A DNA stretch of 64,000 nt from Oceanospirillaceae bacterium (GTDB taxonomy: Bacteria; Pseudomonadota; Gammaproteobacteria; Pseudomonadales; Balneatricaceae). The notes under the pieces were generated by a model. It did not search any database. It was not told where the DNA came from and saw only the letters and a program-made list of their open reading frames with translations. The position numbers were made by a program, and so were the translations under genes. Each line of letters starts with the position of its first letter. The stretch's first letter is position 1. The stretch is taken from NCBI GenBank assembly GCA_024640955.1, contig JAHEDZ010000002.1:1-64000 (forward strand), written 5' to 3'. Below, in pieces: positions 1 through 64,000 of this stretch.

Positions 1-660
1 GACCTCTACCAACTGCACTGGCCAGAGCGCAGCACCAATATCTTCGGCCAGCTCGGCTACCGCCACCGCGAGTCTGATGACACGCCGATTCAAGAGACGC
101 TTGAGGCACTGCAAAGTCTGATCAAGAGCGGCAAGATTCGCTCCATCGGTCTATCCAACGAAAACCCTTGGGGTACGATGCGTTACCTTGAGCTAGCACG
201 CTCAATGGGGCTGCCTAAGATTGAGTCAGTGCAGAATGTCTACAACCTCCTAAGCCGTGTTTACGAGATCGGCATGGCGGAGGTTTCGCACCGTGAGGAT
301 GTGGGCCTACTTGCCTACTCACCGATGGCGTTTGGCGCACTTAGCGGCAAATACCGCAACGGCGCTAAACCACCCAAAGCGCGTATCACGCTGTTTGAGC
401 GCTTCGCCCGTTACAGCAGCCAGCAGTCGACTCAGTCGATCGATGCATACTGCGATCTGGCCGAGAGCTGGGGCATGGATCCCGCGCAGATGGCTCTAGC
501 GTTCGTCAGCCAGCAAACCTTTGTGCTATCCAACATCATTGGCGCGACGACGATGGAACAGCTCAAAACTAACATCGCGAGTCGTGACATTGTATTGGAC
601 AAGGATCAGATTAAAGCGATCAACAAGATCCACGCTGCGCAGCCGAATCCCGCGCCCTAG
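1..660 (+). CDS. aldo/keto reductase, 5'-truncated by window edge
   Basis: Open frame from base 1 (DLYQLHWPERSTNIFGQLGYRHRESDDTPIQETL...) in the same frame as the 178..660 ORF; AKR family motifs (DLYQLHWP, GxIRSIGLSNE). Confidence 0.85.
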   Translation, partial: DLYQLHWPERSTNIFGQLGYRHRESDDTPIQETLEALQSLIKSGKIRSIGLSNENPWGTMRYLELARSMGLPKIESVQNVYNLLSRVYEIGMAEVSHREDVGLLAYSPMAFGALSGKYRNGAKPPKARITLFERFARYSSQQSTQSIDAYCDLAESWGMDPAQMALAFVSQQTFVLSNIIGATTMEQLKTNIASRDIVLDKDQIKAINKIHAAQPNPAP

Positions 661-712
661 TAAGAGTGAGCAAAGCACGCGACCCATTAGGAAACTAAGA
701 GAGGTAGACACA

Positions 713-1249
713 ATGGCCAAGTATTACGAGCACCCAACTCAATACTCAGATGTGGAGTGGGCAGCGCGTGTTCAGCTCGCAGGGGTTTATCGTGTCTTTG
801 CGCACCTCGGTTGGGAAGAGTTGATCTACAACCACATCTCTCTGCGCGTACCGGGAGATGATGAGCACTTTCTTATCAACCACTCGGCGCAGCTCTACGG
901 AAAAATCACCTATCACGTCTTTGAGGGGATTACAGTTCACGCCGATGAGGGTGAACGTATTTTGGCGAGCGCGGGCGATAAGCAGGTGTTGCTGCTGCGT
1001 AACCATGGGCCGGTGGTGATTGGTTCGACTTTGGCACAAGCGTTCTCGTTGATGTGGCTGCTAACGCGTGCCTGCGAGGTGCAACTGGCGACCAGTTCAA
1101 TGGGCAAAGCGCGGGAGATCCCGGAGCAGGTGCTGAACCACTGCGTGCGCGACTCGCTCAACTTCAATCCCAAATATGGGGCCGGCGAAGATTCGCTTGC
1201 AGCGATGATTCGCATCGTTGAGCGTCAAGATCCAAGTTTTAAGCGCTGA
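713..1249 (+). CDS. class II aldolase/adducin family protein, internally shortened
   Basis: ATG at 713 (MAKYYEHPTQYSDVEW...); family motifs LGWEELIYNHISLRVPG, HSAQLYGKITYH, LLLRNHG; central HxH region absent. Confidence 0.7.
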   Translation: MAKYYEHPTQYSDVEWAARVQLAGVYRVFAHLGWEELIYNHISLRVPGDDEHFLINHSAQLYGKITYHVFEGITVHADEGERILASAGDKQVLLLRNHGPVVIGSTLAQAFSLMWLLTRACEVQLATSSMGKAREIPEQVLNHCVRDSLNFNPKYGAGEDSLAAMIRIVERQDPSFKR

Positions 1250-1262
1250 ATCAGGAGCGGAT

Positions 1263-1691
1263 ATGAGCGATTCCCAACAACTTGCCGAAGCCTGTCGCGA
1301 TGCATTGAAGCAAGACGATGGACTGATTGACCACCTCGGCATCAGTATCGACTCGGTATCACCCGGCTGTGCACAGGTGAGCATGCAGATACAGAACTGG
1401 ATGACCAATGGGCACGGCACCTGTCACGGCGGCATAATCTTCTCGTTGGCCGATAGTGCCTTTGCTTTTGCCTGCAATAGTGAGAACGAACCCAATGTCG
1501 CGGCGTCCGTCGCCATTGAGTACCTCAATGCAGCACACAAGGGTGAGCGTTTGACCGCTAAAGCGAGTCGCACCACACAGCGTGGACGAACCGGTGTTTA
1601 TGACATTCGGATTGAGAATCAGGCCGGGGACTTGATCGCGCTGTTTAGAGGCAAGTCACATCGGCTGAACGGAACGATACTTCCTGATTGA
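1263..1691 (+). CDS. paaI: hydroxyphenylacetyl-CoA thioesterase PaaI
   Basis: Hotdog fold motif NGHGTCHGGIIFSLADSAFAFACNS; located in paa locus; ATG at 1263 preferred over 1218. Confidence 0.88.
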   Translation: MSDSQQLAEACRDALKQDDGLIDHLGISIDSVSPGCAQVSMQIQNWMTNGHGTCHGGIIFSLADSAFAFACNSENEPNVAASVAIEYLNAAHKGERLTAKASRTTQRGRTGVYDIRIENQAGDLIALFRGKSHRLNGTILPD

Positions 1692-1724
1692 GTAGGAGGA
1701 CGTACGCGAAGCGTATTGCGCGAC
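1692..1724 (+). repeat. REP-like element
   Basis: GTAGGAGGACGTACGCGAAGCGTATTGCGCGAC directly after paaI stop. Confidence 0.5.
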
Positions 1725-1731
1725 AAGTACA

Positions 1732-1762
1732 GCTCTCCCCCTGCATCAGGTTTGGGGAGTAC
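1732..1762. terminator. stem-loop between convergent paaI and paaX
   Basis: CTCCCC ... GGGGAG inverted repeat in convergent intergenic region. Confidence 0.4.
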
Positions 1763-1802
1763 AGGTATAGTGCGTTGCCTACATGGCTCCAAATTTGCGG
1801 CG

Positions 1803-2723
1803 CTAGATACAATCGAAACGCTGGTAAAAGCTATGATTCGGCCCAGGCATCGGACCCATAGCCGACTCGAGCGAATTCGCTAGCCAGTGCTCAGTAGCTG
1901 GTGTAAGCCGGTGATAGAGGTTCCTGCAGAGCTGGCGCGCACTGTGCCCCGACCAACTTTTTGGAAGCATAGCATCTGGCAGCGAGGGATCGCGTAATGC
2001 CAGCTTGCGGTATTCATGAATCATCAGTGTTCGAGCCATAAAGGCGGATTGAGGGTCAAGATTTTCGCGCGATTTGATCTCCTGCCAGAGGAGATGAAAC
2101 CGCTGCACAAAGCTCTGATAACCCTGCTCAAGCTCTTCGAGATTCCAACCCTGATGCACAAGCGCCTGCATAGCAGGATCTGCCTTGGTGCCCCTGCTTT
2201 CGGTCACTGACAAAACGACCCGACTCTCTAAACCCATTTGACGTACAAGGGCTTCGACACTGGCTGACTCAACCGATGGCCTTGCAAAGAGCGAACTCCC
2301 AAAGGGGCCGAAACCGAGTAACTGCAGACGTTCCACAATCAACTTGCGCTCTTCAGTGCCCAACAGGTGCAGATTTACCAGCAACCAGCGGCCATCCCAA
2401 CTGGGCTGGGCACTGCCGTAGACCCGTCGGAAGGCGTCCTCAAAGCGCTGATGCCCAGAGTCGCTCAGTTGGTAGTAGCTTCGACGCCCCATCTTTTCGC
2501 TGGTCAACCATCCATCTTTTGCTAAACGGAAGATCGATGTACGAACCAGACGCTCATTTATCCCAAAGGGTTCAATGAGGTTAATCAGACTACCGAGCCA
2601 AACCGCACTCGAGCGAGGCTCCAGTGCATCACCCCAGACACTGATAATCAGCGAAGAGGCACGCAGCGGCGTCTGCTGCTGAAAGTGCTCTACTAGCGAT
2701 GCCAGGCTGGCGGGTTGATACAT
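1803..2723 (-). CDS. paaX: phenylacetic acid degradation repressor PaaX
   Basis: 306 aa; SLIISVWGDALEPRSSAVWLGSLINLIEPFGINERLVRTSIFRLAKDGWL typical of PaaX; divergent from paa operon. Confidence 0.9.
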   Translation of the reverse strand: MYQPASLASLVEHFQQQTPLRASSLIISVWGDALEPRSSAVWLGSLINLIEPFGINERLVRTSIFRLAKDGWLTSEKMGRRSYYQLSDSGHQRFEDAFRRVYGSAQPSWDGRWLLVNLHLLGTEERKLIVERLQLLGFGPFGSSLFARPSVESASVEALVRQMGLESRVVLSVTESRGTKADPAMQALVHQGWNLEELEQGYQSFVQRFHLLWQEIKSRENLDPQSAFMARTLMIHEYRKLALRDPSLPDAMLPKSWSGHSARQLCRNLYHRLTPATEHWLANSLESAMGPMPGPNHSFYQRFDCI

Positions 2724-2780
2724 CAGGTAACCTTAACTGAGCTTTATGGAGTGTCATTAGGGTAAGGCCAGAGCAAAAGC

Positions 2781-2817
2781 GATACAAGATTTATTGCTTT
2801 TGAGATTGAATTGTATC
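2781..2817. promoter_or_regulatory. candidate operator (GATACAA ... TTGTATC) in paaX-paaG intergenic region
   Basis: Inverted 7-mers GATACAA (2781) and TTGTATC (2811); the motif recurs upstream of paaA. Confidence 0.35.
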
Positions 2818-2877
2818 TATTTTTGAGCCAACCTTGAATACTCGATTAGATAATTATAAAAACCGGAGCTCAGCGCG

Positions 2878-3669
2878 ATGGCCTTTGAACATATACTATT
2901 CTCGGTCGAAGACGGTATTGCCCGAATCAGTCTTAACCGACCCGAGACGCTCAACTCATTCCATGAGGCGATGCACCTCGAGATGCATCAGGCACTCGAG
3001 CAAGTTAACCGAGATCCAAGCGTACGCGTACTGCTGCTCAGCGGTGAAGGACGCGGCTTCTGCGCCGGCCAGGATCTCTCCGATCCAATGGTAAAACCGG
3101 CCGATCCAATGCCAGACCTGGCGCAAGTTATTGAGCGCTTCTACAACCCAATGCTGGAAAAACTGAGCAATCTAGCAGTGCCTACAATTTGCGCAGTCAA
3201 TGGGATCGCGGCAGGCGCCGGCGCCAATATTCCACTCGCGTGTGACTTTGTTATCGCCGCGCGCTCAGCCAAATTTATCCAAGCCTTCTGCAAAATTGGC
3301 CTAATTCCTGATTCCGGTGGCACTTGGTTCCTACCGCGCTTAGTAGGCATGGCGCGTGCTAAACAGCTCGCGATGCTGGGCGAACCGCTCACTGCTGAAC
3401 AGGCTCTTGAATGGGGGATGATCTACTCTGTTGTTGATGACGGGGAGCTACAGAGCGCAGCAATGAAGCTGGCGACACACTTTGCTAGCCAACCGACTCT
3501 AGGCCTGGCACTAACCAAGCAAGCACTCAACGCCAGTCAGACAAACACGCTGAGCGCACAGCTGGAGCTGGAGAAAGATCTACAACAGCGCGCCGGCGCC
3601 TCCAATGACTATCGCGAAGGTGTGATGGCCTTTATTGAGAAACGCCCAGCGAACTACAGCGGCAACTAA
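2878..3669 (+). CDS. paaG: 2-(1,2-epoxy-1,2-dihydrophenyl)acetyl-CoA isomerase PaaG (enoyl-CoA hydratase family)
   Basis: Crotonase motifs (NRPETLNSFHEAMH, GEGRGFCAGQDLSDP, NGIAAGAGANIPLACD); gene context. Confidence 0.9.
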   Translation: MAFEHILFSVEDGIARISLNRPETLNSFHEAMHLEMHQALEQVNRDPSVRVLLLSGEGRGFCAGQDLSDPMVKPADPMPDLAQVIERFYNPMLEKLSNLAVPTICAVNGIAAGAGANIPLACDFVIAARSAKFIQAFCKIGLIPDSGGTWFLPRLVGMARAKQLAMLGEPLTAEQALEWGMIYSVVDDGELQSAAMKLATHFASQPTLGLALTKQALNASQTNTLSAQLELEKDLQQRAGASNDYREGVMAFIEKRPANYSGN

Positions 3670-3678
3670 ACGAGGTGA

Positions 3679-5001
3679 TTGATGATGAATAAAGTGAATG
3701 AATTCCGTCCCGACCGCCTCGACCCGCTAGAGACCGCTTCCGTCGACCAGCTCCGTGCCACTCAGCTGCAGCGCCTGCAGTGGAGCGTGCAGCACGCCTA
3801 TGACAATGTACCGATGTACAAGCAGCGTTTTGACGAACAGGGCGTACATCCCAGCGATATCAAGCAGCTCAGTGATATATCGAAACTGCCATTCACCTAT
3901 AAAAATGATCTGCGCGACAACTACCCCTACGGCATGTTCGCCACACCGATGGATCAGATTGTCCGCCTGCACGCTTCTAGTGGAACAACTGGCAAACCAA
4001 CAGTTGTGGGTTATACGCAGAACGATATCGATACCTGGGCCGAACTGATGGCGCGCTCGATTCGCGCCGCCGGCGGAAAACCAGGCGATAAGGTTCATGT
4101 ATCCTATGGTTACGGCCTATTCACCGGCGGTTTGGGTGCCCACTACGGCGCCGAACGCCTCGGCTGTACCGTTATTCCGATGTCCGGTGGTCAAACAGAG
4201 AAACAGGTGCGCCTGATCCACGACTTCGACCCCGACATCATCATGGTAACCCCTTCTTACATGCTCAATATCGCTGATGAGATGGAGCGCCAGCACGTCG
4301 ACCCTCGCAAGCTGAGACTTAGACTTGGCATCTTCGGCGCAGAACCCTGGACCAACGATCTGCGTCAGTCGATCGAGCGTCGCCTCGATATACGTGCCAC
4401 CGACATCTACGGCCTCTCCGAAATTATGGGACCGGGTGTCGCGCAAGAGTGTGGCGAGACTCAGGATGGCCCAACCGTCTGGGAGGACCACTTCTACCCC
4501 GAGATCATCAACCCTGAAACTGGAGAGCCGGTCGCGGATGGCGAGATGGGTGAGTTAGTGTTCACCACGCTCACCAAAGAGGGGCTGCCGATGATCCGCT
4601 ACCGAACACGCGACCTAACCCGCCTACTGCCGGGTACAGCTCGCCCAATGCGGCGTATCGATAAGATTACCGGTCGCAGCGACGACATGATGATTATCCG
4701 GGGCGTCAACGTCTTCCCGACACAGATCGAAGAGGAGGTAGTGAAGATCCCGCAGTTCTCCGAGAGCTACGAGATCCACCTAACGCGTGAAGGCAACCTC
4801 GATAGCATGAACGTGCATGTGGAGTTGCGCCCTGGTTCCGCAAACCTAAGCACCGCTGAGCAGCAAGAACTGGCCAGCCAGCTAAAACACCATGTGAAAT
4901 CTTCCGTGGGTATTAGCGTTGCCGTCACCCTGCGTGACCCAGGCACGATCGCTCGTTCCGAGGGAAAGGCAAAACGTGTCTGGGACGAGAGGGGCAACTA
5001 A
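3679..5001 (+). CDS. paaK: phenylacetate-CoA ligase PaaK
   Basis: LHASSGTTGKPTVVGYT, YGLSEIMGPGVAQEC, MRRIDKITGRSDDMMIIRGVNVFPTQIEE. Confidence 0.95.
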   Translation: MMMNKVNEFRPDRLDPLETASVDQLRATQLQRLQWSVQHAYDNVPMYKQRFDEQGVHPSDIKQLSDISKLPFTYKNDLRDNYPYGMFATPMDQIVRLHASSGTTGKPTVVGYTQNDIDTWAELMARSIRAAGGKPGDKVHVSYGYGLFTGGLGAHYGAERLGCTVIPMSGGQTEKQVRLIHDFDPDIIMVTPSYMLNIADEMERQHVDPRKLRLRLGIFGAEPWTNDLRQSIERRLDIRATDIYGLSEIMGPGVAQECGETQDGPTVWEDHFYPEIINPETGEPVADGEMGELVFTTLTKEGLPMIRYRTRDLTRLLPGTARPMRRIDKITGRSDDMMIIRGVNVFPTQIEEEVVKIPQFSESYEIHLTREGNLDSMNVHVELRPGSANLSTAEQQELASQLKHHVKSSVGISVAVTLRDPGTIARSEGKAKRVWDERGN

Positions 5002-5069
5002 GCGATAAGAGCAAACAGCCTGTTAAAGCTATGATGCAGATTTTTCGGGCTAATTTTTCGATTCGATCT

Positions 5070-5086
5070 GATACAATATGATACAA
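5070..5086. promoter_or_regulatory. candidate operator upstream of paaA (tandem GATACAA)
   Basis: GATACAATATGATACAA; same 7-mer as in the paaX-paaG intergenic region. Confidence 0.35.
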
Positions 5087-5147
5087 AAGCTACTAAATTA
5101 AATTACTTTAGGTATCATAACTTCAATTTAATTAGGAGAGCCGACTC

Positions 5148-6137
5148 ATGTATGCACAGATGGTAGAGACCGGAAGCAAGGGTGTGCGCGACCTCGAGTC
5201 GATGTCAGATCAGGAGCGCGCCTTCCAAGAGCGCGTTGATGCCGATATCAAAATTGAGGCAAAGAACTGGATGCCCGAGGCGTACCGCAAAACGCTGATT
5301 CGCCAGATCTCACAACATGCCCACTCGGAGATTGTCGGCATGCTGCCCGAAGGTAACTGGGTAACCCGCGCACCATCTCTTAAGCGCAAGCTTCAGCTCA
5401 TGGCAAAAATTCAGGACGAAGCGGGCCACGGCCTCTACCTCTACTCTGCGATGGAGACGCTCGGCGCCGATCGGGATGAGGAGGTGCAGAAGATGCACGA
5501 GGGTAAGGCAAAGTACTCCAGCATCTTTAACTACCCCACACTGAACTGGGCCGATATGGGTACCATCGGCTGGCTCGTCGATGGTGCTGCAATCGTCAAT
5601 CAGGTTCCGCTGCAGCGCACCTCCTATGGCCCTTATGCCCGCGCGATGATTCGGGTCTGCAAAGAGGAGAGCTTCCATCAGCGTCAGGGCTACGAGATTC
5701 TTCTGCACATGATGACGCACGGCAATGAAGCGCAGAAGGCGATGGTACAGGACTCGATCAACCGCTTCTGGTGGCCAGTGCTGATGATGTTTGGTCCCTC
5801 CGATGCCAACTCGCCCAATTCAGCCCAGTCGATGGCTTGGAAGATTAAACGCCACTCCAATGATGAGCTGCGCCAGCGCTTTATCGACCAGACTATTCCG
5901 CAGTTGCAGATTCTTGGCTGCACCGTCCCGGACCCAGACCTCAAGTACAACGAAGAGACCGGCCACTGGGAGTTTGGCGACATTGAGTGGAGCGAATTCT
6001 ACGAAGTGCTCAAGGGCAACGGTCCCTGCAACAAAGAGCGCGTCGCTCAGCGTAAAAAAGCGATCGATGAAGGCGCTTGGGTACGCGAAGCGGCGGTCGC
6101 TTACGCGAAGAAAAAACAACAACGTAACGCGGCGTAA
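5148..6137 (+). CDS. paaA: 1,2-phenylacetyl-CoA epoxidase subunit PaaA
   Basis: Diiron motifs in [20 protein letters not shown] and [15 protein letters not shown]-like segment; followed by paaBCDE. Confidence 0.96.
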
Positions 6138-6154
6138 CCAGCAGGAGAGATATC

Positions 6155-6436
6155 ATGGCTGACTGGACACTTTTTGAAGTTTTTGTACGCAGCAAGCACG
6201 GTCTGAACCACAAGCATGTCGGTAGTGTGCACGCTGCCGATGCCGAGATGGCGATCGAAAACGCTCGCGAGCTCTACACCCGTCGCAGTGAAGGGGTAAG
6301 CATCTGGGTAGTGCCGTCAACCGCAATCACTGCAACCGCCAGCGACGAGAAAGAGGCGCTGTTCGACCCGGCTGACGACAAGGTCTACCGCCACGCCAGC
6401 TTCTACGAACTGCCGGACGAAGTCGGACATATGTAA
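6155..6436 (+). CDS. paaB: 1,2-phenylacetyl-CoA epoxidase subunit PaaB
   Basis: WTLFEVFVRSKHGLNHKHVGSVHAADAEMAIENARELYTRR. Confidence 0.95.
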   Translation: MADWTLFEVFVRSKHGLNHKHVGSVHAADAEMAIENARELYTRRSEGVSIWVVPSTAITATASDEKEALFDPADDKVYRHASFYELPDEVGHM

Positions 6437-6446
6437 GGTGGCCACC

Positions 6447-7208
6447 ATGACTCGATATGACGATTTAACAGAGCTTTTGCTGCAACTAGGCGATAGCGCG
6501 ATGGTGCAGGCGCAGCGCCTATGTGAACTGGTGGGTGGTGCACCGGCTCTTGAAGAGGAGGTCGCACTGATGAACGTTGGCCTGGACCTCGTTGGACAGG
6601 CGCGCAACTGGCTAGAGTACGCGGCCGAGCGTATCAACGACGGCCGCACCGCCGATGACTTGGTGTTCCTGCGTGATTCGTCTGATTACTGTAATTTGCT
6701 GTTAGTTGAGCTACCCAATGGCGACTTTGGCGTCACCATCGCGAAGCAGTTCCTGTTCGATAGCTGGCACTATGCGATGCTGCAGTCGTTGAGCGGTTCA
6801 AGTGACGAGCGTATTGCTGCCGTTGCAACGAAATCGTTTAAAGAGGTGACCTACCATCTTCGTCGTTCGAGTGAGTGGGTAAAACGCCTCGGCGATGGCA
6901 CCGACGAGAGTCATCAACGCATGCAGGCGGCGATTGATCAGGTGTGGCACTACAGCTTTGAGTTCTCTATGCCCACCGAGCATCTCGCTGCACTCGAGGC
7001 TGAGGGTGTGTTTCCTGCAGCCAGCACAGTGCATGAGCGCTGGAGCGAGACCGTCAAGGCGGTACTGAGTGAAGCGACGCTGACTCAGCCTGAAGCCGCA
7101 GCGCGCAACTACCTCAGCGGGCGCGAGGGTCTACACACGGAGAGTCTGGGCTACATTCTGGCTGAGATGCAATTTTTGCCGCGGGCCTACCCTGATGCCA
7201 ACTGGTGA
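6447..7208 (+). CDS. paaC: 1,2-phenylacetyl-CoA epoxidase subunit PaaC
   Basis: LGDSAMVQAQRLCELVGGAPALEEEVALMNVGLDLVGQARNWLEYA; ATG at 6447 (GTG at 6438 is an alternative). Confidence 0.94.
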   Translation: MTRYDDLTELLLQLGDSAMVQAQRLCELVGGAPALEEEVALMNVGLDLVGQARNWLEYAAERINDGRTADDLVFLRDSSDYCNLLLVELPNGDFGVTIAKQFLFDSWHYAMLQSLSGSSDERIAAVATKSFKEVTYHLRRSSEWVKRLGDGTDESHQRMQAAIDQVWHYSFEFSMPTEHLAALEAEGVFPAASTVHERWSETVKAVLSEATLTQPEAAARNYLSGREGLHTESLGYILAEMQFLPRAYPDANW

Positions 7209-7713
7209 TCTAATCGCCAGCGATCAGACCGCCGCTGATCCCCAAGCGCTCAAGCACGCCTGGCAGGTGTTGGATGAGGTCATGGATCCAGAGGTGCCGG
7301 TGATCAGTTTGACTGACCTGGGCATCGTACGTGACGTCGAGTGGCGCGGCGGGCAACTCTGTGTCGTGCTAACACCCACTTACTCTGGCTGCCCAGCGAC
7401 CGAGCACATTGAACAGAGCGCCAAGAACGCACTTAATGAGGCCGGCTTCACACGGGTTCAGATTGAACAGCAGCTCGCACCCGCCTGGACCACAGACTGG
7501 ATCAGCCAGCGCGGACGAGAGCGCCTCAAGGCCTATGGCATCGCCCCACCCGTTGGCAGCGCGGCAAAACCGAGCTTTGACAAGATTATTGAGTGCCCGC
7601 TTTGCGGTAGCAGCAACACCAAAGAGATCACGGAGTTTGGCTCCACCGCCTGCAAAGCGCTCTACCAATGCAACGATTGCCTTGAACCCTTCGACTACTT
7701 CAAGTGCATTTAA
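7195..7713 (+). CDS. paaD: 1,2-phenylacetyl-CoA epoxidase subunit PaaD
   Basis: MDPEVPVISLTDLGIVRDV and C-terminal CPLCGSSNTKEITEFGSTACKALYQCNDC; overlaps the paaC end. Confidence 0.94.
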   Translation: MPTGDLIASDQTAADPQALKHAWQVLDEVMDPEVPVISLTDLGIVRDVEWRGGQLCVVLTPTYSGCPATEHIEQSAKNALNEAGFTRVQIEQQLAPAWTTDWISQRGRERLKAYGIAPPVGSAAKPSFDKIIECPLCGSSNTKEITEFGSTACKALYQCNDCLEPFDYFKCI

Positions 7714-7737
7714 AGGACGACCCGAGGTTTATCGCGA

Positions 7738-8814
7738 ATGAGTCATTTTCACAGTTTGAGTATCGCCGATCGGCGCGAAGAGACGCGTGATTCGGTCTCA
7801 CTTGCTTTCGCCATTCCTGCAGAACTGAGCGAGAATTACCGCTTCCATCAGGGCCAGAATCTTACCCTGAAAGCGCAGATCAACGGTGAAGAGGTACGCC
7901 GCTCCTACTCAATCTGTAGCGGGGTCGACGAGGGCGAGCTGCGCGTAGCGATCAAACGGGTAGCCAGTGGTGTTTTCTCCAATTTCGCGAATGATCAACT
8001 TCATGTCGGTGACTCGATTGAGGTGATGGAGCCGACCGGTCACTTCTACACTGAGATCGATCCCAACCGCAGCGGTAGTTACTTGATGGTTGCAGCCGGC
8101 AGCGGCATCACACCGATACTGTCGCAGGTCAAAACGATCCTAGCACAGGAGCCAAAATCCACTATCACGCTGCTCTACGGCAACCGCGCTACCGGTTCAA
8201 CGATGTTCCGCGATCAGCTGGAAGACTTGAAGAACGCCTTCATGGGACGCCTCAATCTTATCTTCGTCTTCAGCCGCGAGCAGCAGGATATCGACCTCTA
8301 CAACGGCCATATCGATGCGCAGAAGTGCCAAGCGCTGTTTAGCCGCTGGATTGACGTACAGAATCTGACCGCGGCCTTTATCTGTGGACCGCAGCTGATG
8401 ACCGAGACCGTCAGCGACGAGCTGATTAAAGCCGGTACATCGAAGGAGCGAGTACACTTTGAGCTCTTTGGTGCGCACGTCGATGGCGCCAAACAGGCTG
8501 CGCGCGCCGAGGCGGCAAAACGTGAAACTCATATGTCGGAGATTGAGGTGATTCGCGATGGTCACCGCCGCACCTTTGAGCTAGCGCAGAACAGCCAAAA
8601 CCTGCTTGATGCGGGCAACGAGCACGGCGCCGAACTGCCCTTCTCGTGCAAGGCGGGCGTGTGCTCCACCTGTAAATGTAAAGTGATTGAGGGCGAAGTG
8701 GAGATGGATGTCAGCATCGGCCTTGAAGATTACGAGGTAAAGGCTGGCTATGTACTGTCATGCCAATCCTACCCACTTTCAGAGCGTGTGGTTCTGGACT
8801 TCGATGAAGTCTGA
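7738..8814 (+). CDS. paaE: 1,2-phenylacetyl-CoA epoxidase reductase subunit PaaE
   Basis: FNR-like RRSYSICSG plus C-terminal 2Fe-2S PFSCKAGVCSTCKCKVIEG. Confidence 0.95.
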   Translation: MSHFHSLSIADRREETRDSVSLAFAIPAELSENYRFHQGQNLTLKAQINGEEVRRSYSICSGVDEGELRVAIKRVASGVFSNFANDQLHVGDSIEVMEPTGHFYTEIDPNRSGSYLMVAAGSGITPILSQVKTILAQEPKSTITLLYGNRATGSTMFRDQLEDLKNAFMGRLNLIFVFSREQQDIDLYNGHIDAQKCQALFSRWIDVQNLTAAFICGPQLMTETVSDELIKAGTSKERVHFELFGAHVDGAKQAARAEAAKRETHMSEIEVIRDGHRRTFELAQNSQNLLDAGNEHGAELPFSCKAGVCSTCKCKVIEGEVEMDVSIGLEDYEVKAGYVLSCQSYPLSERVVLDFDEV

Positions 8815-8854
8815 CGACTCAGCCTTTTTGGAATAACGATAAGAGAGACAGAGA

Positions 8855-10903
8855 ATGTCAGCGACCCCCACACTGCAGAGTTTCATTGCCGGCGACTGGA
8901 TCGGAGCGAACCCAAACAGCGCGCTTAAGAGCGCAATTAGCGGCGAGACGGTTTTCTTTACCCACAGGGAGACGCTCGATTTCGGTCGCGCCGTAGATTA
9001 TGCCAAAACCCTGGGCCACAAATCCCTACTACAGATGGATTTTCAATCGCGCGCCTCTACCTTGCGCGCGATTGGCAAATACCTGGTGGAGCACAAAGAG
9101 ACGCTCTACGCGATCTCAGCACACACCGGTGCGACGCGCGCTGATAGCTGGATTGATATCGAGGGCGGTACCGCGACACTCTTTGCCTACGCCAGCATGG
9201 GGCGTAACCAGTTACCGTCGGGTAATCTGATTCATGAGGGGCCAGCAACTCAGCTGGGCAAGATTGGACAGTTCTTCGGCTCGCACGTCCTCGTGCCACG
9301 CCAAGGGGTTGCGGTGCATATCAATGCGTTTAACTTCCCGATCTGGGGCATGCTCGAGAAGTTTGCACCGAACTTCCTCGCTGGAATGCCCTGCATCGTT
9401 AAACCTGCATCACAGACCTCCTACCTCACGGAGGCGTGCGTGCGCCTGATGCAGCAGTCAGGCCTTTTGCCGGAGGGTGCACTGCAACTGGTCGTGGGTG
9501 GCTCTGGGGATCTGCTTAACCGTCTTGAAGGCCAGGATATTGTCACCTTCACCGGCTCTGCCAATACCGCCGCGATGCTGCGCACTAATCAGAATCTGAT
9601 TAACCACTCGATTCCATTTAACGCTGAGGCCGACTCACTCAACTGTGCGATGCTCGCGCCTGATGTGACACCTGAAGATCCAGAGTTTGATCTCTTCATT
9701 AAAGAGGTGGCACGTGAGATGACTGTCAAAGCGGGACAGAAATGCACCGCAATACGTCGCATTCTGGTTCCGGAAAATCTTATAGAACCAGTAAGTGAGC
9801 GGTTACAGGCACGTCTGGGCAAAACGACAGTGGGCAACCCTGCGGATGAATCCGTGCGCATGGGCGCCCTCGCCTCTGCCGACCAGTGTGCCGATGTTGC
9901 CCAGAAGCTTGAGTTATTGAAACAGAGCAGCGAGGTCGTTGCAGGTCGAGGTGCTGACTGCGCGCCCGAGGGCGTGAACCCAGATGCCTTCTTTGAGCCA
10001 ACACTCTTACTGAACACCAATCCCGATGCCGAGGGTGGTGCCCACGATATCGAACCTTTCGGTCCTGTCAGTACGCTGATGCCTTATCGCGACACCAGGC
10101 ATGCGCTCGAACTCGCTGCGCGCGGCAAAGGCTCGCTGGTTACAACACTGGTGACTCGTGATCCACAGATCGCGGCTGAAGTGGTACCTGCCATGGCCAT
10201 TTGGCACGGGCGCGTGCACATTTTGGATGAGCGCTCAGCAAAAGAGTCCACCGGTCATGGCTCACCGCTGCCAATGCTGAAGCACGGCGGTCCAGGCCGT
10301 GCCGGCGGCGGTGAAGAGCTCGGTGGTATCAGTGGAGTAAAACACTACATGCAGCGCAGTGCGGTTCAGGGCTCGCCCACGATGCTTAGCGCCGTGACGA
10401 AGGAGTATATTCGCGGCGCAGACCGGGTAGAGAACCCGATTCACCCCTTCCGCTACAACTTCGATGATCTGGAGATCGGCCAGACACTATTGACGCACCG
10501 ACGCACCGTCACGGAGGCGGACATCGTCAACTTTGGCTGCCTATCGGGCGACCACTTCTATATGCACTTTGATGAGGATGCCGCACGCGACTCGATGTTT
10601 GAGAAACGTATAGCGCATGGATACTTCGTGCTTTCCGCCGCGGCCGGACTGTTTGTTGACCCTGGTGTTGGCCCGGTGTTAGCGAACTACGGGTTGGATA
10701 CCCTACGCTTCGTTAACCCCGTTGGTATCGGTGACACGATTCAGGCACGTTTGACCTGCAAGACCAAGATCGATCAAGGCAAAACAACACCCAAAGGCGA
10801 TCCGGTCGGGGTAGTCAGCTGGGATGTGGAAGTGACGAACCAGAACAGCGAATTGGTGGCCAGCTACGATATTCTGACACTTGTTCAGAAAGCTGGAGAG
10901 TAA
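8855..10903 (+). CDS. paaZ: bifunctional oxepin-CoA hydrolase / aldehyde dehydrogenase PaaZ
   Basis: 682 aa ALDH domain fused to a MaoC-like hydratase ([36 protein letters not shown]). Confidence 0.95.
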
Positions 10904-10928
10904 CTCAGCACACTGATTGGATCTCTAT

Positions 10929-11007
10929 AAGAGGGCTGTATCGCAGAGCGATATTGCTCGACAAGCTCTCTATGAGTTGGGCAATACGCTTGCATACAGC
11001 CCTATTA
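10929..11007. repeat. inverted pair of REP-like elements / large hairpin downstream of paaZ
   Basis: TAAGAGGGCTGTATCGCAGAGCGATATTGC facing the reverse complement of TAATAGGGCTGTATGCAAGCGTATTGC. Confidence 0.6.
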
Positions 11008-11052
11008 CCTGAAAATAGCTCTAAGACGATGGTCTACATGCGACCAGTAATA

Positions 11053-11083
11053 GTTGTGAAGCACAACAATGTTATAGTACAAC
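11053..11083. promoter_or_regulatory. two tandem operator-like palindromes upstream of the DUF3237-TRAP operon
   Basis: GTTGTGAAGCACAAC (11053-11067) and GTTATAGTACAAC (11071-11083). Confidence 0.4.
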
Positions 11084-11150
11084 AGTACTTCGGTCGGTTA
11101 ATCTGACGCTAATAACAATTAAAAAGAACCTGTTAAGTAGTAGTAACGCA

Positions 11151-11609
11151 GTGAAAACACCCGAATTAAAGCTCTTCGCCACGTTGAAGGTGGAGATAGC
11201 ACCAGCGCAAGAGATCGGAGCAGCGCAGTTTGGCACCCGACGCGTCATTCCTATCACTGGCGGTACCGTAGTGGGTAACGGCTGGCAGGGACGCGTACTC
11301 GCGGGTGGAGCCGACTATCAACGCATCGTTACACCACGCCTAGCAGAGCTCGATGCTCGTTATGTGATGGAGACCGACGAAGGTGAGACCATCTTTGTAG
11401 CCAATCGCGCACTGCGGGCCGCCAGCGAAGAGGTGACCGCCAATATCATGGCTGGCGTACCGGTTGACCCCGATCAGGTCTATTTCAAATGCACCCCTAT
11501 TTTTGAAACCTCAGCTGAACGCTTTCAGTGGATTACCGAGCGCCTGTTTATCGGCACCGGTATCCGCCGCCCTGACTGTGTCGAATTGAAGTTTTTTGAA
11601 GTGCTCTGA
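11151..11609 (+). CDS. DUF3237 (UPF0311) family protein
   Basis: 152 aa, GTG start; IPITGGTVVGNGWQGRVLAGGADYQ...ARYVMETDEGETIFVANRA. Confidence 0.8.
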   Translation: MKTPELKLFATLKVEIAPAQEIGAAQFGTRRVIPITGGTVVGNGWQGRVLAGGADYQRIVTPRLAELDARYVMETDEGETIFVANRALRAASEEVTANIMAGVPVDPDQVYFKCTPIFETSAERFQWITERLFIGTGIRRPDCVELKFFEVL

Positions 11610-11632
11610 GTTTTATCTAAGGAGAGATCTAC

Positions 11633-12145
11633 GTGACTAGAGCTGAATGGTTAGACCAACACTACCCCGAACCCGGTCCACTGCGCTGGATCGCTTTTGG
11701 CCTCGAGATGGTGGCTGCTGCAGGTCTTTTCTTTCTGATGATGCTGACTGTTGCCGATGTGGGTGGTCGATACCTGTTCAACAACGGTGTTGATGGCGCC
11801 TTCGAGATCACTCAACTGGGCCTCGCTATTATCATTTTTGCGCAGATGCCAGTCGTAACTTGGCGCGGGGGTCACATACTGGTTGATTTATTGGATAACA
11901 TCCTAGGCCCGAAACTAGTTCGCCTGCTATCGATGTTTGCAGCGCTGGCTATCTCTACCTCTTTCTATGTGGTTGGTGTTCGTATCTGGCAACTGGGCGC
12001 ACGCAAGCTGCGTCGCGGTGAGGTGACTGAGTACTTAGAGCTGCCGGTCGGCTACCTTATCGAGTATATCGCCATCATGAGTTGGTTCACTGCCTTAGGC
12101 ATGATCACTTATGGCATGTACCGCATTATCAAATCAGCGAAATAA
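11633..12145 (+). CDS. TRAP transporter small permease (DctQ family)
   Basis: Four hydrophobic segments, LTVADVGGRYLFN motif, adjacent to DctM. Confidence 0.88.
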   Translation: MTRAEWLDQHYPEPGPLRWIAFGLEMVAAAGLFFLMMLTVADVGGRYLFNNGVDGAFEITQLGLAIIIFAQMPVVTWRGGHILVDLLDNILGPKLVRLLSMFAALAISTSFYVVGVRIWQLGARKLRRGEVTEYLELPVGYLIEYIAIMSWFTALGMITYGMYRIIKSAK

Positions 12146-12157
12146 GGAGCAGATAAC

Positions 12158-13486
12158 ATGGAAGCTGTCGTTATTGGTTTTGCTCTACTCATTTTCCTGA
12201 TTCTGATTGTGCGTATGCCTATCGCCTTTGCGATGGCGATTGTCGGGTTCTTCGGCTTTGCGATTCTCCAGGGTCTAACCTTCGAGAACATGTTCGACTT
12301 CCGCTGGAAAGCGCCGCTGACACTGGCATCAAACCGCGTAATCGAAACGGCGCAAGAGTATGGCCTATCGGTCGTACCGCTGTTTATCCTGATGGGTAAT
12401 TTCGTTACCCGTTCGGGCCTGTCTCACGAGCTCTACAACGCGGCCTACACCTTCCTCGGACATCGCCGTGGTGGCCTTGCGATGTCGACCGTGGTTGCCT
12501 GCGGTGGCTTCTCCGCTATCTGTGGTTCGAGCCTCGCAACTTCAGCCACTATGGCGAAGGTTGCACTGCCACCGATGCGTAAGTTCGGTTATGCCGACTC
12601 ACTGGCGACAGCATCTATTGCAGCCGGTGGTACACTCGGCATCCTAATACCGCCTTCAGTCATCCTGGTTATTTACGGTCTCTTGACTGAAACCAGCATC
12701 CGCGAACTGTTTGCGGCAGGCTTCATTCCAGGCCTGCTGGGTATCATTCTCTACATGGGTGCAGTGCGCTGGGTCGTCATGCGCAACCCCGAATCTGGCC
12801 CTGCCGGTGAGCGTTCGACCTGGGCTGATCGTATCGATGCACTCAAGGGTATTTGGGGCGTACTACTGCTGTTCACTATCGTCATGGGCGGCATCTACAT
12901 GGGCGTGTTTACACCGACAGAAGCGGCCGGCATTGGTGCTGCAGGTGCCTTCGTTATCGCTTTGGCGCGTCGCAAGTTGACACTGGTCTCGACCTACGAA
13001 GTTCTGTCTGACACGGCGCGCACATCGACCATGCTATTCGGTGTCATCATCGGCGCATTGATCTTCTCGGACTTCATTAACCGCGCGGGTCTCCCAACCT
13101 TCCTGCTGGAGTTTGTCCAGGATCTGGATGTATCACCGATGGTGGTTATTCTAGTCATTCTGGGCATCTACATTCTGCTCGGAATGGTGTTTGAGAGCCT
13201 ATCGATGCTGCTGCTGACAGTACCCGTGCTCTACCCGCTGGTCGATAGCCTCGGTTTTGATCTTGTCTGGTACGGCATTGTTGTAGTCGTGGTCACTGAA
13301 ATCAGTCTGATCACACCACCCGTGGGCATGAATGTCTTTGTGTTGAGTGCGGTGCTGCGCGATGTGCGCACCGGCACCATCTTCAAAGGTGTAACGCCGT
13401 TCTGGTGTGCAGATATTGTACGTTTGGCTCTGATTGTCGCCTTTGTACCGATCACCCTGTTTTTACCGGAGCTGCTCTATCGCTAA
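12158..13486 (+). CDS. TRAP transporter large permease (DctM family)
   Basis: VPLFILMGNFVTRSG, SAICGSSLATSATMAKVALPPM, GGTLGILIPPSVILVIYG. Confidence 0.94.
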   Translation: MEAVVIGFALLIFLILIVRMPIAFAMAIVGFFGFAILQGLTFENMFDFRWKAPLTLASNRVIETAQEYGLSVVPLFILMGNFVTRSGLSHELYNAAYTFLGHRRGGLAMSTVVACGGFSAICGSSLATSATMAKVALPPMRKFGYADSLATASIAAGGTLGILIPPSVILVIYGLLTETSIRELFAAGFIPGLLGIILYMGAVRWVVMRNPESGPAGERSTWADRIDALKGIWGVLLLFTIVMGGIYMGVFTPTEAAGIGAAGAFVIALARRKLTLVSTYEVLSDTARTSTMLFGVIIGALIFSDFINRAGLPTFLLEFVQDLDVSPMVVILVILGIYILLGMVFESLSMLLLTVPVLYPLVDSLGFDLVWYGIVVVVVTEISLITPPVGMNVFVLSAVLRDVRTGTIFKGVTPFWCADIVRLALIVAFVPITLFLPELLYR

Positions 13487-13579
13487 GCAGGTTCGACTAA
13501 CGTGTAGTGGAATAGTTAGTTGGAATACCTTCTACTGTTTCGCGTAACTATAAAAATAAATCTATGAGGATTTAGAACA

Positions 13580-14584
13580 ATGACAAACCTTAAGCTGAAA
13601 GTTCTTGGCGCTGCTGTCGGTGCTGCAATCTCATTCAACGCTATGGCTGAAACAACCATGCGCGTTGCGACTTGGCTGCCGCCTACTCACCCACAGAACT
13701 CTGTTGCAATGCCAGCTTTCGCTAAGATGGTTGAAGATGCGACAGAAGGCCGCGTTAAGGTGGTTATCGAGAACTTTCAGGGTCACCCAAAAACTATCTA
13801 CTCTTCAGTCGAAGATGGCATCATCGATGCTTCTTGGGGTGTTAACGCATACACTCCTGGCCGCTTCTCTCTGACCGGTGTTGCTGAGATTCCAGGTGAA
13901 ACTTCAAATGCGGAAGACGCATCTGTAGCACTGTGGAAAGTTCAGCAGGAGTTCTTTGCTGACGCTAACGAGTACGAAGGCCTCGAACTTATGGGTATGT
14001 GGGTACACGCTCCTGGCGTCATGCACACTAAATTCGCTGTAAACAGCCTAGACGATCTCAAAGGTAAGAAGATTCGTCTTGGTGGCGGCATGGTCAACGA
14101 CTTGGCGGCACGTCTTGAAGTAACTCCAGTTGGTGGCTCTGCACCAAGCTCATACGAAAAACTGCAGCAGGGTGTTGTTGACGGTACCTTCCTGCCAATC
14201 GGTGAGCACAAGTTCTTCAAACTCTCTGAAGTTGCTAACCACCTGACAATCTTCCCAACTGCACTGTACACCACAGTATTTAGCTTCGTTGCGAACCCAG
14301 AGTTCATGGAAGACCTGGATCCTAAAGATGCAGCAGCTATCCGCGCAGCGATGGGCGAGAACCTGTCTCGCATGCAAGGTAAGACTTGGCAGGATATGGA
14401 CGCTATCGGCATGGCACACGCTAAAGAGGTGGGCACCAACATCCATATGGTCGACTCTTTCGAGAAGATGGCTGTAGAGATGAAGCAGACTATGAAGGGT
14501 CTAGACCAGACTTGGATGGAATCTGTTGCTGATCGCGGCGTAGACGCTCAAGCAGCTCTAGACGCATTCCGTAGCTACCAGTAA
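13580..14584 (+). CDS. TRAP transporter substrate-binding protein (DctP family)
   Basis: Signal peptide; VATWLPPTHPQNSVAMPAFAKMVEDATEGRVKV; KKIRLGGGMVNDLAARLEVTPVG. Confidence 0.92.
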   Translation: MTNLKLKVLGAAVGAAISFNAMAETTMRVATWLPPTHPQNSVAMPAFAKMVEDATEGRVKVVIENFQGHPKTIYSSVEDGIIDASWGVNAYTPGRFSLTGVAEIPGETSNAEDASVALWKVQQEFFADANEYEGLELMGMWVHAPGVMHTKFAVNSLDDLKGKKIRLGGGMVNDLAARLEVTPVGGSAPSSYEKLQQGVVDGTFLPIGEHKFFKLSEVANHLTIFPTALYTTVFSFVANPEFMEDLDPKDAAAIRAAMGENLSRMQGKTWQDMDAIGMAHAKEVGTNIHMVDSFEKMAVEMKQTMKGLDQTWMESVADRGVDAQAALDAFRSYQ

Positions 14585-14601
14585 TCTCTCCTGAGGTTGA
14601 G

Positions 14602-14639
14602 GCGGCACCCCTGCTTTGGCGGGCGTGCCGCTTTTTTTT
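14602..14639 (+). terminator. rho-independent terminator after TRAP operon
   Basis: GCGGCAC...GTGCCGC followed by TTTTTTTT. Confidence 0.9.
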
Positions 14640-14662
14640 GCTCCGTCTGAAAGGCTATCCTT

Positions 14663-15112
14663 ATGGCAATGAACTCAAATGCTGAACAGGCACTGCTGGC
14701 AGAGATGATTGCTAGCGGTCAAACGAACGTAGCAGTTACAGCCACTCCTCTATCTAAACTTCTCGATTACGCTATTTTGAGTGCAGAGAGAGGCCGCGTA
14801 GAGATGGCGTTAACACTTACCGAGCAGTTCACTCAGGGTAACGGTGTCATTCAGGGTGGTGCGGCTACGATGGCCTTAGATACCGGCCTCGCCTACGCTG
14901 CTCTATCTTCACTAGAAACGGGGCAAACGGTGATCACTGTGAACATGCAGACCCAGTTCTACCGTCCAGTCTACCCGGGCAGACAGCGAGTGCGGGCTTG
15001 GATAGACAAACCCGGACGTAAGCTGCTGTTTTGCATTGCAGAACTGATAGACAATGAGGATCGAGTACTGGCGCGTGCCGAGTCTCCGCTCTTGGTCACA
15101 AAGTTGAGTTAA
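14663..15112 (+). CDS. PaaI family hotdog thioesterase
   Basis: GNGVIQGGAATMALDTGLAYAALSSLETGQTVITVNMQTQFYRPVYPG. Confidence 0.85.
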   Translation: MAMNSNAEQALLAEMIASGQTNVAVTATPLSKLLDYAILSAERGRVEMALTLTEQFTQGNGVIQGGAATMALDTGLAYAALSSLETGQTVITVNMQTQFYRPVYPGRQRVRAWIDKPGRKLLFCIAELIDNEDRVLARAESPLLVTKLS

Positions 15113-15114
15113 AG

Positions 15115-15148
15115 GTAGGAGCGTTGTACGCAAAGCGTATTACGCGAC
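15115..15148 (+). repeat. REP-like element
   Basis: GTAGGAGCGTTGTACGCAAAGCGTATTACGCGAC; similar to 1692-1724. Confidence 0.5.
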
Positions 15149-15151
15149 CAA

Positions 15152-15190
15152 AAAAAGGGCCACTACCTGTAAAGATAGCGGCCCTTTTTA
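15152..15190. terminator. bidirectional terminator between thioesterase and gcvP
   Basis: AAAAGGGCC...GGCCCTTTT inverted repeat between convergent genes. Confidence 0.85.
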
Positions 15191-15202
15191 CTGGTTCAGA
15201 AC

Positions 15203-18115
15203 TCAAGCAGTCTGCTTGAGTTCCTCCTCATCTTGATAGCTATCGATTGAAGGGCAAGAGCAGACAAAGTTACGATCACCGTAGACGTTATCCACACGGT
15301 TGACTGTCGGCCAGTACTTCGCATCGAGACGCACACCGGCCGGTGCAACGGCTACCTCACGACTGTATGGACGATTCCAGTCGCTCAGAAGATCTGCCTG
15401 GGTATGCGGCGCATTGACCAACGGATTGTTCTCCAGCGGCCAAACACCCTGCTCTACCTGGGCAATTTCAGCACGAATGCTGATCATTGCGTCACAAAAA
15501 CGGTCAAGCTCAACCAGCGCCTCTGACTCAGTCGGTTCGATCATCAGCGTGCCCGGCACCGGGAATGACATGGTCGGCGCATGGAAACCGTAGTCCATCA
15601 GACGCTTAGCCACATCTTCTTCGGAGATACCGCTCGCCTCTTTAAGACCACGAATGTCGATAATACATTCATGCGCCACGCGCCCTGCGTGCCCACGGTA
15701 GAGAACCGGGAAGTGATCCTGCAGACGATTAGCAATGTAGTTTGCTGAGACAATCGCGATCTCCGTTGAGCGGCGCAGGCCCTCTTGGCCCAGCATACGA
15801 TTGTAGAGCCAGCTAATCGGCAGAATAGCAGCCGAACCATAGGTAGCCGCAGATACCGCGCCGTTCTCCGCCGCTAGACCGGCAATCGGGCTTACTTTGT
15901 GGTTGGGTAGGTGTGGCGCGAGGTGCGCTTTAACCCCGATAGGCCCCATACCAGGACCACCACCGCCGTGCGGAATGGCAAAGGTTTTGTGCAGGTTCAG
16001 ATGCGAAACATCGCCACCCACATCACCCGGCTTAGCCAGCCCAACCATAGCATTCATGTTGGCACCATCGATATAAACCTGCCCACCGCGCTCGTGAATC
16101 AGGTCACAGATCTCGCGAATCTGCTCTTCAAATACACCGTGTGTAGATGGGTAGGTAACCATTAGACAAGAGAGTTCAGACGCATGCTTGTCGGCTTTCG
16201 CTCGCAGATCTTCAACGTCAACGTTACCCTGATCATCACAGCCAACCACAACGATACGCATACCCATCATTGAGGCGGTAGCCGGGTTCGTCCCGTGCGC
16301 CGACGACGGGATCAAACAGACATCACGCGCACCCTCACCGATGGAGGCTTGGTACTTGCGAATAGCCAGCAGCCCGGCATATTCACCTGAAGCACCCGAA
16401 TTAGGCTGCATTGATACCGCATCGTAACCGGTAATCTCGACGAGCTGATCCTGCAGTTGGCCGATCATTGTCAGATAGCCCTGCACCTGATCGCGCGGTG
16501 CAAATGGGTGAATATTGGCAAACTCCGGCCAAGTGACCGGAATCATCTCAGTCGAGGCATTGAGCTTCATCGTACAAGAGCCCAGCGGAATCATGCCGTG
16601 TACCAGCGAGTAATCTTTGTTTTCGAGACGCTTCATGTAGCGCAGCATCTCAGTCTCACTCTGGTAAGAGTTAAACGTTGGATGGGTCAGGATAGCGTCA
16701 GTACGACGCTGCTCAGCCTGGATACCGGTGGCAGCGCCAGCTTGAATCTCTGCATCAATCGCAGACAGATCTAGGCCATTTGGAGCCCCAGCGAAGATGT
16801 TCAGCAGCTCGTCGACATCAGCCAAAGTTGTCGTCTCATCAAGCGTAACGCCAAGTGTCTCGCCGTCAATCCAACGCAAATTACAGCCCGCTGCCAGCGC
16901 TCGATCATAAATAGTTTGGGTCGCTGCGCAAGTCTGAATCTGCAGAGTGTCAAAGTAGCTGTCGTTGCTTTTGAGGTTCAGTGCCGTTAGACCTTTCGCG
17001 AGAATAGCCGTCAGCCGGTGAACGCGTTCAGCGATACGACGCAAACCCTTAGGACCGTGGTATACCGCATAGAAGCTTGCCATATTGGCCAACAGCGCCT
17101 GAGCAGTACAGATGTTTGAGGTCGCCTTATCACGACGAATGTGTTGCTCGCGTGTCTGCATCGCCATACGCAGCGCCTGCTTGCCTTTGGAGTCTACCGA
17201 GACACCGATAATACGACCTGGCACAGAGCGCTTGAGCTTCTCGCTCGCGGCAAAGAAGGCAGCGTGTGGGCCACCAAAGCCCATCGGTACACCAAAACGC
17301 TGCGATGAGCCCAAGACAACATCAGCGCCCAGCGAGCCGGGCGACTTGAGCAGCACCAGGGCCATTGGATCTGCAGCGACACAGATCATCGCCTGCTGCG
17401 ACTTTGCGGCAGCAATCACACTCTCTAGATCGGTGATGTCGCCGTGGGTACCGGGGTACTGCACCAGTGCACCAAAGAGATCATAATCAGAAAGCTCAGA
17501 GGCTTTACCGATAATTAGAGTAAAGCCAAAGTATTCCGCTCGCGTACGCAACACATCGATCGTCTGTGGATGCACATCCTCCGCGACAAAGAAGTTATCA
17601 CTCTTCTTGCGGTTCGAGCGCTTGCAAAGAGTCATCGCCTCCGCTGCAGCAGTTGCTTCATCCAACAGAGATGCGTTCGCTAGCTCCATACCGGTCAGGT
17701 CCATGACTAACTGCTGGAAGTTCAACAGCGATTCAAGACGCCCCTGAGAGATCTCTGGCTGGTACGGTGTGTATGCCGTGTACCAGCCCGGGTTTTCCAG
17801 AACATTTCGCAGGATAACCGACGGCACCAGCGTATTGGAGTAGCCCATACCGATATAGCTTTTGTTGACCTTGTTCTGCTGGGCCAACGCTTTAAGCTCT
17901 TCTAGAGCGGCTTGTTCGGTCACAGACACACCGGTTTCCAAGGGCGTGGCCTGACGAATCGCAGCAGGCAATGCCTGAGCCATCAAACTCTCTGCAGAAT
18001 CAATACCCAGCGACTCCAACATGCTAGCCTCAGCTGCGGGGTCTACACCAATATGACGAGCAATAAACTCCTCGCCGTTAACCAACTGTTCGATAGATAG
18101 CGACTGTTCACTCAT
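15203..18115 (-). CDS. gcvP: glycine dehydrogenase (decarboxylating), P protein
   Basis: 970 aa; FxxRHIG N-terminus, [42 protein letters not shown]. Confidence 0.97.
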
Positions 18116-18133
18116 GATTACTACTCCGTGATC

Positions 18134-18517
18134 TTAGTCTTCGAGAGATGCTAGGTAGTCAGCTTCTGACATCAGCTCGTCTAATTCGCTTGGATCGCTC
18201 AACTTCAGCTTCAAGATCCAGCCGTCTGTGTAGGGCTCGCTGTTGAGCAATTCAGGGGCATCTTCGAGCCCGGTATTCACCGCGATCACTTCACCGCTCA
18301 CCGGAGCATAGATGTCGGACGCGGCTTTGACCGACTCAACCACGCCAAACTCATCACCCTGGGATACGGTTACACCGACCTCTGGTAGTTCTACAAAGAC
18401 CAGATCACCCAGCGCCTGTTGCGCGTGATCAGATATACCCATGCAGACCACATCACCCTCTTCGAGACTGATCCACTCGTGTGATGCTGCGAATTTGTAA
18501 TTAGCTGAAACGCTCAT
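18134..18517 (-). CDS. gcvH: glycine cleavage system H protein
   Basis: HEWISLEEGDVVCMGISDHAQQALGDLVFVELPEVG...VVESVKAASDIYAPVSGEV. Confidence 0.97.
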   Translation of the reverse strand: MSVSANYKFAASHEWISLEEGDVVCMGISDHAQQALGDLVFVELPEVGVTVSQGDEFGVVESVKAASDIYAPVSGEVIAVNTGLEDAPELLNSEPYTDGWILKLKLSDPSELDELMSEADYLASLED

Positions 18518-18580
18518 GTAAGAATCCTTACTTTAGATTGCGCAAAATTACCACTCAAGCTTCTCTCAATCAACGAAAAA

Positions 18581-18596
18581 GTTTCTTATACGAAAT
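18581..18596. promoter_or_regulatory. candidate operator upstream of gcvH
   Basis: GTTTCTTATACGAAAT, 64 nt upstream of gcvH ATG; resembles 19416-19431. Confidence 0.4.
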
Positions 18597-18740
18597 ATAT
18601 GCTACTATCGGTAGAATTATGCCTAGCCCAGTCTCCGAACATTCTTTTAGACGTCGTTTGAAGATAGACTAGCGCAGTTATTTTGGGAGTCCCGCGAAGA
18701 CTTCAAGTGACCAATGGACGGTCATAGGTAGGAATACAGA

Positions 18741-19361
18741 ATGAGCACGCAACCGCAGATGAAGATCACCAATAACAATGTCGAAGCGACCGTTCAGCCA
18801 CTCGCTTTAGGCAAGCGTGTAAAAGATCTGCGCCTCGCACAGAATCTCACACTGGAGCAGGCGAGCCAGCTTACAGGCTTAGCGCGATCAACACTCTCTA
18901 AGATTGAAAATGATCAAATCTCGCCAACCTTTGCTGCTGTATCAAAACTGGCTCAAGGGCTCGGTATTGATCTACCTCAGCTATTTACCGAACCCAAAAA
19001 TGAGAAGCTAAAACCCGCTCCAAGCGCTGGCCGTCGCGACATCACTCGGGCCAGTACCGGCAAGATACACCCCACGCCAACCTACGAGCATGAACTGCTG
19101 GCCACTCAACTCTCTAACAAGAAGATGGTTCCCTTCAAGACTCGTGTGCATACACGCGATTGGAACGATTATACTGACTGGGTACGTCATGAGGGCGAAG
19201 AGTTCCTCTATGTTTTGAGCGGATCAATCATTCTCTACACTGAATTTTATGAGCCCATCGAACTCACTCAAGGTGACAGCGCCTACTACGACTGTGAGAT
19301 GGGTCACGCGTTAATCTCTACCAGCAAAAGCGACGCTGAAGTCCTCTGGGTCACTGCTTAA
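18741..19361 (+). CDS. XRE family transcriptional regulator with cupin domain
   Basis: N-terminal HTH (LRLAQNLTLEQASQLTGLARSTLSKIENDQISPTFAAVSKLAQGLGI) plus C-terminal cupin (EGEEFLYVLSGSIILY). Confidence 0.93.
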   Translation: MSTQPQMKITNNNVEATVQPLALGKRVKDLRLAQNLTLEQASQLTGLARSTLSKIENDQISPTFAAVSKLAQGLGIDLPQLFTEPKNEKLKPAPSAGRRDITRASTGKIHPTPTYEHELLATQLSNKKMVPFKTRVHTRDWNDYTDWVRHEGEEFLYVLSGSIILYTEFYEPIELTQGDSAYYDCEMGHALISTSKSDAEVLWVTA

Positions 19362-19415
19362 CTAAGCTTTTTTAACCAAATTTATCTTGCAACAAGAAAG
19401 TTGCATCGCTATTTT

Positions 19416-19431
19416 GTTTCCTATCGGAAAC
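19416..19431. promoter_or_regulatory. candidate operator upstream of gcvT
   Basis: GTTTCCTATCGGAAAC palindrome, 54 nt before gcvT ATG. Confidence 0.45.
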
Positions 19432-19484
19432 TTTTCCTATTAAAACGAAACAGACAATTCGACTGTAGAGCGCAGGAGTAAGCT

Positions 19485-20597
19485 ATGAGCGAGCAGCTAA
19501 AACGCACGCCTTTATATGACCTTCACGTAGAGATGGGCGCCAAAATGGTCCCATTTGCTGGGTACGAAATGCCAGTACAGTACCCTTTGGGCGTCAAAAA
19601 GGAGCACTTGCACACGCGCGCCCAAGCCGGGCTTTTTGATGTGTCGCACATGGGGCAAGTGCGCATATCCGCAGAGCAAGCAGCGGTCAGCTTCGAGTCT
19701 ATTGTGCCGGTGGACGTGTGTGACCTACCCACAGGTAGACAGCGCTACGCGATATTCACCAACGACCAGGGCGGGATTGAAGATGACCTGATGGTGACCA
19801 ACTTCGGTGACCATCTGTACGTCGTGGTAAACGCAGCCTGCAAACAGGCTGATATTGCGATGATGCAAAATAAGCTCGACGCCGATGTGGTGGAGCTTAC
19901 AGATCGCGCACTCGTCGCCCTTCAGGGACCAGCGGCAGGTAAGGTTTTCGAACGCCTCTGCCCCGAAAGCGCTGATATGGTCTTTATGGATTCACGTTAC
20001 CTCAATGTTAGCGGTATTGACTGTATCGTGAGCCGCTCAGGCTACACCGGCGAGGATGGCTTCGAGATATCTATTCCTGCCGATCGCTCTGATGAGCTTT
20101 GCCGCCTGATTTTAGCTGAGCCCGAAGTAGAGCTGATAGGCTTAGGCGCACGCGATTCGCTTCGCCTGGAGTCAGGCCTTTGCCTGTACGGCCACGATCT
20201 AGACCCAACGACCACACCCGTTGAAGCAAGTCTGCTCTGGGCAATCAGCAAGGTACGCCGAGCTGATGGCGATCGCGCCTTCGGTTTCCCGGGTGCCGAA
20301 ATCATTTACCAGCAGATTGCTGAAAAGAACTACAGCCGCAAACGCGTCGGTTTGGTGGGCTTGGGTAAAGCTCCCGTGCGCGAGGGCGCAACGTTGGTGA
20401 ATGCTCATGGCGCTCAGATTGGTGTAGTGACCAGCGGCAGCTTCGGCCCAACCGTCGAGAAGCCGATTATCATGGCCTATATCGACCCCTCATATGCTGC
20501 GGTGGATACAGAGGTGTTTGCTGAGGTGCGCGGGAAGCAGTTACCGCTACAAGTATGCAAAATGCCGTTCGTCGAGCAGCGCTACTACCGAGGTTAG
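19485..20597 (+). CDS. gcvT: glycine cleavage system aminomethyltransferase (T protein)
   Basis: [51 protein letters not shown]. Confidence 0.96.
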
Positions 20598-20612
20598 CGC
20601 CCAAAGTTCACA

Positions 20613-20640
20613 GAAAGCCCGGTCAGCGACCGGGTTTTTT
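20613..20640 (+). terminator. terminator downstream of gcvT
   Basis: CCCGGTCAGCGACCGGGTTTTTTT. Confidence 0.88.
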
Positions 20641-20817
20641 TGACCTATTCACAACCATCAAACCAAAAATCCAAAACCCATAACGCGATAGACAAACAGG
20701 TTCTAATACCGCGCCCTTTATATAACGTAATAGAATATACTTTTTATTTTTTAATATTTTACAGTTATAAAAAGCAGAAACATAATCGCTCCATAATTTT
20801 CTTGGAGGGATACACAG

Positions 20818-21258
20818 ATGAAGTTTTTTTCAACTCTACTGCTAGCGCTAAGCTTTGCATTCAGTACCACGGCAGCGCAGGCTAACTCAGGATATGCGAA
20901 GCAAAAAGTGGTTTACCATGTGAACTACAACGACGCTAAACGTTCAATCGGGGCTATGAGGAATGCGCAAAACCACATTAACGCCCTAGGTGAAGGTAAT
21001 TTCGAAATTCAGTTCGTCCTTCACGGTAACGGCGTAGAGCTGCTGCGATCTGTTGCAAATAGCAACAGTGACGCTGCCGGCCGAGTCGACTCACTTCGCG
21101 CTCAGGGTGTGGAGTTCAAAATCTGTGCAAACACACTGAAAGGCCGCAACATCGCCTTGGAAGATCTCTACTTTGCCGATGGCAGTGACGTTGTGCCATC
21201 AGGTGTCGCTGAGATCGGCAAGCTGCAGCAAGAGGGTTTTGTATACCTGCGCCCGTAG
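20818..21258 (+). CDS. DsrE/DsrF-like family protein, exported
   Basis: Signal peptide MKFFSTLLLALSFAFSTTAAQA; VVYHVNYND...NHINALGEGNFEIQFVLHGNGVELL...GVEFKICANTLKG. Confidence 0.78.
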   Translation: MKFFSTLLLALSFAFSTTAAQANSGYAKQKVVYHVNYNDAKRSIGAMRNAQNHINALGEGNFEIQFVLHGNGVELLRSVANSNSDAAGRVDSLRAQGVEFKICANTLKGRNIALEDLYFADGSDVVPSGVAEIGKLQQEGFVYLRP

Positions 21259-21326
21259 CGTATACGGTTCGATAGCCATGGATAAACTCTAAATCTAATG
21301 CACCGGGCGACTACCACAGTCGCCCG

Positions 21327-21992
21327 CTACTCGATAAAAGTTACAAACTCACTTAAAACCTCACGCTCTGAGCGCAGGCTATTAATATCCGACCCAGTAT
21401 CGGCGTAGCCCACAGCCATACCACAGGCGAGCATCAACTCCTCTGGTGGCTCGATATGTTTAGCGAGTGTCAGATGAAGCCCAGTCCAATAACCCTGCGC
21501 ACAGGTCGCGACGCCACGCTCTTCCAGCAGCAACATCAGCGTCTGGATAAACATCCCCAGATCCATCCACTGCCCTTGATTCATTGAACGGTCGATATAG
21601 AAAAATAGCCCAAGTGGCGCACCAAAGAGCGCTGCGTTCTTGGCGAACTGAGCGTGTCGGCCAGCTTTATCGTCACGTGCTACGCCGATGGTTTTGTAGA
21701 GCGCTTCGCCTACTGCAAAACGCCGGGTTCGGTAGGGCTCTTTCAGCGGCGATGGGTAGACCAGATACTCTGGAGTTTCCCACCCCTGTGTATCGATGCG
21801 TTTTACAGCGTCGGCTTTCAGTGCGCTAAGTCGCTCACCGATGACCGCATAAACCTTCCAGGGTTGAAGATTGCCGTTGGAGGGGGCTCTCGCTGCTAAC
21901 TCCAGAACTTCCTCAAGCAACTGCTGGCTCACCGGCTCTGACGTGAACGCCCGACAGGTGCGGCGGTTCTTGATTGCTTCGGTTAACTCCAT
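21327..21992 (-). CDS. nitroreductase family protein
   Basis: MELTEAIKNRRTCRAFTSEPV...RAPSNGNLQPWKVYAV; internal start preferred over 22046. Confidence 0.88.
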   Translation of the reverse strand: MELTEAIKNRRTCRAFTSEPVSQQLLEEVLELAARAPSNGNLQPWKVYAVIGERLSALKADAVKRIDTQGWETPEYLVYPSPLKEPYRTRRFAVGEALYKTIGVARDDKAGRHAQFAKNAALFGAPLGLFFYIDRSMNQGQWMDLGMFIQTLMLLLEERGVATCAQGYWTGLHLTLAKHIEPPEELMLACGMAVGYADTGSDINSLRSEREVLSEFVTFIE

Positions 21993-22034
21993 CAGGGACT
22001 CCCACCTATATCGGCTAGAATTTACACTAAAAAG

Positions 22035-22046
22035 TTGTAGATACAA
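22035..22046. promoter_or_regulatory. candidate MarR operator between nitroreductase and marR
   Basis: TTGTAGATACAA inverted repeat (5-bp arms) in divergent intergenic region. Confidence 0.35.
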
Positions 22047-22100
22047 TTACTGTACTTGTCAGTTATTATATCTATCAGTATTTTTCAGCGGAACCCCAGT

Positions 22101-22568
22101 ATGACGCAATCTGAATTGAATCAAGAGAGCGATAGAGAGCAGAATAGACTCTCACTCGGATCGATGGAGGATCTACTGGCCTACCGTCTGCGCTCAGCTC
22201 AATATCTGCTGTTTACTGTTCACTCTGAAGTGTTCAATCGCTACAAAATTACACCTGGACTTTACGGCATATTGATCGCTATTCGCTACAACCCCGGTTG
22301 CAGCCAGATTGCGGTCTGTAATCGACTGCATATCGATAGCTCAGCGATGGTTGCGGCACTGGATAAACTTCAAAAACTCGAGTTCGTAGAGCGTCGCCCA
22401 TCACCGAACGATCGACGTCAGCGTGCACTCTATCTGACCGAACATGGTGTAGCAGCGATGCAAGAGATCGAAACTGAAGTAGCGACGCAGGAAAAATCGC
22501 TGCTAACGAATTTTTCGACCAGCGAACGCACAACACTGATGCAGCTACTGGAGCGATTTGATCGGTAG
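22101..22568 (+). CDS. MarR family transcriptional regulator
   Basis: CNRLHIDSSAMVAALDKLQKLEFVERRPSPNDRRQRALYLTEHG; ATG at 22101. Confidence 0.93.
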   Translation: MTQSELNQESDREQNRLSLGSMEDLLAYRLRSAQYLLFTVHSEVFNRYKITPGLYGILIAIRYNPGCSQIAVCNRLHIDSSAMVAALDKLQKLEFVERRPSPNDRRQRALYLTEHGVAAMQEIETEVATQEKSLLTNFSTSERTTLMQLLERFDR

Positions 22569-22620
22569 GTAGGTGACGCGGAAAGAGAGATCAACCTAGT
22601 CTGAATCCGATATCTTGAGT

Positions 22621-22648
22621 TGCGTGCTTTGCTCGCTCCTACTCCGCC
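22621..22648 (-). repeat. REP-like element (minus strand)
   Basis: Minus strand GGCGGAGTAGGAGCGAGCAAAGCACGCA. Confidence 0.4.
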
Positions 22649-22652
22649 CTAC

Positions 22653-23261
22653 CTAGGGCAACAAAATTAGACCAGCCGCAGCCGTTAGGGCTAAAGCGGT
22701 GAAGCGCGCCAGCCACTTGGCATTATCATCTTTGCTAAGCATACGCTGCAGCCCCTTACCGCCTGAAGCATAAGCGACTATCGCCGCTATTTCTATAAGA
22801 ATAAAGGTTCCACCCATCACTGCGACCTGCGGCGCCACAGGCTCAGAAGGTTGGATAAACTGTGGGAAGAACGCAGTGAAGATTAGAATCAATTTAGGGT
22901 TAGTCGACGCGATCAGCGCCTCAGTCTTTGCCATCGCCCACATACTGCTCTGATTGCCGTCCACACCAGAGAAGCTGACGCGCGCACTCAAAGTCTGCCA
23001 AGCCATGTAGAGCAGATAAGCGGCGCCAGCGAAACGCATCATATAGAAGGCGTTTTCACTCATTGCAAGCAACGCCTCAAGGCCGATCGCCAACAACACC
23101 AGCATAACCACCATCACAGGCAGTCGGGCCAGACCAGCGATAGAGGACGCCGTAATACCCACCCGCGTCCCATGCACTAAGGCGATCAGGTTGTTGGGAC
23201 CCGGGAAAAAGTTCATACCGATACAGGCAGGCAGAAACACCCACCACTGCGCTTCATTCAT
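22653..23261 (-). CDS. LysE family translocator
   Basis: GMNFFPGPNNLIALVHGTRVG; LysE/RhtB-like hydrophobicity. Confidence 0.88.
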   Translation of the reverse strand: MNEAQWWVFLPACIGMNFFPGPNNLIALVHGTRVGITASSIAGLARLPVMVVMLVLLAIGLEALLAMSENAFYMMRFAGAAYLLYMAWQTLSARVSFSGVDGNQSSMWAMAKTEALIASTNPKLILIFTAFFPQFIQPSEPVAPQVAVMGGTFILIEIAAIVAYASGGKGLQRMLSKDDNAKWLARFTALALTAAAGLILLP

Positions 23262-23283
23262 TCAGATACCGAAAAGATAGAGT

Positions 23284-23934
23284 TTAGTTGCGCTGTCGCT
23301 GAGTGAAATGCGGCAGAGTCACCTGACGCCAAACAGAGAGGATTCGCAGTGTAAATGCTGCGCCCATCGCCGCCAGTGCGACCCAACGGTTGGCATACCC
23401 GACATACCACTCCAATACCAGATAGACAGCAGCGCCGAAAATAGCACAGGTGGCATAGAACTGACTATCAGGGCGCAGCACCAGCGGAATTTGATCGGTC
23501 AGAAGATCACGAATCATGCCCCCTGCTACACCGGTAACAACCGCCATGGTGATAGCCACAATCGGTGCGGCATCGAGTGACAGCGCCTTTTGTAGGCCGA
23601 TTATCGCGAACAAGGAGAGACCGGCGGCGTCCAGCACAAGAATCATCCGCCGAGGTGAGTGCAGATAGCGCGACCAGAAGAAAGCGAAGATGGAGGTGCC
23701 CACAGCGATCTCAAGATAGAGCGGATTTTCGACCCAAACCAGCGGATAGGCACCCAAGGTGACGTCGCGGATGGTACCGCCACCGAGTGCTGTCACCATG
23801 CCAAGAACAATAACACCAAAAAAGTCGATACCGCGGCCTGCGGCTGCCAGCACACCCGTGATGGCGAATACCGCTATACCAACATAGTCAGCAGCAGTGA
23901 TGAATTGTTCGTAGGTGAACGGCCAGTCGTACAT
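23284..23934 (-). CDS. trimeric intracellular cation channel (TRIC/UPF0126) family protein
   Basis: GIAVFAITGVLAAAGRGIDFFGVIVLGMVTALGGGTIRDVTLG and internal repeat GVAGGMIRDLL. Confidence 0.88.
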   Translation of the reverse strand: MYDWPFTYEQFITAADYVGIAVFAITGVLAAAGRGIDFFGVIVLGMVTALGGGTIRDVTLGAYPLVWVENPLYLEIAVGTSIFAFFWSRYLHSPRRMILVLDAAGLSLFAIIGLQKALSLDAAPIVAITMAVVTGVAGGMIRDLLTDQIPLVLRPDSQFYATCAIFGAAVYLVLEWYVGYANRWVALAAMGAAFTLRILSVWRQVTLPHFTQRQRN

Positions 23935-24043
23935 GGCGGCTTCTCGCGGGTCTCAGGGAGCTCTCTTATACCATACGCTCGTACCCAAAGTTTGTACCAA
24001 AAAAGCGCCCCAGCCCCAAGCCATATTTGATCTGACGTGAAGT

Positions 24044-24259
24044 TTAAATCAGCGCAAGAGCGCGTTTCGCTCCCTCAGAGAGCCCCTCACCACCGGCGGC
24101 TAAATGAGCACGAATCTGCTCTTTCATACCGCGTGACCAAAAGCGTTGCAGATGAGATGCCACCGCTTTGTCACACTCATCCTGCGACTGGTCATGTGGC
24201 AGGTTTGCAGCGATCTGATTCGCCATTGAGATCATTGAAGTGAGTTGATGAGATTCCAT
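24044..24259 (-). CDS. fdsD: formate dehydrogenase subunit delta
   Basis: 71 aa; MANQIAANLPHDQSQDECDKAVASHLQRFWSRGMKEQI; next to fdhD/fdsA. Confidence 0.88.
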   Translation of the reverse strand: MESHQLTSMISMANQIAANLPHDQSQDECDKAVASHLQRFWSRGMKEQIRAHLAAGGEGLSEGAKRALALI

Positions 24260-24272
24260 ATTGTGTTCCCAT

Positions 24273-24313
24273 GGGGTCAGACCCCTTTTTTAATCAAAAA
24301 GGGGTCTGACCCC
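24273..24313. repeat. paired inverted palindromes GGGGTCAGACCCC between fdhD and fdsD
   Basis: GGGGTCAGACCCCTTTTT / AAAAAGGGGTCTGACCCC, 18-nt perfect arms, 5-nt loop; each 13-mer is itself palindromic. Confidence 0.9.
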
Positions 24314-25109
24314 GATTGTAGATCGTGTGCTTGCCGTCCCGAGCAAAACCCACCAAGTTCATTCCAGCCTGCTGCGCTAACTTAACCGCAAGCACGGTCG
24401 GTGCGGAGATACAGACCAGGGTCGCCACATTGGCCGCTGCACACTTGTGAATCACCTCGTAGCTGCCGCGGCTGGTCATCAATACAAAACCCTGACGAGG
24501 GTCGATTGACCTTAAAGTCATCTCACCTACGAGTTTATCCAAAGCGTTATGTCGACCCACGTCCTCGAACAGGTGAACCAGTTCACCCTCGTTACCGCAC
24601 CAAGCGGCGCCATGCACTGCCCCAGTTTGCTGTTTTAGCGGCTGACTTGCCGTTAAATTTTCCAATCCACGCTGAATAGCCAGCGGGTCGATCATCTCAA
24701 GCGGTTCAACACGATTTATAGGCCGTATCGCGCCATCGAGAGACTCACTACCACAGAGCCCACAACCGGTGCGCCCCGCAAGGTTACGCCGCCGCTCCTT
24801 CAGTTGATGCAATCGACGCTGGCTAATATCAATATCAACCTGCAGACCCGGCCCGAGCTCCAGTTCAACTTCAGAAACCTCGATTGAGTAGATCTCATCA
24901 ACCGAGTCGATCAGCCCTTCAGTCAGACTAAACCCCAGTGCAAACTGTTCCAGTGCATCGGGAGTCGCCATCATCACGGCGTAAGAAATACCCCCGTAGA
25001 CCAGCGCAACGGGGACCTCCTCTGCCAGCGCGTCCTCGCCTGCGCCAAGCTGGTCACCTTCACGCCAACGTTCGACCGCACGGGTCTGGTAGTTGAGCGC
25101 CTTAGACAT
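24294..25109 (-). CDS. fdhD: formate dehydrogenase accessory sulfurtransferase FdhD
   Basis: GRTGCGLCGSESLDGAIR, LFEDVGRHNALDKLVGEM; start at MSKALNYQ. Confidence 0.92.
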   Translation of the reverse strand: MSKALNYQTRAVERWREGDQLGAGEDALAEEVPVALVYGGISYAVMMATPDALEQFALGFSLTEGLIDSVDEIYSIEVSEVELELGPGLQVDIDISQRRLHQLKERRRNLAGRTGCGLCGSESLDGAIRPINRVEPLEMIDPLAIQRGLENLTASQPLKQQTGAVHGAAWCGNEGELVHLFEDVGRHNALDKLVGEMTLRSIDPRQGFVLMTSRGSYEVIHKCAAANVATLVCISAPTVLAVKLAQQAGMNLVGFARDGKHTIYNRGQTPF

Positions 25110-27975
25110 GCTCCTCGCGCTTCGCATCTGCCAGAAACTCTTTCTGCTTCTCATCGAACTGACGGAACTGCTGCTGCCAGTTGGACTCGCCCGTCACCTT
25201 GGTCACCTGTACCGCCGTCACCTTGTACTCAGGACAGTTGGTCGCCCAGTCAGAGTTGTCTGTGGTCACCACATTGGCACCCGAGTTCGGGTGGTGGAAG
25301 GTGGTGTAAACCACGCCCGGCTGCATGCGATCAGAGACCCGAGCATGCAGCACCGTCTCACCTACACGGCTGCTGATTGCTACCATATCGCCATCACTGA
25401 TTCCACGATCGAGCGCATCCACTGGGTGTAGTTCAAGGATATCCTCGTCGTGCCAGTTCTGGTTCTCGGTACGACGTGTCTGCGCACCGACGTTGTACTG
25501 CGACAAAATACGACCGGTAGTAAGAAGCAGCGGGAAGCGACGGTTAGAGCGCTCCTCGGTTGCCACATACTCGGTGATCGCAAAGCGCGCCTGCCCAATT
25601 GGGAAGCTCTCAACGTGCATTGTAGGCGTGCCCTCAGGGGCAGCATCGTTACAGGGCCACTGAATAGAGCCCAGCTCGTCAAGACGGTCGTAACTCACAC
25701 CGGTAAAGGTTGGTGTGAGTTGAGCGATCTCATCCATAATTTCGGATGGGTGGCTGTAGTTCATTGGGTAACCCAAGGCATTCGCAAGCCCCATGGTCGC
25801 TTCCCAGTCTGCCAGACCAGCTAGCGGCGGCATCACTTTGCGAACACGGTTAATACGGCGCTCGGCGTTAGTAAAGGTGCCGTCTTTCTCGAGGAAAGAT
25901 GAGCCTGGCAGGAATACGTGGGCAAACTTCGCTGTTTCGTTGAGGAAGATATCCTGTACGACAAGGCACTCAAGCGAGCGCAGTGCCGCTTCAACATGAG
26001 CGGTGTTCGGATCCGACTGAGCGATATCTTCACCCTGCACATACATACCTTTGAAGGTACCGTCGAGTGCAGCGTTGAACATGTTCGGTATACGCAGGCC
26101 GGGTTCTTCGTCGAGCTGGACACCCCAGACAGACTCAAATCGTGCACGCACGACCGGATCAGAAACATGCTGGTAGCCCGGAAGCTCGTGCGGGAATGAG
26201 CCCATATCACAAGAGCCCTGTACGTTGTTCTGACCTCGCAACGGGTTAACACCTACGCCTTTACGACCGATGTTACCGGTCGCCATAGCAAGGTTAGCAA
26301 TACCCATTACCATGGTTGAGCCCTGCGAGTGTTCTGTAACACCCAGGCCATAGTAGATCGCAGCGTTGTCGGCCGCGGCATAGATACGTGCAGCATCGCG
26401 CATCTTCTCTGCCGGTACACCGGTGATCTCTTCGGTTGCTTCTGGCGAGTGACGCACATCAGAGATAAACGCGCGCCAGCGCATGTATGAGTCACCCTCA
26501 GTGCGCGACTCTACAAAGGCTTTGTCTTCCAGACCTTCAGTTACAACAACGTGTGCCAGTGCATTAATCAGCGCGACGTTAGTGCCTGGACGCAGTTTCA
26601 AATGCTGTTCAGCCTGAATGTGCGGGCTGCGAACAAGGTCTGTGCTACGCGGATCAGCAACGATCAGCTTGGCACCCTGACGCAGGCGTTTCTTCAGCAG
26701 CGAGCCGAATACAGGGTGAGCGTCAGTTGGGTTAGCACCAATTACCATAACCGCATCCGCGTAGAGCACGGATTCAAAAGTCTGTGTGCCGGCAGACTCA
26801 CCCATAGTAGTCTTCAAACCAAAACCGGTGGGTGAGTGACAAACGCGTGCACAGGTATCGGTATTGTTGTTACCAAAACCGGCGCGGATCAGTTTCTGAA
26901 CCAAGTAGGTCTCTTCATTGGTACAGCGCGATGAGGTGATACCGCCGACACTGTCACGGCCGTACTTCTGCTGAATACCTTTGAGCTTCGACGCCGCAAA
27001 GTTAAACGCCTCATCCCAAGAGACCTCTTTCCAAGGCTGGTCAATCGAGTCACGTACCATTGGTTTGGTGACACGGTCCTGATGCGTCGCGTAACCGAAG
27101 GCGAAACGGCCTTTCACACAGGAGTGACCCATGTTCGCTTCACCACCTTTGTACGGCACCATGCGAATCAACTCTGAGCCTTTCATCTCGGCCTTGAACG
27201 AACAGCCCACACCACAGTAGGCGCAAGTGGTTACCACGGAATGCTCTGGCTGCCCCTGATCGATAACTGACTTCTCCATCAACGTGGAGGTTGGGCAGGC
27301 CTGTACACAGGCGCCGCAAGAGACACAGTCTGAGTCCATAAAGGACTGCTCGGTACCGGGGCTCACTTTAGATTCGAAACCGCGACCACTGATAGTCAGT
27401 GCAAATGTGCCCTGCACCTCTTCACAAGCGCGAACACAGCGCGAGCAGACGATACATTTGCTGGCGTCAAAGCTGAAGTAAGGGTTAGAGCTATCGGTTG
27501 GCGCATCCAGGTGGTTTTCACCATCGAAACCGTAACGTACCTCACGCAAGCCAACCGCACCGGCCATGTCCTGCAGTTCACAGTTACCGTTTGCCGGACA
27601 GGTGAGACAGTCGAGTGGGTGGTCGGAGATGTAGAGCTCCATAATGTTGCGGCGCAGCTTGCCGAGACGCACATTCTGCGTCGTCACCTTCATACCGGCT
27701 TCTACTGGCGTAGTACATGAAGCTGGCGTACCACGGCGTCCTTCAATCTCGACGGCACAGATACGACAAGAGCCGAAGGCTTCAAGGTTATCACTGGCAC
27801 AGAGTTTGGGGATCTGAATACCGATTTCCGATGCAGCACGCAGAACTGAGGTACCCATAGGAACCACAACCGTTTGCCCATCGATCTCCAAGCTTACTAG
27901 CTCAGTCGACTGGCTCTTCGGAGTTCCGAAATCCTTATCGAAGTCGCCCTTCGCATCAAAATATTGAACACTCAT
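25102..27975 (-). CDS. fdsA: NAD-dependent formate dehydrogenase subunit alpha
   Basis: 2Fe-2S/4Fe-4S N-terminus, CAYCGVGCSF, CARVCHSPT (Cys form), molybdopterin oxidoreductase domain. Confidence 0.95.
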   Translation of the reverse strand: MSVQYFDAKGDFDKDFGTPKSQSTELVSLEIDGQTVVVPMGTSVLRAASEIGIQIPKLCASDNLEAFGSCRICAVEIEGRRGTPASCTTPVEAGMKVTTQNVRLGKLRRNIMELYISDHPLDCLTCPANGNCELQDMAGAVGLREVRYGFDGENHLDAPTDSSNPYFSFDASKCIVCSRCVRACEEVQGTFALTISGRGFESKVSPGTEQSFMDSDCVSCGACVQACPTSTLMEKSVIDQGQPEHSVVTTCAYCGVGCSFKAEMKGSELIRMVPYKGGEANMGHSCVKGRFAFGYATHQDRVTKPMVRDSIDQPWKEVSWDEAFNFAASKLKGIQQKYGRDSVGGITSSRCTNEETYLVQKLIRAGFGNNNTDTCARVCHSPTGFGLKTTMGESAGTQTFESVLYADAVMVIGANPTDAHPVFGSLLKKRLRQGAKLIVADPRSTDLVRSPHIQAEQHLKLRPGTNVALINALAHVVVTEGLEDKAFVESRTEGDSYMRWRAFISDVRHSPEATEEITGVPAEKMRDAARIYAAADNAAIYYGLGVTEHSQGSTMVMGIANLAMATGNIGRKGVGVNPLRGQNNVQGSCDMGSFPHELPGYQHVSDPVVRARFESVWGVQLDEEPGLRIPNMFNAALDGTFKGMYVQGEDIAQSDPNTAHVEAALRSLECLVVQDIFLNETAKFAHVFLPGSSFLEKDGTFTNAERRINRVRKVMPPLAGLADWEATMGLANALGYPMNYSHPSEIMDEIAQLTPTFTGVSYDRLDELGSIQWPCNDAAPEGTPTMHVESFPIGQARFAITEYVATEERSNRRFPLLLTTGRILSQYNVGAQTRRTENQNWHDEDILELHPVDALDRGISDGDMVAISSRVGETVLHARVSDRMQPGVVYTTFHHPNSGANVVTTDNSDWATNCPEYKVTAVQVTKVTGESNWQQQFRQFDEKQKEFLADAKREEHV

Positions 27976-29546
27976 GCCGATACCTCTTCATTCTGGTCAG
28001 CCGTAGTACGGTGGAAATCTTCACCAAAGTGACGCACTGCACTCATCACTGGGAATGGGGTCATACCACCCATTGCGCAGAGTGAGCCATCCACCATGGT
28101 CTCGCAAAGATCCTCAAGCAGTTCCATATTCGCATCGCGGTTCTGGTTGGCGCGGATCTTATCGATCACCTCGACGCCACGGGTAGAGCCGATGCGGCAC
28201 GGAGTACATTTACCGCAAGACTCAGCAACACAGAACTCCATCGAGAAGCGCGCCTGTTCTGACATATCTACGCTGTCATCGAACACAACGACGCCGCCGT
28301 GACCCAACACAGCCTGCTGGGCTGCGAAAGATTCATAATCGAGGGGCGTATCCCACTGAGACTCAGGCAGGTAGGCACCCAAAGGCCCGCCCACCTGTAC
28401 TGCGCGCATTCGGCGGCCGGTATAGGTACCGCCACCAAAATCTTCAAGTAGCTCTTGGAGGCTCAAGCCGAAGGCGACCTCAACCAAGCCACCACGTTTG
28501 ATATTCCCGGCCAGCTGGAAGGCTAGCGTGCCGCGCGAGCGACCGAAGCCGACATCCGCATACGCCTGCGCACCCTGCGCCAGAATAAAGGGCACAGCGG
28601 CCAGCGTAAGGACGTTGTTCACAATAGTAGGCTGACCAAAGAGGCCGACGATGGCTGGAAGCGGTGGTTTGGCACGTACCATACCGCGCTTGCCCTCAAG
28701 ACTCTCCAGCAGAGAGGTCTCTTCACCACAGATATAGGCTTTAGCACCCAAGCGTACTTCAAGGTTGAACTTACTGCCCGAACCGCAGATGTTCTCACCG
28801 AGGTATCCAGCTGCTTCAGCGCGGCTGATCGCCTCGTTAAGAATACGGTGCGCATCCGGGTACTCGGAGCGCAGGTAGATATAACCCTGCTCGGCACCAA
28901 CCGCGAGACCGGCGATGGTCATGCCTTCGATCAACTGATATGGATCCGCTTCCATCGCCAGACGGTCAGCGAAGGTACCCGAGTCACCCTCATCGGCATT
29001 ACAGACGATATACTTTGTCTCGCCATCGGTTGGCTGAGCATCGTGAACTGTCTGCCACTTAATACCCGTTGGGAAAGCCGCGCCACCACGGCCACGCAGC
29101 CCGGAAGTTTTCACCTCATCAACAATCGCCTGGCCGTTCATCGCCAGCGCTTTGGTAAGCCCTTCATAGCCGCCCTGCGCCTTGTAGTTATCGAGGCAGA
29201 CTGGATCGGCGATACCGGCACGCGCAAAGGTGAAGCGCTGCTGACGAGCAAGGTAAGGGATCTCTTCGGTTAGTCCGAGGTAGAGCGGTGAATCTGTTGT
29301 GGCATCCAGAAGGCCCGCATTCAGCAGCGAGTCGATCTGATCATCCATGACTGGTCCGTAAGCGACACGCCCATCTGCTGTCTCTACTTCAACCAGAGGC
29401 TCCAGCCAGAAAATGCCGCGCGAACCGTTGCGAACTAGCTCCAGCTCAACACCCTTAGTCGCCGCGAAGATCTGAATCGCCGCGGCTACAGCGTCCGCCC
29501 CAAGCGCTTTCGCTGTGGAGTCCTGAGGTACATAGACCTTAACCAT
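27972..29546 (-). CDS. fdsB: NAD-dependent formate dehydrogenase subunit beta (NuoF-like)
   Basis: SGLRGRGGAAFPTGIKW, VCNADEGDSGTFADR, ESCGKCTPCRIGS. Confidence 0.95.
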   Translation of the reverse strand: MVKVYVPQDSTAKALGADAVAAAIQIFAATKGVELELVRNGSRGIFWLEPLVEVETADGRVAYGPVMDDQIDSLLNAGLLDATTDSPLYLGLTEEIPYLARQQRFTFARAGIADPVCLDNYKAQGGYEGLTKALAMNGQAIVDEVKTSGLRGRGGAAFPTGIKWQTVHDAQPTDGETKYIVCNADEGDSGTFADRLAMEADPYQLIEGMTIAGLAVGAEQGYIYLRSEYPDAHRILNEAISRAEAAGYLGENICGSGSKFNLEVRLGAKAYICGEETSLLESLEGKRGMVRAKPPLPAIVGLFGQPTIVNNVLTLAAVPFILAQGAQAYADVGFGRSRGTLAFQLAGNIKRGGLVEVAFGLSLQELLEDFGGGTYTGRRMRAVQVGGPLGAYLPESQWDTPLDYESFAAQQAVLGHGGVVVFDDSVDMSEQARFSMEFCVAESCGKCTPCRIGSTRGVEVIDKIRANQNRDANMELLEDLCETMVDGSLCAMGGMTPFPVMSAVRHFGEDFHRTTADQNEEVSA

Positions 29547-30036
29547 TGAGCACCTCCAACTTATCAGTACGCAGCTCGTCTATCAGCGCATCAAATCGCT
29601 CGGGAGTCACGCGCGCGTGCACGCGATCGCCAATACGAACAGACGGTGAGCACGCACAGTTACCGAGACAGTAAACGGGCTCCAGAAAGATCGCTCCATC
29701 ACTCGTTGTCTGATGGTAATCCACACCCAAACTGCTCTTTGCATGCGCCTCTAGATGACGGCTACCCATAGCCTGACAGGCCTCAGCACGGCAAATCTCG
29801 ACATTGTGCTTGCCAACCGGATGCGTACGGAACTGGTGGTAGAAGGTGATAACTCCGTGAATCTCAGCGCTAGACTGGTTCAGCGCGCTCGCTATCTGCG
29901 GTACCGCCTCGGGTGGGATGTACCCCAACACCTCTTGGATATCGTGAAGAATTGGCAGTAGCGCGCCTGGCTTAGCGATCAGTTTATTGATCGACGCCTG
30001 CACGGTGCTGGAAATCTGCTCAGCAGTTAAAGGCAT
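29539..30036 (-). CDS. fdsG: NAD-dependent formate dehydrogenase subunit gamma (NuoE-like)
   Basis: LLPILHDIQEVLGYIPPEAV, GVITFYHQFRTHPVGKHNVEICRAEACQAMG, CLGNCACSPSV; start at MPLTAEQ. Confidence 0.94.
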   Translation of the reverse strand: MPLTAEQISSTVQASINKLIAKPGALLPILHDIQEVLGYIPPEAVPQIASALNQSSAEIHGVITFYHQFRTHPVGKHNVEICRAEACQAMGSRHLEAHAKSSLGVDYHQTTSDGAIFLEPVYCLGNCACSPSVRIGDRVHARVTPERFDALIDELRTDKLEVLNG

Positions 30037-30158
30037 GGGATGCCCCTCTAGCTCAGTACATATATGCACTGTTATTCATATTAATACCGACAGAAATGAC
30101 TTGCCGGACCGGTTATGTACTCTACCACTGTTTATATCGCCTACAAATATGTATTCTT

Positions 30159-31235
30159 ATGCATATGAAGCAGATAAAAGTTGTTCCAAATTGGGCCTTC
30201 AGTGATACCGAAGGCAACCACCTTAATCCGCAGCTGTTTGACCTGCTGCATGAGCTGCATGAGAGCGGCAAGTTAACTGATGCCACCAAGAAGCTGGGAA
30301 TCTCCTACCGCCATGGTTGGAACCTAATACAGCGCTGGGCGGAGTTCTTTGGAACACCGCTGGTAGATATGCAGAAGGGACGCGGTGCCAGCTTGACCAA
30401 CCTCGGTGAGAAACTCCTCTGGGCAGAAGAACGCGTGCTGGCACGCCTCGGTCCGCAGATGGAGTCCCTAGCCTCGGAATTAAACCTAGAGATCCACCAA
30501 GCGCTGCGCTCGGACACGCCGGTGATCAACCTTTTTGCCAGCCACGGTTATGCTGTGGCGATGCTGCCTAGCCTGGTTGATGAGCTACAACTGAATATCC
30601 AGTACATGCCGAGCTCAGAAGGTATAGCTGCGGTAGAGCGCGGCGAGTGCCAGTTAGCGGGCTTCCACCTACCCACACAGCTATCAGGATCTGATATCTA
30701 TGCGGAGTACAAAGAGCGCCTCGCCAATCCCGATCTGCGCATCATCCGCTTTATTACTCGCAAACAGGGATTGATGGTGGCCTCAGGAAATCCGAAGCAG
30801 ATCAGATCGCTCAGCGACCTCGATCGTGAGGATATCCGGTTTGTAAATAGACAGGCGGGGTCTGGAACGAGCGCACTGCTCGATGAACTGCTAGCACGGT
30901 GCACTATCGATTCCAAAAACATAAAAGGCTACACCACGCGGGAGTTCACTCACTCTGCGATAGCAGCCTATGTTGCCTCAGGTATGGCCGATACCGGTCT
31001 CGGTGTTGAGCCCCCTGCCCGGCAGTTCTCTCTCGACTTCATCCCAGTAGCGAGTGAACACTATCTTCTGATCTGTCTTGAGGAAACCTTAGCAAATCCA
31101 GCAATGCAACGCTTCTTGGGTGATATATGCTCCGAACGATTCTCTGATGGCATTCTGACCCTGCCCGGATACAGCTGTGACCGATCAGGAGAAGTGATAC
31201 CGGTTAGCGAGCTATTCGCGGAATTAGAGGGGTAG
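30159..31235 (+). CDS. substrate-binding-domain transcriptional regulator of fds cluster (ModE-like HTH plus PBP-like domain)
   Basis: KLTDATKKLGISYRHGWNLIQRWAEFFGTPLVDMQKGRGASLTNLGEKLLWAEERV; divergent from fdsG; FdsR-like. Confidence 0.8.
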   Translation: MHMKQIKVVPNWAFSDTEGNHLNPQLFDLLHELHESGKLTDATKKLGISYRHGWNLIQRWAEFFGTPLVDMQKGRGASLTNLGEKLLWAEERVLARLGPQMESLASELNLEIHQALRSDTPVINLFASHGYAVAMLPSLVDELQLNIQYMPSSEGIAAVERGECQLAGFHLPTQLSGSDIYAEYKERLANPDLRIIRFITRKQGLMVASGNPKQIRSLSDLDREDIRFVNRQAGSGTSALLDELLARCTIDSKNIKGYTTREFTHSAIAAYVASGMADTGLGVEPPARQFSLDFIPVASEHYLLICLEETLANPAMQRFLGDICSERFSDGILTLPGYSCDRSGEVIPVSELFAELEG

Positions 31236-31240
31236 ACACA

Positions 31241-31268
31241 AAAAACCTCGCCGAAGCGAGGTTTCTCT
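31241..31268. terminator. bidirectional terminator
   Basis: AAAAACCTCGCCGAAGCGAGGTTT. Confidence 0.85.
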
Positions 31269-31276
31269 TGTTAGAT

Positions 31277-32821
31277 CTATTTACCCGAGCGCTTGGGGTC
31301 GAGCCCATCGAGGTTGACTCCGATACTCTCACCAATCTTTTTCATCGCCGGTAGAGAGACTGCCATATCCAGTATGGCATCCATGGTCTGACCTACAGCT
31401 GACCCACCTGTACGCTCCCCTCTATCTAGTCCGGAGATATGATTGATCGAAATACCATCAATTTTCTCGATTGGCTTCACCATCTGGCCAACAATTTCAG
31501 GCATCGCTTTGAGGCGCAATTTTTCCAGTTCAAGCGCCTGAGTCTCGGCTGAGCGTCCATTTTCAGCTGCGATCATGGCTGCCGCAGCATCAGCCTCAGC
31601 CTGCTTCATTATACGCAGCGTTTCTGCCTCTTCACGCTTAATAATACCGCGTGTCTTGGCAGCTAACTTATCACTCTCAGTGCTGATCTTAACGCGCGCC
31701 GCCTCAGACTCAGCTTGCTGCTCAGCAGCCACAAGCGCTAGCTCTTTACGGCGGTTTGCTTCAGCCATCTGCTTGAGCGATTCCAGCTCTTGCTCTGCCT
31801 GAACAACGGCTGCTCTCGCTGCTGTCGCTTTCGCATTAGCGGCACTACTCTCTTCGCTCTTAGCGGACAGCTGAATCTGCTTATCTTGCTGTGCAATTTC
31901 AACAGCACGCAGCTGAGCAATTTCTGCTTCTTTAATCGCCAATTCACGTGCAATATTTGCAGACTGAATCTCCTGCTCCATACGAATACGTGCTTGCGCT
32001 GCGTCGCGTTCCGCTTCCGCTTTCCGACGAGCGACCTCGGTTAATTGGGTCGCCAGAAGCATCTCTATCTCTTGAGCCTGGGCAATCTCCGATCGACGCT
32101 GCTCTAGGTCAATCTCTAACTTGCGGCGATTCGAATCAACCTCAGCACGGCGAACTTGAACCTGCGTATCACCCTCTATTTCAGCCCTCTCACGTTTAGA
32201 TTTGGCGATCACCTCCGCTAGCTTACGCATACCCACGGCGTTAAACGCGTTATTCTCATCAAGCGAATTAAACGGTGTCTGATCGAGCATCGTTAACGAG
32301 ACACTATCGAGTTCCAAACCATACTTTGCCAGGGTATCTGTCAGAGCAGCACGCACTTCACCCACAAATTCTGAGCGATTCTCGTGCAACTCATCCATCG
32401 TCATCTGCGCCGCAACCGATCGCAGCGCGTCAACCATCATACCGTCAATTAGCGCTTTGAGCTGGTCCGGCTGGAAGGTGCGTTTGCCAAGCGTTTGCGC
32501 CGCACGCACAATCGCTTTCTCCTCAGGAATGACTGACGCATAGAACTCAGCACCCACATCAACGCGCATACGGTCCTTAGTAATCAGCGAGTGATTGCCA
32601 GTGCGCGTCACATCCATACGAATAGTCTGCATATTAACCCGACTGATTTCGTGGAAGAACGGAATCGCTAGCACTCCGCCATCTATCACAACTTTGCGAC
32701 CACCCACACCCGTGCGCACGAAGCTAACCTCATTAGTGGCACGCTGGTAGAACCAGGCGGCCAACACGATCAGTATCGCGGCAATGATGACCAGCAACAC
32801 AATCCAACCTAAAGTACTCAT
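31277..32821 (-). CDS. flotillin family protein (YqiK-like)
   Basis: N-terminal TM, SPFH-like region, coiled-coil EAEAERDAAQARIRMEQEIQ... Confidence 0.88.
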   Translation of the reverse strand: MSTLGWIVLLVIIAAILIVLAAWFYQRATNEVSFVRTGVGGRKVVIDGGVLAIPFFHEISRVNMQTIRMDVTRTGNHSLITKDRMRVDVGAEFYASVIPEEKAIVRAAQTLGKRTFQPDQLKALIDGMMVDALRSVAAQMTMDELHENRSEFVGEVRAALTDTLAKYGLELDSVSLTMLDQTPFNSLDENNAFNAVGMRKLAEVIAKSKRERAEIEGDTQVQVRRAEVDSNRRKLEIDLEQRRSEIAQAQEIEMLLATQLTEVARRKAEAERDAAQARIRMEQEIQSANIARELAIKEAEIAQLRAVEIAQQDKQIQLSAKSEESSAANAKATAARAAVVQAEQELESLKQMAEANRRKELALVAAEQQAESEAARVKISTESDKLAAKTRGIIKREEAETLRIMKQAEADAAAAMIAAENGRSAETQALELEKLRLKAMPEIVGQMVKPIEKIDGISINHISGLDRGERTGGSAVGQTMDAILDMAVSLPAMKKIGESIGVNLDGLDPKRSGK

Positions 32822-32844
32822 TGTCTATCCTCCAAACAGTCCGA

Positions 32845-34320
32845 TCAAAAGACCGGCGGGAAGTGGCGGCCGCCACGATCCAGTGTAATCCAACGCAACT
32901 CGGTAAATGAGTCGAGAGACCAGCGACCACCATAACGCCCCACACCTGAGGCTTTTACACCTCCGAACGGTACGTGTGGTTCATCGTTTATATTCTGGCA
33001 GTTAACGTGGCAAATGCCGGTCTCCAGATGACCCGCCATTCGCAGTGCACGCGCCTCATCACGCGTCCATACCGCTGCGGTAAGGCCATATTCTGTATCA
33101 TTGTTCAACGCTATCGCCTCTTCGTCCGTGCTGAAGCGCCTAACAATGACGACTGGTCCGAAAGTTTCGTCGTGCCAGATATCCATAGACTCGTTTACAT
33201 CTGCAAGCACGGTAGGCTCGACAAAGTTGTCCCAGCTTTTACCGCCCAGCAGGACGGTCGCCCCTTTGGCTACAGCATCATCTATTAACGCTTTTACTCG
33301 CAGCGCCTGACGGTTGTTAACCAATGGCCCGATCACGTTATTTTTGTCGTTCGTGTGGCCGGTGCGCAGCTTCGCGGCGCGGGTCAAAAACTTTTGCATA
33401 AACTCATCGTAGACCTTCTCATGCACCAGCAGCTTCTCGGTCGACATGCAGACCTGCCCTTGATGCATAAAGGAACCGAAGTTCGCCGCACGTGCCGCCG
33501 CATCGATATCGGCATCTTCAAGGACAATCATGCTGTCCTTACCACCGAGCTCAACACAGGCTTTCTTCAAATGCGCACCCGCTTTAGCCGCGATATGACG
33601 CCCTACCGCGGTCGAGCCGGTAAATGAGACCGCTTTGACACGCGGATTCTCAATCATTGCATCGCCCACGGCACCAACGCTCTCGCGCGAACAGGTGACA
33701 ACATTAAAGACGCCAGCCGGTATACCCGCCTCTTCAAGAATTTCAGCGAAGTATAAGCCGCCCGAATAGGGAGTATCCTCTGAGGGCTTGAGTACAACTG
33801 TGTTACCGGCAGCCAGTGCGGCCGCGAATCCCCGTGACGTTAAAATGCCTGGCATATTCCAGGGGCTGATAACACTGACAACACCCAAGGGCCAGCGTGT
33901 CGCAGTCATGAATTTACCATGCTCCGATGGCAGCACCTCGCCGGTGTTCATGTAGCAAAGCGCAGCAGCAGAGCGAAATACCTCGGCGACGTAGCCCGCT
34001 TCGAACATCCCTTTACCGAACCAGCCACCACCTTCTGCAACGGCTGCCGCGGCAAAATCAGCGCCTCGACGCTCCCACACATCAGCAATTTTGTGAAGAT
34101 AGTGGGCACGTGTGTGGTGCGCCAGAGCCGACCAAGCGGGGAAAGCGGCTTGAGCGGCATCTACTGCGCGCTGCACATCGGCTGCGGTGCAATCAGGGAT
34201 ACGCGCATAAAGCGTATTATCTGAGGGATTGAGGTCATCAAAGGTGCGAGCCGCTGGGGTCCAACTGCCTTCAATATACATCCCCTTAATTGTTGGTGAG
34301 TTGTGAGGGATATCTGACAT
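32845..34320 (-). CDS. aldehyde dehydrogenase family protein (benzaldehyde/salicylaldehyde dehydrogenase-like)
   Basis: VISPWNMPGILTSRGFAAALAAGNTVVLKPSEDTP, VSFTGSTAVGRHIA, CVELGGKDSMIV, QGQVCMSTE. Confidence 0.9.
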   Translation of the reverse strand: MSDIPHNSPTIKGMYIEGSWTPAARTFDDLNPSDNTLYARIPDCTAADVQRAVDAAQAAFPAWSALAHHTRAHYLHKIADVWERRGADFAAAAVAEGGGWFGKGMFEAGYVAEVFRSAAALCYMNTGEVLPSEHGKFMTATRWPLGVVSVISPWNMPGILTSRGFAAALAAGNTVVLKPSEDTPYSGGLYFAEILEEAGIPAGVFNVVTCSRESVGAVGDAMIENPRVKAVSFTGSTAVGRHIAAKAGAHLKKACVELGGKDSMIVLEDADIDAAARAANFGSFMHQGQVCMSTEKLLVHEKVYDEFMQKFLTRAAKLRTGHTNDKNNVIGPLVNNRQALRVKALIDDAVAKGATVLLGGKSWDNFVEPTVLADVNESMDIWHDETFGPVVIVRRFSTDEEAIALNNDTEYGLTAAVWTRDEARALRMAGHLETGICHVNCQNINDEPHVPFGGVKASGVGRYGGRWSLDSFTELRWITLDRGGRHFPPVF

Positions 34321-34339
34321 CTGATCAATCTCCTAATTC

Positions 34340-35602
34340 TCAGAATTTGCGTGACCGCTCGGCGCGGCGTGCCGCTTCTTCAATTTCACGCAGTACCGTC
34401 TGTAATCTGTCACCCGAGCTATCAAGGCTCGGCATTACTAGTTTCGAAGTTGGGGTTGGGGCAGGCGCAATCGCCCCTGGTCGCGTCGGCAGCCGACCAC
34501 CTTCAGGCTCACGACCTTTGCGACTGGACATAGCCGCAGCATTAACAACCAACGCATTAAGATCCATACCGTAAGTCTTTGGCCCACTACTAGCAGCAGC
34601 ACTTGGCGCAACGGGTTGCTGCGCAGGCGTTGGGTGCACCGGTTTAGACTCAACCGGCGTCGCTTGCAACTGCGTTAGCGGCATGGGTGACGGCTCTGGA
34701 GGCGAGTGAGGCAGGGCGTGCTCGGGTGGCCGCGCTCGCTTGCGCTCAAAACTGGCCATCGCCTGTTGAGCAATCCCGGAAATCGATTCGCTGGGCGGCT
34801 TGGGCATAGCCTTAGGTTCAGGCCTATGTTGCGACACAGGCGTAGCCGGTTTTGCTACGCTAGTCGAAGGTGTCGCTAAAGGTTTAGACGACTTCCCACC
34901 GAGATAGGCTGCAGTTACAGCAGGGTCTGATAGCAGATTGGACGCGCTATCCTCATGCGCAATTCGACCGTTCTCAAGCAGATAGCCACGATCCGCGATC
35001 GCCAGTGACTGGCGGGCGTTCTGCTCAACCATCAATATCCCAAGACCAGCCGCTTTGACTTGTTTGAGGCTTTGAAAAAGCTCTTTAGAAAGTAATGGGG
35101 ACAGCCCGAGCGACGGCTCATCTAGTGCCAGAATAGTTGGATTGGACATCATTGCTCGCCCAATCGCCACCATCTGCTGTTCGCCGCCGGACATCGTTCG
35201 AACCGTTTGTTTTCTCCGCTCAGCCAGCTTAGGAAAGAGCGAAAGCACCCGCTCTAGGCTGGCACTTTCTTCATCACGCGCCCGCGCAGAATAACTCCCA
35301 AGCATTAAGTTTTCCTGCACACTTAGGTCCGGAAAAATACCGCGCCCTTCGGGAACTAGCGCCACACCCTCTTCCACAATCAGGTTAGATTTAAGTCCGC
35401 TGAGCTCAGTGCCATCAATACTCACATCACCGCTGACGCTTCCTTCACAAATACCGCAGATCGATTTAAGTAGCGTCGACTTACCTGCACCGTTGGCACC
35501 CAAAATAACGACTATCTCACCGGGGCTAACCCGCAAGTTAACACCCTCCAAGGCTCGGTGCTTGCCGTAGCTCGCTGCTAGACTTCTAACTTCAAGCATC
35601 AT
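34340..35602 (-). CDS. LivF-like ABC transporter ATP-binding protein with long proline-rich C-terminal extension
   Basis: Walker A GANGAGKSTLLKSI, signature TMSGGEQQM, about 180-aa P/A/S-rich tail. Confidence 0.9.
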   Translation of the reverse strand: MMLEVRSLAASYGKHRALEGVNLRVSPGEIVVILGANGAGKSTLLKSICGICEGSVSGDVSIDGTELSGLKSNLIVEEGVALVPEGRGIFPDLSVQENLMLGSYSARARDEESASLERVLSLFPKLAERRKQTVRTMSGGEQQMVAIGRAMMSNPTILALDEPSLGLSPLLSKELFQSLKQVKAAGLGILMVEQNARQSLAIADRGYLLENGRIAHEDSASNLLSDPAVTAAYLGGKSSKPLATPSTSVAKPATPVSQHRPEPKAMPKPPSESISGIAQQAMASFERKRARPPEHALPHSPPEPSPMPLTQLQATPVESKPVHPTPAQQPVAPSAAASSGPKTYGMDLNALVVNAAAMSSRKGREPEGGRLPTRPGAIAPAPTPTSKLVMPSLDSSGDRLQTVLREIEEAARRAERSRKF

Positions 35603-36329
35603 CCTCTCCCAGGTACGCACGTATCACTTCGGGGTCACTCAAAACTTGTTCGGTGGCACCTTCCGCAATTTTCTGCCCAGAGCTCATCACCACACAGCGG
35701 TCACAGAGGGAACGAATAGCATCCATTACGTGCTCGACCAGCACGATAGTGCGCCCCTCATCACGCAACTGTTTAACCAGCGCGATACCCTCCTCCAACT
35801 CAGTTGGATTAAGACCCGCTAACCACTCATCGAGCAGCAGCACTTTGGGGTCTCCCACCAAAACACGAGCAAGCTCAACACGCTTCGTATCGATATAGGT
35901 CAGCTCAGACGGGCGCGCATTCGCTCGCCGATCCAACCCGACCAGTTCAAGCATCTTCATAACCTGACGCTCAGCATCACGCCCCCAGCGACGGCGGTGG
36001 CCAAATACGCCACCAGCCATCACATTCTCCATGACGCTCATAGAGGGGAGCATGCGTACCAACTGGAAGGTCCGCGCAACGCCTCGGCGGGCGATTTTGT
36101 GCGGCGGTAGGTCGCTAATTACCTGACCCCTGAGGGCGATTTCACCCTCGCTTACACTCAACGCGCCCGATATAAGGTTCATTGTGGTCGACTTACCCGA
36201 TCCATTTGGGCCGATCAAACCGAGCACCTCATGCTCCGCCACGTCAAAGTCCAGGTCGTTAACGGCAATCAGACCACCAAAACGCTTGGTCACCCCCTGC
36301 AGAGAGAGCACTGTTCGATGGTCACTCAT
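35592..36329 (-). CDS. LivG-like ABC transporter ATP-binding protein
   Basis: GPNGSGKSTTMNLISG; LELVGLDRRANARPSELTYIDTKRVELARVL. Confidence 0.92.
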   Translation of the reverse strand: MSDHRTVLSLQGVTKRFGGLIAVNDLDFDVAEHEVLGLIGPNGSGKSTTMNLISGALSVSEGEIALRGQVISDLPPHKIARRGVARTFQLVRMLPSMSVMENVMAGGVFGHRRRWGRDAERQVMKMLELVGLDRRANARPSELTYIDTKRVELARVLVGDPKVLLLDEWLAGLNPTELEEGIALVKQLRDEGRTIVLVEHVMDAIRSLCDRCVVMSSGQKIAEGATEQVLSDPEVIRAYLGEDDA

Positions 36330-37267
36330 CAGTACCCCCTCCCATCACCTATCTTGGCTCGGATTTTCAGGAGCAATCCAACAAAGCCCTGCGGCAGCAG
36401 ATAGACGATAATCAGGAAGCTTAAACCCAGTAGCAGGGTTGTCTGGTTCGGGAATGAAGCTGAGATCAACTCCCAGAGTATCGAGAAGGGTATCACACCC
36501 GCCAGCGGCCCCCAGAGACGACCCGTACCACCCAATAGCGCCATAATGACTACCTGAAATGAGAGCATAGGCGTGAAGGCTATTAGCGGCTCAATGTAGC
36601 CATAGCGCGGCGCTATAATCGCACCGCTCATGGCTGCAACGGATCCTGGGATCATAAACAACAACACTTTTGACAGTGCTGTATTGATACCTGAGTGACG
36701 CGCCACCTCCTCATCATCACCGATGATCCTCAGTGCAAAACCTAGTCGGGAGCGACCAATCAGCCAGCCAACTAAGAATATGAGTGCAGCCAAGGCTACG
36801 AGCATCCAATAGAAGGTCGACTCCTCAAACCAGATCGAGATCAAAATCCCTTTCTGCCCGGTCGCATTCTGTATGTAGGTGATGATCTGGCGTGTCATTT
36901 CGGCCAGACCGAGCGTAAAGATTACGAAGTAAACACCCGAGAGCCGCAGCGTCGCCAAACCGATAATGCCGGCCATAATTGCACCGAACAAGCCAGCTAG
37001 AATGACCAACAACCAGAACGGCAGGTGATCGACACCCAACCCCATCGTGTAGGCTCCTAAACCGAAGAAGGCTGCTGTGGCTAAGGAGATATAGTGCGTC
37101 GGCCCAGAAAAAAGTGCCCAGCTAGTAGCCAAGACAGTAAACATCGCCATATTCACAGCGAGAGTTAGGGCGAAGTCACCAACAATCCAAGGCAGACAGA
37201 TAGCGATTAACAACAGCACGATGCTGACGGACAGCGCTTTGTAATCGGTGCTTTTCATTCTCATCAT
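36329..37267 (-). CDS. branched-chain amino acid-type ABC transporter permease (LivM-like)
   Basis: Polytopic; GPTHYISLATAAFFGLGAYTMG; MALLGGTGRLWGPLAG. Confidence 0.92.
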   Translation of the reverse strand: MMRMKSTDYKALSVSIVLLLIAICLPWIVGDFALTLAVNMAMFTVLATSWALFSGPTHYISLATAAFFGLGAYTMGLGVDHLPFWLLVILAGLFGAIMAGIIGLATLRLSGVYFVIFTLGLAEMTRQIITYIQNATGQKGILISIWFEESTFYWMLVALAALIFLVGWLIGRSRLGFALRIIGDDEEVARHSGINTALSKVLLFMIPGSVAAMSGAIIAPRYGYIEPLIAFTPMLSFQVVIMALLGGTGRLWGPLAGVIPFSILWELISASFPNQTTLLLGLSFLIIVYLLPQGFVGLLLKIRAKIGDGRGY

Positions 37268-38130
37268 GACTGCCTCCGACCAAAGAGTCCTTGGGGCCTG
37301 AACAACAGAATCAGAATAAAGAGCAGGTAGGCTGCCGCCAGTGTCAGTCCGGGGTCAATCAAGCGAGCGACAAAGGTCTCTAACACGCCTAGCAGAAGCG
37401 CCGCAACAATCGTGCCGCGCACATCACCAACGCCGCCCATGATGACAATAACCAGAGCTTTGAGCGTAAAGATAACGCCGGTCGACGCATCCAGTGTCAG
37501 GAAGGTCGAGATCAATGCTCCGCCCACAGCCGTTACAGCGCCGCCCAGCGCAAATGCCAGCGCGGCGAGTTTAGGCACATCGATACCGACTAAGCGCGAG
37601 CTATCGGGAGAGACGGCGATCGCTCGGATCGACATTCCCGCCCGGGAGATATTAAGCCAGAGGTAGAGTGCACCACAAATAATAACCGCCGCGACAAAGG
37701 CCAGTATGCGGTTCAATGCGTAGGTCTCACTCCAGAGCTCCACCGGACTGAGCAGGTATGAGTAGCTGAAATAGTCGCCACCAAAGGTTGCCAGCATTAT
37801 GCCGACGGCGACAAATGAGAGCCCGAAGGTAGTCAGTATTGCATCAACTTCTAACTGCCCCCGGGACCTGGCGCGCTTGACCAGCGGTCGCAAAATTATC
37901 ACGTAGATCAGCCAGTTAACCACAAAAGCCACTGGCGCAAGAATAAAGATAGTCAGCAGCGGACTGAGAGAGCCTGCTGTCCAAAACCAGAATGCAGCAA
38001 AACCACCGGCAACAAGTATTTCACCGTTGGCGAGGTTCATTATGCGGGACATGCCGTACTGAAGGTTAAGGCCCATGGCTATAAGCGCATAGGTGCCCCC
38101 CAACAGCAGACCTGTAATGAGAATGCCCAT
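37264..38130 (-). CDS. branched-chain amino acid-type ABC transporter permease (LivH-like)
   Basis: GTYALIAMGLNLQYGMSRIMNLANGEILVAGGFAAFWF; VIMGGVGDVRGTIVAALLLGV. Confidence 0.92.
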   Translation of the reverse strand: MGILITGLLLGGTYALIAMGLNLQYGMSRIMNLANGEILVAGGFAAFWFWTAGSLSPLLTIFILAPVAFVVNWLIYVIILRPLVKRARSRGQLEVDAILTTFGLSFVAVGIMLATFGGDYFSYSYLLSPVELWSETYALNRILAFVAAVIICGALYLWLNISRAGMSIRAIAVSPDSSRLVGIDVPKLAALAFALGGAVTAVGGALISTFLTLDASTGVIFTLKALVIVIMGGVGDVRGTIVAALLLGVLETFVARLIDPGLTLAAAYLLFILILLFRPQGLFGRRQS

Positions 38131-38153
38131 AGATATAGACTGCCAATAACGTT

Positions 38154-38179
38154 AGAGCTCCGGGCTACCCCGGAGCTCT
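38154..38179 (-). other. intercistronic stem-loop between substrate-binding protein gene and livH-like gene
   Basis: AGAGCTCCGGG-CTAC-CCCGGAGCTCT, 11-bp perfect stem, no U tract. Confidence 0.75.
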
Positions 38180-38190
38180 GTCGTGGATAA

Positions 38191-39390
38191 TTACTCCCAA
38201 CCCTGCTTCAGACGTGGAGCAACAGCGCCCTCACGACCGGTCGATGCCACGCCCTTAAAGACGCCATCTTGCCACTGGCCGACGGTCCAGTATGCAGAGT
38301 TGTTGTTGTTCTCATCCCAGCTGATTTTACCCATCAGCGTGTCAAAGTCGTTATTAGCGATGTACTCAGATACCACCTTACGATCGATTGAGTCAGTTGC
38401 TTCGATAGCCTGCTCTAGGATCTGAAAGGAGGCGTAAACCATGCCTGATGCCCAGAAGTCTGGCTTCTCACCCGTCACTTCTTCGTGACGCTTCATGTAG
38501 GCCTGGAAATCTGGGTCATCTGCATTAACACCACCGGCGCCCAGTACGTTGTTAGCGGCAGCGCCATTTGCACCAGCATAGGCCGGAAACGCAGTGGCTA
38601 CAGCGGTGTAGAACGCCTTAACGTTGAGGCTTTCCACCACTGCCTGCTTGGTCAAACCAAAGGTATCTGGTGGGTAAGAGAAGGCGACAAAAGCATCTGG
38701 ATTAGCGTCTTTTGCACCCTTAACCACGGGGGACAGATCCTGAGTACCCAGCGGGTATGAGGTTTTGTAGACGATATCAAAGCCTGCAGCTTTCATGGAG
38801 GGCTCGGCGCGCTCAGCCAACTCAATTCCAAAAGCATCAGCTACGTTGACCATCGCCACGCGATTGCCGATATCACCGTTCGCTTTCATAGCCGACAGCA
38901 CATCAACTACTCCCTCAGCGAGACCTGAAGCGCCACCGAGCGTGAAGTACATGTTAGGGAATTTATTGGACAGCTCTTCAACCTGATCGGAGATGGCCGT
39001 GTGCGTAATCATTGGATAGCCATAACGCGCATAGACAGGAGCCGCAGCGATATTAAGACCGGTGGAGTAAGGCGCCAAAATAAAGTCAGCCTTATCCTGT
39101 GTCGCCAGACGCTGAACTGCTTTGATCGTTTCGCCCGGGTTGGTCTGATCATCATACTCGATGATCTCTACCATGTACTTGGTACCACCCACATCAAGGC
39201 CGCCACGAGTATTGACGTCATGCGCCCAGAGCTTAACGTTTGGCCAGAAAGAGACAACAGCACCGCCAGCCAAGCCACCAGTCTTTGGTGCAACAGCGCC
39301 GATCTTCAAGGTTTCCGCGGCCTGAACCGCGCCGATGGAGAGCGCCAATGCTGCACTAGCACTCAGTTTGAGGAACATTCTTTTTTTCAT
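38191..39390 (-). CDS. ABC transporter substrate-binding protein (LivJ/K type)
   Basis: Signal peptide MKKRMFLKLSASAALALSIGAVQA; LKIGAVAPKTGGLAGG; Peripla_BP_6-like. Confidence 0.9.
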   Translation of the reverse strand: MKKRMFLKLSASAALALSIGAVQAAETLKIGAVAPKTGGLAGGAVVSFWPNVKLWAHDVNTRGGLDVGGTKYMVEIIEYDDQTNPGETIKAVQRLATQDKADFILAPYSTGLNIAAAPVYARYGYPMITHTAISDQVEELSNKFPNMYFTLGGASGLAEGVVDVLSAMKANGDIGNRVAMVNVADAFGIELAERAEPSMKAAGFDIVYKTSYPLGTQDLSPVVKGAKDANPDAFVAFSYPPDTFGLTKQAVVESLNVKAFYTAVATAFPAYAGANGAAANNVLGAGGVNADDPDFQAYMKRHEEVTGEKPDFWASGMVYASFQILEQAIEATDSIDRKVVSEYIANNDFDTLMGKISWDENNNNSAYWTVGQWQDGVFKGVASTGREGAVAPRLKQGWE

Positions 39391-39570
39391 TTCTTCTCCT
39401 CCCCCACCAATGCAACGCACGCGTGCTTTGCAGTCGGCAGGAACCATTTATTAGTTTTTTTGTTTGGTCATACCAAGATCAGCTACGCTTTAGGCGAGGA
39501 TAGCGGATCATCATGATTGACTAAAACTTGGTTAATGCCGGTTCCACAGTACGGAAAGAGAAAGGCCAAT

Positions 39571-39600
39571 AAAAAACCTCGCCGAAGCGAGGTTTTTCTT
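39571..39600. terminator. terminator downstream of ssb
   Basis: AAAAAACCTCGCCGAAGCGAGGTTTTTCTT. Confidence 0.9.
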
Positions 39601-39614
39601 GAAACAACATCCAG

Positions 39615-40118
39615 TTAGAACGGGATGTCATCATCAAAGTCATCAAATGCAGGCGGTTGCTGCTGCGCAGGCGCTTGCTGTGGTGCCTGTTGTGGTGCCT
39701 GCTGACGCGGCGCCTGCTGCTGTGGCTGGCCGTAACCGGGATCCTGGTTATAGCCACCGCCCATACCGCCACCTTCGCCACCGCGTGAGTCGAGCATCTG
39801 CATTTCGCTAGCGACGATCTCAGTGGTGTAGCGATCCTGACCGTTGTTATCCTGCCACTTACGGGTGCGCAGAGAACCTTCACAGTAGATCTTAGAGCCT
39901 TTTTTCAGGTACTCACCGGCAATCTCGGCCAAGCGGTTGAAAAAGACCACTCGATGCCACTCGGTACGCTCTTGCATCTGACCCGACTGCTTATCTTTCC
40001 AGGTTTCGCTGGTAGCGATGTTTACGTTAGTAACAGCACCACCGGAAGGCAGGTAACGCACCTCTGGATCAGTTCCGAGATTCCCGACCAGGATTACTTT
40101 ATTTACACCGCGTGCCAT
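39615..40118 (-). CDS. ssb: single-stranded DNA-binding protein
   Basis: [37 protein letters not shown]; acidic C-tail DDDIPF. Confidence 0.97.
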
Positions 40119-40258
40119 CCGTTTTCTCCGCTAAATATGTTCCAAAAATTTTGCTCTACTCTAACAGATCACTGTTGATGATTCAGCCGTAAAATAGCTG
40201 ATTTTTGCCAAGGGCCGCGTGTTATAATTTCGCTTTTGCCCGCACGACTGGAGCAGTA

Positions 40259-43084
40259 ATGGACAAGATTCTCGTACGCGGAGCCCGCACGCACAACCTC
40301 AAGAATATTGACCTCGATATCCCTCGCGATAAGTTGATTGTGGTAACCGGCCTATCAGGCTCCGGTAAGTCATCTCTTGCATTCGACACGCTCTACGCCG
40401 AGGGGCAACGTCGCTACGTTGAGTCTCTTTCAACCTACGCACGCCAGTTCCTATCGATGATGGAGAAACCCGAGATCGATCATATTGAGGGCCTGTCGCC
40501 TGCCATCTCCATAGAACAGAAGTCGACCTCTCACAACCCGCGCTCCACTGTAGGCACCATTACTGAAATATACGATTACCTGCGCCTGCTATTTGCTCGT
40601 GCTGGCGAACCTCGCTGCCCTGAGCACGATCTGCCACTGAAAGCACAAACGATTAGTCAGATGGTGGACCAGGTATTGGCGCTTCCCGAGGGTAGCAAAT
40701 TGATGCTGCTTGCCCCGGTGGTACAGGATCGCAAAGGCGAACACCTCCATACCATCAGCAACCTCAGAGCTCAGGGCTTCGTGCGCGCACGCATCAATGG
40801 CATCGTTGTCGACCTAGATGAAGCACCTGAACTAGATAAGAACAAAAAGCACCGTATCGATGTGGTCATTGACCGCTTCAAAGTGCGTGATGACCTACAG
40901 CAGCGCCTAGCCGAATCCTTTGAAACCGCCCTGGAGCTCACCGACGGTATCGCCACTATTGATTGGATGGATAAGGGTGAAGGTGAGGAGATCATATTCT
41001 CTGCACGCTTCGCCTGCCCTAAATGTGGCCACTCGATTCAAGAGCTAGAACCGCGCTTGTTCTCGTTCAACAACCCCCATGGGGCCTGTCCTAGCTGTGA
41101 TGGGCTCGGCGTTCGCCAGTATTTCGACCCAGTAAAAGTCGTACATGATCCGAGCCTCACCATTTCCGAGGGTGCCATTCGAGGTTGGGACCGTCGTACC
41201 CTCTACTACTTTCAGCAGCTCAAAGCCGTTGCTGATCATTACGGCTTCAATATCGATACCCCTTTTAAAGAGCTCAGCAAAAAACATCAAGATGCTGTAC
41301 TCAAAGGGAGCGGCGCCGAAGCGATCCCATTCCGGTATCTGAACGATCGCGGCGATATCATTAGCAAATCGCACCCATTTGAGGGCGTACTCAACAATCT
41401 CGAACGCCGTTACCGCGAAACGGAATCGGAGATGGTCCGCGAGGACCTCGCCAAGTACCTCAATATGCAGCCCTGCCCGAGCTGTAACGGCAGCCGACTG
41501 CGTAAAGAGGCCCGTCATGTATTCATTGATGAACAGACCTTACCCCAGTTGACACAACTACCTATTGGCGCGGCTAAAGCCTATTTCGAACAACTCGTAC
41601 TTGAGGGCAAGCAAGGCGAGATCGCCGAGAAGATCCTCAAGGAGATCCGTGAACGCCTGAGCTTCCTTGTCAACGTCGGCCTCGACTACCTATCCCTTGA
41701 GCGCAGTGCTGACACGCTTTCAGGCGGTGAAGCACAGCGTATCAGGCTGGCAAGTCAGATCGGTGCTGGCCTCGTGGGTGTGATGTACATCCTAGATGAG
41801 CCCTCAATCGGTCTACATCAGCGTGATAATGAGAGGCTGCTGAATACCCTGGTACACCTTCGCGATCTTGGGAACACGGTTATCGTCGTTGAGCATGATG
41901 AGGATGCCATCCGCAGTGCAGATTATATTGTCGACATCGGTCCCGGAGCCGGCGTACACGGCGGCGAAGTGGTGGCTGCCGGGCAGTATGATGACGTTAT
42001 AAAAAGTGAGCGTTCGCTGACCGGGCAATACCTCAGTGGCAAACGCGCCATCGAGATACCTAAAGTGCGCCATAAAGCAGACCCCAAGCGAAAACTCAAA
42101 CTGATTGGAGCGACCGGAAACAACCTGCAAAACGTTGACCTTGAAATTCCGGTGGGTCTCTTAACCTGTATAACGGGCGTATCGGGTTCCGGTAAATCAA
42201 CCCTGATCAACAACACACTCTACCCGCTGGCTGCGACAGAACTGAACAAGGCCACAACGCTGACGCCGGCGCCGTATAAAAAGGTGGAGGGTCTGAACCA
42301 TTTCGATAAGGTGATCGATATCGACCAGAGCCCGATCGGTCGTACTCCACGATCAAACCCGGCAACCTACACAGGCATATTCACCCAGATACGTGAGCTC
42401 TTCTCAGGCACACAAGAAGCGCGCTCCCGAGGATACAAGCCAGGTCGCTTTAGCTTTAACGTAAAAGGCGGCCGCTGTGAAGCCTGTCAGGGCGATGGCG
42501 TGATTAAGGTAGAGATGCACTTCCTACCTGATATTTATGTGCCTTGTGATGTCTGTAAAAGCAAGCGCTATAACCGCGAAACCCTTGAGGTGATGTACAA
42601 AGGCAAGAACATCCATGAGGTACTAGACCTTACGGTCGAGGATGCCCTGAGCTTCTTCGAGGCCATTCCAGCTCTAGCCCGCCGCTTGCAGACTCTGGTG
42701 GATGTCGGCCTAAGTTATATTCGGCTCGGCCAAGCAGCAACAACCCTATCGGGTGGTGAAGCCCAGCGCGTAAAGCTTGCCAAAGAGCTCTCTAAACGCG
42801 ACACCGGCAAAACACTCTACATATTGGACGAACCGACTACCGGATTGCACTTCTACGATATAGAGCAACTGCTCGCTGTACTCAATCGCCTGCGCGACCA
42901 CGGCAACACCATCGTAGTAATCGAACACAATCTGGATGTGATCAAAACAGCAGATTGGATAGTTGATCTGGGACCAGAGGGCGGCTCAGGGGGAGGCCAG
43001 ATCATCGCTGCTGGAACACCCGAGCAGGTAGCGGACACGAAGGGCTCAGAAACAGGACGATTCCTGAAGCTAATGCTCAAGTAG
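40259..43084 (+). CDS. uvrA: excinuclease ABC subunit UvrA
   Basis: [61 protein letters not shown] at 40259. Confidence 0.98.
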
Positions 43085-43183
43085 CACCGCTACGAGTAAT
43101 AATGCTGTTATATTGACACAAACATTAGGTCTGCTTAAATCTCCCTCCGTAGCGCCTGAGCTTTTGAGCCATCTATATACAGA

Positions 43184-43209
43184 AGCGCCCGCACTAGCGG
43201 GCGTTTTTT
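43184..43209 (+). terminator. uvrA terminator
   Basis: CGCCCGCACTAGCGGGCGTTTTTT. Confidence 0.9.
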
Positions 43210-43244
43210 CGTCTGGATACTGGATTAAGTGAGCTCTAGACAAT

Positions 43245-43272
43245 AAAAAACCCGGCCAAGGCCGGGTTTTTC
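43245..43272 (-). terminator. terminator of rplQ copy 1
   Basis: AAAAAACCCGGCCAAGGCCGGGTTTTTC. Confidence 0.85.
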
Positions 43273-43288
43273 TAGTTTCTGCTAAAAC

Positions 43289-43675
43289 TTAGTCTTCAGA
43301 AGACTCTTCAGCAGCTACTGGACGATCAATCAGTTCAACGTATGCCATAGGTGCAGCGTCGCCAGCGCGGTAGCCACACTTCAGGATGCGGATGTAACCG
43401 CCTGGACGATTCGCGTAGCGAGGGCCCAGTTCGTTAAACAGTTTACCGACAGCAGAGTCGCTACGTGTACGGCTGAAAGCCAGACGACGGTTAGCAACTG
43501 AGTCATTTTTCGCCAGAGTAATCAGTGGCTCTGCAACGCGACGGAGTTCTTTAGCTTTTGGCAGTGTAGTCTTGATCACTTCGTGCTCGATCAGAGACAC
43601 AGCCATATTCTTGAACATCGCTTTGCGGTGCGCACTGGTACGATTTAGGTGACGACCAGATTTACGATGACGCAT
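43289..43675 (-). CDS. rplQ: 50S ribosomal protein L17, second (non-operonic) copy
   Basis: [45 protein letters not shown]; 332 bp identical to 52941-53272. Confidence 0.97.
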
Positions 43676-43698
43676 GATATGTTTCCTTTAAAACTTAG

Positions 43699-44877
43699 GG
43701 AAGGTACGATCAAGTCCCCGATTTTCGGATAACTTACGAAATCAGATGCCTTAGCCGTCATTTTGGCTGATTCTGAGCCAAAATTTCCCTGAAATTCGGT
43801 GTCTGGAAGCAGCTTTAGCAGACTCCAGACGGATTTATCCTGCTGTTACGCCCGCAGGAGTTGGCTCACACGAACGATATTTGCCAGCGCAAACAGCATC
43901 GCCAACTTTGAATCGTTTTTCATCAGGCCACGGTAACGAGCCTTAACAAAGCCGAACTGGCACTTGATGATCCGGAACGGATGCTCCACTTTGGCCCGTA
44001 CACTCGCTTTCAAGTATTCAGTGCGTATAGGCGTTTTGTTCTTTCTTGGATGTTTCTTCAGTGCCCTTATCTTTCCGGGGCGCTCAGCGATGTGCCAATC
44101 GGCTGAAACAGATTTGAGTTCTTCTCGCTTCTCGGCACCCCGATAACCTGCATCGGCGAAAATAAACTGCTCGTCGCCATGCAGGAGCAGGCCAGCTTGA
44201 TTGAGGTCATGCTCATTGGCCGCTGTGGTCGTGAAGCTATGGGTGATTCCTGTACGCGCATCAACGCCTATATGCGCCTTCATACCGAAGTGCCACGCAT
44301 TACCTTTCTTGGTCTGGTGCATATCAGGATCACGCTCACCCGATTTGTTCTTGGTCGAGGTAGGCGCTTCGATGATGGTGGCATCCACCAGTGTGCCTTC
44401 TTTTAACAGGACGCCCGCATCGGTCAACCACTGGTTAACTTCCTTGAAGATCTTACGGGCCAACTTCTTGCGTTCCAGAAGGTGGCGAAAGTTCATGATC
44501 GTGGTGTGATCAGGAATCGGCTTATCCAACGAGAGGCCAGCAAAGAGTCGCATTGAGGCAATCTCGTACAGAGCATCTTCCATAGCGGGATCACTCTGGC
44601 TGTACCATTGCTGCATACAGTGAATGCGTAGCATGGTCGATAGCGGATACGGTCTACGACCGTTACCTGCTTTGGGATAATGCGGTTCGATGATGGACTC
44701 CAGGCGTTTCCATGGAATCAGCTTGTCCATGCGACCCAGGAAAATCTCTTTGCGCGTGCGCCGCCGCTTCTGATTGAACTCGCTATCGGCGAAGGTCAGT
44801 TGGTGGTCCATCGGTGATCTCGGCTGGAAGAGGATGCTTTCGATTGTCTCAGGTCTGGGGACTTATTCGCAATTTAC
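43699..44877 (-). mobile_element. IS5-family insertion sequence
   Basis: Transposase plus imperfect TIRs GGAAGGTACGATCAAGTCCCC / GTAAATTGCGAATAAGTCCCC, flanked by TTAG and TTAA. Confidence 0.85.
43846..44811 (-). CDS. IS5 family transposase
   Basis: [34 protein letters not shown]...[43 protein letters not shown] domain [17 protein letters not shown]. Confidence 0.96.
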
Positions 44878-44911
44878 TTAACAAATGGGGTTCATAGCTT
44901 AAAAGTTAGAA

Positions 44912-46153
44912 TTAAAGTGCAAGCTGTTTGAAGTGCTCTTTGCCTTCTCGGGCCTCGACAACAGCGGCAGTCACGATATCAGCAGTTGCAGCACTGAGCG
45001 TCCAACCTAGGTGACCATGCCCTGTGTTGTAGAAGACATTTTGACGGCGCCCAGCTCCTACTTTAGGCATCATATTTGGCATCATTGGACGAAGACCTGC
45101 CCAAGGCACAACACTTTCAGTCGACACTCCAGGAAAGTGATGTTGACACCAATCAACGAGCGGTTTGATGCGGTCAGCACGAATATCTCGGTTGTAGCCG
45201 TTAAACTCGGCGGTACCGGCAATGCGGAATCGATCTATACCTAAACGACTTGTTACTATCTTCGCTTTATCGTCAAGAAGGGAACGGATGGGCGCACTCT
45301 GCTGGCTCAGCTCATCACGCAAATTGACGGTAATCGAGTAGCCTTTAACTGGATAGATGTTGACGCGATCGCCCAACTTAGTGGCTAGCGCTCGGCTGCC
45401 AACCCCCAAACAGACAACAATACCATCGAACTCCAGCTCGCTACCGTTGGCATCTTCCAGCCTTACGACATCCTGCTCAGTTTTAACGTCAACCAGCTCG
45501 GTCTCCATCTGGAAGTTAACACCGTCCTTACGAATAGCCTCTGCCAAACCAAAAGCATACTTATGGATGTCTCCGGTAAAATCGCTAGGCGTCCAAAAAC
45601 CGCCGACAAAGTCACCATGAAGCTGTGGTTCTTTATCGATGATCTCTAAGGGTGATAACTCAAAACGCTCTAACCCACCTTTAGCGAGTAGCTTGTTGAC
45701 GCGACGTGCATGTTCAAAGTCTTTTTTGTCAGAGTAGAAATGTAAAATTCCGCAGTCTGATGAGTCATATTCCACCCCCCAACGATCTGCAAGGGCATGC
45801 ATTTGCGCGCGAGAGGCTATCGCAAGCTCTGTCGTTGCAATTGTATTTCGCTCGTAGTTGGGAATGTTACCCATAAATTCGAGCATCCAACTGATCTTGT
45901 GCCAAGAGGGTTTAGGGTTCACAAGCAAGGGAGCATCAGACTGAAGCATCCATTTAAGACCCTTCAGAATCGTTGACCAAGTATTCCACACCTCTGCATT
46001 CGAAGCGGACAGTTGCCCCCCATTGGCAAAGCTAGTGTCCATTGCAGCGTAGCGTTGACGATCAATAACCGTAACGTTGAAACCCTGTTCGTGTAATTTA
46101 GCGGCAGTCGTAATACCGGTGATACCGGCACCTAAAACAGCAATATTTTGCAT
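44912..46153 (-). CDS. DadA-like FAD-dependent D-amino acid dehydrogenase/oxidase
   Basis: VLGAGITGITTAAKLHEQGFNVTVIDRQRYAAMDTSFANGGQLSASNAEVWN; GHGHLGWTLSAATADIV. Confidence 0.9.
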   Translation of the reverse strand: MQNIAVLGAGITGITTAAKLHEQGFNVTVIDRQRYAAMDTSFANGGQLSASNAEVWNTWSTILKGLKWMLQSDAPLLVNPKPSWHKISWMLEFMGNIPNYERNTIATTELAIASRAQMHALADRWGVEYDSSDCGILHFYSDKKDFEHARRVNKLLAKGGLERFELSPLEIIDKEPQLHGDFVGGFWTPSDFTGDIHKYAFGLAEAIRKDGVNFQMETELVDVKTEQDVVRLEDANGSELEFDGIVVCLGVGSRALATKLGDRVNIYPVKGYSITVNLRDELSQQSAPIRSLLDDKAKIVTSRLGIDRFRIAGTAEFNGYNRDIRADRIKPLVDWCQHHFPGVSTESVVPWAGLRPMMPNMMPKVGAGRRQNVFYNTGHGHLGWTLSAATADIVTAAVVEAREGKEHFKQLAL

Positions 46154-46207
46154 AGGATTGCACTCTTTTTTGCGGACAATAATTGATAAGCAGAACTGCT
46201 TTTATGT

Positions 46208-46410
46208 CCGACTGCCCTCTCCGTCATGGTACCTGAGAGATTCACGCTCGCCGTCCCTTTGACGACTGCGCTTGCTCCTTCGGTGGATCTGAAAGTGCGC
46301 AGATCACTCTTCGGATGTTTTAAAGATCGCCGGTCCTTTTGCCTGAGAGTTTGCGGGGCACGTGCTCCTTCGGCGGTATTTTATGCGCTATAAAATACTC
46401 TCTCCCGGAC
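46208..46410 (-). ncRNA. tandem glycine riboswitch upstream of dadA-like gene
   Basis: Minus strand carries two aptamer-like cores: CGGGAGAGAGU...CCGCCGAAGGAGCACGUGCCCCGCAAACUCUCAGGCAAAAGGACCGG and CACCGAAGGAGCAAGCGC...GAAUCUCUCAGGUACCAUGACGGAGAGGGCAGUC. Confidence 0.92.
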
Positions 46411-46693
46411 GATCCATTGAGATCAAACTATCTCATCGTTTTGTAAAGAACAACCCTATACCAATTTTCCAGACAATTTATGGAACACCGTTTTTGAGGG
46501 GAGTCATCCACGGATTTATTAACGAAAGGAAATTTATAGGAGTTAATTTTTTGAATTAAGAATAGGAATAAAGAGCCTGAGATCCTTGTTTAATTGGGCA
46601 TCCAGCCCGTTTAGTCATTAGATACACCTTAGTGTAAGGGCTATTATTGGTAACCTACTTTTAAGAAATATTAAAAAAACAGAAGCAAAGAGA

Positions 46694-46713
46694 TGACACC
46701 AATTTTTGATCAC
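46694..46713. promoter_or_regulatory. candidate regulator site upstream of dadA riboswitch
   Basis: TGACACCAATTTTTGATCAC; 17/20 identical to 48457-48476. Confidence 0.45.
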
Positions 46714-46786
46714 CTATTTAAAATAAGTCTAACCACGATATAGTCATAAGATCAGCTACTGCAGCTTTAGTTTGACAACTGGCTCA

Positions 46787-47452
46787 CTACTCTTTGAGAT
46801 GAAAGAAGTCACCTAAAGGCTGCCGACTAGACTCTAAACTATTAATAGATGCCTCTTTATCTTTGTAGCCAACAGCCAAACAACAGGCTAACATCCACTC
46901 AGCACTCGCCTCAGTAACTGAAGCGACAGTTTCGTGCAAAAAGCTCCAATAACCTTGAGCGCAACTGCTCAACCCTCTCTCCTCCAGCAACAACATAAGA
47001 CTCTGAATGTACATCCCTAAATCCATCCACTGCCCTGGTCCAAGACGGCGATCTATATAAAAGAATAGACCTAACGGAGCACCAAATAGTTCGGCATTCT
47101 TTGCAAACTGAGCTTGTCGTCCAGCTTTATCTTCACGCGCCACACCAATCGTTTTGTAGAGGGCTTCTCCTACAGCGAAACGGTAAGATCTATAGGGTTC
47201 TGGCATAGGTGAAACATAGACTTGGTACTCTGGTTGCTCAAAACCATCTTGCTGAAGTTTCTGCACAGCCTTGGTTTTTAAAACCTCCAGCGACTCCCCA
47301 CTAAGAGCAATAACACGCCAAGGTTGTAAATTCCCGTTGGATGGAGCGCGATTGGCAAGCTCAACCAGCTCTTCGATTAACGCTTTCGGAACCGGATTTG
47401 GTTTAAAGGCCCTAACGGTTTTTCTGTTAAGCAGTGCTTTTTCTACGGACAT
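46787..47452 (-). CDS. nitroreductase family protein (paralogue of 21327..21992)
   Basis: MSVEKALLNRKTVRAFKPNPV...RAPSNGNLQPWRVIAL; strong similarity to the other copy. Confidence 0.88.
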   Translation of the reverse strand: MSVEKALLNRKTVRAFKPNPVPKALIEELVELANRAPSNGNLQPWRVIALSGESLEVLKTKAVQKLQQDGFEQPEYQVYVSPMPEPYRSYRFAVGEALYKTIGVAREDKAGRQAQFAKNAELFGAPLGLFFYIDRRLGPGQWMDLGMYIQSLMLLLEERGLSSCAQGYWSFLHETVASVTEASAEWMLACCLAVGYKDKEASINSLESSRQPLGDFFHLKE

Positions 47453-47524
47453 AATTGTTCTCATGCTTGAATCCAACTTCATCTAAGAAGAGGTGATTAA
47501 AATAAAATGTATCTAACTAGATCT

Positions 47525-48451
47525 TTACACAATATCAGAATCGCTTAACTCTTTTGAAAAGTCACTGCCTAACAACCTTTGAGCCATAGTCTGAAGATAC
47601 TGTGCTGCAGGGGTTAACGGAACACCTCTTACTTTGACGATACCCAACTGATTTTCTGGAGGCAATTTATCAACAGAGAAGGGCTCTACCCCTGCTCCAG
47701 AAAAGCGATCAGTGATGTATCTCCCAGGCGCATAACCTATTAAGTCGGTTCTTCGCATCATCTCCAGCATCACTTGCGGAGAGGTACACTGAACAACCTC
47801 TTTTGGCCTTGGCAAACCCTCCTCTTCTAACCATTGGAGTAAGGAGCTTGAACTACTACCTAGTGACATATTAAGAACCCAAGAGGCATCCAGTAGCTCA
47901 CGCCAGTCATTAGAGTGTGCAAGAGGATGTCCAGCCCTTCCAGCAACCACTATTTTAACGTTGCATAAGGGTTCGAACACTAACTCAGACGGCATGGACT
48001 CTTTGGATGCAAGTGCAATACCAAAATCCAGGGCCCCTTCAATCAATCCTGGAACAATTGTCGTCAACAAGCCCTCTGTCAGAACCAACTTTGCTTCTGG
48101 CATGCGAGAGTGAAACCCTTTGTAGATATCCGCTAAGATCGTTGCAGCAATAACAGGAGTGACACCAATTGAGACCTTAGCACCTCGTCCACCACCGATC
48201 TGCTGAACCTCATCTTTGGCTCTCTCGATGGTCGCAACAATTAATCTTGCCCGCCTTAAAAGCGCTTCACCTGCAGGGGTGAAAGTAACTCCCCGATAAC
48301 TGCGCTGCAAAAGTTCCACACCTAGACTCTCTTCAAGCTCACGCATCGCCCTAGTCAAAGCACTCTGACTGGTGTTGAGCTCAACAGCTGCACTGCGAAT
48401 AGATCCCATATCCGCAATCGCAACCAATGCACGTATTTGTTGCTGCTTCAT
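47525..48451 (-). CDS. LysR family transcriptional regulator
   Basis: MKQQQIRALVAIADMGSIRSAAVELNTSQSALTRAMRELEESLGVELLQRSYRGVTFTPAGEALL. Confidence 0.95.
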   Translation of the reverse strand: MKQQQIRALVAIADMGSIRSAAVELNTSQSALTRAMRELEESLGVELLQRSYRGVTFTPAGEALLRRARLIVATIERAKDEVQQIGGGRGAKVSIGVTPVIAATILADIYKGFHSRMPEAKLVLTEGLLTTIVPGLIEGALDFGIALASKESMPSELVFEPLCNVKIVVAGRAGHPLAHSNDWRELLDASWVLNMSLGSSSSSLLQWLEEEGLPRPKEVVQCTSPQVMLEMMRRTDLIGYAPGRYITDRFSGAGVEPFSVDKLPPENQLGIVKVRGVPLTPAAQYLQTMAQRLLGSDFSKELSDSDIV

Positions 48452-48456
48452 ATTAG

Positions 48457-48476
48457 TGACACCAAAAATTGATCAC
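48457..48476. promoter_or_regulatory. candidate LysR site in lysR-M20 intergenic region
   Basis: TGACACCAAAAATTGATCAC; matches the motif at 46694. Confidence 0.45.
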
Positions 48477-48549
48477 ATAGCCAAAAAAATCATATAGCTG
48501 AGATCATATAATCATTTTAATCTGTTTGGAAATTACAAGAAGTACTGAT

Positions 48550-49758
48550 ATGAAAAAATTCACCGATACACAGATCAACCTCATGAAGAGTTGGCGCCAC
48601 AGTATTCACTCAAATCCAGAATTAGGTTTTGAGGAGAACGATACGAGTCAATTGGTACAACAACTCTTAACATCATGGAACTATCAAGTCACCACAGGCA
48701 TTGCAGAAACAGGAGTGGTTGCTCAAAAGGTATTTGGTGATGGCAGTGGTCCTAAAATAGGCCTAAGAGCCGATATGGATGCGCTACCGATCCAAGAGAT
48801 GACAGGCTTACCCTACCAGAGCAAAAATAGAGGCAAGATGCACGCCTGTGGGCATGATGGGCATACCTCTATTTTGTTAGGGGCTGCGAAATCGATAGCC
48901 GAAGCGGATACAAGTTCGTTTAATGGCACACTCAACCTTATCTTTCAGCCAGCAGAAGAGGTTGGTGGTGGAGGTGGTGCGCAGCGCATGATCGATGAGG
49001 GCTTGTTCGAACAATTCCCATGCGATGCCATCTTTGCACTCCATAATTACCCTGGCATTCCTGTTGGTCGTGTCGAATTCCGAAGTGGTCCCTTCATGTG
49101 CTCATCAGATCTTGTGAAAATTACCTTTACAGGAAAAGGCGGCCACGGCGGCCTCCCGCAAATGTCGATCGACCCAACATTACCCTTATCGGCAACCGTA
49201 CTTGGTCTACAAACAATTATTGGCCGCAATACCGATCCAATTCACACAGGCGTTATTAGTGTTGGAAAAATTGCAGCCGGCCAAAGCTACAACGTTATTC
49301 CAGAAAGAGCCGAGCTTGAATTAAGTGTTCGCGCACTGCAACCAGAAGTACGTGACACGCTTGAAAGGCGCATAAGACAACTGGTCGATAATCAAGCAAC
49401 CGCATATGACTGTCAGGCACAAATCAGCTACCAATACGGCTACCCTGTGCTGCAAAACAGCGCTCAATATGCAGAGGTAGTGAGAACAGTAGCCGAGCGA
49501 GCATTCGGTATAGAGCTAGTGGATTCAGATGCAGCCCCTCTGACTGGAAGTGAAGACTTTGCTTACATGTTAAACAGCATTCCTGGCTGTTACTTCTTAA
49601 TTGGTAATGGTGATAATGGCCATACCGATGGTAAACGCGTGGGACCGTGCAGCGTACATAACCCGCACTATGATTTCAATGATGATGCTTTATCTGTGGG
49701 TGCTCAAATGTGGGTAGACCTAATAGAGCAGTTTTTCTGCGAAACATCCGTAAAATAG
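48550..49758 (+). CDS. M20 family amidohydrolase (hippurate/N-acyl amino acid hydrolase-like)
   Basis: RHSIHSNPELGFEENDTSQLV, ADMDALPIQEMTGLPYQSKNRGKMHACGHDGHTSILLGAAK, FQPAEEVGGGGGAQRMIDEGLF. Confidence 0.93.
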   Translation: MKKFTDTQINLMKSWRHSIHSNPELGFEENDTSQLVQQLLTSWNYQVTTGIAETGVVAQKVFGDGSGPKIGLRADMDALPIQEMTGLPYQSKNRGKMHACGHDGHTSILLGAAKSIAEADTSSFNGTLNLIFQPAEEVGGGGGAQRMIDEGLFEQFPCDAIFALHNYPGIPVGRVEFRSGPFMCSSDLVKITFTGKGGHGGLPQMSIDPTLPLSATVLGLQTIIGRNTDPIHTGVISVGKIAAGQSYNVIPERAELELSVRALQPEVRDTLERRIRQLVDNQATAYDCQAQISYQYGYPVLQNSAQYAEVVRTVAERAFGIELVDSDAAPLTGSEDFAYMLNSIPGCYFLIGNGDNGHTDGKRVGPCSVHNPHYDFNDDALSVGAQMWVDLIEQFFCETSVK

Positions 49759-49779
49759 ACCTTTATTGAGGATCAAATA

Positions 49780-50811
49780 ATGACTATAAAAACAAATATC
49801 ATGGGCACGCTAACAGCGGCCACAATGATTGGATCTCTATCCTTCAACGCTCAAGCTGAAACGCTCACAATGTCGAATTGGGTTCCACCAGCTCACTTTG
49901 TTAGTGGAATTTTGAAAGACTGGGCTGAAGATGTTAGCGAAGCAACTGAGGGTCGAGTGACTGTCCGCATGCTGCCAAAAGCAGTTGGTAGTCCACCACA
50001 GCATTGGGAGCTAGCTCGCAAAGGGGTCGCTGATATCACTTGGGGAAACTGGACATACGAGCCAGAACGTTTCAAAGCAGTTTGGTTCTCGGAAGTGCCT
50101 TTTATTGGTGACTCAGCTGAAGCTTCATCGCTTGCTTTATGGGATACCTACAAAACTCATCTAGAAGCTAATACAGCGTTCGACGGGGTTAAGGTCCTTG
50201 GTGTAGGGACACTCGGCCCTGGAGTCATTAACCATGGTTCTAAAGATATAGTTACACCGGCAGACCTCGCAAATCAAAAGGTTCGCATGGGCGGACCTAT
50301 TCAAAAAGTACTGATTGAAACAGTGGGTGCGATACCTGTCGCTGCCCCAGCTACTAAAGCCTACGAAATGCTGAATGGTGGTGTCATTGATGCATCACTA
50401 CACCCTATGGAATCAGTTGTTAACTTTCGTCTGGATGGCGTGTTAACCCACCATACTAAGATCCCAGAAGGTTTCTATGATGCTTCGTTCTTCTTGGCTA
50501 TGAATGAGAAAAAATGGAATAAACTTTCTAAAGCTGATAAAGAAGCGATCGAAACTGTTTCAGGTGCGGCATTTGCTAAACTATGGGGTGGAACATTTGA
50601 CGCTCAATCAAAAGCAGCAGAAGAAAAAATGCGCGCCTCTGGTGAGCACAGCTTCAGCGAACCATCTCCAGAGCTGATGGCCTTAATTACAGAAGCTCGC
50701 GAGAAAATCATCAATGAGTGGGCCTCCGATGCTAGTAACTTTGGTATCGACAATCCAATGGAAATTGTCAAATACCATAAAAAACGCTACAACGCTCACG
50801 CTAATAAATAA
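49780..50811 (+). CDS. TRAP transporter substrate-binding protein (DctP family)
   Basis: Signal peptide; MSNWVPPAHFVSGILKDWAEDVSEATEGRVTVRMLPK. Confidence 0.92.
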   Translation: MTIKTNIMGTLTAATMIGSLSFNAQAETLTMSNWVPPAHFVSGILKDWAEDVSEATEGRVTVRMLPKAVGSPPQHWELARKGVADITWGNWTYEPERFKAVWFSEVPFIGDSAEASSLALWDTYKTHLEANTAFDGVKVLGVGTLGPGVINHGSKDIVTPADLANQKVRMGGPIQKVLIETVGAIPVAAPATKAYEMLNGGVIDASLHPMESVVNFRLDGVLTHHTKIPEGFYDASFFLAMNEKKWNKLSKADKEAIETVSGAAFAKLWGGTFDAQSKAAEEKMRASGEHSFSEPSPELMALITEAREKIINEWASDASNFGIDNPMEIVKYHKKRYNAHANK

Positions 50812-50817
50812 CAAAAA

Positions 50818-50840
50818 GGGGCTATCTGTTAGGTAGCCCC
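50818..50840 (+). other. intercistronic stem-loop between dctP- and dctQ-like genes
   Basis: GGGGCTA...TAGCCCC inverted repeat, no long T tract. Confidence 0.65.
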
Positions 50841-50863
50841 TCGCTTTATAGAGGCGGAAGAAC

Positions 50864-51349
50864 ATGAAGCCTATTATAGATAAGACCTTCAAAACCATTG
50901 AGATCATCTTAATGATCTCACTATTCCTAATGGTGGCTCTCACCTTTGCAGATGTATTAGGGCGTCGTCTATTTAATACCCCCATTTACGGTGCACACGA
51001 TTTAACCGAACACTTTATGGCTGTTATTGTATTCACCGGTTTGCCTCTACTCACTGCAGCGAGAGGTCATCTTTGCGTCGACCTATTAGATGGATTCCTA
51101 ATGAAGGACAGTCTGAACTGGTGGCACTTCTTAATTCGCTGCCTTATAGCAGCAGCATTAGGTTTGATTGGTTATCAATTTGTCATTGCGGCCATTGATG
51201 CAACTGAGATTCACGAAGTGAGTCATGAGCTTCTAATTCCACGCAGTTACATGTACTACCTATTTGCTTGCGGCTCATTTACAGCTGGTTTAGCAAGTCT
51301 ATTACCCGCTAGACACCATTCAGATATCACATCCGAGGAACCATTATGA
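50864..51349 (+). CDS. TRAP transporter small permease (DctQ family)
   Basis: LMVALTFADVLGRRLFNTPIYGAHDLTEHFMAVIVFTGLPLL. Confidence 0.9.
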   Translation: MKPIIDKTFKTIEIILMISLFLMVALTFADVLGRRLFNTPIYGAHDLTEHFMAVIVFTGLPLLTAARGHLCVDLLDGFLMKDSLNWWHFLIRCLIAAALGLIGYQFVIAAIDATEIHEVSHELLIPRSYMYYLFACGSFTAGLASLLPARHHSDITSEEPL

Positions 51350-52638
51350 CTCTTGGTTTAATCTGCCTAGGGCTAGTGCTAGTACTGGCATTTTTAAGAG
51401 TGCCTTTGGCCTTCTCTCTTCTAACAGTTAGTTTCTTTGGTATTGCTTGGGATTATGGCTATTCGACGTCAATCACTATGCTCTCCATGACCATATCAGA
51501 CGCTGTGTTCTCATACGATCTAGCCGTGGTACCCCTGTTTATATTGATGGGTAACATCCTATCTAAAACGGGAATAGCGGCAGATTTATTCAGAGCAGCC
51601 AATGCTTATCTAGGACACATTAGAGGTGGATTAGCCCTCTCTACGATGGTGACCTGTGCAGGATTTAGCGCGGTATGCGGTTCGAGTCTTGCAACGGCAG
51701 CCACCATGTCAAAAGTCGCCTACCCCAGCATGAAAAAATACGGATATTCGGATTCACTGGCATCCGCGTCAATAGCAGCTGGTGGCACTCTGGGTATTCT
51801 TATACCGCCATCAATCATTCTAATGATCTATGGCATTCTGACACAGACAAACATTGGGGAACTGTTCATAGCCGGTGTTGTACCGGGATTATTAGGACTA
51901 GCATTTTATATGTTAGCAATATACGTCGTAGCACTCTTCAAGGCAGAACATGCACCACGAGGTGATCGATCAGACGCTAAAGAGAAGGTTGCATCCTTAA
52001 AAGGAGTGTGGCCATTCTTTATGCTGTTTATTCTGATATTTGGAGGCATCTACGCGAAGATATTCACAGCTACAGAAGCAGCGGGCATGGGGGCAGGATT
52101 TGCCTTAATCATAGCCGTTTGGCAAAAGCGGATGACCTGGGCGAAGTTCAAACATATCTTCTTAGATGCATCTTTTACCTCCGTCATGCTCTACTCGGTC
52201 CTATTTGGCGCTATGCTGTTCGCAAAATTTGTATCTTTCTCAGGGCTTGCCGAAGGTATATTGAGTGCAGTTGAGGCTTCAGGTCTGAGTAATTATGAAT
52301 TGATCGCTCTGATCATGATCATATTCCTACTGTTAGGATGTGTAATGGATTCACTAGCCATTATATTGATCTGTGTACCTCTATTCGTCCCAATCGTACT
52401 CGCTAATGGATTCGATCTCATTTGGTTCGGCATCATTGTCGTAGTCGTAACTGAAATAGCCCTAATTACCCCACCGATTGGCATGAACGTATTCGTTCTT
52501 AAGGCGACACTGCCCAATGTATCATTTGCAGCGATTTTCAAAGGGCTGGTTCCATTCATTGGTGTCGATTTACTAAGGCTTATTCTGTTAATAGCAGTAC
52601 CAAGCCTATCACTGGGATTAGTAGAAATAATGCGATGA
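51346..52638 (+). CDS. TRAP transporter large permease (DctM family)
   Basis: VPLFILMGNILSKTGIAADLF, SAVCGSSLATAATMSKVAYPSM; overlaps dctQ stop. Confidence 0.94.
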   Translation: MTLGLICLGLVLVLAFLRVPLAFSLLTVSFFGIAWDYGYSTSITMLSMTISDAVFSYDLAVVPLFILMGNILSKTGIAADLFRAANAYLGHIRGGLALSTMVTCAGFSAVCGSSLATAATMSKVAYPSMKKYGYSDSLASASIAAGGTLGILIPPSIILMIYGILTQTNIGELFIAGVVPGLLGLAFYMLAIYVVALFKAEHAPRGDRSDAKEKVASLKGVWPFFMLFILIFGGIYAKIFTATEAAGMGAGFALIIAVWQKRMTWAKFKHIFLDASFTSVMLYSVLFGAMLFAKFVSFSGLAEGILSAVEASGLSNYELIALIMIIFLLLGCVMDSLAIILICVPLFVPIVLANGFDLIWFGIIVVVVTEIALITPPIGMNVFVLKATLPNVSFAAIFKGLVPFIGVDLLRLILLIAVPSLSLGLVEIMR

Positions 52639-52662
52639 TACGAAATTAAGTGTCATAATTTA

Positions 52663-52703
52663 TAAGGGGCGCTTTACGATTGGTAACCGTAAAGTGCCCT
52701 TTT
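52663..52703 (+). terminator. terminator after island TRAP operon
   Basis: GGGGCGCTTTACG...CGTAAAGTGCCCTTTTT. Confidence 0.8.
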
Positions 52704-52845
52704 TATTAGCCTTTGTAATGAATTTAAGACTACATAAGCGCAGGTAAAACTTAATGAACTGGAAATTTAAAAGACAGCGTTCAATCAGACCAAAGCTTGC
52801 AGAGACGCAATTTAAAAAAAAGCTAGTGCATGAGGACGCTAGACA

Positions 52846-52874
52846 CAAAAAACCCGGCAGAAGCCGGGTTTTTT
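52846..52874 (-). terminator. terminator of rplQ copy 2
   Basis: AAAAAACCCGGCAGAAGCCGGGTTTTTT. Confidence 0.88.
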
Positions 52875-52891
52875 ATGGATCAACTCAGTAC

Positions 52892-53272
52892 TTAGTCTTC
52901 AGAAGACTCAGCAACTGGACGATCAACTAGTTCTACGTAAGCCATAGGTGCAGCGTCGCCAGCGCGGTAGCCACACTTCAGGATGCGGATGTAACCGCCT
53001 GGACGATTCGCGTAGCGAGGGCCCAGTTCGTTAAACAGTTTACCGACAGCAGAGTCGCTACGTGTACGGCTGAAAGCCAGACGACGGTTAGCAACTGAGT
53101 CATTTTTCGCCAGAGTAATCAGTGGCTCTGCAACGCGACGGAGTTCTTTAGCTTTTGGCAGTGTAGTCTTGATCACTTCGTGCTCGATCAGAGACACAGC
53201 CATATTCTTGAACATCGCTTTGCGGTGCGCACTGGTACGATTTAGGTGACGACCAGATTTACGATGACGCAT
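52892..53272 (-). CDS. rplQ: 50S ribosomal protein L17 (alpha operon copy)
   Basis: Downstream of rpoA in standard order; 126 aa. Confidence 0.98.
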
Positions 53273-53306
53273 CTTATGTATCCTTTAAAACTTAGCTTAA
53301 GCCAAC

Positions 53307-54308
53307 TCAGGAAGCCGCTTTCTCGTCGCCTTTGAGGCTAGCCGGTGGCCAGTTCTCAAGACGCATACCCAGGGACAGACCTTTAGATGCCAAGACATCT
53401 TTGATCTCCGTGAGTGACTTTTTACCCAAGTTCGGAGTTTTCAGCAGTTCAACTTCGGTGCGCTGAATCAGGTCACCGATGTAGTAGATCTGCTCAGCCT
53501 TGAGACAGTTAGCAGAACGTACAGTCAGTTCCAGATCATCAACCGGGCGCAGAAGCACTGGATCGATCTCTGGTTCTGCTGGCTCAGCCTTCGCCTGCTC
53601 GCCTGCATCTTCGAGGTCAACAAACACTGCCAGCTGCTGCTGCAGGATCGTTGCCGCACGACGAATGCACTCTTCTGGGTCGATCGTACCATTAGATTCG
53701 ATATCGATAACCAGCTTGTCGAGGTCAGTACGCTGTTCAACACGTGCACTCTCAACAGCGTAAGAGACACGCAGAACTGGGCTGTAGCTAGCATCCAACT
53801 GCAGTCGGCCAATGGCACGAGTTTCGTCTTCATCACTGATGCGGGCATCAGCAGGCTCGTAACCGCGACCACGGGTAACTGTCAGACGCATGTTAAGCGA
53901 ACCTGAAGTCAGGTTAGCAATAACGTGTTCTGGGTTTGCAATCTCAACGTCCTGGTTAACCTGGATGTCACCTGCGGTAACAGCACCTGGGCCAGACTTG
54001 TTGATAGTCAGCACCGCTTCATCGTTGTTGTGCAGAGTAATAGCTACACCTTTGAGGTTGAGGAGGATCTCAATGACATCCTCCTGCACACCTTCAATGG
54101 TGCTGTACTCATGCAGAACACCGTCAATCTCAACTTCAGTTACAGCACAACCTGGCATTGAAGAGAGAAGAATACGGCGCAGCGCATTACCCAGAGTATG
54201 ACCGAAACCACGCTCCAGCGGCTCGAGAACCACCTTTGCACGTGTCTGACTAATCTCCTGTACGTCGATGTGACGCGGGCTTAGAAACTCATTTACTGAA
54301 CGCTGCAT
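53307..54308 (-). CDS. rpoA: DNA-directed RNA polymerase subunit alpha
   Basis: [51 protein letters not shown]; start at MQRSVNEF. Confidence 0.98.
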
Positions 54309-54333
54309 GTGTGTTCCACCAGTCAAAGTTAGA

Positions 54334-54954
54334 TTACTTAGAGTAGAGCTCTACGATCAACAGTTCGTTGATGTCAGCAGAGAGATCTGAACGCTCAGGA
54401 GCGGACTTAAAAGTACCCTCCATCTTAGCGCCGTCTACTTCGATCCACTCAACTGGTGCACGCTGTGCAGCCAGCTCCAGCGCCGCTTTGATGCGAAGCT
54501 GGTTTTTTGACTTTTCACGTACAGCAACAACGTCACCTGCCTGAACCTGATAAGAAGCGACGTTTACAACAGCGCCATTAACAGTGATCTGACGGTGAGA
54601 AACGATCTGACGTGCTTCAGCACGTGTAGAACCGTAACCCATGCGGTATACAACGTTGTCCAGACGGCTTTCGAGGAGCTGCATCAGGTTTTCACCTGTC
54701 GCGCCCTTACGACGAGCCGCTTCTTTGTAGTATCCACGGAACTGCTTCTCGAGCACACCGTACATACGACGAACTTTCTGTTTTTCACGAAGCTGAAGAC
54801 CGTAGTCAGACAGACGGCCACGACGAGCGCCGTGTACACCTGGTACAGTTTCAGCCTTGCACTTGCTGTCTAATGCGCGAACACCACTCTTCAGGAAGAG
54901 ATCAGTGCCTTCGCGGCGCGACAGCTTGCACTTAGGTCCAATATAACGAGCCAT
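54334..54954 (-). CDS. rpsD: 30S ribosomal protein S4
   Basis: [26 protein letters not shown]. Confidence 0.98.
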
Positions 54955-54974
54955 AATTACTTACCGTCTCCAGA

Positions 54975-55364
54975 TTAAACGCGACGTTTCTTCGGTGGCC
55001 GACATCCGTTGTGCGGAATCGGCGTCACGTCAGTGATGTTAGCGATCTTATAACCACAAGCGTTGAGTGCGCGTACTGCAGACTCACGACCTGGGCCAGG
55101 ACCCTTAACAAAAACGTCTAGGTTTTTCAGACCGTACTCAAGTGCAGCCTGACCAGCACGTTCTGCAGCAACCTGTGCAGCAAACGGCGTGCTCTTACGA
55201 GAACCACGGAAGCCGGAGCCACCTGAAGTTGCCCATGACAGAGCATTACCCTGACGATCGGTAATGGTAATGATGGTGTTGTTAAAAGAGGCGTGGATGT
55301 GCGCGAGGCCGTCCGCTACCTGCTTTTTAACCTTTTTACGTGTGCGATTGTTTGGCTTTGCCAT
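54975..55364 (-). CDS. rpsK: 30S ribosomal protein S11
   Basis: [43 protein letters not shown]. Confidence 0.98.
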
Positions 55365-55382
55365 AATGGTAATTCCTATCGC

Positions 55383-55739
55383 TTACTTACGGATCGGCTT
55401 ACGCGGTCCCTTACGGGTACGTGCGTTAGTCTTGCTACGCTGACCGCGAACCGGCAGGTTACGACGGTGGCGAATACCACGGAAACAACCGAGGTCCATA
55501 AGACGCTTAATATTCATGTTGACTTCGCGACGCAGGTCGCCTTCTACAGTCAACTTAGTAACTTCACCACGAACATTATCGAGAACTTCTTCAGACAGTT
55601 CGCCAATCTTGGTAGATGGCTCGATGCCTACTGCGGCACAAATCTGCTGTGCAGTTGTGCGGCCGATCCCATAAATGTAGGTCAGAGAAATTACCGCATG
55701 CTTATTGTCAGGAATATTGACGCCAGCTATACGGGCCAT
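55383..55739 (-). CDS. rpsM: 30S ribosomal protein S13
   Basis: [31 protein letters not shown]. Confidence 0.98.
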
Positions 55740-55804
55740 TCAATGTACTCCAATTCTATTAATTCACTTCCGGCATGAACCGGAACGCAATTCATTCAGT
55801 TCGT

Positions 55805-55860
55805 GGAAGGCGCGCAATCTTACACGTTGATTAAAAATAAATCAACGTTTGCGGCCTTCC
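55805..55860 (-). other. stem-loop in rpmJ-rpsM spacer, candidate alpha-operon leader element
   Basis: CGTTGATT/AATCAACG inner stem nested in GGAAGGC/GCCTTCC outer stem. Confidence 0.45.
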
Positions 55861-55878
55861 CCCCATCAAACGTCAGGA

Positions 55879-55995
55879 TTAACCCTGGCGCTGTTTATGA
55901 CGGGGCTCCACTTTGCAGATCACGCGAACGCTTCCGTTACGACGTACGATCTTGCAGTTACGGCAAATCTTTTTAACAGATGCACGTACTTTCAT
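55879..55995 (-). CDS. rpmJ: 50S ribosomal protein L36
   Basis: [38 protein letters not shown], translated from the raw sequence; missing from the ORF track (38 aa). Confidence 0.97.
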
Positions 55996-56012
55996 GGTCC
56001 ACCTCTTTCGGC

Positions 56013-57338
56013 TTAGCGCAGGAAACCTGCGCCGCCCTTAAGATTCGATTTCTTCATCAGGGACTCATACTGGTGTGACATCAAGTGCGACTGCACCTGT
56101 GCCATGAAGTCCATTACCACAACCACGACGATAAGTAGCGAAGTACCACCGAAGTAGAAAGGTACGTTCCATGCGACAACTAGCGCCTGCGGCATCAACG
56201 ATACCCCAGTGATGTAAAGAGCACCAAACAGAGTCAAGCGGCTCAATACTGTGTCGATGTAACGGGCGGACTGCTCACCTGGGCGAATACCCGGAATGAA
56301 GGCACCCGATTTCTTCAGGTTATCTGCCACTTCACGAGGATTAAACATAATCGCCGTGTAGAAGTAGCAGAAGAAGATAATTGCTGCGGCAAACAACAGG
56401 ATATACAGCGGCTGGCCTGGGCCAAGAGCCAATGCAACGTCCTGCAGCCAATCCATACCCTCAGACTGACCAAACCATTGGCCAAGAGAGGCAGGGAACA
56501 GCAGAATAGATGACGCGAAGATCGCCGGGATTACACCCGCCATATTGACCTTCAGCGGCAAATGACTAGTCTGCGCCGCGTAAACGCGACGACCCTGTTG
56601 CCGTTTCGCATAGTTGATTGTTATCCGACGCTGCCCACGTTCCATGAATACCACGAAACCAACAGTCGCCAGTGCCAACACTGCGATAGCCAACAGCGCC
56701 AGGATGTTCAAGTCACCCTGACGAGCCGATTCAAAGGACTGACCGACCGCACCCGGTAGACCCGCCACGATGCCAGCAAAGATCAGAATAGAGATACCGT
56801 TACCGATACCACGCTCTGTCACCTGCTCGCCGAGCCACATCAGGAAGACTGCGCCTGCCACTAGGGTTACAACCGCTACAAAGTAGAAGTTGAACGCAGT
56901 AGTGAAGGCTATGCCCTGATTAGCTAGACCAACCGCCATACCCAGCGCCTGTACAGTTGCCAAAACAACGGTACCGTAACGCGTGTACTGGTTGATCTTA
57001 CGACGGCCCGCTTCACCCTCTTTTTTGAGAGCTTCGAGCTGAGGGCTCACGGCGGTCATCAGCTGCATAATGATCGATGCAGAGATGTACGGCATGATGC
57101 CCAACGCAAGAATAGACATACGCTCGAGCGCACCACCTGAGAACATGTTAAACAGGCTCAGGATAGTACCCTCGTTCTGATCAAAGAGCGCAGCGAGACG
57201 ATCAGGGTTAACACCCGGTACCGGAATATGCGCGCCGATTCGATACACAATAATTGCGATCGCGACGAAGCGAAGACGAGCCCATAACTCACCCAAACCG
57301 CTCTGCATTCCCGCTGATGCTTGTCCTTTGATTGCCAT
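56013..57338 (-). CDS. secY: preprotein translocase subunit SecY
   Basis: [20 protein letters not shown]...[20 protein letters not shown]. Confidence 0.98.
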
Positions 57339-57772
57339 TAGTCTTCTACCTTACCACCGGCAGCTTCAATAGCAGCTTTAGCGCCTTTGGTCACTTTAAG
57401 ACCTTTGACGGTAACTGCCTTAGTAATTTCGCCAGACAGAATCACGCGTGCAGAGGTGATCTCTTCACGGATGATGTCAGCCTGTTTCAGCGCAGCTAGG
57501 TCGACAGTATCGACACCCGCAGCAACGAGCTCGTTTAAACGAATCTCAGCTACGTAACGCGCCATACGAGAGTTGAAGCCGAACTTAGGCAGACGACGCT
57601 GCAGCGGCATCTGACCGCCTTCAAATCCCGGTTTTACGGAACCGCCAGAGCGGCTTTTCAAACCCTTGTGACCACGGCCACAAGTTTTACCCAGACCAGA
57701 GCCGATACCGCGGCCGACGCGCTTTGGCGCCTGCTTAGAGCCGGCACCCGGGCGTAGAGTGTTCAAACGCAT
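57338..57772 (-). CDS. rplO: 50S ribosomal protein L15
   Basis: [37 protein letters not shown]. Confidence 0.98.
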
Positions 57773-57784
57773 TGGGTGATCCTC

Positions 57785-57967
57785 TTACTCGCCTTCTACA
57801 CGAAGCATGTAGCTGACTTTGTTAATCATGCCACGGACTGCTGGAGTATCTTCCAACTCAACAGTGTGGTTCATGCGACGCAGGCCCAGACCGGTGAGGG
57901 TCGCTTTGTGCTTCGGCAAAGTGCCGATTGGGCTACGTACTAGGGTGACTTTTACAGTGTTAGCCAT
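57785..57967 (-). CDS. rpmD: 50S ribosomal protein L30
   Basis: [33 protein letters not shown]. Confidence 0.98.
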
Positions 57968-57970
57968 TGC

Positions 57971-58474
57971 TTAGCTCCCCAGAATTTCGTCTACAGACTT
58001 GCCACGCTTAGCAGCAACATCTTCAGGAGACGTCATTGAAGCAAGACCTTTAACAGTCGCGCGAACAACGTTCACCGGGTTAGTTGAGCCATAGCACTTA
58101 GCCAGTACGTTTTCTACACCTGCAAGTTCAAGTACAGCACGCATTGCGCCACCAGCGATTACGCCGGTACCTTCAGATGCTGGCTGCATGTATACCTTTG
58201 AAGCACCGTGACGGGCTTTTACTGGGTACTGCAGAGTGTGGCCATTGAGCTGTACGCTTACCATGTTACGGCGAGCCTGCTCCATAGCCTTCTGAATCGC
58301 AACAGGCACTTCGCGCGCTTTACCGCGACCAAAACCTACACGACCGTTACCATCGCCAACTACAGTCAAAGCTGTGAAGCCGAAGATACGACCACCCTTA
58401 ACTACTTTGGCTACGCGGTTAACCTGAACAAGCTTCTCTTGCAGTTCACCGTCTTTCTGTTCGTGATTTGCCAT
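57971..58474 (-). CDS. rpsE: 30S ribosomal protein S5
   Basis: [47 protein letters not shown]; start at MANHEQ. Confidence 0.97.
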
Positions 58475-58484
58475 AATGAGACCT

Positions 58485-58835
58485 TTAGAATTCCAGACCG
58501 CCTTCACGTGCAGCGTCTGCTAGAGCAGCTACACGACCGTGGTATTTAAAACCAGAGCGGTCAAACGCAACCTGGCTGACACCTGCTTCTTTAGCACGGC
58601 TCGCGATCAGCGTACCGACTTTCTTAGCAGCGTCGATGTTACCAGTTGCGCCTTCACGCAGTTCTTTTTCAACTGTAGAGGCAGAGGCCAGTACAGCGCT
58701 GCCGTCAGCAGAGATAACTTGCGCATAGATATGACGCGGTGTGCGGTTAACACACAGACGTACTACACCCTGTTCACGCATCTGTGAGCGTGAGCGGCGA
58801 GCACGACGAATACGAGCTTCTTTTTTAACGTTCAT
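58485..58835 (-). CDS. rplR: 50S ribosomal protein L18
   Basis: [41 protein letters not shown]. Confidence 0.98.
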
Positions 58836-58844
58836 AACCCTGCC

Positions 58845-59378
58845 TTACTTCTTCTTAGCTTCTTTACGGCGAACATATTCGTCGACGTAGCGAACACCTT
58901 TACCTTTGTAAGGCTCTGGCGGACGGAAACCACGAATCTCTGCAGCTACCTGACCAACAACCTGCTTGTCAGCACCTTTGATTACAACTTGAGTTGCAGC
59001 AGGAACTTCAGCAGTGATGCCTTCTGGCAGTGCGTATTCGATTGGGTGTGAAAAACCGAGTGACAGGTTCAGAGACTTACCCTGAAGCATGGCACGGTAA
59101 CCTACACCGATAAGTTGCAGCTCTTTTTTGAACCCTTCGCTCACACCAGTAACCATGTTACCGACGATAGCGCGAGTAGTACCTGCGAGCGCCATAGCAC
59201 CTTTAGAACCATCGCGTGGAGCGAAAGTCAGCTGTGCATCACCCTGTTCTACAGCAACAGATGGGTGAATATCGTGAGACAGCTGACCGTTTGAACCTTT
59301 AACGGTAACGGACTGACCTGCGACTGTCACAGTGACGCCTGATGGGAGTGCAACAGGTTTCTTAGCGATACGAGACAT
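58845..59378 (-). CDS. rplF: 50S ribosomal protein L6
   Basis: [34 protein letters not shown]. Confidence 0.98.
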
Positions 59379-59390
59379 CCTAATACTCCC

Positions 59391-59783
59391 TTAGAATACG
59401 GTTGCAATAATTTCGCCACCAATACCAGCAGCGCGCGCAGCGCGATCGGTCATTACACCTTTGCTAGTAGAAATGATAGCGACACCCAGACCGTCAGAGA
59501 CCTTCGGCAGATCACCAACACCTTTGTAGATACGCAGAGATGGTTTGCTTACGCGTTTGATCTCAGCGATAACTGGCTTGCCTTCGAAGTATTTCAGTTC
59601 GATAGACAGCACAGGCTTCACATCACCTTCTACAGCGTAGTCAGCAATGTATCCCTCTTCTTTCAGTACTTTCGCGATAGCGATTTTCTGCTTCGAAGAA
59701 GGCATAGCCACAGCAGCTTTTTCAGCCATGTGACCGTTACGGATGCGTGTAAACATATCCGCGAGCGTGTCTTGCATGCTCAT
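59391..59783 (-). CDS. rpsH: 30S ribosomal protein S8
   Basis: [38 protein letters not shown]. Confidence 0.98.
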
Positions 59784-59883
59784 GCTTTACTTCCTCTAAT
59801 GTGCAGCGCGATGCGGTAGCCACCCAACCTATTTGAGTGGCCCTGTCCACCGCGCTTACCGTTAACCAGCTAGTAGTGGATTA

Positions 59884-60189
59884 TTACCAGCTAGCCTTCT
59901 TAAGACCCGGAACGTCACCGCGCATTGCAGCTTCGCGCAGCTGGTTACGGCACAGACCAAACTTGCGGTAAACCGCGTGTGGACGACCTGTAACCTGACA
60001 GCGGCGCTGTTTACGTACTGGGCTAGCGTCACGTGGCAGTTTCTGCAACGCAACCTGTGCTTCCCAAACTTCTTCTTCAGAAGAAGCTGGTGAAGCGATA
60101 ACCGCTTTAATAGCAGCGCGTTTTTCAGCGTACTTTGCCGCCAACTTTTCGCGCTTACTCTCGCGATTCCACATTGATACCTTAGCCAT
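59884..60189 (-). CDS. rpsN: 30S ribosomal protein S14
   Basis: [25 protein letters not shown]...[24 protein letters not shown]. Confidence 0.98.
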
Positions 60190-60199
60190 AGTCCTACCC

Positions 60200-60739
60200 T
60201 TATTGCTTGAATGGGAACTGCAGCGCGCTCAACAGAGCACGACCTTCGTCGTTCGTCTTCGCCGTAGTCGTGATAGTGATATCAAGACCACGCAGAGTGT
60301 CCACCTTGTCGTAGTCGATCTCTGGGAAGATGATCTGTTCTTTAACGCCCATGCTGTAGTTACCACGACCGTCAAAAGACTTAGGGTTGAGACCACGGAA
60401 GTCACGGATACGTGGAATTGCTACGTCTACCAGACGGTCCAGGAATTCCCACATACGCTCGCCGCGCAGAGTTACCTTACAACCGATTGGCCAACCTTCA
60501 CGAACTTTAAAGCCCGCGACAGATTTACGTGCCTTAGTAATAACCGGCTTCTGACCAGCGATCTGTATCAGATCGTTTACTGCGTTTTCCAGCAGCTTCT
60601 TGTCAGCCAGCGCTTCACCCACACCCATGTTCAGAGTGATTTTAGTGACGCGTGGAACGGCCATTACGTTTGGCGAATTCAGTTCTTCTTTCAGACTCAC
60701 TTTTGCTTCTGAGTCGTAAAGCGCTTTCAATCTAGACAT
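60200..60739 (-). CDS. rplE: 50S ribosomal protein L5
   Basis: [43 protein letters not shown]. Confidence 0.98.
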
Positions 60740-60753
60740 CTGTTCAACTCCTA

Positions 60754-61077
60754 TTACTGATCGCCAGCTACAACAGCGCCGGTTGATTTGTAGAAGCGAA
60801 CTTTCTTGCCATCTTCAAGAGTCTTGAAGCCGACACGGTCGCCCTTACCAGTTTCAGCATTGAAGATCGCAACGTTAGAAGTAGCGATAGCTGCTTCTTT
60901 CTCAACGATGCCACCAGCCTGCTGAAGCATAGGATTTGGTTTCTGGTGTTTCTTAACCATGTTGATGCCAGACACGATCAGACGATCGTTTTCGAGTACG
61001 CGTACAACTTTGCCACGCTTACCCTTGTCTTTGCCTGCGATTACGATGACTTCGTCGTCACGTTTAATCTTGCGCAT
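60754..61077 (-). CDS. rplX: 50S ribosomal protein L24
   Basis: [49 protein letters not shown]. Confidence 0.98.
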
Positions 61078-61119
61078 TTTTAATTACCTTCGTTTCCTAC
61101 TACCTTCCTCATGCTCAAA

Positions 61120-61147
61120 AACGCCAAACTCTTTCGAGCTTGGCGTT
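61120..61147 (-). other. stem-loop in rplN-rplX spacer
   Basis: AACGCCAA...TTGGCGTT, 8-bp perfect arms. Confidence 0.6.
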
Positions 61148-61178
61148 CTCGTCAAAACTCCGAAAAAATTTCGGGGTC

Positions 61179-61547
61179 TTACAGCACTTCAGGCGCCAGG
61201 GAAATGATCTTCATGAACTTCTCGTTACGAAGCTCACGCGTTACTGGGCCGAAGATACGAGTACCGATCGGGGCGTCGTTGTTGTTCAACAGAACCGCTG
61301 AGTTAGTATCAAAGCGGATCAGCGAGCCATCAGGACGACGAACACCTTTACGGGTACGTACTACGACTGCTTTAAGAACCTGACCTTTCTTAACCTTGCC
61401 ACGCGGAATTGCTTCCTTGACTGTCACCTTGATGACATCGCCAACACTGGCGTAGCGGCGGTGAGAACCACCCAGGACCTTAATACACATAACTCGCTTG
61501 GCACCGCTGTTATCAGCGACATCAAGCATAGTTTCTGTCTGAATCAT
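61179..61547 (-). CDS. rplN: 50S ribosomal protein L14
   Basis: [33 protein letters not shown]. Confidence 0.98.
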
Positions 61548-61629
61548 GGTTTACTCCACAATCTCTATGTCTCCGCCCACCACAAAATCGCGGTGAGCGA
61601 AGCGGCTAGTGAAGCAAAGGTGCGATATA

Positions 61630-61893
61630 TTACACCTTTGCTCCACGTTCTTCAATGCGAATCAAAGACCAAGTCTTGGTCTTCGACAATGGGCGACTTT
61701 CCGCGATGGTCACGAGGTCACCCATCTGGCACTCATTCTTTTCGTCATGTGCGTGCAACTTAGTTGAACGCTTAACGAATTTGCCGTAGATCGGGTGTTT
61801 CACCTTGCGCTCAACCAGCACAGTGATGGTTTTATCCATCTTGTCACTGATGACCTTACCGGTCACAGTACGGGTACGTTTTTCAGCGCTCAT
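61630..61893 (-). CDS. rpsQ: 30S ribosomal protein S17
   Basis: [38 protein letters not shown]. Confidence 0.98.
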
Positions 61894-62084
61894 TTATTCA
61901 CCTGCTTTTCGTTCAGTACTGTCTTTACGCGAGCAATGTCACGACGAACCTGACCAAGCAGGTGAGTCTGTGCCAGCTGGCCAGTAGCTTTCTGCATGCG
62001 CAGGTTAAACTGGTCCTTGAGCAAACCCAGCAGAGACTGCTGAAGCTGATCAACGGACTGTTCACGTAGTTCAGTTGCATTCAT
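61890..62084 (-). CDS. rpmC: 50S ribosomal protein L29
   Basis: [37 protein letters not shown]. Confidence 0.98.
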
Positions 62085-62497
62085 TACATCACCGTCCGCT
62101 TAACAACGTTTGTTGGAACCGGCAGCTTAGCAGCCGCCAGCGCGAAGGCTTCGGTAGCGAGATCTTCTGGTACACCTGCCATTTCGAACAGAACCTTACC
62201 AGGCTGGATCTGAGCGACCCAGTACTCAACGTTACCCTTACCTTTACCCATACGTACTTCAAGTGGCTTGCCAGTGATTGGCTTGTCAGGGAACACACGG
62301 ATCCAGATTTTACCACCACGTTTTACGTGACGAGTCATAGTACGACGAGCTGCCTCGATCTGACGTGCAGTAATACGGCCGCGACCAGTTGCTTTCAGTG
62401 CAAATTCACCAAAGCTTACTTTGCTGCCGCGCTGCGCCAGACCACGGTTACGACCAGTCTGTACTTTGCGGAATTTTAGGCGTTTAGGTTGTAGCAT
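62084..62497 (-). CDS. rplP: 50S ribosomal protein L16
   Basis: [40 protein letters not shown]. Confidence 0.98.
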
Positions 62498-62508
62498 TGA
62501 TCTCTACC

Positions 62509-63189
62509 TCACTTGCCTTTCTTCGCAGGTGTCTTCTTCTCAGCACGTACCTGTTCGATACCGCCAAGGATTTCACCTTTGAAGATCCATACTTTAACGC
62601 CGATTACACCGTAAGTGGTGTGCGCTTCATAAGTCGCGTAATCGATATCGGCACGTAGAGTGTGAAGAGGCACACGACCTTCGCGGTACCATTCAGTACG
62701 CGCGATCTCAGCACCGCCAAGACGGCCAGCCAGAGAGATCTTGATACCTTTCGCGCCAGCACGCATAGCGTTCTGTACCGCACGCTTCATAGCGCGACGG
62801 AACATCACACGACGCTCCAGCTGACCCGCAACGTTCTGTGCAACCAGCTTCGCATCCAGATCTGGCTTGCGAACTTCTTCGATGTTGATATGCACAGGCA
62901 CACCCATCATCGCAGAAACAGTTGAACGCAGAACTTCTACGTCTTCACCTTTCTTACCAATCACGATACCGGGACGGGCAGTATAGATAGTGATTTTTGC
63001 ATTCTGTGCAGGACGCTCGATTTCGATGCGGCTTACAGATGCTTTTTCAAGCTGCTTCTCCAGGTACTTACGCACCTCGAGATCATTCAGCAATTTTTTC
63101 GCGTAATCGGCTTTGTCCGCGTACCACACAGAAGTGTGGTCTTTAACAACGCCAAGCCGAATACCGGTTGGGTGAACTTTCTGACCCAT
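62509..63189 (-). CDS. rpsC: 30S ribosomal protein S3
   Basis: [34 protein letters not shown]. Confidence 0.98.
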
Positions 63190-63214
63190 GATTAAATCTC
63201 CTAGTACTCAGCTA

Positions 63215-63547
63215 TTAGTCAGCGACCTTGACCGTGATATGGCAAGAGCGTTTCAAAATACGATCAGCTCGACCCTTAGCACGTGGACGGATACGCTTCA
63301 TAGTCATACCTTCATCAACGAATACGGTAGAAACGCGCAGTTCGTCGATGTCGGCACCATTATTGTGCTCTGCGTTTGCAATAGCAGACTCAAGCACTTT
63401 CTTAACCAGGTGTGCACCTTTTTTGGTGCTGAACGCCAGAATGTTCAGAGCTTCGCCAACAGACTTACCACGAATCTGGTCTGCAACCAGTCGAGCTTTC
63501 TGAGCGGAGATGCGGGCGCCGTTATGCTTAGCAACAACTTCCATCAT
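63215..63547 (-). CDS. rplV: 50S ribosomal protein L22
   Basis: [37 protein letters not shown]. Confidence 0.98.
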
Positions 63548-63556
63548 CGACTCCTA

Positions 63557-63832
63557 TTACTTCTTGGCCTTCTTGTCTGCTACGTGACCTTTGAAGGTAC
63601 GAGTAGCAGAGAATTCGCCTAGTTTGTGACCTACCATGTCTTCAGTTACATAAACTGGGACGTGCTGGCGGCCGTTATGTACAGCAATCGTCAGTCCGAC
63701 AAAGTTCGGAAAGATTGTAGAGCGACGTGACCAAGTCTTAATTGGCTTGCGATCATTCGCTTCGATTGCAGCTTCTACCTTTTTCAACAAGTGAAGGTCG
63801 ATAAAAGGACCTTTCTTCAATGAACGTGGCAC
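63557..63832 (-). CDS. rpsS: 30S ribosomal protein S19
   Basis: [62 protein letters not shown]. Confidence 0.98.
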
Positions 63833-63844
63833 GGCTGATTCCCC

Positions 63845-64000
63845 TTACTTACGACGGTCACGTACGATAAGCTTATCGGTACGCTTGTTCTTACGAGTCT
63901 TGTGACCCTTAGTCGGAACACCCCAAGGTGAAACTGGGTGACGACCACCAGAGGTACGACCTTCACCACCACCGTGTGGGTGATCTACTGGGTTCATCGC
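63845..64000 (-). CDS. rplB: 50S ribosomal protein L2, partial (C-terminus only)
   Basis: Reverse-strand frame [51 protein letters not shown]; runs off window end. Confidence 0.96.

Follow-up and report, generated by a model that had tools for sequence, protein, structure and literature searches.

A tandem glycine riboswitch linked to a DadA-like flavoenzyme gene on a genomic island of an Oceanospirillaceae bacterium

The island and the dadA leader

The window, by which we mean the whole 64,000-nucleotide stretch of DNA analysed here, holds a dadA-like gene with two glycine aptamers in its leader, together with the following neighbours:

43289..53272, no strand assigned: island bounded by two direct rplQ copies (43289-43675 and 52892-53272)
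43846-44811: IS5-type transposase gene, inside the island and adjoining dadA
44912..46153, minus strand: dadA-like gene, FAD-dependent DAO family (Pfam DAO), PRK12409/NF009074
46215..46318, minus strand: glycine aptamer 2, found with covariance model R1 (81.6 bits, E 2.3e-17)
46322..46417, minus strand: glycine aptamer 1, full-length match to RF00504 (57.6 bits against a gathering score of 32; E 2.9e-9 for the whole window)
48526..49758, plus strand: M20 amidohydrolase gene (TIGR01891, 348 bits), 52% identical to the M20 gene beside dadA in locus L090
49780..52638, plus strand: TRAP transporter genes DctP, DctQ and DctM (Pfam)

A reading of the sequence alone had placed the dadA-like gene inside an island, and the gene was indeed found in an acquired block of low GC content, mostly 0.43-0.49 from about 45 to 53 kb as against about 0.50-0.54 outside. 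The repeat bounding the island comprises rplQ and its terminator (464 bp, 94% identical; 43236-43698 and 52839-53295), and the duplicates look like the outcome either of acquisition at rplQ along with a donor copy or of duplication. The 9.1 kb of island between the rplQ (ribosomal protein L17) copies is flanked by the alpha operon and, at its other end, by uvrA. An alpha operon ribosome binding site (RF00140, 55707-55792, minus strand, 44.1 bits) lies upstream of the ribosomal protein genes and is the expected S4 autoregulation element. A nitroreductase gene of the island (46839-47233) is 70% identical at the DNA level, across 402 bp, to positions 21379-21773 of the window.

Both aptamer cores quoted in the sequence-only reading were confirmed, on the minus strand ahead of the dadA-like gene. 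The RF00504 covariance scan that it had proposed recovered aptamer 1, consisting of P1 (GAUCGUCCGG/CCGGCGAUC), P2, and P3 with CCGAAGGAGC and CUCUCAGGCAAAAGGACC, but left aptamer 2 below the Rfam threshold, with no match at E <= 1 even when the search space was set to 401 bases. Model R1 was built from 37 aligned homologous second aptamers, with the window and its congener excluded, and matched the two dadA aptamers and nothing else in the window. Aptamer 2 has a P1 of UCCG/CGGA, GAAGAG in place of GGAGAG at J1/2, and the elements CCGAAGGAGCAAGC and UCUCUCAGGU. The second aptamer directly follows the first, which is the tandem form of RF00504 (aptamer 2 being assigned by R1, since it falls below threshold with Rfam alone), and the element occupies approximately 46417 to 46215, which nearly coincides with the 46208-46410 originally proposed. 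Thermodynamic folding by itself was uninformative (z -1.1); a chance match was excluded by the covariance scores and by conservation of the aptamer core among homologues. The leader is thus a tandem glycine riboswitch of the known class RF00504, as the two cores had suggested, and is predicted to bind glycine.

Whether both aptamers take part may be asked, because aptamer 2 falls below the Rfam threshold and carries GAAGAG where GGAGAG is canonical, and because a related alphaproteobacterial clade of dadA leaders retains a single core. Aptamer 1 might then bind glycine by itself, with aptamer 2 a structural ghost comparable to the 3′ ghost aptamer of type-1 singlet riboswitches (PMC6944388), which the window resembles in that its aptamer 1 is the better conserved of the two. 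We consider this unlikely. The window, unlike the singlets, keeps a full second core, and CCGAAGGAGCAAGC, CUCUCAGGU and the GAAGAG variant are kept in dozens of diverged leaders, a pattern unlike decay.

The single RF00504 match of the window was also the only one in the entire 2.59 Mb genome, namely aptamer 1 of the dadA leader. The gcvP/gcvH and gcvT gene assignments were confirmed, as was that of the XRE-cupin gene (HTH_3 and Cupin_2) lying between gcvH and gcvT, whose product may regulate gcv as the sequence-only reading proposed. These gcv genes carry no glycine aptamer according to the RF00504 scan of the whole genome and the R1 scan of the window, so the original observation that no such element precedes the resident gcv genes holds.

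Linkage and spread of the riboswitch-gene pair

RF00504 was found near dadA in 59 of the 60 homologous loci scanned with Rfam, the single exception being a contig end at which the sequence starts inside the gene. Of 113 alpha-, beta- and gammaproteobacterial homologues whose upstream DNA was intact, 110 had the aptamer core; all loci compared are those of the nearest homologues of the window protein, and remoter members of the family may differ. Among 57 related genomes sampled, dadA occurred in six and RF00504 in nine, and all six were within the nine. Since the aptamer is nearly universal beside dadA homologues, the riboswitch is normal equipment of the gene. The proposal that glycine control came about through import of the gene does not stand: linkage, the tree and the block shared with the congener (below) make it the usual state of the gene family, moving with the gene. 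Because sensor and gene occur together in nearly all close relatives across Proteobacteria, the enzyme probably degrades glycine.

No report of the riboswitch-dadA pairing was found in searchable open-access full texts; it may already be listed in the supplementary tables of regulon surveys. What is new to us is the near-universal, co-mobile pairing with PRK12409-type genes and the possible switch of masking strand described below. Two further loci (L014 and L015, genomes G010 and G024), from hosts in the same family as the window organism that have no PRK12409-type dadA, carry tandem glycine riboswitches upstream of what appears by eye to be a TRIC/UPF0126-type membrane protein gene.

In a maximum-likelihood tree, the window DadA and that of the congener (90% identical) join two Oceanisphaera sequences (Aeromonadaceae) and next the alphaproteobacterial Rhodobacterales, the set that holds all of these having support of 97/93. 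DadA of the window organism's own family is placed elsewhere, with Nitrincola. The block held in common with the congener runs from 46456 to 44910 at 82% DNA identity and comprises the riboswitch and the gene only, with different flanks. Given the tree and this exact block, the riboswitch-gene unit looks horizontally mobile, and its acquisition by the window organism from outside its own family is the best explanation of these sequence comparisons. It would illustrate clearly how a sensor and the gene behind it can pass jointly from one bacterial class to another.

The expression platform

The elements that may connect the aptamers to the start codon are as follows:

46356..46360, minus strand: UGCCC, part of P3b in aptamer 1 and 5′ arm of the P5 pseudoknot, complementary to GGGCA
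46292..46298, minus strand: GCACUUU, the P2 loop of aptamer 2, with complementarity to the Shine-Dalgarno region
46220..46234, minus strand: J3/1 of aptamer 2 with its P1 3′ strand, complementary to the Shine-Dalgarno in most relatives
46213..46217, minus strand: 3′ arm of the P5 pseudoknot, GGGCA directly after aptamer 2
46174..46209, minus strand: bridging hairpin from aptamer 2 to the Shine-Dalgarno, GGACA/UGUCC (GGACUU/AAGUCC in the congener), from folding and comparison
46160..46168, minus strand: Shine-Dalgarno region, AAAGAGUGC, with 6 nt between it and the AUG; predicted partner of the P2 loop

Pairing of the J3/1-region strand of aptamer 2 with the final 27 bases ahead of the start codon was assessed in a set of 43 leaders, which either shared under 80% identity or had been parsed by hand. 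The strand paired with its own Shine-Dalgarno region at -10.4 kcal/mol as against -8.2 kcal/mol for mismatched leaders (p 5e-5), and pairing with the leader's own tail beat shuffled tails (Fisher 7e-16 over the 43 leaders). The reversed-strand and shifted-region controls were null. All five J3/1 pairs showed changes on both sides in 29 beta- and gammaproteobacterial leaders, and when the J3/1 and P2-loop helices were taken together, 0 of 500 shuffles matched the covariation or the percentage paired (MAFFT alignment of these 29 leaders). The controls used here leave some effect of relatedness. The 5′ strand of P1, tried as a Shine-Dalgarno partner, gave no signal above mismatched partners.

The P5 pairing was computable in 39 of 39 leaders with aptamer 1 parsed (of 40 non-redundant leaders), the window included. 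The P5 pseudoknot is described as common among ON types and missing from OFF types, and in N. gonorrhoeae gcvT, a translational ON switch, mutation has shown that a J3/1-type pairing of this kind constitutes the OFF state (PMC13104608). Scanning of the leader on the correct strand revealed no terminator-like hairpin or intrinsic terminator and no recognisable sigma-70 promoter. From J3/1 covariation like that of N. gonorrhoeae gcvT, the P5 pairing and the lack of a terminator, we infer a translational ON switch, and by analogy ON would also be the polarity in the window host. The leaders of L032, L033, L044 and related Rhodobacterales loci consist of one glycine aptamer and a ghost, and in these the Shine-Dalgarno stretch GUCGCGGGAGG has its complement in CCCGCGAC, just ahead of the P1 3′ strand of the ghost.

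In the window itself, J3/1 pairing with the Shine-Dalgarno is weak (p 0.46), and the platform there therefore rests on the pairing of the P2 loop. The loop bases GCACU (46298-46294) would form a perfect 5 bp helix with AGUGC of the Shine-Dalgarno region (46164-46160; p 0.003 against a shuffled tail). In the congener and in the Oceanisphaera locus L023 the pairing extends to 7 bp with one compensatory change (GCGCACU/AGUGCGC and GUGCACU/AGUGCAC), and in other beta/gamma leaders CGUC of the P2 loop faces GACG immediately before the Shine-Dalgarno. Across 20 non-redundant beta/gamma leaders, including the window's lineage, the P2-loop pairing was supported against mismatched partners (p 4e-4; Fisher 3e-5). 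Covariation of the P2-loop helix alone is moderate: of 500 shuffles, 15 attained its best measure and 103 its covariation score. The four-base core of this helix hardly varies. No signal for this pairing was seen in GGAGAG-type leaders. Complementarity of this kind makes a contact between P2 loop and Shine-Dalgarno likely in the window's lineage, and the leader is a candidate example of a riboswitch in which the aptamers were retained while masking of the ribosome site passed to another strand.

The arrangement resembles the RF00504 riboswitches of gcvT operons (Bacillus subtilis, Neisseria gonorrhoeae) in its two aptamers and P5 pseudoknot, and in the window's relatives the J3/1-region strand of aptamer 2 is predicted to mask the ribosome site, as has been shown for N. 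gonorrhoeae gcvT (PMC13104608). It differs in that the gene controlled in the window encodes a DAO-family flavoenzyme and not glycine cleavage proteins, in the GAAGAG of aptamer 2, and in that, within the window's lineage, the P2 loop matches the Shine-Dalgarno better than J3/1 does.

An OFF switch, or a riboswitch inert in its host since transfer, would account for the poor pairing of J3/1 with the Shine-Dalgarno in the window; moreover, the P2 loop belongs to the folded aptamer, so that its pairing is possible in the bound state. This seems quite improbable to us, as the P5 pseudoknot is retained, the J3/1 pairing of the relatives resembles that of the tested ON switch of Neisseria gcvT (PMC13104608), and the block conserved at 82% with the congener is exactly the functional one, leader plus gene. 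As an ON switch, the leader would operate as follows. In the absence of glycine, sequences of aptamer 2, J3/1 in most relatives and more likely the P2 loop in the window's lineage, would base-pair with the Shine-Dalgarno and keep translation low. Glycine would be bound by aptamer 1 first, whereupon aptamer 2 would fold, the ribosome site would be freed and the gene would be turned on.

The enzyme, its neighbours and glycine as substrate

The dadA-like product scored 674 bits against NF009074/PRK12409, for which the cut-off is 494, and this family bears the NCBIfam name D-amino acid dehydrogenase. The second-best NCBIfam model, PRK00711, which represents DadA and is likewise named D-amino acid dehydrogenase, gave 330 bits, below its cut-off of 383; the window protein shares the DAO family with DadA but belongs to PRK12409. 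The score against glycine oxidase ThiO (TIGR02352) was 136 bits, below the curated cut-off of 251. The relatives of the product found in the PDB by sequence were glycine oxidases only. An AlphaFold2 model (mean pLDDT 82) matched glycine oxidases best among PDB folds (4ysh, E 1.8e-24, 19% identity, TM-score 0.74), followed by sarcosine oxidases and, lower, a D-arginine dehydrogenase. Set beside glycine oxidase ThiO/GO (PDB 4ysh, 7cyx, 1ryi), the window protein has the same fold and keeps the Arg of the conserved WAGLRP motif. Identity is about 19%, and GHGHLGWT stands in place of the GHYRNGI of GO. The predicted fold agrees with glycine as the substrate, with which it is compatible, although it is no proof. 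A literature search for activity on glycine returned nothing relevant.

The genes around dadA in relatives point to a source of glycine. At Rhodobacterales loci with singlet-type leaders, a MarR-type gene, an M20 amidohydrolase gene and, in most of them, a TRAP DctP gene stand beside dadA. Neighbour analysis placed the M20 family near dadA in 17 loci; in four of these the large subunit gene of benzoate 1,2-dioxygenase (benA) follows (801 bits in the one scored, above cut-off), accompanied in one of the four by muconate cycloisomerase (catB). The M20 of betaproteobacterial dadA loci is about 50% identical to that of the window, and the window DctP is 55-63% identical to the DctP of Rhodobacterales riboswitch-dadA clusters. 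These clusters suggest import and cleavage of an N-acylglycine such as hippurate, from which the glycine released would induce the oxidase; a literature search for hippurate clusters found nothing relevant. In the window's genome no benA scored above the curated cut-off (best 106 bits) and the congener's M20 gene stands at a distance from dadA, so the hippurate reading does not transfer directly to the window organism. A hippurate pathway in the window's own genome was rejected on the benA score and is kept solely as a clue from relatives.

The linkage, the N-acylglycine-type clusters of relatives and the glycine oxidase folds are best read as pointing to glycine, either as substrate or as pathway signal, and comparison with homologues makes glycine the likely substrate of the window enzyme. 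Most likely it would deaminate glycine to glyoxylate and ammonia, and the glyoxylate could enter central metabolism via malate synthase G, which is present in the window's genome. Taken jointly, we put at about 0.6 the probability that an ON-type tandem glycine riboswitch governs translation of a flavin-dependent amino acid dehydrogenase that deaminates glycine, the two forming a mobile unit.

The family names of both PRK12409 and PRK00711 would suit a product that is a true D-amino acid dehydrogenase (acting on D-alanine, D-proline or the like), for which glycine is a mere signal, for example because high glycine disturbs the use of D-alanine in the cell wall. We regard this as rather unlikely in view of the nearly universal linkage of a glycine sensor in the family, of relatives' clusters that would release glycine and of the glycine oxidases that are nearest among solved structures to the modelled protein.

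Extending glycine deamination beyond the window is tentative. PRK12409-type proteins may be widespread glycine dehydrogenases misnamed D-amino acid dehydrogenases that have spread between classes as a riboswitch-gene unit, with the platform re-invented in the window's lineage by the P2 loop replacing J3/1. If linkage reflects function, a common automatic annotation, "D-amino acid dehydrogenase", mislabels a large and widespread group of genes, and marine and soil Proteobacteria gain a second, riboswitch-controlled route for glycine beside the glycine cleavage system.

Elsewhere in the window, the gene at 34340-35620 (minus strand) encodes a LivF-like ABC ATPase of 426 aa, of which Pfam and the best NCBIfam model span only the first ~240 residues.
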